DNA of 44,617 nt from Entrophospora sp. SA101 (taxonomy: Eukaryota > Glomeromycota > Glomeromycetes > Entrophosporales > Entrophosporaceae), in the NCBI GenBank assembly GCA_958430865.1, contig CAUDNR010002890.1, forward strand, positions 89,882-134,498, in the 5' to 3' direction. Made by a program: the position numbers and the translations under genes. Shown piece by piece: positions 1-44,617 of the stretch; the stretch's first letter is position 1; each line of letters begins with the position of its first letter. A model generated the notes under the pieces. It was not told where the DNA came from. It searched no databases and saw only the letters and a program-made list of their open reading frames with translations.

Positions 1-11
1 TAATTGATAAA

Positions 12-375
12 GCGAAATTACCCGAGGGTTGAAAAGACCAACAACAACGATGATAAGAAATCCCCACGCAAAGCATTCAAATCCAAACATATGGATTTTG
101 AGGAACAATTCATGAGTTCCAACAGCAAGAGAAAGACCACAAATCACATCAAGGAGTCGGGTAAAAAAAGAAGAAGTGCAGACCATGACCCACAGGAAGA
201 ATCAAGCACATCAAGGGCAACGAAACTGACACATACAATGAACGAAGTTGACAGCAACAATAAAGGTTATACGGATGCAGTAGAAAATTCGTACAACATT
301 GAAAATGATGAAGATAATAATGAGAATGAAACAGTGGTAAACGAAGACGGTGATGAGAGTTGTGACACTGAATAA
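12..375 (+). CDS. 3'-terminal exon of a low-complexity, lysine/acid-rich protein (partial)
   Basis: An open frame of about 121 codons ends at TAA 373-375. It is preceded by an in-frame TAA at 1-3, and an AG at 10-11 is a plausible splice acceptor, so this is read as the last exon of a gene that begins outside the window. The product is hydrophilic, with Lys/Arg clusters (GKKRRS is nuclear-localisation-like) and a C-terminus rich in Asn, Asp and Glu. No domain is recognised. The basic patch followed by an acidic tail resembles in style the C-terminus of the 41.3-42.2 kb gene, but I see no alignable identity. A nuclear protein is an inference from composition only. Confidence 0.5.
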
Positions 376-632
376 TTTTTATTATTCTTTATATTTTTTT
401 TTTCGCAATAATCAAATTTTTTTTTCATTCCTATTTTAGAGGTTGGCACCGCTCAAAAATTCTTTAACCGATTAATTAACCGTTAATATTAAAATTAAGA
501 GTTAACCGGTTAACCAGTTAAATTAGTCACGTGGAATTTTTTAACTGGTAAATTCGATCGTTCTTTACTTACAAAATAATCACGCGCCTGTTGAATTTTA
601 TTATTATACACTTAATAAATGCTAAATGATTA

Positions 633-680
633 CAGTCAAACCTCGCCACAGCGGATTCATGGTTACAGCCAAAAAAATCC

Positions 681-712
<32 letters not shown>

Positions 713-1486
713 GACAAGAATCCGCAGCGGCAAAATTGGTAATAATACAAAGCCCTCTCTCTATACCGAACCCTCTGTCCATTATATGCATTTTTCTGCT
801 TTTGTTCATTATAGGGAGAAATTAATTATAAAAAAATTGAATCGGAGACGGGCGACAAAAGGGAAATTCGTTATAGAGAAATTTACTTGGTGTTCGTTAT
901 AGAGAGGTTTGGTATAGTGCAATAAATTAATAAACTAAATACAGAAATAAATAAATGAATAAATGAACAATACATACGGAAATGAAAATTATTTGTTGAA
1001 ATAAGATGTAATATTTGGTTGTATTATCTAATAGTTTCACTTTTTTCTATGGTTTAAATGCTTTAAATTCTTTACGATCTATTTCTAAATCACCTTGTTG
1101 AAGAAAATTAAAAGCTATCTCAAAGGAAATTACGACATCTTTCGTTGAAACTTTAGACATAGTGTTACTCTCAACAACTATTATATTATTAACATCATTT
1201 TGAAATCTCTTCGACTATATTTCTTGAATTTTCAATTTCATTATTAGATATTTCATTTTCCAAAGGGAGAATTGCAGTTTTCCTCTATCAATTTTGGTAA
1301 TTTGGACATTTATATGTCACGTGAATCTGCTGTAATATAGAAAGACCCCATCAAAAATCCGTGGAACAAATTTATTATTAGTGGTAGAATCCGCTATTAT
1401 TATGACAAACGTTTTAATTAATATTAATAAGGGGACAATACTTAAATCTGTTGTAACAAGAAATGTGATGTGACGAGGTTTGACTG
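633..1486. mobile_element. Nested pogo/Tigger-like deletion derivative
   Basis: Termini are CAGTCAAACCTCG and its reverse complement CGAGGTTTGACTG, flanked by TA on both sides (631-632 and 1487-1488), as expected for Tc1/mariner-pogo integration. A (TTA)n microsatellite follows the left terminus. Several internal copies of TTATAGAGA/TTATAACGAA-like motifs suggest further terminal-repeat debris inside. A decayed transposase C-terminus lies on the minus strand at about 1040-1300. The element sits wholly inside the hAT-like element, so it is the younger insertion. Confidence 0.8.
1040..1300 (-). pseudogene. Decayed pogo/Tigger-type (DDE_1) transposase C-terminus
   Basis: On the minus strand, shifting frames give pieces such as ENEISNNEIENSRNIVEEIS, then VSTKDVVISFEIAFNFLQQG and DLEIDRKEFKAFK, interrupted by stops and frameshifts. 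The VSTKDAxISFEIxxxFL...GDLE pattern is what I remember for the tail of pogo/Tigger-family transposases with a DDE_1 domain. The catalytic part is missing, so the element cannot move by itself. The same fragment occurs on the plus strand at about 24830-25055 in the other copy. Confidence 0.5.
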
Positions 1487-1822
1487 TAATATATAAAAAA
1501 AAATTAATAAATGGTGGTTAACCGGTTAAAAAAATATCTTGACCGGTTAACGGTGCCAACCCCTATCCTATTTGTATTTTTTTTTCAATTTTTTTTTCAG
1601 AAAAAAAAAATTCTGAAATTACCACCCAGCGAAAGCAAAAAATTCCTTCCCAAAAAATTAGGTTTAAAAAACAAAGATTTTTCGGTTCCAATTGCAATTG
1701 CAACGCATTGCTTTGCAATTCAATTCAACGCAACTCAATTTCAATGTAATTGCAATTGCAACCTGTTTTTTATAAAACAAAACATTCGCCGTACGACACA
1801 ATTTTTATTGCTAAATATTAAT

Positions 1823-1981
1823 ATGGTGAAAACGTTGATCGCACCAAAAACCGAAAAGACCAGGCGCGGCTAGACGCAAAAGGAGACAATCGGCGAGAAA
1901 ACTGCACGGAAGTCGCACGACTTGCGAGTTTTGGAAGGAGATCGTGACACGGCAAATGTTAAATCTTTTTTTGTTAAATAA
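1823..1981 (+). pseudogene. Short GC-richer ORF with an internal TAG, unknown
   Basis: ATG at 1823 opens MVKTLIAPKTEKTRRG, then TAG at 1871-1873. The same frame continues for 35 codons (TQKETIGEKTARKSHDLRVL and on) to TAA at 1979-1981. The stretch 1840-1960 is visibly richer in G and C than its surroundings and has no other stop in this frame, which suggests a relic with a CAG-to-TAG change. No family is recognised, and it may be chance. Confidence 0.25.
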
Positions 1982-2044
1982 AGAAAATTTTTTTACATAT
2001 CAATATAAATATATAATAATAACAAGATTAAGTTAAACGTCGCA

Positions 2045-2166
2045 ATGAGTGAGAAGCGGCACGTGCACGAATTTATCGTAAGTATTTTAATATTATATAT
2101 AATAAACAAAGCAATAATAATAAAACAAAAACGACGGATTGTTTTTCTTCGCAGCAGGAGGAGTAG
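2045..2166 (+). other. Possible two-exon micro-ORF (14 codons)
   Basis: ATG at 2045 gives MSEKRHVHEFI up to a good donor (ATC|GTAAGT at 2078). A good acceptor (TTCTTCGCAG at 2145-2154) continues with QEE and a TAG at 2164-2166. Both splice sites are close to consensus. The product is too short to evaluate, and it could equally be the 5' part of a non-coding or longer alternative transcript. Confidence 0.15.
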
Positions 2167-3775
2167 TAAACGCCAATTAACTAAATATTAATATTAAATT
2201 GCTTGTTAAAACTTTTTTTTTTTTTTTAAAAAAAATTACAAATGTAGAAAAGATTGATTTGTTCCACATAATAAATTTTACCGCCTTATCAAATTTTGCA
2301 ACCCTTCACTTCAGTATTAACTTTTTCCAATATTTTATATTCTTCTAATGCTGCTTTAGAGACCTTTAATTGAGCATGGTCAAAACCGAGAATATGCAAG
2401 TTTTTTAATGACTAATTGTAACGAATATTCGTTATTCAGCAAATATGTTCACATCAACATTCAATAACGCGGTTGGGCTTGTTTTTATATATGGCGCTTC
2501 ACTAATTACACTGTCAATGGAGGGGATGGTCTTAATGAAGCACGCAAATAAAAAAAATGGATGAAATATTTTTTTTTTAATTAGTTATTTTTGTTTTTTT
2601 TTTTTTTTTTTTAAACGAAAAAATATTATGAATTTGATCAATCAATTAACACTCCTTCATTTTATATTCATTTATTACTCGAATTTAGAAGGCATTTAAT
2701 TCTATTTTAAGAAATTTATTTTTATAAATTAATTAAAATGTTAAACCATAAGTTTATCTATCATTATATAAAACAAAGGGACGGAAGGGATGTAATTCAT
2801 AGCCAGATTAAGCTTTTCTTTCATAGAACTTTCATCTTTTTAAAAAAAAATTTTGGCAACGCTTATCTTTAACTATATATATTAAGAATATTGGCGAAAT
2901 ACTTTGCAGGGCGAGGAATTATTTCGTTGCATTTGACGAAATGTGACGAAATTGACGTTGACCAATTATACAACCAAATTTTCATAACCAGTGATCAAAG
3001 GTATGGCCAAATATTGAATTTTATATATAACAGTATAGTGGTGTCACCAAAAAAATGATTACCTTTTATCTTATCATCATGATAAAAAAAAAAATGAGAA
3101 TAATCACCATGGTAAATATCCAACATTACACTACATAATGAATTGTTATATAAAATACCATGTATAAAATCATTAAAACCCTAGGTTCTCAAAAAATGTA
3201 CTTATGGCATATTCGTCGATTTTGTTTGAACCTCAAAATTCAGTACGGCATGATCATAACGTTATGAATACCTTATAATCCATTAGTTTTGAGGTAGTGC
3301 CGTTGATTTGACGGGCTATTGAATAATAAAATAGTTTTTTTTTTTTTGTAGAGTAAATAAATTTTTTTAGGGTTAATCTGACCAGTTACGCATACACAAT
3401 AAGATATACATGTAAGCTCATTAAGTCGGATGCAACAATCAATTGCTTAAAATAAAAAAATGACCGACCTATCGAGTTTAAATGTGTGTAGGGTTTGAAA
3501 GAAGGCCAAAAAATAAATCGGCTGTATGGTAATTACGTACTACCAGCAATTTTCCCATCTCTATCCTTGTCTGAAGTTGATGCATGATGTTAATATATTG
3601 GCTGAATGTTCGCACTATATAAAACAATCAATATATGTATAGGAATCAATCAGCAAGTATCACAAATATCTGAATTGATTGGCTAAATTAATTTCGTCGA
3701 TTTCTTCAAAAGATCCTTGGCGATAAATATAAATTTCGTCATGTACAATTTCGTCAACCATTCTTAATTAATTAA
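2167..3775. other. Gene-free AT-rich stretch
   Basis: No open frame, exon chain or terminal-repeat pair could be supported here. The stretch has long poly-T/A runs and a short repeated motif around 'tttcgtca' near 2925-2960 and 3720-3760. Nothing else is visible. Confidence 0.6.
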
Positions 3776-4860
3776 TTTATACACAACACAATCATTTGAA
3801 ATTTCCTTTTTTTCGAAAAATTCCTTTTTTTAAACAAATTCTACAACCTTTTTAAAGTTAATACGTCACATTAAATTAAATTCATCATATTCTTTCGTTA
3901 ATTAATGAAAACTTTTAAACTAGACAAAAAATCCCGTGATTTTGATGAAAACTTTGAGCTTAGTAAAAAACTTCAAAATTCCGTTGAATCATGAATTAAG
4001 CAAGTCCATTTAAAATATCTTGAATATATATACACGGCGAGACTGCGTTAAAAAGCATATTAATATACTAACACTTAAATCATTTAAAAGTTGACAATAA
4101 TAATGCCCGTTCCAATCCTTCTTTAGCACGTAATAATAAAAGTAAGTTACATCATTTTCCAAACTCGAGTATTTAAAGTTACAGATAGTGATGTTAGCCG
4201 GCTTAGCCGGCTAAAAAAATTTTTCTTGACGTTCATTTTACGTCTGGGATTTTAGTGCAGAATTCAATGGCATAGACATTTAGTTGAGATGGATCCACTT
4301 AGAATGACAAAAAAAACATACATTTACTCAAAATACAAAATACAAAATGTATATCGTAGCAGGATAAAAGTCATATTTTAATTCGAATTATTATTATTCG
4401 TTCTATTCGAATTATTCGTTTTTTTATTCGTTTATTCGAATAAAACTTTCAATATAATTCGAATACTCAAATTCATAATGAAAAAAAACAAATAATTTGA
4501 ACCATTAAATGCGAGATATTATAATAACAATAGTAAATAATAATAATAATAATAATAACGTTAGTAGTAGTAATAATAATACCGGCAAGCTTAGTATTAG
4601 TACCAACGATTTATTTGATCAAGACATTTGCTAAGCGATTTATTTGGCTAAGCCATTCATTCGTCACATTATTACACTTAATCGCGTGGGGTGCGAATAA
4701 CAATTCCCTAAATATTAATATAAAGTATTAAATGACGTTTATTATTATAAGAAATTAAATAAGAAATATAAGGGATAAATAAATAAAGATATTAATATAA
4801 ATAGAAATAAAAAGATTCGATTCGGAATTAGGGTATTTCGACCAACAAATCAGCTTTAAA
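3776..4860 (+). repeat. Dispersed repeat, copy 1 (inverted copy at 40570-40860)
   Basis: The stretch 3776-3905 (AATTTCCTTTTTT...AAATTCCTTTTTT, then a segment ending CATATTCTTTCGTTAA) matches the reverse complement of about 40690-40860. The stretch 4790-4860 (ATAAATAGAAATAAAA...CGGAATTAGGGTATT) matches the reverse complement of 40570-40640. Order and orientation are conserved, but the two blocks are about 900 bp apart here and only about 50 bp apart in the other copy. A probable MITE at 4186-4671 accounts for much of the difference. The repeat family is not identified and no coding capacity is seen. Confidence 0.5.
4186..4671. mobile_element. Probable hAT-like MITE (about 485 bp)
   Basis: The left end TAGTGATGTTAGCCGG and the right end, reverse complemented TAATGTGACGAATG, share a TA(G/A)TG start and subterminal GGCTTAGCC motifs. 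The flanks TTACAGAT and TTACACTT agree at six of eight positions, so a target duplication is possible but not proven. The interior has many TTCGAATA/TATTCGAA palindromes and a (TAA)n tract. It interrupts the dispersed repeat whose other copy lacks it. Confidence 0.4.
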
Positions 4861-4922
4861 TCCTAATTCCAATAACAACTGCATGCAATTTGAAAGCAAA
4901 AATTCGCTTTCATTTTTTTTTT

Positions 4923-4930
4923 TATAAATA
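4923..4930 (+). promoter_or_regulatory. TATA box of the microexon gene
   Basis: TATAAATA lies 70 bp upstream of the ATG at 5000. It is followed by a purine-rich leader (caagaaaaacttgac) and an A-rich context (atcaaaATG) at the start codon. Confidence 0.45.
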
Positions 4931-4999
4931 CTCTTACAGTAATCCTATATAATTTGAAAATCAAGAAAAACTTGACAAAAATTATCTGAATAAATCAAA

Positions 5000-6369
5000 A
5001 TGAAATTCAATATTTCTCTTCTCTTTTTGATTATCTTTGCTGTCATGGCTTTAGCAAGCCCAACTCATAACAATAATTTGGTGAAGAGATGTACTTCATT
5101 TATTATTATATTTACTATTACAATAATATCATTATATTTGTATAATTGTTTTTGAAAAATTACTAACTATTGGGTTTCATTTGATTTTAAATAATAAATA
5201 GCCGTGTAAGTATTTTTGTACTATTTATTATAGTCAATATCATTATTTTTGAATAAATATTAATTATTGATTTTCATTTTATTTTAAATAATAAATAGTG
5301 TAAGTATTCTCATCATTTCACCATTAATATCATTGTTTTTGAAAACATATTAACTGTTGGCTTTCATTTTATTTTAAATAATAAATATAGAACGTAAGTA
5401 TTCTCATCATTTCACTATTGTTACAGTCAATATCATTGTTTTTCTGAAAATATTAACTATTGGTTTTTGTTTTATCTTAAATAATAAATATAGTGTGTAA
5501 GTATTCTCATCATTATTATTACTACAGTTGATATCATTGTTTTTCTGAAAATATTAACTGTTGATTTTCATTTTATCTTAAATAATAAATAGGAAGTAAG
5601 TATTCTCATCATTTCACTACTAATATCATTGTTTTTGAAAACATATTAACTGTTGATTTTCGTTTTATCTTAAATAATAAATATAGGCTGTAAGTATTCT
5701 CATCATTTCACTATTATTACAGTCAATATCATTGTTTTTGAAAACATATTAACTGTTGATTTTCATTTTATTTTAAATAATAAATATAGAATGTAAGTAT
5801 TTTTATCACTTCACTATTATTACAGTCAATATCATTGTTTTTGAAAACATATTAACTGTTGATTTTTGCTTTATTTTAAATAATAAATAGTGTGTAAGTA
5901 TTCTCATCATTTCACTATTATTACAGTCAATATCATTGTTTTTGAAAACATACTAATTGTTGATTTTTGTTTATTTTAAATAGTAAATAGAAAGTAAGTA
6001 TTTTTATTATTACAGCCAATATTATTCTTGAAAAATATTAACTGTTGTTTTTTGTTTATTTTAAATAATAAATAAAAGGTAAGTATTTTTATCATTTACT
6101 CCCATTACCATTGTTTTTGTAAACATATTAACTGCTGATTGATTTTCATTTTAAATAATAAATAGGCAAGTATTTTTATTGATTACTATTATTACAGCTT
6201 GAAAAATATTAACTATTTGATTTTCAATTTATTTTAAATAATAAATAGGCAAGTATTCTTAACATTTACCATTATTACATTCAATTGTTTTGAAAAAATA
6301 TTAACTGTTGATTGATTTTCTTTTTATTTTAAATAGAAAATAGGCTGTATTTGCTCTTTGGCTCTTTGA
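5000..6369 (+). CDS. Predicted secreted cysteine peptide encoded by a tandem array of 1-4 nt microexons
   Basis: Proposed CDS: join(5000..5090, 5202..5205, 5299..5299, 5391..5393, 5494..5496, 5593..5595, 5687..5689, 5790..5792, 5891..5893, 5991..5993, 6337..6369), 150 nt, 49 residues. Exon 1 encodes a signal peptide (MKFNISLLFLIIFAVMALA), a short pro-segment and a Lys-Arg Kex2-type site at residues 29-30. T|CC and GT|T then spell Ser and Val. The seven 3-nt exons AAC, TGT, GAA, GCT, AAT, TGT, AAA give Asn, Cys, Glu, Ala, Asn, Cys, Lys. The last exon gives KIGCICSLAL and TGA. The predicted mature peptide has 19 residues and four cysteines spaced C-x3-C-x4-C-x-C. Every microexon lies between an AAATAG or TATAG acceptor and GTAAGTATT. 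Exon calls are inferred from sequence; whether all are spliced in is unknown. The start ATG is fixed by the signal peptide. Confidence 0.6.
5091..6336 (+). repeat. Tandem array of about 13 intron-like units of 83-111 bp
   Basis: Each unit begins GTAAGTATTCTCATCATTTC-like, contains TCAATATCATTGTTTTTGAA and a branch-site-like TATTAACTGTTG, and ends TTTTAAATAATAAATAG. Acceptor/donor junctions fall at 5202, 5299, 5391, 5494, 5593, 5687, 5790, 5891, 5991, 6079, 6166 and 6249. The first intron (donor GTACTT at 5091) is homologous to the others. In the last three junctions the exon has shrunk to nothing: AG|GTAAGT at 6078/6079 and AG|GCAAGT at 6165/6166 and 6248/6249. The intron bodies are far more alike than the codons between them. 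Confidence 0.85.
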
Positions 6370-7687
6370 TAACTTCATTTATCTCTTTTACTTTTTTTAC
6401 TTTCATCTTATTTTTTATTGTTGGTTATAATTTTTACGTTACTTAAGATTCATGCAAACTATAGTGTTTATATTATAACATAGGAAGCGAAAATAAATAA
6501 AACAGTTCATACACAATAAGTGTTTATTATAATTTGAAAAGATTTATATGTGTCAATTTAAATGGGAATGAAAATGAATAAAGTTACATCCGATAAAAGA
6601 GTTAAATAATGATATAGTGCGGATCATCTATACCCAAAAGTTAAAATTTTTGAAAGATTATGTGATCCAAACATTGGATTTTAAAAAAACCACCACCATT
6701 CAATTCAGTTTTAAAAAGGGAGTCTATTTTTCTTTTCATGCATCAGGAAATTTTTTTAGGGGATAAATATTGAGATACATTATTTATCGATATTTATCTC
6801 AATAAAAAAATCGAAAATTAACGAAATAAGATAATTTTCGATAAATTAACTTACGATATTTAGTATCATCGAAATTAATTACCAAGATAATTAACGATAA
6901 AGATAATATATGAAATTAATCACCAAGATAATTAACGACAAAGATTATATACGAAATTAATCACCAATACTAAGATAATTAACGATAGAAAGATTAACAA
7001 ATTGTTTTGTTCCCGCAAGTAGAAATTTTGTAGTTACGAAACAAAATTAATTAATTCGTTTTTTACGTTTTCTAGCGTCTTAGCACTTTTTTTAATTCAA
7101 ACATGGTGTTCCACTAATGCTTAAAATTCTTTCCTGATATTTAATTACAGTTATTCTTTATCGGCATTTTACATTTCCTAATTCATTGTAATTTATTTTC
7201 TTTTCTTTATAACATTCTCTTTTTTTTTTAATTTTTTCTAGACTTTATTTTGCAAAACTTTGATCTTATAACGATCACTTGTTTTGACGTTTCTTCCTTC
7301 TTGCATTATTGCAATTGTTCTTCCATCAATGATCCTATTATCCAATTCTTTCTTTATTTCCATTCTTTAATTAAAACTTTCCGAATGTATTATTTTTAGG
7401 TCCGGCCCCTTTTTTTTACTATTTTCCGAAGACTCATTCTATTTGAATTGAACAGGTTTATCTAGTCTTCTGATTCGTTTGTGCATTGTTTATATTTTGT
7501 TTTATTAATCATTAATGGCTTTGTGCAACATTTCGGTAATTGAATTTCATGTTTATTCCTAGTACTAGGATACTTTTTCCGTGACAGGGTTTCTTCCGTA
7601 TAAAAGGGCCGAATTTTGAATTTTTAAATTTTTGAATTTTAGCCTTTTGAATGTTATTAAAATTTTTAAAATAATTTCTTCGATCTA
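6370..7687. other. Gene-free stretch downstream of the microexon gene, with a 41-bp tandem repeat
   Basis: An AATAAA at about 6491 could end the microexon transcript. From 6871 to 6994 a 41-bp unit (GAAATTAATCACCAAGATAA, then TTAACGAyAAAGATwATATA) is repeated three times, starting at 6871, 6912 and 6953. The rest is pyrimidine-rich, with no exon chain I can support. Confidence 0.55.
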
Positions 7688-7878
7688 TTTTTCGTCATAA
7701 CCTTTCTTTAACGCTTCTTTGATTCTAAGGGTATATTTTTCGTCATAGCCTTCCTTGAGCGCTTCTTTAATTATAAAAGTATATTTTTTAGTTAAGTCTT
7801 CCTTGAACACTTCGTTGATTTTAAAAGTATAATTTTCTTCGTAGCCTTTCTTGAACGCTTCTGCATTCTAACAGTATA
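7688..7878 (-). repeat. 48-bp tandem repeat that keeps a 16-residue frame on the minus strand
   Basis: Four units begin at 7688, 7736, 7784 and 7832, the last 1 bp short; a fifth, decayed unit follows to about 7930. Read on the minus strand, the first three are open and encode 16-residue repeats: YTLRIKEALKKGYDEK, YTFIIKEALKEGYDEK and YTFKINEVFKEDLTKK. A less complete AFKKGYEEN unit lies upstream, and a TAG at 7687-7685 follows. An exact 48-bp period without stops suggests a former amphipathic repeat protein, rich in Lys and Glu. No start codon, promoter or partner exon is visible, so it is treated as a relic. Confidence 0.5.
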
Positions 7879-8799
7879 GTTTTAGTCCTAACCTTTCTTG
7901 ATCTCTTGTCCCTTATCATTAGTTATTCTAAAGGTACAGTTTTACTTTATTTGCTTTTTATCTCCGGAATTTTACGTCTAGTCTTCTTCAATTATTAATT
8001 ATATAGTGCCTTTCGGTGGTGATAGTATTTACTCTTCCTTTCGTTCAGTGGCTATGGTGTTAATTGTTTCCTTTCGTATTTATCCTTGTTTTCACAGGTA
8101 ATGTTTTTCTTATCACGTATCCTGTTTCTTCCACTTTAAAATAGTATATATCTTAACTTCAGCTATTCGGCTGAAAAACTTAATTCCAATAATATATATG
8201 TTTATACAGGTTCGTGACTATAACTCTTCAGCAAAGGATATGAGAATCCATTTGCAAATTATAGTCCTGTTCTCGTCACCAAATGCAAGCGAATAAATTC
8301 CAGTTACCAACTCATGACGTGTCCAATAAATATATGTAAAAAAAAATATAAAGCATAAAACCCAATAATTATGAAGTTTATCCGTTTCTGCACACAGCTC
8401 AGGAGCTTCTCAAAATACTCTATTGCGCAATTTCTACTTAGTGCTAATGCTAAGCACCACTAGCGCACAGCCTAAGATGATAAATAAAAACAGAATATAT
8501 AGTGCGAATCATCTAAAGACATCATGTGCTGCGCCATTTACCGAAAAAATTTTATGCCGATCTTGCTTTATAAAGAATATATACACGATTCAAAAGAAAA
8601 TTTATTTGAAGAGAATGAATTAATATTTACTCATTTATTCATCAAGTAATAATTATCAATTTTAAAAATTTTCTTAAAAAATAACCTCATTCTGTAAAGG
8701 TATGTTTTCGTTTTAAAAAAAATGCAACATTTTTGAAGGCAAAGCTCTCTGCGGGAGTGCGAGATTTTTTAATAATAATGAACCTATTTTTGATCTTAT

Positions 8800-9540
8800 T
8801 AAAACACCTATAGCATTTCCATTTTTACATAACTTAGAGATCAGATAAGTGTTTATATATCGGGCTGATAAGATGTAAAAGGTATCAGCGAATCGTGATT
8901 TTAAAATCAATATTAAACAATGTTGTTACATATTAACTCTATATAAATTCTGAATATAATGTTAATAGAAATTAGAGCTTTCTTTTAATGTAATATCATT
9001 AAATTCAGACAAGTATTCAGTAAATTACAGAAACATATAGTAATAGGTAAATATTATGATGATTATGTTTTTTGAAATTATGTGGTGAAAAACACTTCCA
9101 TGACGTTTTATTTTTACATGATTTAGAGATCAGACGAGTGTCAATACAAGTTAATTCATCTCGATTGGTTGATATATGCTCAGATATAGAAGAAATAGAC
9201 CCATAAGATGTAAAAAATGTCAACAAAGCACAGCTTTATTAAAAAACTTTGTCACATATTGACTATATATAATTTTTAAATGTGACGTTAACAGAAATCT
9301 AAGCTTTCTTTTGAGTCTAAGATCATTAAATTCGGTCAGATATTCAGAGAGTTACAAAAATATAGGTAAAAAACTATTTTTTTGAAATTACATAGAATCT
9401 ATTAAAAGATTTATTTATATGGATGGTGGTTTTATTTTTACATGATCTATAGATCAAATTGGTGTTGATCCAAGTTGTTTTATATCAATAGGTTAGATGT
9501 TTAATGAGTTAAGAGTTGAAATTATATTTATTTATTTTTT
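8800..9540 (-). repeat. Three degenerate copies of a roughly 300-bp unit, exon-like on the minus strand
   Basis: The sequence TTTTTACATGATTTAGAGATC recurs with changes at about 8823, 9112 and 9438, with similar flanking text (GTCACATATTGACTATATA, ATCATTAAATTC, GTTACAAAAATATAGG). On the minus strand each copy carries a related short frame: YINTYLISKLCKNGN, CIDTRLISKSCKNKTSW and INTNLIYRSCKNKTT. This looks like an exon that was duplicated in tandem and is decaying. No family is recognised. Confidence 0.4.
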
Positions 9541-9754
9541 ATTAAGATTAAACATTGAGAATTATTGAAAATTTAAAAAAATTGATTTTTGACTTTATAA
9601 CAAATATAAAAATAAACACGGAATTAAGTTTGGTGCAAGTCAAATCACTCAGTAACTATTTCCATACTAGTACTTCCATCATTATTTTCGTCTTTATCGA
9701 TTGTTTCAAAATTTATTAATAAAAAATTTATTTAATAAAAAAAATAGATTTTAC

Positions 9755-9862
9755 CTTTGCTCAAAAATATATTTAACACATTTAATTTCAGGAGTAAATG
9801 CTACAAAAGTTGAATCATCTATTGCAACCTCGCTCCAGTTTGTTCCAACTCTGATAAAATAC
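9755..9862 (-). pseudogene. Isolated exon-like fragment, unknown protein
   Basis: On the minus strand an acceptor (TATATGTAG at 9863) opens 35 codons with normal amino-acid use (YFIRVGTNWSEVAIDDSTFV, then AFTPEIKCVKYIFEQ), ending at a donor AG|GTAAAA at 9754. Phases are 1 and 2. No neighbouring exon joins it convincingly, so it is probably a piece of a decayed gene. No family is recognised. Confidence 0.3.
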
Positions 9863-10189
9863 CTACATATACAAAATATTTACAACACATCCACCGATTT
9901 GCGCAACATTTTGGGATACGAAAATTTGGGAACAAAATTATGGGGATCATATTTTTAATATTATTATTTTTACAAGTGAATTAAATTAATGATAATAAAT
10001 AAACATTTCTTCCTCTACTTATTAATTAACCTGATGTTTTTTCACTTAGTCAAAAGTGACTTATTTTTGTAATGATTTTTTAGGTCAATCATAATAAATA
10101 AAATGTCCCATAGTGGCAATAAAGACATCACAAAATGTTGCCAGTCTTTATCTCAAAATCCTATATATTGATAATTAATTTAAGATATC

Positions 10190-10295
10190 TTCGCATCATT
10201 ATGCTCTGTATCACAAATTATGCCCCGCGTCATGTAGTATGCTTCGCGTCATGAAATATTCTGCATCACGAATTATGCCTCACATCACGGATTAT
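10190..10295. repeat. Degenerate roughly 20-bp tandem repeat
   Basis: About five units of the type GCRTCAYGAATTATGCC recur at about 10208, 10229, 10248, 10265 and 10283, with periods of 17-21 bp. The stretch is richer in GC than its surroundings. Confidence 0.4.
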
Positions 10296-10879
10296 TGAAG
10301 ACTCTAGCTTTCATATGATTATTACTTGTGGCATTGGTTAATAATATTATATGTCAAAATTTTCTTAAGACAGACAATTATCAAAAACATGTACTTTTCT
10401 CGAAGAACCATCCATGTAAATATACTTTTTCTTGCTTTAACCACATAAAGCACTTGGCTATATATATTCAGGATAGTTCACTTCACATACTATCTAAATT
10501 ATCGCCTAGAAAAAATGATATTGAAAAATTTTTGTATGTGCTGCACTATATTTTTTTAAAAAAAAATATATCAAAAATATTATATATATATATACCAACA
10601 ATGTACAATAGTTATGTACCAAAAGCTTTATTCATATTAATAATAACAAAACTTTTCCTAATTTAATTGAATGATATTTGTCAAAAAATTGCTAACCAAA
10701 AAAAAAAAGAAACAAAAACAATGCTTATTTGTAAAAAATTATTACAAGTAATAATAATGGTTTAATAATTTCTTGATCCATATTTCATATCCACCAATTG
10801 TGCACCATTTTGGAATACAAGATTAATTATGTATCAAAAGAAAATAATATTAATATAAAGTTTTTTTTTGGGAAAAAGA

Positions 10880-10997
10880 TATTATATTTTTTTAATACTT
10901 CAATGTTTTCATAAAATGTTGTTGATGAACACCATCTGCCAATAGCATTTTGTTCAGTAGTTTCAACAAGGTTCATGAAGTTTGTATTTTGCTAAGT
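10880..10997 (-). pseudogene. Isolated exon-like fragment, unknown protein
   Basis: The minus strand reads QNTNFMNLVETTEQNAIGRW, then CSSTTFYENIEVLKKYNIFF, after an acceptor-like AACTTAG near 10998. A further piece near 10750-10830 (IPKWCTIGGYEIW in one frame) resembles a fragment at about 9885-9935, so parts of the same decayed gene may be scattered over 9.7-11.0 kb. Coding character is only suggestive. Confidence 0.25.
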
Positions 10998-11314
10998 TTT
11001 CCCCCATGTTTTTTTTTTTTTTACCATATTTATCCAATAATAAAAAATATATAAATCATTATAGAACAACTACCTTTTGAAATTCCATGTATAGTATCAT
11101 TATCATATTACATATTAATGTTTCATATAATAAATCAAATGGATTAATTAGTCGAAGAATCTCTTATAAATGGTAAAATTTATATATTAATAAATTTGAA
11201 ATTCTTTTGACATCCATGTGTACATATTAATGTTTCATATAATGAATTGAGTAAAAAGTGTATATAGTTAATCATGTCCTTGCTACATGGAATAATGAAT
11301 GATCTTTTCCCAGA

Positions 11315-11872
11315 TTAAACTGCCTTTTGTTCTATAGGATTTATTGCATCTAATACAATCTTTGAATGATTATTATCATCACTGTTGTGATTATTGTTGT
11401 TGCCATTATTAGTTGTTGTTCTGTTTCTAAAATTCATGTTTATTTTTAAAAATTTCAAAGTGCTATTATATATATATATAGGTTATAAAATATATAAATC
11501 TAGGGGGTTAAGGGGTTACAAAAAAGCAATTGGCAGTAGAATCTCAACGAACATTAACAAAGAGTTTTTTATATCTTTTTGGTTAACAAATCGAAAAATG
11601 TGCCTTAAAAACTCCCCTCCTTTTAAAATAATCAAAATTTGTTCAGCTTTTCGAATATCATAATTATCATCACCATTATGGAAATTGTCAAAATCCTTAC
11701 TATTTTCTAATACTACCAACAATTACATCTTTAAAATAATTAAAGACTAATCAATCGTATTGATTTATCAAAGAATTATTTTTAACTAAAATACTTACTT
11801 CCATCATTGACATTCTCAACAATAAAAATGCATGCCTTTCGCCTGGATCTTAACTCTCTCCGCAACTTTATC
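11315..11872 (-). CDS. 3' part of a multi-exon gene of unknown function
   Basis: Three exons fit together in phase on the minus strand: complement(join(11315..11462, 11520..11712, 11799..11872)). Donors are GTAAGT and GTAACC; acceptors are TTGGTAG and TATATAG; introns are 86 and 57 nt. The joined frame stays open through FIVENVNDG, ILENSKDFDNFHNGDDNYD, a hydrophobic stretch near FVEILLPIAFF, then an Asn-rich tail (NNGNNNNHNSDDNNHSK) to TAA at 11315. No domain is recognised. Upstream, 11880-12340 has coding-like pieces (VDGDRISLLSKELPQKNTFK) and a GTAAGC donor, but I could not connect them in phase. It may be a real lineage-specific gene or a decayed one. Confidence 0.4.
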
Positions 11873-12526
11873 CTTTAAGATTTTAGTTATTCAAATCGTA
11901 AAAATTCTGAATGTGCATATATTAATATTAATTGAATATGATTTACACTTATAAAGTGGTCGTGGATGGTGTAAAATTCAGAAAATAGCGTCGATCTTTA
12001 AATTATCAGATATAACTGATATTAATATTTAATCATTGAATGATCTTACGTTTATTGAAATTTCAATTGCTTAGCCAAAAACGTTCTAGTCTAATCTTTG
12101 AATAGTTCACAACAAACTTTATAGAACACACCTTAATATTCATAATGTTTTTTGCTTACTTCCACTGCTATATAGTCGCAAGAAAATCTTCAACGAAAGC
12201 AATACTTTCAACTGTTGTAGAATAACTAAAAGTTAAGTTGCTTCTTGTTTTAACGGTCGTTTGAAAGTATTTTTTTGGGGAAGTTCTTTGCTTAGTAATG
12301 ATATGCGATCTCCATCGACTAAATATGTAAATAAATAATAAATAAATAAAACAAATAAATAAATAATAAACAAATAAGACTGTAAATGATAATAAAAAAA
12401 AAAGATATTAGATAGGTATAGATAGATATAAATTAAACTTGCCCCATAGTCTTCTTTTTCTTTTTTAAAAAAGTTAAAAATTTTAAAATTTATACACGTA
12501 AAGGAAAGAAAGAGAAATAAACAATT

Positions 12527-13685
12527 ATGGAGGGCAAGGATATTTTTAAAATACTTCTTGAAATCTCAATGGTGATTGGCCCTGTCTTGGGATATTTTGA
12601 TCAAATAGCAAAATTTAGAGCTCGCAAATCTAGCCTTGGATATTCCTTAGATACTACAGGTGTTTTATTAGTTTGCAAGTAAGAAATATTTTATTAAGAA
12701 TGTTAATGATAAATAATTTAATGGATATGGTAATATATAAAATAATAATAATAAATATTTTTTCTTCTTGTAGCATTGTTCGAATATTTTTTTGGTAAAT
12801 CTATATAAAAAATTAAATATATTAGATTTAATTTATTATGCTGCTGAAGTCGATTTTTGATATATATATATATGTATATATGATGAATTTATTTTTTAGG
12901 CTTGGTAAAAAATTTGATATAGTATTATTGTATCAAAGTATTTTAATGATTATTGTTCAACTCATTCTTTTACATCAATGCTTGTTATATCAATATCCAA
13001 TTCCACCAACATCGAATCGAAGATGGTTTTGGAATTGGTATCAGTACAGATCATATATAATATTTTTATTATCATTAACCGGAATTTTAGGGATTTTTTA
13101 TTTTTTATTTGATAAAGATGGTGTATTCATAGAAATATTGGGATATTTGGTAAATGAATTCCTATTTTTATTTCTTCCTTTTCTTCTTTATTATTTGTTT
13201 TTAATTAATAATTTCAACTGTTCTAAACATAATTTTAGTCACTTGGCATTGAAAGCACAGTTCCAATGCCTCAAGCATTAGTAAATTTTAAATACAAATC
13301 TGTCTCGGGATTCAGGTAAAAACTCGAACTTTTTATAAATTATATATCAACAACCACTTAATCTTTGTAATTACTTTTTATCAACATCAAATCAAATATC
13401 AAATCACATTTAATTAATTTTAGTCGCTGGATTCTTGTAACCTGGTTTATTGGAGATTCATTTAAAACATTCTATTATATTTTTACAACAGCACCTATTC
13501 AATTCATTATTTGCGGCATTATACAATTATCAGTTGATGGCGTAATAGTGTTACAATTCGTAATTTATGGAAATAATAGAATTAATGAATTAATATTTGG
13601 TCAAAATAATAACAATTACGGCTATTCAAGATTAGCAGACGATCGTCGCACTCTAAGTTATAATTCATTAGATGAAATAATTTAA
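12527..13685 (+). CDS. PQ-loop repeat membrane protein, Any1/SLC66A2-like
   Basis: CDS: join(12527..12678, 12774..12794, 12900..13149, 13239..13315, 13424..13685), 762 nt, 253 residues. All donors are GTAA and all acceptors AG, and phases agree, including a 21-nt exon. The order of motifs matches the SLC66A2 (PQLC1)/yeast Any1 family: GPVLGYFDQIAKFRARKSSL in loop 1, NIVRIFFW, then LLYQSILMIIVQL, FWNWYQYRSY, the second loop MPQ (Pro152-Gln153) and GDSFKTFYYIF...APIQF. Several hydrophobic segments indicate a multi-pass endomembrane protein. Known Any1 opposes the flippase Neo1 in yeast Golgi/endosomal membranes and is thought to act on phospholipid asymmetry; that role here is inferred from family. 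It converges with the gene at 14253-15008. Confidence 0.85.
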
Positions 13686-14252
13686 GGTGAAAAATTGGAG
13701 GGAAAAAAAGACTATGGGACATTAACAATGTATCAATCGTGCATTAATCGAATATATTTGAAAAATGAAATAAAATCATTCAATTTTGGAATCACAAACT
13801 GTTAATTTATTAATGATTAAAAAAAAGAAAATCTTTTTTTTAAAAAATATGCAAGATTTATTTATAAAAAATATTAAACAATTCAAATCTCATTACCAAC
13901 TAAATAATTCTGCTAACAAATTTTAATCAACAAATTAATCCCAATTCCTAAATTGATGATAAAAATGTGCGTGGAGTGAAGTGAATGAGTGAATGAGTGA
14001 ATGAGTGAGAAAAGGAAGAAAAAGGGTAAAATCTGTAATTTTTAGAATTAAAAAAAAATATATATTAATATTATTGTTTTCAAGTATGAAAGCAAATACG
14101 TCTAAAAACCGTAATACTTACAATGAAACTTATCATTAAATGAATAATGAGAATTAATTTTATGATCTAGCCTCATTATTATTTATTTGGTTTTATTTAA
14201 AAAATAATAATAATAATACAATTACTAATAAAATTAATTATTAATACTAATA

Positions 14253-15008
14253 TTATGATTCATCTTTTCTAAATCTTCCTTTTTTATGAGAAGGCTCATA
14301 TAAAGAAGAGTCCAAAGTAATTTGTCTTCCTAAAAAATTTATTTCCCCATTATTATGATTATATCTTCTTTTCAATGAATCATTGCTATTTAAAAAACTA
14401 ACACTATCATCTTGACTTGGCACCAATCTATCTATTTCATGTTGAATATTTTGATTATTATTATCAGTAGTGTTTGATAAAGGAACTGGAAAATTGAAAT
14501 TATTTTGGATGCCTTCAAATATTTGTTGATTTGAAATTTGAAATTGGGATTCTGTTGATTGATTATTTTGCTGTGAAGTTGTTAATGGTTGTGATGGTTG
14601 TTGTTGTTGCTGCTGCTGCTGATGATGATGATGGTGATTTTGATTTTGATTTTGATTTTGATGAATGAATTGTTGCTGTTGTTGTTGTTGACGAGCAGTT
14701 GAAGATTCGTCACGAGATCTTCTTGATAAAGAAGAGAGTTGTTCTTTTTTGAGATGCATAAATTTTATCAAATCGTCAACCGATATGATAGCATCACGTC
14801 CGTCAGTTCCTAATTGTTGTCTTTGCTGAACATTTGGATGAGATTCGATAAACTCCAATAAATCTTTTAAACATTGTTCATATCCAATATTTTTTTGCTG
14901 AAAGGCTGTTTTATAAAGTTGTGTTACTGATTCCGCCGCCACTCGGAAAGAAGCATGTAAAACTTGTGATTCATCAAGAAATTCTGTTGAAAAGCCATTA
15001 TTATCCAT
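14253..15008 (-). CDS. HAPSTR1/TAPR1-like (C16orf72-like) stress-response protein
   Basis: A single uninterrupted frame of 251 residues, with ATG at 15008. Residues about 15-60 (VLHASFRVAAESVTQLYK, then GYEQCLKDLLEFI) and VDDLIKFM match the conserved core of the C16orf72/HAPSTR1 family (AATAVTxLYK...GYQ..KDLLxWI in animal members). The last residues, SHKKGRFRK, correspond to the family's terminal basic HKR motif. Between them lies a low-complexity Gln/His/Asn stretch (about residues 103-160). HAPSTR1 partners the ubiquitin ligase HUWE1 in stress signalling in animals; a fungal role is inferred. The 567-bp gap to the convergent PQ-loop gene holds only AT-rich 3' flank with AATAAA-like signals. 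Confidence 0.7.
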   Translation of the reverse strand: MDNNGFSTEFLDESQVLHASFRVAAESVTQLYKTAFQQKNIGYEQCLKDLLEFIESHPNVQQRQQLGTDGRDAIISVDDLIKFMHLKKEQLSSLSRRSRDESSTARQQQQQQQFIHQNQNQNQNHHHHHQQQQQQQQPSQPLTTSQQNNQSTESQFQISNQQIFEGIQNNFNFPVPLSNTTDNNNQNIQHEIDRLVPSQDDSVSFLNSNDSLKRRYNHNNGEINFLGRQITLDSSLYEPSHKKGRFRKDES

Positions 15009-18000
15009 CTTTTTTAATTTATTCTTTTAATTAATATTTAATATTTATTTTTGAAAGTCTTTTAAATAATAATATATATAAATCTAATTGCGTAATATGT
15101 ACCTCCAAAAATAATATATATAAATATATATATATATACACACAGTATATGAGGAAAATAATTTAGATTGTTGATTCTAAAGAAATCAGGAAATCACAAT
15201 ATAAACAAAGTTTTCCCCCCTCACCAGATTCTCTCGACTTTTTATATGCCAACGACTTCTTCAAGTTGGAATGTGACCAAGGAAAAATATATTTAACAAT
15301 AAAGAAACAATTGTTTATTAATTTAGCTATATGAATGTATTGTTGGTTAATTAATTGTCGTTTGATAAAAAAAATTTTCAAAAGGAGGGAAATTTTAAAA
15401 TTATAAATTGAATGACAACAATTTCATCTATATAAACTTTTCATCATCACCTACCCTAATAACAATCATATTTGGTAATATATGTGTGATAATGTGATCT
15501 AATGTGATAAAAGGAAATAAGAAAATCTATTCTTGTAGTGTAAAAGAAAGGGAATGTGTGTGTTTGATTTGTACGTATATATATCACTGTATTAAATACA
15601 CTAAATTGCACACGAATACCAAAATCAAGTGATTTTTAAAAATAACCTCTGTGGTACAAAGTGGAAATTTTGTTCACTAATTGTGGCATATTGAATTACA
15701 ACATATGAAAATCGAATTGTGGCTAATTGTGGTTTCCATCTTTAGTATTATCACAGCCTTTCTCTTTGATATTGCTTTTATGTTTTATATTTGTTAAGAA
15801 GCATTGTTATTTTTTTTTGTGATTTTATTACAAAACATTTATCCAAGATCCCAAAAATTACACCACATCTTGAAAAAAGAACAAGGAGAAGATTACCCCC
15901 TGTGTTTTAAAATCAAGTGATGATGCATAAATGCTTAATGATTATCCAAGGAAGAAAAATCACTTATAAAAAAAAGAAAAATAATGAAGAAAGCAAAATG
16001 AAAGTGAGCAATTGCCTAATAAAAAGTACAAAAATTTGCAAAATGTAACATAGAATGAAACCATGATTACATAATCAAGGAAGTTATCTTTTGTCCTTTT
16101 CTCCTATGTGTGCCTTGAGGCATGATTCTGCTGCTTTACATTCTTGTGTTGGGTTATAAGATTGTTAACAAACTAACTAGTTGCATATATCTGAGCCCAC
16201 CAACTTTAATGCCTTGGTTAGTCTTTGGGTTGATAATGTGTTCGTAATTTCGATTATCACAGATAGTTTTTAAATCTAAAATATAATTCTCTTTTCATAC
16301 GTAATTCTGTTGTATTCGGTAAACTTGATAAACAATTAGATAGTTTTGATGTATTGTCCGACAAATTGCACAATGTGTTTGCTTTATTGTTGTCTAATGG
16401 ATTGCATTTGACATGTCTATTAAATCAGAAAGAAAAACCACATTTCACACATGTGTATTCTTTTTGAGACGCCTAAATTGTCAGGTCATGAGATAATTGA
16501 TCAAGGTATTTGAGGGCCTATCAGAGTGATGACAAAATGCATTCACATCGTTATTCGATGACCTGCTGAGGACAAAGTAGGTAGCGCTGAGTGAATTACT
16601 CTTATACCCATGAGCGTGATGACAGAAGTACACTTGAGGATTCTGTTAACGATGATCAGATAATAAATCAGTATTTATGTACAGGAATTATGAATCAACT
16701 AAAGCTAGATTATCCCAAGAAGATTAAATATTAATTGTTTATTAAAATGCAATGAAATTTCCAAGGTAAGATTTCATTTCTGCCTCCCATATAATAACAA
16801 TTGCACTCAAGTTGTAATACATACTATCTTCAGATGTTATACTCAAGGGTGCAAACATATGAACACTTGAGGTTACGACACTAATACAGCATACTGCATA
16901 TGGCATATAGCAAGTTCCGTATGCCATAGGATCACCAAATAAGGTTTTGATTTATCTGATGCAAATCAAATGAAGATTCTTTTTAACTGGGTCAAATCTG
17001 TTTTTAAAGATCCGAAAACAACGTTTGGTAAGTCCTTGCAAAATTTTTTTGGCCAAAACAGTGCCTTGAAATAACTGATATCACTATTTTCCTCGTCAGG
17101 GTAAACGAAGCCTTGTAGGTATTAGTAATTAGAAAAAGAAAAATTGATATCTCATTACAAGGGAAAAAACCAGACTTTGTTCCAAAACTCTCTGCGGATG
17201 ACAGTAAAAGGGCTACCTTGTAAAATTGGGTAATGAGACGAAGGACTCAATTGTCAAAATGATAAATGATGTAGTTAATAATAATAATTTAGTTGTTTGT
17301 CGCCAGGAAATTTTTAGAGGCATTGAGCAATGCTCCTGTTTTTTAAAACCAAAAAAGTGATAATAAACGGTATTGAAAACCCATGCAATAATATGTTAAT
17401 GTGAAAAACAATTTCATTTGCATTCTATCAAACAACATGATAAAAGGTATTAAGGTATTAAATTATTATTTTAAAATGACCGCTATATGACGAAATAATG
17501 ATGATGAAGATGATGACGACGATGATGATATGCTTCCTATTATTTCTGCAAAAGTGCAAAGTATCAAGCTTTGATGACAAATATTCTGAATCAAAGATTA
17601 TTTATTCAGAGCGGTTTGCTCATTGTTGCCTTAATTATTTTTTGCAACATAAGTGTCTGATTGAGATCAATGACGCGTACAATTCATATGTTTTAATTTA
17701 GCATCTTTTTACAGTTATCATTAAAAGGTGGGAAACGAGAAATCCACAATGCTTGTTAATTAATTTTGTCTACAAATTATGTAAATTTATTTTCAAAATG
17801 AATTCGTTTTTTTACTGTATAAATCTAGCTAAAAATATTACTTTTGCAACATGAAATAATGGGGACTTTATAGTACAGTAAAACCGTCTCTAGTTTTTTT
17901 ATTAGTTGTCCCTTTTTTCACATACTAACTTGTGAAGAAAAAAAATTTTATATAATCAAAAAGCATACCGTGGAATCAGATCTTGTTAAACGAGTTGGCC

Positions 18001-21000
18001 GAAATAAGGAATTCAAGTTTGTTACTTTATTAAAGGAATCTTTGTTCGATACTAGAGAAAGTTGAAAGAATGAAAACAAGGAAATTAAAAAATCCCATTT
18101 TATATAGAGATTGACACGTGATCACTACTTTTATTTCTATTTTAATATTATACGATGTTGTTGAAGCGTAGTGATTGTACAAGAACTTTTTATGACAATC
18201 AGCATTTCGTAACCATGCAGAAACGTAGCAATTAACATGAATAAGGAATAAATTGATGACTATAGTACAGATCAAGGTGCTTGTTGAGTTTTTATTCGTA
18301 ATACAAATCTTTATTCGTTTATTATATTTGTTTTGCTTGTTTATTCCGATAAACATTCATAACGAATAATCCGCAAATATTAAACTTTTTTATTAATTAT
18401 AATGTGACATTTTTTCATTTCTCTATTATCATACCAAAAAAAAAAGGTAGTAATAGTAAAAATAGTAAAAAGATTCACACCAACCATCTCACTACATACC
18501 ATAACTTTCAAGAATTTGTCAATGCTAAAAAAGTTGTTTGCAAATGTGGTCAAATTATTTCACGGTTATTCTGAGAGTAATAATAGTAATAGGATTTTAT
18601 CATATATTTCTATTAAGGTTTGTCTTCCAGCATCACAACGGTATTTTTCATGTGAAAATTTGGCAGGAGGAGGCATTACAATTCATTTACACCACAAGAA
18701 GTAGTTGGAATACATTAATCCTTGTTATAGATCATGTGATCTGATATTTATATTTTCAAGCTGATTTTTTTATTTTTTATTTTTTTCGAAAAAAATTTTG
18801 GTTACAAAGATTTAGACCGCCATATGATTTATAAAAACTTTCATATGACTTAATATTATATCTACAAATAGTCCAAGTAGTCATACAAGCCTTACCTATA
18901 ATTTTCGTATGGCCTTTGAAAATTTTCACCGCTTAAAGTACAACAACCTCTATTAGAATAGTGATTATTCTTCCATCAGACTTGCATATGTAAATTCTGA
19001 TATGATACTTTCACTTTCTACCTAACATTTAGAGATTGCCTATATCTCAGCACAATTTTTGATTTTATCTCAATGCAAATAGTATCTTTTTAGATATTAT
19101 GGTGCCTTCTTGCCAACAAGGACGGTACTAATTTTTTTTCATATTGTGTTGGTCATGATACCGGTCCGTTGAACATTTTAAACTCGTTTGGTCTCAATGG
19201 ACCCAGTCCATTTTTTACTTGATAGAAATTTACATATGTAATAATTTGCGATATCACTTACGAAGCATATTTCCAGTTCTTGTGTCCTTTGTTAATTGAT
19301 CATGCAATAGGACACATGTTTTTGTAGTGTCAAAACCTCATATCTCAATTTAAAGTAAATTTATCACGTCTATAACTATAACCGGCTTCAGGATATTAAG
19401 ACGCACCAACATAAGTTTCTAGATGCAACTTTCCTAATAAAAGAGTTGAATCGCAATTGGAAAATAAGGTAATTGTTCCAGGAAAGTTTTTTACATATTA
19501 TATATAATAAAATCAGTCAACGTTTAATCTAAATACTAATCTCTCATCAGTGCACCTCTAACAAAAAACACTTTAGAAAATTTTTTTGAACTTGTAAATA
19601 AAAAAGTCATTTAGCATAACCATTGATCTGCTTGATTCCTTTAATAATTGATAAGTATGCGTTTCGGCGAACTTCATTTGCTCTTTGAGATTAAACTTAA
19701 ACTAAATGATCAAATTAATTGAAAAATTAACAATTAATATCGTTTTTAATAAATTAGGTTTAATATAAATCTTAATAATAATGTATGTGTTATAATTAAT
19801 ACTTACAAGATGAGGGAGGGAGGGCCTTGAAAAAATATTAATAATAAAAAAAGTTTTCGTTCGAAAAATCTAAAAATAATAAATCTAACCATTTAAATTT
19901 ACCTATTTAATTCTTTTTTCTTTTCTTTTCGTCATTTGTACATTGTTTAAAAAAAACTTTATGGGTCAATCTATCTAAAGAAACTCTTGCATAGCTACAA
20001 AGGATCTAACTCCCAGTCTAACTTGAATAACGTTACTATGTAACTTCTTTGTTTTCCTGATATCATCATTCAATATCAATTATAAAGTTAATTTTACCTT
20101 TTGTTATGTCACATAGAGGAATTTTTATCAGGTGAACTCAAATTTTCTTTAAACCATTTTCTCTAGTTTGTTCTCGCAAAACTTTAGCTCACTAGCAACA
20201 TAATTTTTCAGAACAAATCATATTTTTTGATTCATCTGATTCATTTGTGATATTTGGTTTTTTTTGTGATACCATTCTCTGAATTATTTTATTTGTTATC
20301 ATTGATTAACACGGAGAAATCCATGTGTTCTTATTTTGCCCGTCATCTTACACTTGCAATGAATAATATTCTTCAATATAGAATCTTATCATTTGGATTT
20401 GAAAAGTGTCTGTAACCATGGAATATCTTTTGTTTTTCTAATAAATTATCGTCGTCCATCAAATATAGATTTTGGCATTAAGATTGTACTGCATAATTTT
20501 GAATCAAAAATAATCAAAAAGAAAATCACACTTTTTCATTATTGATATTTGTTATGAAGACTACTATGAACCAACTGTTAAAAAAGAAACATTGTTGAAT
20601 TGTAATGGAAAACTTGGTTGGTATATCCATCATTAATTCTCTAAAATAAGAATGAGTTTGTCATCTTAAGTTTTTTTTTTGATTATATGATTATTGTTTC
20701 GCCGTCGATCTCTATGCGATTTACAGAAGATTTTACTATATAAAGAATATTTATCGTGACTATAAATAATCGTAAAGACATTCATTATATATCAATATAT
20801 CCATTACAATTGATACAGATTCCAGAACTTCAAATGTATTTTTTTCTCATTTTACTGGTGGAATTTCTTTAGAATAAATAGTTTTTATAATTAATCAATG
20901 AACTAGCCAAAAGTTTAGAGATTTGTTTAATTATTTATAGGGCCGTTCAAATTTAGAAATCTGTTTAACATCATTTTTTATGAAGGGGAGGAGGGTAAAA

Positions 21001-21152
21001 ATTTCTTATTTTTTTTTTTTTGAACGGCCTAATAGTAAATCTTATCAGGTGGCTTAGCATGTTTTATAGATGATGCAGTTAATATCGTACATAAAAACAA
21101 TAACCATAATAATTCTTTTTTAATAATTTAATTTAATTAATATAAAATTAAA
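15009..21152. other. Long stretch (6.1 kb) without a supportable intact gene
   Basis: No in-phase exon chain longer than about 60 codons was found. Items seen: a 30-residue ORF with one hydrophobic segment at 15705-15797 (MKIELWLIVVSIF start), box C/D-like motifs near 16525-16640, a zinc-finger fragment at 18479-18574, and a homopurine/pyrimidine patch near 19810. Base composition is uniformly AT-rich. It is probably old repeats that have decayed beyond recognition. Confidence 0.5.
18479..18574 (+). pseudogene. Fragment of a Cys-type zinc-finger protein
   Basis: The open piece TNHLTTYHNFQEFVNAKKVV, then CKCGQIISRLF and TGA, has a Cys-x-Cys-Gly knuckle after an FxxFVNAKKV lead. This is reminiscent of the N-terminal zinc-binding segment repeated in many mobile-element-associated proteins of Rhizophagus. 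Downstream pieces (HHNGIFHVKIWQEE in another frame) suggest the rest has been frameshifted. The assignment rests on pattern memory only. Confidence 0.3.
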
Positions 21153-22526
21153 ATGTCAGATTCAACAACAACAACAACAAGCACTCCAACCACAACAACC
21201 ACAACAACTAAAGATGATAAGAAACAAACAATAAGTGGCTTAAAGTCCTTTATCGCTGGAGGTTGTGGTGGTGTTTCTTGTGTGATTGTTGGTCGGTTGG
21301 TTTTCTTTTATATTTTATATTTTTTATTTTTATTTTATTTCTGAAATCAATTGATGTTTATTGTTATTAGGTCATCCTTTTGATTTAATCAAGGTAATGA
21401 ATGAATGATAAAGACGATTATGATTGTGAACATGAAAATATATTCACACCGCTAAATGTATATTTTTAAAAATAAAAGGTAAGATTGCAAACAGCCCCAG
21501 AGGGAGCTTATAAAGGAATGATGGATGTAGTAAAACAAACAATTAAAATGGATGGACTGCGCGGGTAAGTTTGAAAAATTATTATTCAAGTGTGGGATGA
21601 ATTTTATCAACGATATTATAATGATAATATTAATAATATTAATATTAATCATTGCAGAATATACAGAGGTATGGGTCCACCACTTGCGGGAGTAACACCA
21701 ATTTTTGCTATAAGTTTTTGGGTAATAACAGATTTATAATTAATCAATTAATTACCAATCAAATACTGATCAATTAATGTATTTACAATCAATACATTTA
21801 AAATATATAGTCTTATAATCTTGGAAAGAAAATAATGTACTCATTGACACCAAATCGTAAATCACAAGATTTAAGTCTTGTTGAGATAATGGCAGCAGGT
21901 GCTATTTCAGCGGTACCAACAACTTTAGTGATGTCACCAGTGGAAAGAATTAAAGTGTTATTACAAGTGCAAGGACAAGCCACCTCACAAACAAAATATA
22001 AAGGTCCATCGGATGTAATTAAAGCATTATATCGGGAAGGGGGTATTTCTAGCATCTATAGAGGTGCAGGTGCCACCTTACTACGTGATGTACCTGGTAC
22101 TGCTGTTTATTTTGGTGCTTATGAGTTGACTAAACGATTGTTAACACCTAAAGGATCTAATTCATTAAACCCGCTCGCTACTTTATTTGCTGGTGGTAAA
22201 GTATTACTATTATTTATTACCATCATTTTTTAATATTATTTATATATATATAATATAATATAATATAATAATGTTTTATAGGTATGGCTGGAGTTGCAAT
22301 GTGGTCAATTGCAATTCCACCAGATGTAATAAAATCAAGGTTGCAATCAGCACCAGCCGGCACATATAAAGGTTCATTGGATGTGTTGCGTCATTTACTC
22401 AAACATGATGGACCATCTGCACTATTTAAAGGACTTAGTCCTGCTTTGCTTAGAGCTTTTCCTGCTAACGCAGCTGCATTCTTGGGTTATGAAGCAAGTG
22501 TAAAATTTATGAATCGTTTATGGTGA
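21153..22526 (+). CDS. CRC1: Mitochondrial carnitine/acylcarnitine carrier
   Basis: CDS: join(21153..21291, 21371..21393, 21479..21564, 21658..21721, 21811..22195, 22282..22526), 942 nt, 313 residues. All five introns are GT-AG with consistent phases. Three mitochondrial-carrier signatures are present: HPFDLIKVRLQ (Pro49), SPVERIKVLLQ (Pro147) and PPDVIKSRLQ (Pro245). The third repeat, with IAIPPDVIKSRLQSAP, FPANAAAFLGYEASVKFMN and RDVPGTAVYF, is characteristic of the SLC25A20/Crc1 branch. It would exchange carnitine and acylcarnitines across the inner mitochondrial membrane, feeding acetyl or acyl units between compartments, which suits a lipid-fed fungus. The N-terminus is extended by a Thr/Ser-rich stretch. 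The start is the first ATG after AT-rich leader sequence. Confidence 0.88.
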
Positions 22527-24506
22527 TATATATATAAATTTGAATTTTGAATTCGATATTTTGAGGATATTAACTGGTATATACAATATATATAATAAAT
22601 AAACAAAGAGAATTAATAACAATTGTGAAACATAACCATAATTTCCAAAAAAAAAAAACAAGATTTCTTTGATTTCTAATCAGAATCCCAAATCCCTCAA
22701 AAGTGAGGTTGTAATAAAAAAGTGTATATCAGGGCTGTTGGTGTAAGGTAAGCCCTAATTTAGTAACGACTTAACTAACATACGAGGGCTTTTCAATAGA
22801 AACTTTGAAAACGATGTTTTAGAAAAATTAAAAATACCAAAAACTTGAATAAAAAAATTTAAAATTTCTAAAATATAAATATGTATTTTAGTTATTGTAG
22901 GTTTAGAAACATTTGGATAAGGGCAATATTTATCCTTTTCAAGATTGAACATATTGACGGACATGCTAATATAAAATACCACTGCCTTTCTACAAATAAT
23001 CCTGTAGGAATTTTTTCATTCAAAACTAACTGTCCCATATCAATAACTCAGTTTTTTATAATTTGTTGTCATCAATTTTGTTTTTTAACATGTATAATCT
23101 ATTAAAATAAAATGATGATGGTTTAAAATATTTTTAGTCCAGCCATTAAAAAAAACCATTTATGGTTGATCAATGAAACAAGATAAAATGTATTTTTTCT
23201 TTTCATCTTTAATATGGAAAATCCTGCGTTAATTTTTTAAATATCATGTGATCCATATTGGATTTTACCACCTCAGCTATGTATTAATTTTCTTTTATAA
23301 TAATAAAAAACTTTTATTATTAATTCATTAATACAAAAAGGATGTAAAAAATGAAATTTACTTGGTCACAATTTTCTAAGTGTATAATAAAATTCGGAAT
23401 TTCCCAATGCTAAGGCTCAGCCAATTTTTAGTTTAAGACTAGCCGATAAGTTTTGAAGCCTGAGTCATGAATAATAAAACCTTTTTGTTTTAGTATTTTA
23501 TAAGCAATTAACAGTCATAGTAATAGTAATAATAGCACTGTACAGAATTACTTGTCGAAATATCCAGGTATGTTAATAGAGAAACTTCTATTTTACTTGT
23601 CTCTTGTTAATAAAGAATTTTGTCAACTTGCACCAGCCCGTTGATTGAGCTTTGGATAATTTTGGAAGGATTCGCGTGTTATTCCTTTCCGTTTTGCTAG
23701 AGAAAATTTTATTACAGTTGATGTTAATGAAATCTTCATCAGCATTAAAAGCAATATATATATAGATATTTATTCAAAGATTATTACTACAATATGTCCA
23801 ATATGATAAAGACTTGGTTAGATTAAAACTACAAGATCATAACAACAATTCTCGAGAAATGGACCAAGAAAAATTTTAAAGCTTTTCAAAAAGGTATAGA
23901 GACTCCATGGTCATCAACATACCATTTGATGTATTCATTGCTTTCTTAAACAAGGCTGAAGCAAGATTTGGAATAGATTTGGTTCTAAAAGGCAATGATA
24001 TTGAAAATTTTCATTTCTTAAGTTTTGGACAGCTTGCCATTGATCTAGATTTCTCATTTGAACGATTCGTTTGACTCGTTTGATCCGCCGATTTGTTTTA
24101 ATTATTCTGGTTAGACAATTTGACACTGATGTCCATTATTAGCGGCGATAAATATTTTCTGACATGACTTGACCGTTTTTTTTCTTGCTCATTCTTTTTT
24201 TGTCAGATTCTCAATTATTTTCAAAATTATGATTATAACCATCATGTTCTTCTAAATCATTAACTTCTGAGCAATTATGTACTTCTCTTGGATCAATATC
24301 ATCATTAGAAGTCATGTTTAAAATATCTAAAATGTTAATACCCTACATTATTGTTATTCATCTGATAGTTTTTCATTTATTAATTATAAATAAGATCTTA
24401 TATATATATATATCACGAAACAGAAACTAACAGAAACCACCCGAAACTAGTTTAGGTTAGTAGTTTATGTTTAGGTTTTAGTTTTAGTTTAGTTTTCTGC
24501 TTAGTG
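22527..24506. other. Stretch without an intact gene; possible F-box fragment at 23560-23700
   Basis: An AATAAA at about 22594 could serve the carrier transcript. At 23560-23700 the plus strand reads LFYLSLVNKEFCQLAPAR, stop, LSFG, stop, FWKDSRVIPFRF. VNKEFCQLA...WKD resembles the core of the F-box proteins that are abundant in glomeromycotan genomes, but two stops and the short length make this only a guess. The rest is AT-rich and featureless. Confidence 0.3.
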
Positions 24507-25582
24507 TAGGGGTTGGCACCGTTAACCGGTTAAGATATTTTTTTAACCGGGTTAACCACCACCATTTATTAATTTTTTTTTATATATTACAGTCAAACCT
24601 CGTCACAGCGGACCTCACTACAACACATTTCTTGTTACAACGGATTTAAGTATTGTCCCCCTATTAAAACGTTTGTCATAATAATAACGGATTCTACTAC
24701 TAATAATAATAATAAATTTGTTCCACGGATTTTTAATGGCATCTTTCTATATGTCTACAGCCGATTCACGTGACATATAAATGTCCAAATTACCAAATTT
24801 GATAGAGGAAAACTGCAATTCTCCTTTTGGAAAATGAAATATCTAATAATGAAATTGAAAATTCAAGAAATATAGTCGAAGAGATTTCAAAATGATGTTA
24901 ATAATATAACAGTGGTTGAGAGTAACACTATGTCTAAAGTTTCAACGAAAGATGCCGTAATTTCCTTTGAGATAGTTTTAATTTTCTTCAACAAGGTGAT
25001 TTAGAAATAGATTGTAAGGAATTTAAAGCATTTAAACCATTGAAAAAAAAAAGTGAAATTATTAGATAATACAACCAAATATTTCAACAAATAATTTTCA
25101 TTTCCGTATGTATTATTCATTTATTTATTCTGTATTTAGTTTATTAATTTATTGCACTATACTAAACCTCTCTATAACGAACTCTAAGTAAGTTTCTCTA
25201 TAACGAATTTCCCTTTTGTCGCCCGTCTCCGATTCAATCTTTTATAATTAATTTCTCCCTATAATGAACAAAAGCAGAAAAATGCATATAGTGGAGAGAG
25301 AGCTTTGTATTATTAAAAAAATTTTGCCCGATCATCACCAATTTTGCCGCTGCGGACTTCTTTTCATAATAATAATAATAATAATAACGGATTTTTTTGG
25401 CTGGAACCATGAATCCACCGTGGCGAGGTTTGACTGTAATCATTTAGCATCTATTAAGTGTATAATAATAAAATTAAACAGGCGCGTGATTATTTTGTAA
25501 GTAATGAACGATCGAATTTACCAGTTAAAAAATTCCACGTGACTAAATTAAACGGTTAACCTGTTAACTCTTCATATTAATA
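24507..25582. mobile_element. hAT-like composite element, inverted copy 2 (3' truncated)
   Basis: It begins TAGGGGTTGGCACCG at 24507 and is colinear with the reverse complement of 437-1565, including the AACCGGTTAA-type subterminal motifs and the same nested pogo-like element. It stops within the AACCTGTTAAC region at about 25582, roughly 50 bp short of the expected terminus, and runs into a TAGTAA microsatellite. No target duplication can be scored because one end is missing. Confidence 0.8.
24590..25436. mobile_element. Nested pogo/Tigger-like deletion derivative, copy 2
   Basis: Termini CAGTCAAACCTCG (24590) and CGAGGTTTGACTG (ending 25436) are flanked by TA. It occupies the same site inside the hAT-like element as 633-1486 does in copy 1, so the nesting happened before the composite was copied. 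It carries the same transposase C-terminal relic, here on the plus strand (about 24830-25055, including VSTKDAVISFEI). Confidence 0.8.
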
Positions 25583-25612
25583 TAGTAATAGTAATAGTAA
25601 TAGTAATAGTAA
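25583..25612. repeat. (TAGTAA)n microsatellite
   Basis: Five units of TAGTAA lie directly at the truncated end of the hAT-like element, marking the likely breakpoint. Confidence 0.8.
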
Positions 25613-25856
25613 TTTCTGACAAATCCGTTCGTGTAATTTGTGAAGCATGTGATTTTAATCTCGTGATTTTTAACTGCGGGGGGAAGCGGTCCAATTTACT
25701 CGTTCACAACATTTGAAAGTATTTCTTATATTTATTGCAGATCCACCAAAATTTAATTCTTTCTGCCTACTTTGCTTGTCACCATAGGACCAATTTCAGA
25801 ATCTCTTCAATTTTAAAATAAATGAAAACCTACAAAGTGAACATAAAATAATATAT

Positions 25857-27624
25857 ATGGTTATAGGTATGTATATGAAAAGTAATAATAACCAAATTAA
25901 CAAACATAATGATTCTAATGAATATGAAAGAGCAATTTGTTTTTTAGAGAAAGGTTGTGATTGTGGTTGCTCTTCAAGAATTCCCAAGGAAGAATTTGCA
26001 GAATTAAGGGAATCACTTCAAGCTCTTTCTAAATCAGAACAAGATATATTTTTAATGGCTCAACTTAAAGCCATGGATGGTGGGTCAATAAGCACTAGCA
26101 GACACCTTAAAAAGAAAACTAGACCTAATAAAAGAACTTTCTACATTGAGATCACAATATACCCCTTTGTCAAGAAACTTATCTTAATATGTTGGGAATT
26201 GGTAGAACTTATTTTGAAAATATTAGAAATCATTTGATAAACAATGGTCTTCTGCCAAGAATTCATGGTAATATTAAAAGGATGCCTCAATGGAAAAATA
26301 AAATGGTAATTGATAAAAATATTGCTGAAGTAGTAAAGAATTTTTGGAAAATTTTGCAGAGGTTCATGGATACCAAGTCCAGGAAGAAGTACCAATAGAA
26401 TAGCTCAATCAATTATATTTTTACCAGCTGAGATGAGTTATAAATCACTCCACAGAGATTTTCTAGCTGGTCTAGAAGAAGATAATAATTTGAAATCTTT
26501 GAAGTATGATGCTTTCAGAAAATTATGATATCAATTGATACCAGAGATTCAAATTATGAGTCCCAAGACTGATCTGTGTGATACTTATCAACATTTTAGA
26601 GATGGTTTACACTATAATGCTTGCCAAGAGGAAGAGGCTAAAGATCTGCTCAAAAGATTTAAAGAACATCTGTCCAAGGCCAAATTAGAAAGAAATTATT
26701 ATAATAAATATACCAAATTAGCAGAAGAATAAAGAAAATTAGTTAATCAAAATTATTCAAAGGGCAAAACACCATATTGCAGTATTGATGTCACTGCTCA
26801 TTACAGTTATGATTGAGCCCAAATGTTCATGTACCACATTCTGATCAACAGGCAAGTAAAATAAATCTATTACCTTAGTCCATGTAAAGTTCATTTATTT
26901 GGTATTCAAGGTGAAGCAGTAAGGGAACAAATTAATTATGTTTTTAATGAAGATGAAATTATAGGAAAAGGACCCAATGGAACTCTTAGTATGATTTTTG
27001 ATGGAATTAAGAAATTGAATAAAAGTGAAAAACATTTAAAGATTACTTGTGATAATGCTGGAGGACAGAATAAAAATAGCACCACTGTTTGGTTTTACTT
27101 GTATTTGGTAATTTGTGGTTATTATGAAAGTATTTCATGATTCCTGGACATACCAAATTCAAGTGTGATGGTAGTTTTTGTTTAATAAAAAAACTCTATA
27201 GGAAAACAAGAGTAGATTGTGTAGATCATGTAGTTGAGGTGGTGAAAAGATCTAGTCCAACAGGATTGAATAAAGCTCAGCGTTATGAAGGTGGAAAAGG
27301 TTTTCAATACTTAGATATTAAAGCAATTTTGGGAAGAAATTACCAAGCATACAGAAATATCAACATTTTCTTTTTGAAGCATCTAATCTTGATACAGTGA
27401 AAGTTCAAGAAGTTGCTAATGGACCTTTTACTGAATTTAATTTATTGAAAACCAAGAAAGCAGATATTTTTGAAGAGATTAAAGCTTTATCTATTTTAGT
27501 GTTAACACCACCTCCTTTGGGCCATAAAAGACAAGAATACCTTTATAATAATATTCACCCATTTGTGAAAGATGAATACAAAGATACTACTTGTCCAAGA
27601 CCATTCTATACTGCCAACAAATAA
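25857..27624 (+). pseudogene. Decayed DUF7869-type (RNase-H-like) transposase
   Basis: Reading through several frameshifts and stops, recognisable blocks occur in order: CGCSSRIPKEEFAELRESLQ, FLMAQLKAMDGGSIS, HNIPLCQETYLNMLGIGRTY, GLLPRIHGNIKRMPQWKNKM, FLPAEMSYKSLHRDFLAGLE, IQIMSPKTDLCDTYQHFRDG, VHLFGIQGEAVREQINYVF, LKITCDNAGGQNKNSTTVWF, IPGHTKFKCDGSF and TPPPLGHKRQEYLYN. TCDNxxGQNKN and PGHTKFxxD are hallmarks I associate with the DUF7869 family, which is highly copied in glomeromycotan genomes. Four of its six in-frame stops are TGA, at positions where I expect Trp (26147, 26526, 26814, 27138); the other two are TAA. The ends of the element were not found. A source in another genome that reads TGA as Trp is considered under findings. 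Confidence 0.6.
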
Positions 27625-28624
27625 AATGTTCAGAACAAAATCACCTTCATTACTTTATTACTTCTTTGCTGTCATAAGTTTAATAAGTTTAATCTTTTAA
27701 CAAATATTGCTAGCTTTTTCCACCTTTAAAGTAAAAAAAGTACTAAAATAATTTATATACTTAATATATCATCAATAAAAAGGATATAAGTATATTAAAA
27801 GAATAAATAAATAAAAAAAGGTAATAAAAGAAAGTCACGACAAACATCATAAATGAACTTGAACAGAGAAACAAACAATTATTAGAAGAGATAGAACAAT
27901 TAAAAGCCCCTTGCAATTTAAACAGTTGAATAATGAAGAAATTAGAGCATGAATAACTACTGTTTTAAGTGAAAGTCATTACACTAACAATCCTGATGTA
28001 GATGTAGTTGGTGAGATTATGAAAGTTTATTGTGACCAAGAAAAGTGGTCTCAGTTTTGTAAGTTATATCCTACAGAACCAGCTTGTAGAAATTTAATTC
28101 TTAACACTTACCAATATTATCCTTATTATAAGCAGTCAAGTCATTATTGGAAAGTAAGAAATAAGGCTAAAAGAGATATTTTTATTAACCTCATTAAATT
28201 AAATTCTGAAGAAATCAAAGAATTATTTAGAAAGTGATTAAGAGAAGGCAAAATAGAAGATAATTTAACTCTAAAAGGAATATTAGAAAGAGGATATGAA
28301 GGATGAGATTCAATCAATCAAAGTGTTATAATAATTATTGCCTTAAAAATCTTTCTCTGGATGAGTTAATTGGTAGTTGGAATGAATTATCTTATAAAAC
28401 TAAGGAAAATTTTGATAAAGTTTTAAACAAAATCAAGAATATGAAGAGGAAATTAAGGAATTAGAAGCAGAACAAGCAAATTTGGAAGCAGAGGTAGAAG
28501 AGTTAGAAGAAAGAGTAAAAATAGAGCAGGAACAAGTTAAGGAAGTTGTAGCATGTGGTGAAAAATGAAGTAAAAATCAAGCAGAAGATATAAAAGAAAA
28601 AAAACAAAAAACTCAAAACTGCTA

Positions 28625-29634
28625 CAGCAGACCTCCATAAATGCACCCCCCTTGGGACCAAGGGACAGCGTGCATTTATGGAGGGTGTGCATTTATGGAG
28701 AGAAGCAATTTCATTGGTCGCAAATGATACGCAATATTTTAAATACAGTAATACTAAATAAATATCCATTGTAGTTTGTTTTGATGAACTTACTTTTTTT
28801 TATATTGATATATATCTTTCAATTTTATTAACCAATTTTATTTGTTTGTAGCATTATTTTTCTTGCTGTAATAAAAATGAATGTACAATTTCAAGACCTT
28901 TAATGCTTCCTCAAGGCTTAATGTCATCTTCTCAAAATTGTCAGCAGGTACATTAATTTTATTTTTATACATTTCTGCAAGTTCTTTGATTATTTTATCA
29001 TCATCTGGAACCTCACAGACAATATTTTCTTCAGGATATTCAAAAATTCATCAACTTGCATTTTATGAAAGCATTTAGTGACACAAAGTCATGAAATTGG
29101 ATTGCATTACATATTGGAAATTATCCAATCAAATCAAAAAATTTGCCGATGATTTCTAAATTTATCCTAGTTACATGATGAATTTTATACATTAGTCATA
29201 AAGATGTTAGCCAAAATGGTTTTTGAAAAAATCAATTTCGGCAGGCAATTTCAGATTTACAATATTTTCATAATGATGGACATAAAAAAACCACCCAGAA
29301 TTTTGGCTATTGAGTTAAAGTGTTCAAATAATTTTGAGTATAATTTTGGCAATTAATAAAATTAATTTTGGCAACTATGAAAAAATATTTTGGCATTTCG
29401 GATTTGGTGATGATCATTTATTAAGTGAAATAATTTTGGCTAACATCTTTAATTAGTCATGTGGGGTGCATTTATGGAGGGAGTTTTCATATGAGTGGGA
29501 CTGAAAAAATACTGTGCAGTGCAGAGTATGGAGGGTGTGCATTTATCATTAAGTCCTGAGGTTGGGACCAAGACTTAGCATGCATTTATGGAGGGTGTGC
29601 ATTTATGGAGGGTGCATTTATGGAGGTCTGACTG
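28625..29634. mobile_element. Pogo/Tigger-like deletion derivative (1010 bp)
   Basis: The left terminus reads CAGCAGACCTCCATAAATGC and the right, reverse complemented, CAGTCAGACCTCCATAAATG, flanked by TA (28623-28624 and 29635-29636). Removing the element and one TA rejoins the coiled-coil frame (AAACTGC-TA-GTGAAAAG). TGCATTTATGGAGGG is repeated near both ends, four or more times on the right. It contains a transposase C-terminal relic on the minus strand. Confidence 0.85.
28838..29070 (-). pseudogene. Pogo/Tigger transposase C-terminal relic
   Basis: The minus strand reads EENIVCEVPDDDKIIKELAE, MYKNKINVPADNFEKM, then TLSLEEALKVLKLYIHFYYS to TAA at 28840-28838, with a frameshift near the start. 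The pattern (ENIVxEVPxDDxIIxEL...SLxxALxxLxxLxxF) matches the tail of CENP-B/Tigger-type DDE_1 transposases as I recall it. The catalytic domain is absent. Confidence 0.5.
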
Positions 29635-30701
29635 TAGTGAAAAGATTTCTCATCTAGAAACTCAAGTTGAAAAGTTGGAAAAACTAAGCAAGCAATTTGC
29701 TGATAGTGAATCACAGAATGAAAGTCTAAAAAGGTTAGATTACTTAGCAGCAAACCTTTACCTGTTGAAGAAGAAAATAAGATTCTAACTAAGCAAAGCA
29801 TTTTCAAGTGATTAAAAACAAAAGCAAAGGTTAAGATTCAAAAACTGCAAAGTCTAATCAAAAAAGAAAAATTTCACAACCAAGAAACAATTGCTCAAGT
29901 AGAGGTAAAGTCTAAATAATGAGTAGATTACAATGAGAGAACTGGAATACACAGTTTTAGAATTGGAAAAAAGAAAGTAAAAAAACTTGCGATTTTTGTT
30001 CTAAACTTGAAAACAGAAACAATGAGTCTGTTCATCAAATAAGGTCTCACACTAAAGTGGGGAATGAATTTCAGATGACATGGTTTGTGAAAGGTGCAAA
30101 GAAAAGTATTGGAATGATGAATTGTTAAAGTGTAATAGGTGTGGTAGATTACAAATTAAGTTAAATTTTGATATTGTTACTGGTAAGAATGATTGCTACT
30201 GTATTAGAAACAATGAAGACTTGAAGAGAAGGAACTCCCCCTCTTACCTTATGAAGAAATAAACCAGTCTGCCTTTTATGAAAGACAAATAAACTCCTTA
30301 CAAGAACAATTAAATGAGACTGAAGAAGCATTGGAAATTGAAAGAGAAGAAGTAGCCAAGTTTCAAGAGAAACCTGAAGAGTGAGGTAAAAGACAGAAGC
30401 AAGAGTTGTTAGATAAGATTAAACAACAAGAAGCAGAAATTATTAAATTGACTCAGAAAATTGAACAATTGAAAACTTTAACCCCTCAAGAGTTAGTCAA
30501 TAAGTTAAATGCTTATGAGGCAGAGAATGAGAAATTGAAGAACCAGCTAGAACAATTACAACAGAACGGTCAACTAACTGCTCAAATTGAAAAAATGACC
30601 TTGATTGAAAATAAAAGGTAATTAAAAATTAATAAGGTTGAAAAAAAGTAATTATTTGTTTTAGTTATTCTGTCAGTTTTCTTTTTTTTCTTGATTCCTT
30701 A

Positions 30702-30914
30702 CTAGAATTCTTTAATACTCTTTTTGAAAACTCTTTCCTCTTGATAAATTTCATAGGTAATCCTTTCTTTTTTTAGATAAGTTTCCAGTGTTTGAGTGTC
30801 ATTTATCTTGAAAATATAAGGAGCAATTTTCTCACCTTGTTCCTTCTTCAAAATACTTCTGATAGTACTATAATTCTTGGTTCCATGGTATATCTGATGT
30901 AAATTAGCTTCATG
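30702..30914 (-). pseudogene. Coding-like fragment, unknown protein
   Basis: A 70-codon open piece follows a TAA: HEANLHQIYHGTKNYSTIRS, ILKKEQGEKIAPYIFKIND, TQTLETYLKKERITYEIYQ, then TAG at 30704-30702. Amino-acid use looks like a real protein and there is no internal stop. It lacks an ATG and neighbouring exons. It sits beside the TGA-rich relic and may share its origin. Confidence 0.3.
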
Positions 30915-31250
30915 TTAATTATTTTTGTCTAAATATTGTGATTACATTACATGGTAATAATACAATTGCGATGTTAAACACTATTGATCCCTGAAAATTT
31001 TGGTAACACCAATGTTCACTTTGTCTGGTTTTGTTGCAGTATGCTCCAAATTATATTAGATCCGAAAAACCCCTCTTACACATTAAGAGTTAGACCAAAA
31101 AGATGAATTATTACGAGCCATAGCCACAAAATTAAACTTGGCAGGCAATACAAGCAAAAGAAGTTTTAGATAAGAAAGTTAATAATTGTGGCAAGTGGAC
31201 CAAGTTTTTGCTGCTGCCTGTATGTATGCAAACAAAAGTGAAATAAAAAA

Positions 31251-31438
31251 GAGATTGTTAAACTGAAAAATTATGGTAATATCCTTAGCAGTGTTATTTC
31301 TGCTCAAGAAATATAAGAATTTAGAAGCGGGATGGTGATTAAAGGTAATTTTGAGGAAGTGGGGAAGAATGCTCTTTACTTTAACGTTGTTTTATCTCCG
31401 TTGGAGGTTTACGAACTAGGATCGAAAAAAACAAACAG
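31251..31438 (+). pseudogene. Coding-like fragment ending at a splice donor, unknown protein
   Basis: The plus strand reads EIVKLKNYGNILSSVISAQE, I, TAA, then EFRSGMVIKGNFEEVGKNAL, YFNVVLSPLEVYELGSKKTN, followed by AG|GTAAACC. Upstream pieces in other frames (LDQKDELLRAIATKLNLAGN; DQVFAAACMYANKSEIKKRL) belong to the same text after frameshifts, spanning about 31085-31440. It is a decayed gene fragment; no family is recognised. Confidence 0.35.
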
Positions 31439-31736
31439 GTAAACCTTTTTTTTCTTACGTTATATTAATAGTACGATCGTGGCGTTTGGCACTTTGAACC
31501 TGAAATTTCTTTATGGCACCTGCCTTCAAATATAATAAATAAACAACATTTTTATTATTATTACAATGGTTTTTTTTTTTTTTAAATTAAATAAATTAAT
31601 ATATATAAATATAAATATAAATATAAATGACTATCAAATATACACATTTTTTGTAATTTTCTAATAGAAAAAATCTAATCTAACTATATAGGAAATTTAA
31701 TTAATTTGTTTTAAATTTAATCATCTTTGTCCTCAT

Positions 31737-34357
31737 CTAACAATATTTTCTCCATCCATCTTCACCATCACCATTTATAACTTCAATAATGATAGTATGT
31801 AATCCTTCATCGCAATCTTCAACAACAATACTATCATAGTCGACTTCAACACTAACATCGACATAATCAACATCGACATCATTTTTAGATTTAACATCAT
31901 CAGCACTAGTTACATTAATAATTGTTTTAAACTTTTCTCCATCATCAATTATAATATCTTTTTTTATTTGATGCCAATAACAAATTTTTTGTTCGTCTTT
32001 ATCCCAAATAAATAACCCACTAGTAGTCTTCACTGTAAAATCTACATTTAATATACCCCCAAAATGATAAGTAGGCAAGTAAATTTCAGTTGGAAAGCCT
32101 GGTGGTGCACTAGCAGAAAGATTTCGATAAACATATTTAAATATTTTTGCCCATGGATTAAATTCTAGTGAAACAGGTTCACCATAGGTTTTCATCGGAA
32201 ATGGTCTTAATAATCCTTGTAATGCTCTACCGCCTTTATTTAAATCCTTAATGTTCATCTTTTTTGAGGGTTCCATTGAATTTAAACAATTATTAGGTAA
32301 CTCAATATCATCATCTTGGTTTTGTTCATTACCTAATGAATAAATAGATAAATCCTCACCATTCCATTGATCTCCCCATTGAAAATTATTATCAGAACAA
32401 TAGTTCCATATTGTATAATTCAATAAATTAGCCTCTAATGCACTTATATTTGCGTCCATTGCTTTGATTTGTTGTGAGTAATCGCCTGTTCTAGATGCTT
32501 CCCCATTATCCAGATCATACGGAATTCCTATCTCACCTATTAAACACGGTATATCATCTAAAAAAACACATTTCAAAATATTAATAAAATGAAGATACTA
32601 ATAATAATTTTTTTAAAAAAAATTCTTACCGAGATATTCCTTAGCTTCTTCTTTAATCACCCCAAGTTGATCAGCAAAGTTTTTTTTAATAGCAGGTGTA
32701 CCAATTCTCAAAGCAGGCAAATATCCAAAATATTTCCCACGTTTAACTCCCAAATAATCAAGATTCCACCAATTAAAGTGTTTTTGTGTTAATGTCAATC
32801 CATCATACCAATGTGGTGAATATATTATACGTTCCATTGAATCATTATTTGATTGATTCCATTTAGGTGGCAATTCAAGTACTGGTGGTTGTATAAAAAT
32901 TATTGCATGTGTGTGCACCGATCTTATGGTTGATGAATACTTTTGTACAAACGGTTTAAAGCATTCTTCGTACCAATCTAATTCCTCACCGGTTAAAGGA
33001 TTTGTATTAAAGTAACCTGGTTTTAGTAGCTCTTTGGATTGTTTATCCCATACACCATGTGCAGCCCATATACAACCTTTTGGATAATCTGATGATTTTT
33101 TCCAAGGATCATTACCTTCAGGTTCCTTTTCCAACCATGCCTTTTTACCTTTGGGATCAATATATATGTCATCAATTTTACTAAAGCCGTACCATAACAG
33201 GTCCCAGATATCTATTTTACAAGGTATTCCTTCTCCTAACAACATAGATTGAAAAAATGAAGGTGTTACACCTTTCCTATATTCTTGCCATTTTGGAATT
33301 TTATTCAAATCTTTAGTTGTAGCAAGTCCCCAACTTGGTTCATTCTGTGTGTCATATCCAACAACAACTGTATCATTTAATTTAGCATCGCATATTTTTT
33401 CAGCCAATCTTTTATAGGCATTACAAAAATGATTTTGCAAATAATCTTGAATATTTATTCCATCTACAATACATTTTGGTGCAAATATTTTCCCTGAATA
33501 AAATAATGTAAACATTGTAGCAGTTGCTAATTTATAATAGTTTGTTGACCAAACCATTTTTGGATAATTAGCAGGGTCTTTATAAGAGTTGTGAACTATT
33601 GCTGCTTCAGTTGCGACAAAATTTTTCATATTTAAACCAGCAACTTCCAATGTCCAACCAGGAGCACCAGATCCACCCGAAAACCTTGACCACTAAAAAA
33701 ATCAAATTAAATAATAATAATTAATAATGCATATGTTACTTTCCCCCTTTAATTAAAGGAGTTATATATGTATATATTAATATATATTGTAATGAAAATC
33801 ATAACATACAACGTCTTGATGAGGATCAATAAAACATTTAAATCCATACTCTTTGGCTTTTTTAATAATCTTTATTGTGAATTCAATAAATTCTTCGTCG
33901 TATATTCCTCTGATATGAATGAATAAATTGCGTTATAAATCAAATGAATACAGTAATGAGCACTCAATTTCTATATCACTTACGGTCCCTTATGTTCAAG
34001 AGCTTCCCAGGTTACAATAAATCTCAGAAAATTGAAACCCCAATGTTTCAAACGAGCAAAATGTTGGTCAGCTTCGGACAAGGGAAATGGTCTATCCACG
34101 AAGCTAACATTACGATGTTCAAAAAAATCTTCCTTGTGAGAGGGGATTTTTTGAGGATGACAAGGTTGTTTAGATGAGCCAGATAAATTTATACCACGTA
34201 AAAGTATAGTGCGACCACTAGAATCTTTTATCCAACGACCTTCTAAACTAAGTGGTTCTTCAGTTTCAACAGTTAAAGTGGCGGAAGAAGAATAAGTTGA
34301 AAATGTTTTTTCGGAATTTGTAAAAGAATCCTTCTTTGCGAGTAAAATTTGACGCAT
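31737..34357 (-). CDS. EGH1: GH5 glycosidase, EGCrP2/Egh1-type steryl-beta-glucosidase
   Basis: CDS: complement(join(31737..32557, 32630..33692, 33810..33909, 33984..34357)), 2358 nt, 785 residues. Donors are GTAAGT, GTATGT and GTAAGA, and all phases agree. Blocks follow the family: RTILLRGINLSGSSK, FVDRPFPLSEADQHFARLKH, WGFNFLRFIVTWEALEHKGP, then DPHQDVWSRFSGGSGAPGW. The acid/base is Glu276 in GYDTQNEPSWG and the nucleophile Glu521 in IGEIGIPYDL; a beta-rich C-terminal domain follows. No signal peptide is visible, which fits the intracellular fungal EGCrP2/Sgl1/Egh1 enzymes that remove glucose from ergosteryl glucoside. Length is close to the yeast enzyme (about 764 residues). The alternative, EGCrP1 (glucosylceramidase), cannot be excluded by eye. 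Confidence 0.85.
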
Positions 34358-35691
34358 AATAACACTTAAATATTATTTAAAAAAGAATTTATTTATTAAT
34401 TTAACAAAACTTTTATTGGGGAGAAAATTCTCTATAGAAATTTTATATGTAAATAAATAAAAACGAACTATAATTTATATATAAAATAAAATGCATACAA
34501 AAAAGGGATTACTAAATAATCAACCTTTTCTTAATATTAATACTATATATGGAACACTAATTGAATTATATATTTTTAAAGGAAAATTTATTAAGCCCAT
34601 GTACGATTTCTAAACTATAAAGGTTGATATCAAATAGTGGTGTAACATTAACTCAGCGCCCACAATATTAGTAACATAAATTGTTACACGATTATTTATA
34701 TTGTTAATATTTTTGTGATTAATCCACCGATGTTAAAACTTTGACTATTAGCTATATACCATTTACACGTGAAAAGGTTAGACTATCTATTATTTTACTA
34801 TTGCCACTATATATTTATTTTTTTATAACAATTATAACATAATAATTATTTATATTATTTGTATAATTGTCTTTCTAAACTCTCTAATTAGTTTCGAAAA
34901 GTATCAACTTAATCCGGTTTAAAATAATTTCTAACTAATTTGAGTTTTGAAAGGTAACTAATAAAGAAATAATTTTTTATTTTTATAAATTTTGATTAGA
35001 CGATCAAATATCTTTTTGTTGGTATTCTTGTAATTTAAATTTAAATGATATAACATTGATATGATCTGTGACAAAGAATAGTGACTGCTGAATCACCAGT
35101 TAAACTTTAATACATAAAAGGTATGTGCTCAGCACATTCAGACAGATTTGGAAGGATCAACCTTTGTCAATACCCGGCTGCTTTGGATAAAACAACCACC
35201 TCGACGAGATGAATCTAATGAGACGTAATCCATAAAATTTGAATCATCAATTATTGTGATGTTTTGGTTCACTATATATCTTACAACAATAATTCACTAT
35301 TTATTGATACTATGAACATTAAAATACCATATCCGAATCCTCTCATATGCTTATGCATTGTACTATTATTATATGTGTTTAAATTTGCATTCACATCATA
35401 TGCATACTTAATCTGTATTTTTAGCTTTATTTAAAATCTTTAATGCAAATGTGTGGAAGGACATTTTGATTATATACGTGCTATTAAAGAATAATAAATA
35501 CAGGGGCTTCAGGGAGTGTGTAACTCACACCCTTAAGAAGAATATAATAAGAATGTTCAAATGATAAAAAGGTTATCCTTTTGATGTAACAATCTTTTTA
35601 ATTCAACCCCCTTTATCATCATATGTTCCAATTTTGTTTTTCATATAGAAATAAACTTCAATTTCCTCAAAGGAGATTTATGTATCAGGAG
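34358..35691. other. Upstream flank of the GH5 gene, no gene seen
   Basis: The sequence is AT-rich and has no supportable exon. A GC-richer patch at 35125-35230 (acccggctgctttgg...cctcgacgagatg) stands out, but it has no clear frame or RNA fold that I can support. Confidence 0.5.
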
Positions 35692-36920
35692 CCAGGGCTG
35701 GAAATAGGGTCTGAAAAAAAAACGGAAATTTCTGTTGAATGCTAAAAATTTTCCGAAAGAAAAATTTAAATTTTTTGGGTGCTAAACTTTTTTCAAATTT
35801 AATTTTCTTTATTTTATTCTTCTGTTTTTTTACTAACCATCATTAATAAGTACAATGTGCCATTTTCCATTGCATTACATTTGATAATATTCTGTTTGCT
35901 AAAACCTTTTTCACAATCTACACTAGAAATGGCACTATTTCCATAAGTTTTAAGATATAAATAAGACTTGGAAGTTTGGAAATTGGAATATCTTCTTTTG
36001 CCATCCAGTAAATCATTTCATTATATTAATTATATGTTTGTTACCATTACTAATGGCTTTTTTGGAAGACTCTTGCATGGCTATTCTTGTCTTTTCTAGA
36101 ACAAAGCATCTTTATGTTGGTTTGAAAGTGCATGAGTTGTTAGAGCAATAGATTTTGAAACATTCTTTGATTCTAAATAATAATAACATTATAATATTAG
36201 TAAATTAATAATTACGAAATGCAAAAAATTAATTATATTTATTTGTCACCTTTTCCTGCAAATAGATTTTTTTCCCATGTACTTTACAAATTGAGTAAAA
36301 CATTCTATTCATTGCTGTATCATATTTTAACCATTTATATATGTTGACCAAAAACTTTTTTTCCTGATTTTTAAAACGCACTTTTTATTTGAGATTTTAA
36401 TATGATTTACAACTTGATTTACTATTTTCCTTTTTTTATTTGATTTTTTTGAAGTATCATCAATCATCTGAACCTTGAATTGTCAAATCACCTGAACCTT
36501 CTATATCTGATTCATCAATATTTGTTTAATCTATAAATTATCTAATTTTTCTTGTTCTATACTATTTATTTTTTTTGAATAAGGAAAACAAATATACATA
36601 ATTCACATTTAAAGTGTATATATTTTAAATTTATAATAATTTAATAGCAGTGAAATAAGAATTTAAATTGAGTCAATACTTTTCTTCTGAAAATTCCAAA
36701 GATACAAATTATGGTTCTTTTCTAAAATATTGAAGCAATGACACACATATACTGTATGTATATATATTTAGTATAAATTTTTTTTTATGCGGATGGAAAA
36801 ATCTGTACAAAAAAATAAAAAATAAAAAAGGAAAAATATCCGGCAACCCTTTATTTTTTCGGAAGTTAAAATTTTTTAAAGGAAAATCCGGATTTTTAAA
36901 GTACTATTTTCCAGCCCTGA
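35692..36920 (-). mobile_element. hAT element relic with perfect 8-bp target duplication
   Basis: Ends are CCAGGGCTGGAAATAG (left) and, reverse complemented, TCAGGGCTGGAAAATAG (right). They are flanked by ATCAGGAG at 35684-35691 and 36921-36928. CAGGGxTGGAAA termini with an 8-bp duplication are classic hAT. Subterminal AAATTTCCG/CGGAAATTT-type repeats are present at both ends. A decayed hAT dimerisation domain lies inside on the minus strand. Confidence 0.88.
35835..36160 (-). pseudogene. hAT transposase C-terminal (dimerisation) relic
   Basis: The minus strand reads KLPSLIYILKLM, then GNSAISSVDCEKGFSKQNII, KCNAMENGTLYLLMMV. The SSVDCExxFSxQNxIK motif marks the hAT C-terminal dimerisation region. 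Frameshifts and stops break the rest (a piece VYWMAKEDIPISKL precedes it). It is non-functional. Confidence 0.6.
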
Positions 36921-38500
36921 ATCAGGAGTTCTTTTTGTTTATCTATGGTGGATAAAATACCAAGACCATATTCTAGTAACTTATTTGTTTCTCACACGGA
37001 GAAATATTGCCAAGTATTTACTGAATTATCTTTATTATTAACAAATTTTTTAATAATACTGCTTTACTTAATTTGTTTAAAGTTCTGAACTTTATAATAA
37101 CGATGCTTCTAATTTGTCGCCGATTTATAGGGAAAAGTTTTTTTGGCCAAATTTCATTTTCGATAGTAAAATTGCGCAACTTCAAACCAATAAATTGTTG
37201 TTCGGGTTCTAAGGATAGAGTTTTTTCCCACTCCCAAACATGGTTATTGAGCTTTAGCATTTTAAAGATCGGCTGTTTTTTTTTTTACGTCTTTATATTT
37301 ACACCATAATGAATTTTTGTTGCACTAAATTTAGTTTGACTTGATTTTTTTTTTTTAAAATGATAGCCGATTGTTACTAATTATAAGCAATTGATTGAAG
37401 ACGGGTGATCTATTTGATCTATATTGTTGGTTGTAAAGAAAGATAGCGACAAACAGGTTTTTCTTGTTAGTTTGCTTCTCTATTTCTAGATGCTTCTTAT
37501 CAACAATTGCACATGGTGTAATTCCACAATTACACTGACACTTTTTAAATTCGATGAATTTATTATTATAACTGAATCTTTAGTTTTTCTCTTTTTTCTT
37601 GCAAATGGTATATACTTGCACTTACTTTTAGTTCTTCGCCGTCTTTATTATTTGTGTTTTCCATAAACTTGACGATAATTGTTTATTTAATATTTTTGAT
37701 TGTACCACGAATAAGTTGAATTTATAATGGTTAATATAAAAAAATATTTTTTCATTGAAAATAACTTTATTTGTTTGTTTGTTTATAAGTATTTATTAAT
37801 TGCATCTCTTTTTTTTCTGATATATAATACCGAGTTTGTAAATTTTGTTACACAGATACCAAATCAGAAAAATATTATAATAGTAAATGTTGATCTTATC
37901 AAAAATTCGGGAGTGAATTTGTAATTGATTGATATCAAATGCTGAAGATAATCTTTGGCAATTTCTAAAAAAAATAACAAAAATAGTTGACTTGGTTCAT
38001 AAAATAGTTCATTTTTGCCTTTTGTATATGTTTTCCCATTATATAACCTTTTTTGCCTTTTCTCCTTCTCCCCAGTAGTATCTTGCATTAAATCTGTTGT
38101 TTTTACAAAAAGCACATAAATCACTATGGAATACAAGTCTCCATATATTTTTAAATGTTGTTAATAGCCAGCTGTCTTCTCATCAACTGTATCATCATAT
38201 AGATATACATGTTTCAAAGGCAGGCAAATAAAGTAATGGCCTTTTGTTTAGTAAAAATCTTTACCTATAAATTAATTTTAATAACAGATTTAAAATTAGA
38301 ATTAAAAAATTTTTAATTATTACTTGGTGAAGAATTCTTGTATGATTAAATATAAAAATGTTCATTTTTGGAACAATATCAAAAGAAAGAGCATTGTTTG
38401 TTTGATTTTCTTCCTTTTAAAGTGTTAGTTTTTAATTTGATGTCACTTTAGAGAAATTCCATACTCCCATCCCAAGTTTATGGATATTTAAGAACATATA
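36921..38500. other. Stretch without an intact gene; possible coding relic at 37018-37260
   Basis: On the minus strand, 37260-37018 is an 80-codon frame (MLKLNNHVWEWEKTLSLEPE, QQFIGLKLRNFTIENEIWP) whose first half has normal protein composition. No homology is recognised and no splice partner fits. The rest is T-rich with no feature I can support. Confidence 0.3.
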
Positions 38501-38639
38501 CAGTCAAGCCTCGTTATAATGAAGTTTGAACTAGTACAAATTTAGAAAGTATCTGAAGAAATATTGGATTTGTTTGGATATTTCTTCAGATACTTTCTAA
38601 ATTTTACTAGTTCGAACTTTGTTATAACGAGCTTGACTG
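38501..38639. mobile_element. 139-bp palindromic pogo/Tc1-type MITE
   Basis: The element is almost entirely two inverted arms of about 65 bp around a short loop (TGGATTTGTTTGG region). Termini are CAGTCAAGCCTCGTTATAA and its imperfect complement ending GAGCTTGACTG, flanked by TA at 38499-38500 and 38640-38641. Arms share TACTTTCTAAATTTT and its complement. RNA from it would form a long hairpin. Confidence 0.88.
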
Positions 38640-38812
38640 TATATCTACACCGAAATTCTAAATGATGATCTTCACGTGATTTGTCAAGTGAAAACATTTT
38701 TATTGGTCAAAATACCCAAAATTATTTATCTCAAAGAAATTTACAATATATAAAAAATAATAATTAATATAATGATAAAACAAAAAGCAACCACTTGGCT
38801 TATCCTAAATTA

Positions 38813-39800
38813 TTAAATTCTAATTTTTTCTAATTCTTTTAAAACTTCATCTGGGATCTTTCTATGAGATCTGTACTTTCTAACAGCATATTCTGCTAAT
38901 TTTCCACCTATTCCATGTCTATATAAATCCATGTATCTCCATGCTTTTTGGGCAAATCTTCTAATTGTAATCAAAGGCACAGGATCCAAGCTTTGGGAAA
39001 CAGTTTCTTGTAATCCAGTCCATGAGTAATTGCAATTTTCTCTGGCATGACATTTAGCAGCTCCCCAATACCTTTCAATGAAATTTAACTCACAGTGAAA
39101 TTTTGGGTAAAAGATACACTTATGCCTTGCCCTTTCAATCAACCCCTGAATTGCACCTTTTTGTGCTTGAAAACCTGGTTCAAGGGAAATGATTTTTTGT
39201 GCACAGCAATTCACTCTAGCTTCATCTGCAACTTTTTTTTACAATTTTTACATTCAGCTAACAACCCTTCATACCATTTCCCTCTCTCAATTAATATTTG
39301 TTTCATTCTTTTAGGTTCTCCACATAATGATTCTACAGAATAATCACCTGGAAAAGCCATATCTTGTGATTGATTATTTGGCTCAAAAAAAGTCTATTGC
39401 ATTTTAGGCTGCTTGCCACCAGGACCAAGATTCATTTGTAAGCCACAAGTGCATCTTGACTAAATGCAGCATGGTTTGAACTGTTGTCAAAAGCAAATAC
39501 TGCAATACAATTAGGATATAGGGCCTCAAATATTGGAATTGCTTTTTGTCCAATTTGTTGAAGAAGATGTTCAGAGGTCCAGTAACCTTCTCTATTTTTG
39601 CCAGGTTTTAAATAACAACATGCTTCTTTTGGAATGCTTGGATATTTTTTGACTTCATCAAATGGTATTTGTAATCTTCCATTTATTTCAGTTAAAAATT
39701 CACTAACTAATATTGACCTTCCATTACCTTTTTTCCTTAAGGGCATTTCTCCATCTTTGATCCAAATACCACACTTTCCATCATTTAATAGAAAATGCAT
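38813..39800 (-). pseudogene. Decayed IS630/Tc1-mariner-type DDE transposase
   Basis: The minus strand gives, in order: GKCGIWIKDGEMPLRKKG, SILVSEFLTEINGRL, LYPNCIAVFAFDNSSNHAAF, ALVAYKMNLGPGGKQPKMQ, TAG, AFPGDYSVESLCGEPKRMKQ, a frameshift near 39235 in a poly-A run, then CAQKIISLEPGFQAQKGAIQ, FYPKFHCELNFIERYWGAAK and RRFAQKAWRYMDLYR. FDNSSNH (second Asp) and ELNFIExxWG (final Glu) correspond to DDE motifs of the IS630-Tc1-mariner superfamily; close relatives are common in fungi. The N-terminal catalytic Asp is missing, cut off by the MITE at 39811. Its stop is TAG, unlike the TGA excess at 26-30 kb. Confidence 0.65.
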
Positions 39801-39810
39801 TTATCATGAG

Positions 39811-40012
39811 TAAGGTTGCGGGAGAAACTCCTCCAGAAATCAATCGACAGAGTTTTGACAGGTTACACATTAATTGTTTATTAGAGTTTCGGCAGAGTTT
39901 CGCATTTGGGGTTTTCGCCAATCATCAGAGTTTCGACAGGTTACACATTAATTGTTCATTAGAGTTTCGACAGAGTTTCGACAGTCATTAAGAGGTTTCA
40001 CCCACAACCTTA
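39811..40012 (+). mobile_element. 202-bp MITE, copy 1
   Basis: Termini TAAGGTTGCGGGAGAAAC and, reverse complemented, TAAGGTTGTGGGTGAAAC. The interior is an array of GAGTTTCGACAG-type words, with ACACATTAATTGTTyATTAG twice. It is exactly as long as, and inverted relative to, the copy at 42872-43073. The flanks share only TGAG, so the target duplication is not clear. It truncates the transposase relic at 38813-39800. Confidence 0.85.
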
Positions 40013-40230
40013 TCTGTGAGTCTGGGTAAATCGTCTACATGTCCTTGGGCATGTCCTGAGTTATATTCAATCTTAAACGAGGATTGTTGTAAGTTAGGGA
40101 TGTTAAATGGTTGAGTCAGTTTAAAACTATGTTAAACTGGTTGAATACAATTGATATTAATATTCATGAGAATTTTTATTTTTTAAAAAAAAAAAAAATT
40201 AAATTAAATTAAAATTAATTATATAATATA

Positions 40231-40498
40231 CCTGCTTCATAATTTATCCAACTTTTTAAGCATGTGCTGTATTAGGATGAAGACGATTATGAATTTTTGT
40301 AATTGTGTGAACTGTCATTGAAAAAGCTTGTTCACATGGAACACTTGTTTCTTGAATAGAAAGGTAATCTCATGCTATTTTAGATATAACTGGGATCTAT
40401 TTTCATATTGACTCCACCAAAGGAGTGAATCTGAAGATATTGGTGGCAAAGCTAAATGTCTTTCTAACTCGTCTTCAATTGGTCGAATTTAATTAACT
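40231..40498 (-). pseudogene. hAT transposase C-terminus relic with a nearby terminus
   Basis: The minus strand reads RPIEDELERHLALPPISSDS, LLWWSQYENRSQLYLK. After a frameshift come YLSIQETSVPCEQAFSMTVH and TITKIHNRLHPNTAHA. ELExYLxLPPIxSDSxPLxWW...DYLSIQxTSVPCEQAFS is the hAT family C-terminal dimerisation domain. A TAGGGATGTTAAATGG terminus at 40096 lies just downstream in the coding sense, as expected for a hAT 3' end; the other end was not identified. It is inactivated by a frameshift and several stops. Confidence 0.65.
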
Positions 40499-40569
40499 TT
40501 ATTATTTTGTTGTGTAATTAAATTTTCAAAAAATATTATTCAGAATTTGAATTATTTAATGCATAATTT

Positions 40570-40860
40570 TAGAACGAAGCATGAATACCCTAATTCCGAA
40601 TTAAAATCATTTTATTTCTATTTATATCTATTTTATTTGCATTTTATATACAATTTATTTATTTGTATTACGTTTTTATTAGTTAACCATATTTAACGAA
40701 AGAATATGACGAATTTAACTTAGTGCGATGTATCTAGCTTTAAAAAGGAGATTTTTTGGTCATTTTCATATAGAATTTTGTTTAAAAAAGGAATTTTTTG
40801 AAAAAAAGGAAATTTCAAGTGTTACGAAAATGATTGCGTTGTGTATAATAGAGTAGTTAA
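40570..40860 (-). repeat. Dispersed repeat, inverted copy 2
   Basis: The reverse complement aligns with 3776-3905 and 4790-4860 (see that entry). Shared words include GGAATTAGGGTATT, CATATTCTTTCGTTAA and the pair of CCTTTTTT tracts. It carries no coding capacity. Confidence 0.5.
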
Positions 40861-40957
40861 CATTAACGTTAACATTAACTTTAACGTCAATTTCAATTCA
40901 ATGTCAACTTCAACGTCAATTAACATTAACGTTAACTTAAGTTAAGTGCTGCCAAAT
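40857..40957. repeat. Degenerate TTAACGTTAAC-rich palindromic cluster
   Basis: Repeated AACATTAACGTTAAC and AACGTCAATT words form overlapping palindromes. The last part (reverse complement TTGGCAGCACTTAACTTAAG) resembles the GTTGGCACCGTTAACC terminus of the hAT-like composite, so this may be a worn terminus of that family. Confidence 0.35.
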
Positions 40958-41297
40958 TTTTTTTAAACGGATAGAAGTTTTATTTATAATAAAAAAAAAA
41001 AAAGAGAGAAAAGATGTCAAGCCAATAAAAAAGCTGACTACTACAATAATGGATAAACTTATGTTTAAATAATTAAAGCCACCGTTAAATGTTTAAACAT
41101 TTAATTTGATTTATAAAAAAAAATAATAAATTTCTTAAAAATAGAATTAAGCTTTAGTTTAAGAAAATGGCTTCTAATAAAAATTTAGTAATAAAAATGA
41201 AGGAATTTTAATTAATTGATCCAACAACCAATTCATCCATCGTTATTTTTGTGAGGAAAAAAAAAATTTTCAAACAACTAATTAAAAAAAAAAAACA

Positions 41298-42233
41298 ATG
41301 TCTTCCATTTTTTTATCTACATGCTTCATTAAGACTGTCTCCTCCACTGACAGTGTAATTAGTGGAAGCGCAATATATAAAACAAGCCTGACTGCATTTA
41401 GGGAGGTTCAGTATAAAGGGTTTTTCAGTGAGCATAATGTGGTTGACTTTACAAAAGGAACATTGGTCTATATCGTGGGTTGATATGTGTACGAAGATAA
41501 CGTGGAATATGTATGTATATATATTAATATGTGTTTTTGATTAAATTGCCGTGCCATGTAGAATAAATTAATTATAAGAAAAAAAAACCCCCTTTCTTTT
41601 TAGATCTCCCTCATTCAAACAATCATAATCGACAATGATGATAATATAAAACCTGAAGATATAGAATACCATGACCCATTGCTGTTGTTTTTGGGGCCGG
41701 CCACTTCCCATGCACAAGATGCCGAAAAAAATTATTTTAAAATCAAACAGAACCTTTACAATCAAGTCACAAGGAACAAAAATATACAAACGGAGGTGTT
41801 TGTAATGTACCAAAATATAAACAATAAATACAAATTTCTATCAAACAATATAAAGTCATCAATATTTTCAGTCATTGGGAAGCTTAGGATAAGCACTGCA
41901 AACAACCTCCATCTCAATTTGAAAGATATTGAGTGGAACACTTTGGTCATTGAAAACAACAGTAGCAATGGTAACAGCAATAACAATAACAGTAACAGCA
42001 ACAACAACAATGGTGAAGATGAGGAACTCGAAGCAGTAGAAAAAAGCTTTGATAGCAAAAATCAAAGAAAGAGAAAAAAGAAAAAAACTGAAAAATCATC
42101 ATCATCTTCAATGCAACAACAACCTACTACCGACTCAACTCCCATTATCATTGACCCCCCAGCCAATTCCATTGATAGAGAAGAAAATTACAATCGAGCT
42201 TTAGCAGAATTTGATGATGGTGATGATGATTGA
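41298..42233 (+). CDS. Two-exon gene of unknown function with basic patch and acidic tail
   Basis: CDS: join(41298..41474, 41604..42233), 807 nt, 268 residues. The donor ATC|GTGGGT is weak but keeps the frame; the acceptor is CTTTTTAG. Residues 1-150 look globular (GSAIYKTSLTAFREVQYKG, DPLLLFLGPATSHAQDAEKN, NIKSSIFSVIGKLRISTANN). An Asn/Ser run, Glu-rich stretch, basic cluster RKRKKKKTEK and acidic end FDDGDDD follow, which suggests a nuclear protein. No family is recognised. It is bordered on both sides by hAT relics and could belong to a TE-associated or lineage-specific family. The nearest upstream AT-rich leader has (A)n before the ATG. Confidence 0.55.
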
Positions 42234-42429
42234 TTTTTAAAGATTAATAAAATATATGATATGTACAATTAGTGATGGGCGGGTTTATAACAACCTAGTT
42301 TATACCCTGTTATATACCCGTTATATACCATGTTATATACCATTACTGCTTTTATACCATGTTTATACCATTGTTAAATGAACACAGCATTTTATTGTTA
42401 AAAAGTCACAAGAAAGAAAAAATAACAAT

Positions 42430-43269
42430 AACAAGCAAGCATTATATAGCTTCTTGTAATTATTGTCAACATGCTTTTGATGAATGACCTCTTTCCATGA
42501 TTAAACATTTACTTTATTGTAATAGCACACCAAATGAATTAAAAAATAAAACTAAAAGGAAAGATTTTGATAATATTCATGGAAAAAATAAACAAAAGTC
42601 ATGGAAGGATTCATGATAAATGCTCAATTAAAGAAAAAGAAGGATTGGACAATTTATCTCTAGCAATTTTTGGTAGTGGTCTCCCCTTATCAATTGTAGA
42701 AAATCAGTATTTTATCAATTTTTGTAAAAAACACATCCTGCTTATGAATTACCATCTAGAAAAACACTCACTGTCAAATTGTTAAATGATAAATATAATG
42801 AAATTATTGAAAATAATAATAATCAAATTGAAAAATCAAAATATGTCTGTATAACAAGTGATGGTTGGATTTAAGGTTGTGGGCGAAACCTCTTAATGAC
42901 TGTTGAAACTCTGTTGAAACTCTAATGAACAATTAATGTGTAACCTGTCGAAACTATGATGATTGGTGAAAACCCCAAATGCGAAACTCTGCCAAAACTC
43001 TAATAAACAATTAATGTGTAACCTGCTGAAACTCTGTCGATTGATTTCTGGAGGAGTTTCTCCTGCAACCTTAGTTGGATTTCATGGTTACTTTATCAAA
43101 ATCACTATTTTGGGAAGCATTTAAAAATGAAGAAATTGACAATGACTTGGATTTCAATTATAATGACTATAATTATGATGGTGAAAATTATGATGATGAT
43201 AATGATTTTGATGAATTTATTAATTTAGAAGATAGTAGTAGCAATCAAGAATTCTATGAAGATGTATAA
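42430..43269 (+). pseudogene. Decayed hAT transposase: BED finger, catalytic-Asp region and acidic C-terminus
   Basis: Blocks in order: a BED-type finger (CNYCQHAFDE, TGA, PLSMIKHLLYCNSTP), LDNLSLAIFGSGLPLSIVEN, QYFINFC, then ELPSRKTLTVKLLNDKYNEI, YVCITSDGWI. LPSRKTL and TSDGW are hAT hallmarks, the Asp being the first catalytic residue. After the MITE comes FWEAFKNEEIDNDLDF and an Asp/Asn-rich tail to TAA at 43267-43269. The middle of the catalytic domain is deleted. Confidence 0.6.
42872..43073 (-). mobile_element. 202-bp MITE, copy 2, with perfect 8-bp target duplication
   Basis: Ends TAAGGTTGTGGGCGAAAC and, reverse complemented, TAAGGTTGCAGGAGAAAC. Flanks GTTGGATT at 42864-42871 and 43074-43081 are identical. 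The insertion falls right after the hAT SDGWI codons, so it is younger than that element. The 8-bp duplication suggests mobilisation by a hAT-type transposase. Confidence 0.9.
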
Positions 43270-43798
43270 CATAAGTTTATTGCAATTAGTATTTCTTATA
43301 AATAAATATTCAAACCAAAATTGTTGTTTTATTACATATTACATGTTAGTGGTATATACCAATCAATGGTATATACCCTACTAAAAAATTACACAAGAAA
43401 TCAATTGTGGTATATACCATGGTATATACCGGGTATAAATATGGTATATACCCCTCAAATTATTTATAACATGTTATATACCATCCCTAATAATGAAATT
43501 ACAACTGACGCAAGATCAAAAATTTATCTATTTTAGCATCATTTTGACATTAAAATTAAGTTGGTTTGGATTGTGTCTTCATCGCAAAGAGCAAAAATCA
43601 CATCACTTTGGTCAAGACAATAGTTTATTATTAAATTTGAAACATGTAAAACAATCATTCCACATTTTTTTGTAAAAAAATTCTCTTGGACCATTCTAAG
43701 TCTTCATAAATATTCTTTAGTGTCATATACATATTCTCAAAATTAGCAATGGATGCGAAGCATCCTAGTGTCCTATTGTGCATTCATGATCAATGATG

Positions 43799-44225
43799 CT
43801 ATTTTTAATAAAATAGACTATTTCGTAGCCAAATGGTATATACATTGATTGAGTAGTCTAATAAAACATATAAATAAACCACTACTCCAAAAAACGAGCA
43901 CCAGTTTTGCTTTTTACGTTGTATTCTTTAATAAAATAGACCATTTTGTGGCCAAATGATCCATTGGTCAAGTAGTCTAATAAATTACTACAAAACATAT
44001 AAACAAACCCGCTATCCACTTGTGGACAAAAAAATCACAAAAAAACGAGCACTAGTTTTGCTTTTTACATTGTATTCTTTAATAAAATAGACCATTTTGT
44101 GGCCAAATGATCCATTGGTCAAGTAGTCTAATAAATTACTACATAAACATATAAATAGACCTGCTACCCCACTTGTAGATCAAAATTGCAAAAAAGAGTG
44201 GATCAGATTTGCTTTTACGTTGCAT
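43799..44225. repeat. Tandem repeat, about 151-bp unit, three copies
   Basis: GTATTCTTTAATAAAATAGA recurs at 43921 and 44072, with a diverged, shorter copy at about 43800. Each unit continues CCATTTTGTGGCCAAATG, GTCAAGTAGTCTAATAAA and AACGAGCACTAGTTTTGC. Copies two and three are very similar. No frame is conserved. Confidence 0.75.
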
Positions 44226-44617
44226 TCAAATGTGAGGGTTAAAGAATACTCTACATTATTATCCATTTGTTGAGAAAAAATTTATTTATATTTATTTAAT
44301 GATTAAAGAGTCATTACATGAATAATAAAAAAATTATAAAGAATTTAATAAAAGTCTAATTCCATTTGAGATATAGATGGCCAAAAAGATGTAATTTTCT
44401 TGATGGATGTATGTAATTGATGAAAAGAAGCATGTATATCATCATTTATATAATAATGATAATAGTATAGTGCCGGTCACAAGTACACATCCAATAAAAA
44501 TTGCCTTTCTAAGAAATGATATTCAGCAAAATAGAAAAACCATTTTGAAAAAATAACATCATCATTTTGTTTATTTTAAGTAAAGCTATCAACTGGCGAT
44601 TAGATTTTGAACATTGG
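44226..44617. other. AT-rich end of window, nothing recognised
   Basis: No open frame, exon or repeat terminus can be supported in the last 390 bp. Confidence 0.6.

Follow-up and report, generated by a model that had tools for sequence, protein, structure and literature searches.

Tandem single-codon exons predicted in a probable secreted-peptide gene family of the fungus Entrophospora

Structure of the locus

The window, a stretch of 44,617 nucleotides from Entrophospora sp. SA101, contained, in the region read (positions 4400-7400), a locus with a leader exon, a series of very short predicted exons and a last exon, all on the plus strand. The coordinates of the features are shown in Table 1. 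The KR that ends the leader stretch is presumably a Kex2 site.

Table 1. Features of the locus in the window
Feature	Position	Strand	Description
Exon 1	5000..5090	+	91 nt; leader MKFNISLLFLIIFAVMALAS + PTHNNNLVKR + 1 nt (phase 1)
Exon 2	5202..5205	+	4 nt, CCGT
Exon 3	5299..5299	+	1 nt, T; brings phase back to 0
Single-codon exon AAC (Asn)	5391..5393	+	
Single-codon exon TGT (Cys)	5494..5496	+	
Single-codon exon GAA (Glu)	5593..5595	+	
Single-codon exon GCT (Ala)	5687..5689	+	
Single-codon exon AAT (Asn)	5790..5792	+	
Single-codon exon TGT (Cys)	5891..5893	+	
Single-codon exon AAA (Lys)	5991..5993	+	
Zero-nt unit AG/GTAAGTATT, ratchet-like	6077..6087	+	AG/GT
Zero-nt unit AG/GCAAGTATT, GC donor	6164..6174	+	AG/GC
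Zero-nt unit AG/GCAAGTATT, GC donor	6247..6257	+	AG/GC
Last exon from first AG	6337..6369	+	33 nt; KIGCICSLAL, stop; copy-specific
Intron array enclosing microexons	5091..6336	+	donor GTAAGTATT, branch-like TTAAC, AG-poor zone, acceptor

The initial annotation had described seven 3-nt segments between an acceptor and a donor that spell Asn, Cys, Glu, Ala, Asn, Cys, and Lys. All seven were found where it had placed them, with the triplets AAC, TGT, GAA, GCT, AAT, TGT, and AAA, and each copy followed the pattern TAG-NNN-GTAAGTATT. The string TAGNNNGTAAGTATT occurred 7 times in the window, every time inside the locus, while 100 shuffles that preserved the dinucleotides averaged 0.02. Intron 1 had the donor GTACTT, and the other donors of the array were GTAAGTATT or GCAAGTATT. 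These donor-like sites were located at 5206, 5300, 5394, 5497, 5596, 5690, 5793, 5894, 5994, 6079, 6166, and 6249, and the distances from the preceding acceptor AG to the donor at the 12 sites were 4, 1, 3, 3, 3, 3, 3, 3, 3, 0, 0, and 0 nt, respectively.

The annotated coding sequence of 150 nt in one open frame was reproduced as 91 + 4 (CCGT) + 1 (T) + 21 + 33 nt, and the predicted product after the leader was KR followed by SVNCEANCKKIGCICSLAL and a stop. The codon run of the earlier exon model stood, and the frame was found to require exons 2 and 3 as well. The seventh codon led to the last exon in phase, as had been claimed, with three zero-nt units intervening. The two further cysteines attributed to the last exon were present when the exon was taken from the first AG; this form is atypical, as the last exon of relatives in the main class, matched with the same anchor, was AAATAG/AAAATAGAGTAAATAGGCTG, which reads K I E stop. 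The stop-carrying 9 nt of the relatives, AGTAAATAG, were absent from the window copy, and the C-x-C tail is therefore peculiar to that copy. Its last two cysteines rest on this copy-specific 9-nt difference and are doubtful. The exon 1 donor of relatives was GTACTT, GTAAAT, or GTATTT.

The gene family in the genome

The 1,370-nt locus had 99 matching places in its own 101-Mb genome. The leader with its upstream region was found at at least 40 places covering exon 1, the window included; this count is a lower bound because 40 of 118 candidates were scored, and some of the places were on apparent duplicate contigs. Exact junctions numbered 543 genome-wide in two acceptor registers (238 and 305), against 5 matches (4 and 1) for control patterns read backward. 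Among the matches listed, the first-register junctions (238 in total) contained no stop triplet, and TGA in the second register was confined to contigs C65 and C200, where the phase-2 arrays treated below are found.

The leader was conserved across 12 aligned members, which by eye had a hydrophobic core and a stretch of the type LA.P..NNNL..R. Judged from this inspection of the leader, the family peptides are likely secreted and likely processed by Kex2. The two codons before the extra base of exon 1 were KR in 25 of the 30 distinct arrays (2 of these 25 with a frameshift earlier in the leader) and SR, MR, ER, RR, or K-stop in the rest. Products predicted after the basic site were, for example, SVNCEADCNFPGCYPGCDELCPQASLKFLAELKIE in L013, IPAWPWWLPKDPCDGENWKCKKKIE in L018, and NPGVCWACGGCISCCCAECCTKEELAALRAALREKFLAELKIE in L030. 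Broken copies had a frameshifted leader (L022 and L023), a stop at the KR site (L041), lost splice sites (L034, L039, and L045), or just one unit (L043).

Exon and intron lengths

Thirty-two arrays were parsed behind the leader. In this set, the leader exon was followed by exons of 4 and 1 nt (or 1 + 1, 4 + 4, or 4 + 7 nt), and then by a codon run of up to 45 three-nt exons. Exon 2 measured 4 nt in 28 of the 32 arrays, 1 nt in 3, and another length in 1, while exon 3 of the relatives measured 4 nt (16 arrays), 1 nt (12), 7 nt (1), or 3 nt (2, both broken copies). Zero-nt units in the relatives were situated at the array end.

Exon lengths were obtained with a chain parser whose site scores were trained on 3-nt junctions and which mildly preferred 3 nt; it was run on both strands of the window and of L009-L045. 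A total of 582 units was parsed, and 405 distinct units were left after 177 exact duplicates were dropped. The distinct units had exons of 3 nt (324), 4 nt (29), 0 nt (27), and 1 nt (12), and the remaining 13 had exons of 2, 6, 7, 9, 10, or 12 nt. Fuller chains from another parser run were used for L021 and L044 in the length, codon, splicing-signal, and frame counts. The chain stepped over degenerate units or a long stretch in L019, L020, L032, and L035, and the array end of L031 was doubtful. When the same sources were run leader-free, chains above the limit were confined to one strand per source.

A model-free check took every exact GTAAGTATT, the nearest TTAAC or CTAAC at least 25 nt upstream of it, and the first AG thereafter. 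It covered the window and L009-L053, with rRNA loci excluded and 96 motif-less donors (not de-duplicated) set aside. For 305 of the 362 distinct donors, exactly 3 nt separated this first AG from the donor, and the other spacings included 4 nt (14), 0 nt (8), and 1 nt (3). The 305 triplets included 3 TGA, no TAA, and no TAG, in a pool that takes in the phase-2 arrays with their TGA triplets. When junctions were searched by anchor and no exon length was favoured, 316 of 423 had 3 nt, a count that is not de-duplicated and includes a spurious minus-strand cluster of 4 (one triplet TAA).

The introns were about 97 nt long. Those of 72-129 nt (395) were spread over all length classes modulo 3 (102, 136, and 157), which indicates that indels are tolerated in the introns and not in the exons.

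Reading frame and codon content

The codon run was entered in phase 0 in 25 of 29 distinct arrays, though exons 2 and 3 measured 1 + 1, 4 + 1, 4 + 4, or 4 + 7 nt. The exceptions were L022 and L023 (frameshifted leader), L039 (exon-3 donor lost), and L045 (exon-2 donor mutated); the thirtieth distinct array, L043, has one unit only and is outside this count. An uninterrupted frame led from ATG to an end-region stop in 17 of the 30 distinct arrays (L009, L010, L013, L014, L017-L021, L025, L027, L030-L032, L035, L037, and the window). The other 13 were broken (L022, L023, L039, L041, L043, and L045) or had no last exon in the parsed stretch (L012, L015, L026, L033, L036, L038, and L044). In L009, L020, L021, and L025 the run closed with a 12-, 6-, or 9-nt exon and then a 10- or 7-nt exon, and the stop was formed by the final T of the latter and the AA or AG of the next exon. 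In further arrays the last exon opened with TAA or read AAA ATA GAG TAA. One tyrosine codon of L009 was put together from three exons (T + A + T).

The main class supplied 323 codons, a set that omits every array's first unit and all leaderless and phase-2 arrays. None of the 323 was a stop, where the base composition at the three positions predicts 15.7. Nineteen amino acids were encoded, among them Cys (54), Glu (33), and Asp (30).

A second class of arrays was present on contigs C65 (L029) and C200 (L049). Here the leader closes on a single codon base and is followed by an exon 2 of 4 or 7 nt; codons must then straddle exons, and phase 2 is predicted. The comparison used the 59 three-nt exons of L029, which is internally duplicated, and L049, where exon 2 could begin after either of two AGs and was read from the first; L048 and L050, which nearly repeat L029, were excluded. 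T stood at exon position 3 in 7 of these 59 exons, whereas the main class had it there in 217 of 323 (Fisher 1.3e-15; this p value and the one given below overstate independence, the arrays being related by shared ancestry and many by recent duplication). The T-rich third codon position fell on exon position 1 in the phase-2 arrays (34 of 59). TGA made up 4 of the 59 triplets and was never a codon of the predicted frame, which reads KKRDCDPDPHSIDPCPVFTTP... and HRKDPPIQHDFPICCSGDPISGCDPRW.

Freedom from stops was rejected as lone proof of frame, as L030 was stop-free in a wrong frame too, and L029 and L049 were each stop-free in one of the two wrong frames. Since wrong frames can also be stop-free, the frame test is carried by the T bias that moves with the phase.

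Splicing signals

A branch-like TTAAC/T or CTAAC/T was found in 313 of the 323 codon units, at a mean of 37 nt before the exon. The zone from branch to acceptor contained 17 AG in the 323 units, against 274 in shuffles; its count of GA was 323, and the longer part upstream contained 264 AG. The donor GTAAGTATT was near-invariant, with its weakest positions at +3 (A in 285 of 323) and +7 (A in 301 of 323). This conservation was partly selected by the chain parser, which was trained on 3-nt junctions; the model-free check was free of that selection. The U1 RNA of the genome begins with ATACTTACCTGG, and this 5' end was complementary to the donor GTAAGTAT at all eight intron bases, which suggests that little exon sequence would be required for recognition. 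U2-type spliceosomal introns have GT-AG ends, a U1-complementary donor, a branch site, and an AG-poor zone, and all of these were found in the arrays.

The codons of the main class also bore the mark of splicing. Codons of the form NYA numbered 2 against 64 NRA, and in the two window ORFs, which are the whole of the host codon sample, 107 against 140 (p 9e-12). NCA against NCT was 1 to 69 in the exons and 62 to 45 in the two ORFs, and NAG against NAA was 0 to 58 and 18 to 114, respectively. An NYA codon together with the G of the donor makes a competing YAG acceptor; such codons are avoided, and codon choice in the main class thus bends to splicing. The avoidance was absent from the phase-2 arrays, where 5 of 59 exons were NYA.

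Divergence and duplication of units

Among pairs of units within an array whose introns were 0.5-2% apart (21 pairs from 10 arrays, some of them near-duplicates), the exon bases were 57% different, and the codon differed in 19 pairs and was the same in 2. Where the introns were identical, the codons were identical in 13 of 17 pairs, with block duplications in L019 and L030, for example. Exact duplicates were kept in this comparison, as their removal biases the class with zero differences. Close copies differed by whole codons (L014, L017, and L018; L015 and L026), and L012 and L044 had the 3' part of the array in common and different 5' parts. The intron-codon unit thus appears to be the piece in which codons are gained, lost, and rearranged. 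The diversification of triplets amid like introns may reflect selection on the codons, homogenisation of the introns, or both.

Matches among public proteins and possible skipping of the whole array

Twelve predicted spliced products were searched against 5.8 billion proteins, with scoring of proteins of limited length that share exact words. Two matches at E up to 1 were obtained among 209 candidates. P0001, a JGI protein of 56 aa from a 1,024-nt contig (E 4.5e-15), had the leader followed by RLPTVWCWDEQWAQWYDCRDPYVSE; it consisted of the leader, KR, and a 25-residue tail. Genomic copies translated past the leader ran into intron 1, or in broken copies to an earlier stop, and P0002 (ENA, 654-nt contig) read directly into intron 1. 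P0001 looks like the form expected from a spliced message; alternatively, its contig could be DNA of an intronless relative. Neither of the two matches was an annotated Entrophospora member, though the genus is in the database, and a class of mycorrhizal secreted peptides may therefore be overlooked. Such genes easily escape gene finders and short-read aligners.

When exon 1 was joined to the AG just before GCTGTATT, the array was skipped whole and a short open tail followed in several copies. The tail was SCICSLAL in L014, L017, and L018, CCICFLAL in L020, and GCICSLAL in L025 and L037; L045 had NYIRSLTF at the corresponding place, and L022 and L035 were shifted. In the window, CCICSLAL followed from the second AG and an immediate stop from the first. 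Matches on ordinary GCT units were not counted as last exons here. A message free of microexons could, on these translations, still encode a small C-x-C peptide, which may represent a minimal isoform, or else the actual product of the gene.

Interpretation and alternative explanations

As read from the DNA, the arrays have a leader exon, frame-keeping exon lengths, codon-like triplets, and complete intron signals, and the triplets differ far more than the introns do. It is highly probable that they form a multigene family of Entrophospora in which the variable mature part of the peptide is written as single codons between look-alike introns, to be joined by splicing. The proposal of the initial annotation that the mature peptide is written one codon per exon thereby gained strong evidence from the family, as a prediction of splicing, because of the absence of stops among the codons, the kept entry phase, the moving codon-position bias, the intact intron signals, and P0001. 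The mycorrhizal setting that it had surmised agrees with the source of the DNA, as Entrophospora is within the Glomeromycotina, and the symbiosis effector that it had offered as an example is a conjecture.

All information for splicing would lie inside the intron, with a donor that can pair with the whole 5' end of the U1 of the fungus, a branch site about 37 nt before the exon, and use of the first AG, and the three-base exon would thus be free to be nearly any codon. As both splice-site complexes hardly fit on a 3-nt exon, the introns would presumably be removed one after another. Each removal would add one codon and bring up the next donor, and at the array end the zero-nt units would be steps with no codon to contribute. 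If intron-codon units were gained, lost, or recombined, whole codons would be inserted, deleted, or shuffled and the frame kept, which would suit a fast-changing secreted peptide that probably acts on the host plant or on other microbes.

A very improbable alternative is a minisatellite within one long intron, in which the last exon follows exon 1 directly and no triplet is ever translated. The short open tail that follows whole-array skipping in L014, L017, L018, L020, L025, L037, and the window is in keeping with it, as are the freely varying number of units and the presence of decayed copies. However, this tail was closed or different in L022, L035, and L045, and the first AG of the window led to an immediate stop. 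A satellite also leaves unaccounted for the 0 stops in 323 codons, the T-rich position that tracks the phase predicted from the upstream exon lengths, and the lengths of exons 2 and 3, which covary to hold the phase in 25 of 29 arrays; nor would the 3-nt spacing of AG and donor (305 of 362) and an AG-poor zone in every unit be expected if the units were unused. Fungal ribosomally made, modified peptides of the dikaritin type have several KR-bounded core repeats per precursor and a UstYa (DUF3328) oxidase. That the arrays encode precursors of this kind and not plain secreted effectors is improbable: the conserved leader, the KR site in most arrays, and the hypervariable core, with its many Cys, Asp, Trp, and Tyr residues, are reminiscent of them, but there is one core per precursor, and a second KR after the leader was found in 0 of 17 complete ORFs. 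A search of the genome for UstYa (DUF3328) gave 0 matches, and the control genomes likewise gave 0. Introner elements are near-identical introns found in many unrelated genes, with insertion footprints, and elements of that sort could have been inserted between the codons of an ordinary peptide gene, so that the introns would be young and the codons old. Different codons flanked by introns 0.5-2% apart (19 of 21 pairs) favour such an invasion, and P0001 could be the uninterrupted type; yet insertion at exactly every third base, the straddling codons of the phase-2 arrays included, is hard to obtain, and blocks of units were plainly duplicated in L019 and L030. We regard this origin as unlikely.

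Compatible with the preferred reading of codons joined by splicing is a further possibility, which we hold only tentatively, that units are skipped at will and that each gene yields many peptide variants, a mode that has been proposed for the microexon genes of schistosomes. Skipping a 3-nt exon causes no frameshift, and very small exons are described as skipping easily (PMC4674806). In the main class, however, donors and acceptors are strong and nearly uniform, and codons that would form a competing acceptor are avoided, both of which argue for faithful inclusion. The chances are about even that the arrays work as a codon ratchet, in which the spliceosome would assemble the text of the peptide, one codon for each look-alike intron removed, with the zero-nt steps as blanks, and units possibly also being skipped. 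The single amino acids of dozens of secreted peptides would in this way be written, duplicated, deleted, and shuffled as the introns stay homogenised; skipping of units may vary the peptides, and skipping of the whole array would give a constant minimal peptide.

Comparison with known systems

In the micro-exon genes (MEGs) of schistosomes, short symmetric exons of 6-36 bp are described as making up about 80% of the coding sequence, and the proteins are variable and mostly secreted (PMC5825161). MEGs are further marked by products that are secreted or membrane-anchored and by protein variants that arise through alternative splicing. They are like the Entrophospora arrays in that serial short symmetric exons build variable proteins, mostly secreted in schistosomes and likely secreted in Entrophospora, and differ in exon size, the exons here being 3 nt (also 1, 4, 7, and 0), in the tandem-copy introns, and in the fungal host. 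The exons of the runs are symmetric but 3 nt long, which points to a MEG-like working and not to a MEG. If transcripts confirm the prediction, a whole gene family would be built at one codon per exon, below the exon sizes of MEGs.

Single 1-nt exons are described for APC11 of Arabidopsis (PMC4674806) and for CYP621A of Fusarium (2026, PMC12940212), the latter called by its authors the first for a fungal gene. Exons of 1 nt are common to these genes and to Entrophospora (exon 3, and exon 2 in L009, L021, and L043), and in both cases the exons are far below the size for exon definition. As these sources present them, APC11 and CYP621A have one tiny exon in a conserved protein, whereas Entrophospora has entire runs and, in L009, a codon from three exons. 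Isolated 3-nt microexons are reported to be spliced in mouse Ncam and Drosophila TnT (PMC8042270); these are single, in contrast to the serial runs here. A 2024 report on Trichoderma introduced a 20-nt microexon as the first functional microexon of filamentous fungi (PMC11121469). Serial single-codon exons are a feature of none of these genes. In the open-licence literature on microexons, recursive splicing, and AM-fungal genomes, no report of genes with serial single-codon exons was found. The predicted architecture would be new in kind, or an extreme variant if all microexon genes are taken as one kind. If true, single-codon exons are hard to reconcile with exon definition.

The SP7-like effectors of AM fungi are a secreted family with repeats and a conserved intron (PMC11333574). 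Like them, the Entrophospora family is likely a secreted family of an AM fungus; the word 'microexon' occurs 0 times in the main text of that paper.

At the ratchet points of Drosophila, juxtaposed AG/GT allows stepwise removal in which the next donor is brought up (PMC8605326). The same juxtaposition was found in the first zero-nt unit of the window (AG/GC in the other two, Table 1) and at the array ends of relatives. The fly ratchet points, as that source describes them, lie in long introns and need a cryptic exon that is then skipped, so that nothing is added (PMC8605326). In Entrophospora, by contrast, one codon is predicted to be added per step, and the introns are about 97 nt. If true, a spliceosome could pass through dozens of steps in succession guided by hardly any exon sequence, and the arrays would be a natural system for recursive splicing and splicing fidelity.

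Venom peptide families such as conotoxins have a conserved leader and a hypervariable, Cys-rich mature peptide in one exon, and the mature part changes faster than the introns. The Entrophospora genes likewise combine a conserved leader with a hypervariable, Cys-rich mature part that outpaces the introns, and differ in that the mature peptide of a conotoxin lies in one exon. If the one-codon-per-exon reading is true, the arrays would be a device that lets evolution cut and paste amino acids singly.

Last exons and possible whole-array skipping

The sequence GCTGTATTTGCTCTTTGGCTCTTTGA was conserved in last exons, for example at window 6344-6369 and in L014, L018, L025 and L037 (L numbers denote related array loci in the same genome, and C numbers contigs carrying arrays). 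Translated in the frame in which exon 1 ends, GCTGTATTTGCTCTTTGGCTCTTTGA gives xCICSLAL followed by a stop, as if a predicted skip of the whole array, joining exon 1 directly to the last exon, had a small putative product of its own, of the xCICSLAL type.

Diversity of the predicted peptides

L029 and L049 formed a second array class, whose codons are split across exon boundaries (phase 2); the predicted peptides of this class were Asp-Pro-Cys-rich. The 17 codon exons of L053 spell IALAAALAAAAAASHHE, which is Ala/Leu-rich in contrast to the Cys-rich arrays; the codon exons of this locus were seen, while its leader was not. The subfamily of L032, L035, L037 and L041 carried a leader ...NNNL(E/K)(K/E) ahead of the cut site, with Gly/Pro/Lys-rich predicted peptides without cysteine and a stop TAA opening the last exon; in L041, a stop was located at the KR site (the likely Kex2 cut site). 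One half of the predicted L030 mature peptide was Cys-rich and the other charged and Leu/Ala-rich (TKEELAALRAALREKFLAELKIE). By eye, the latter half looks like an amphipathic helix, and its segment KFLAELKIE was also present in L013.

Possible recombination between arrays

L012 and L044 had common 3' codons and different 5' codons, and a stretch of TATACC/GGTATA words adjoined the downstream end of both arrays. The two arrays appear as if recombined.

Coordinates of related arrays and of other features of the window
Feature	Position	Strand
L029, phase-2 array	C65:11200-16200	
L030, array	C760:3900-8600	
L049, phase-2 array	C200:5400-9300	
L053, array with 17 codon exons	C139:43700-46200	
Tandem repeat, 48 bp, 4.5 copies	window 7686-7901	
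ORF with DDE-transposase-like text (family by eye)	window 38813-39214	minus
ORF with DDE-transposase-like text (family by eye)	window 39432-39800	minus
Tandem repeat, 151 bp, 2.3 copies	window 43889-44227
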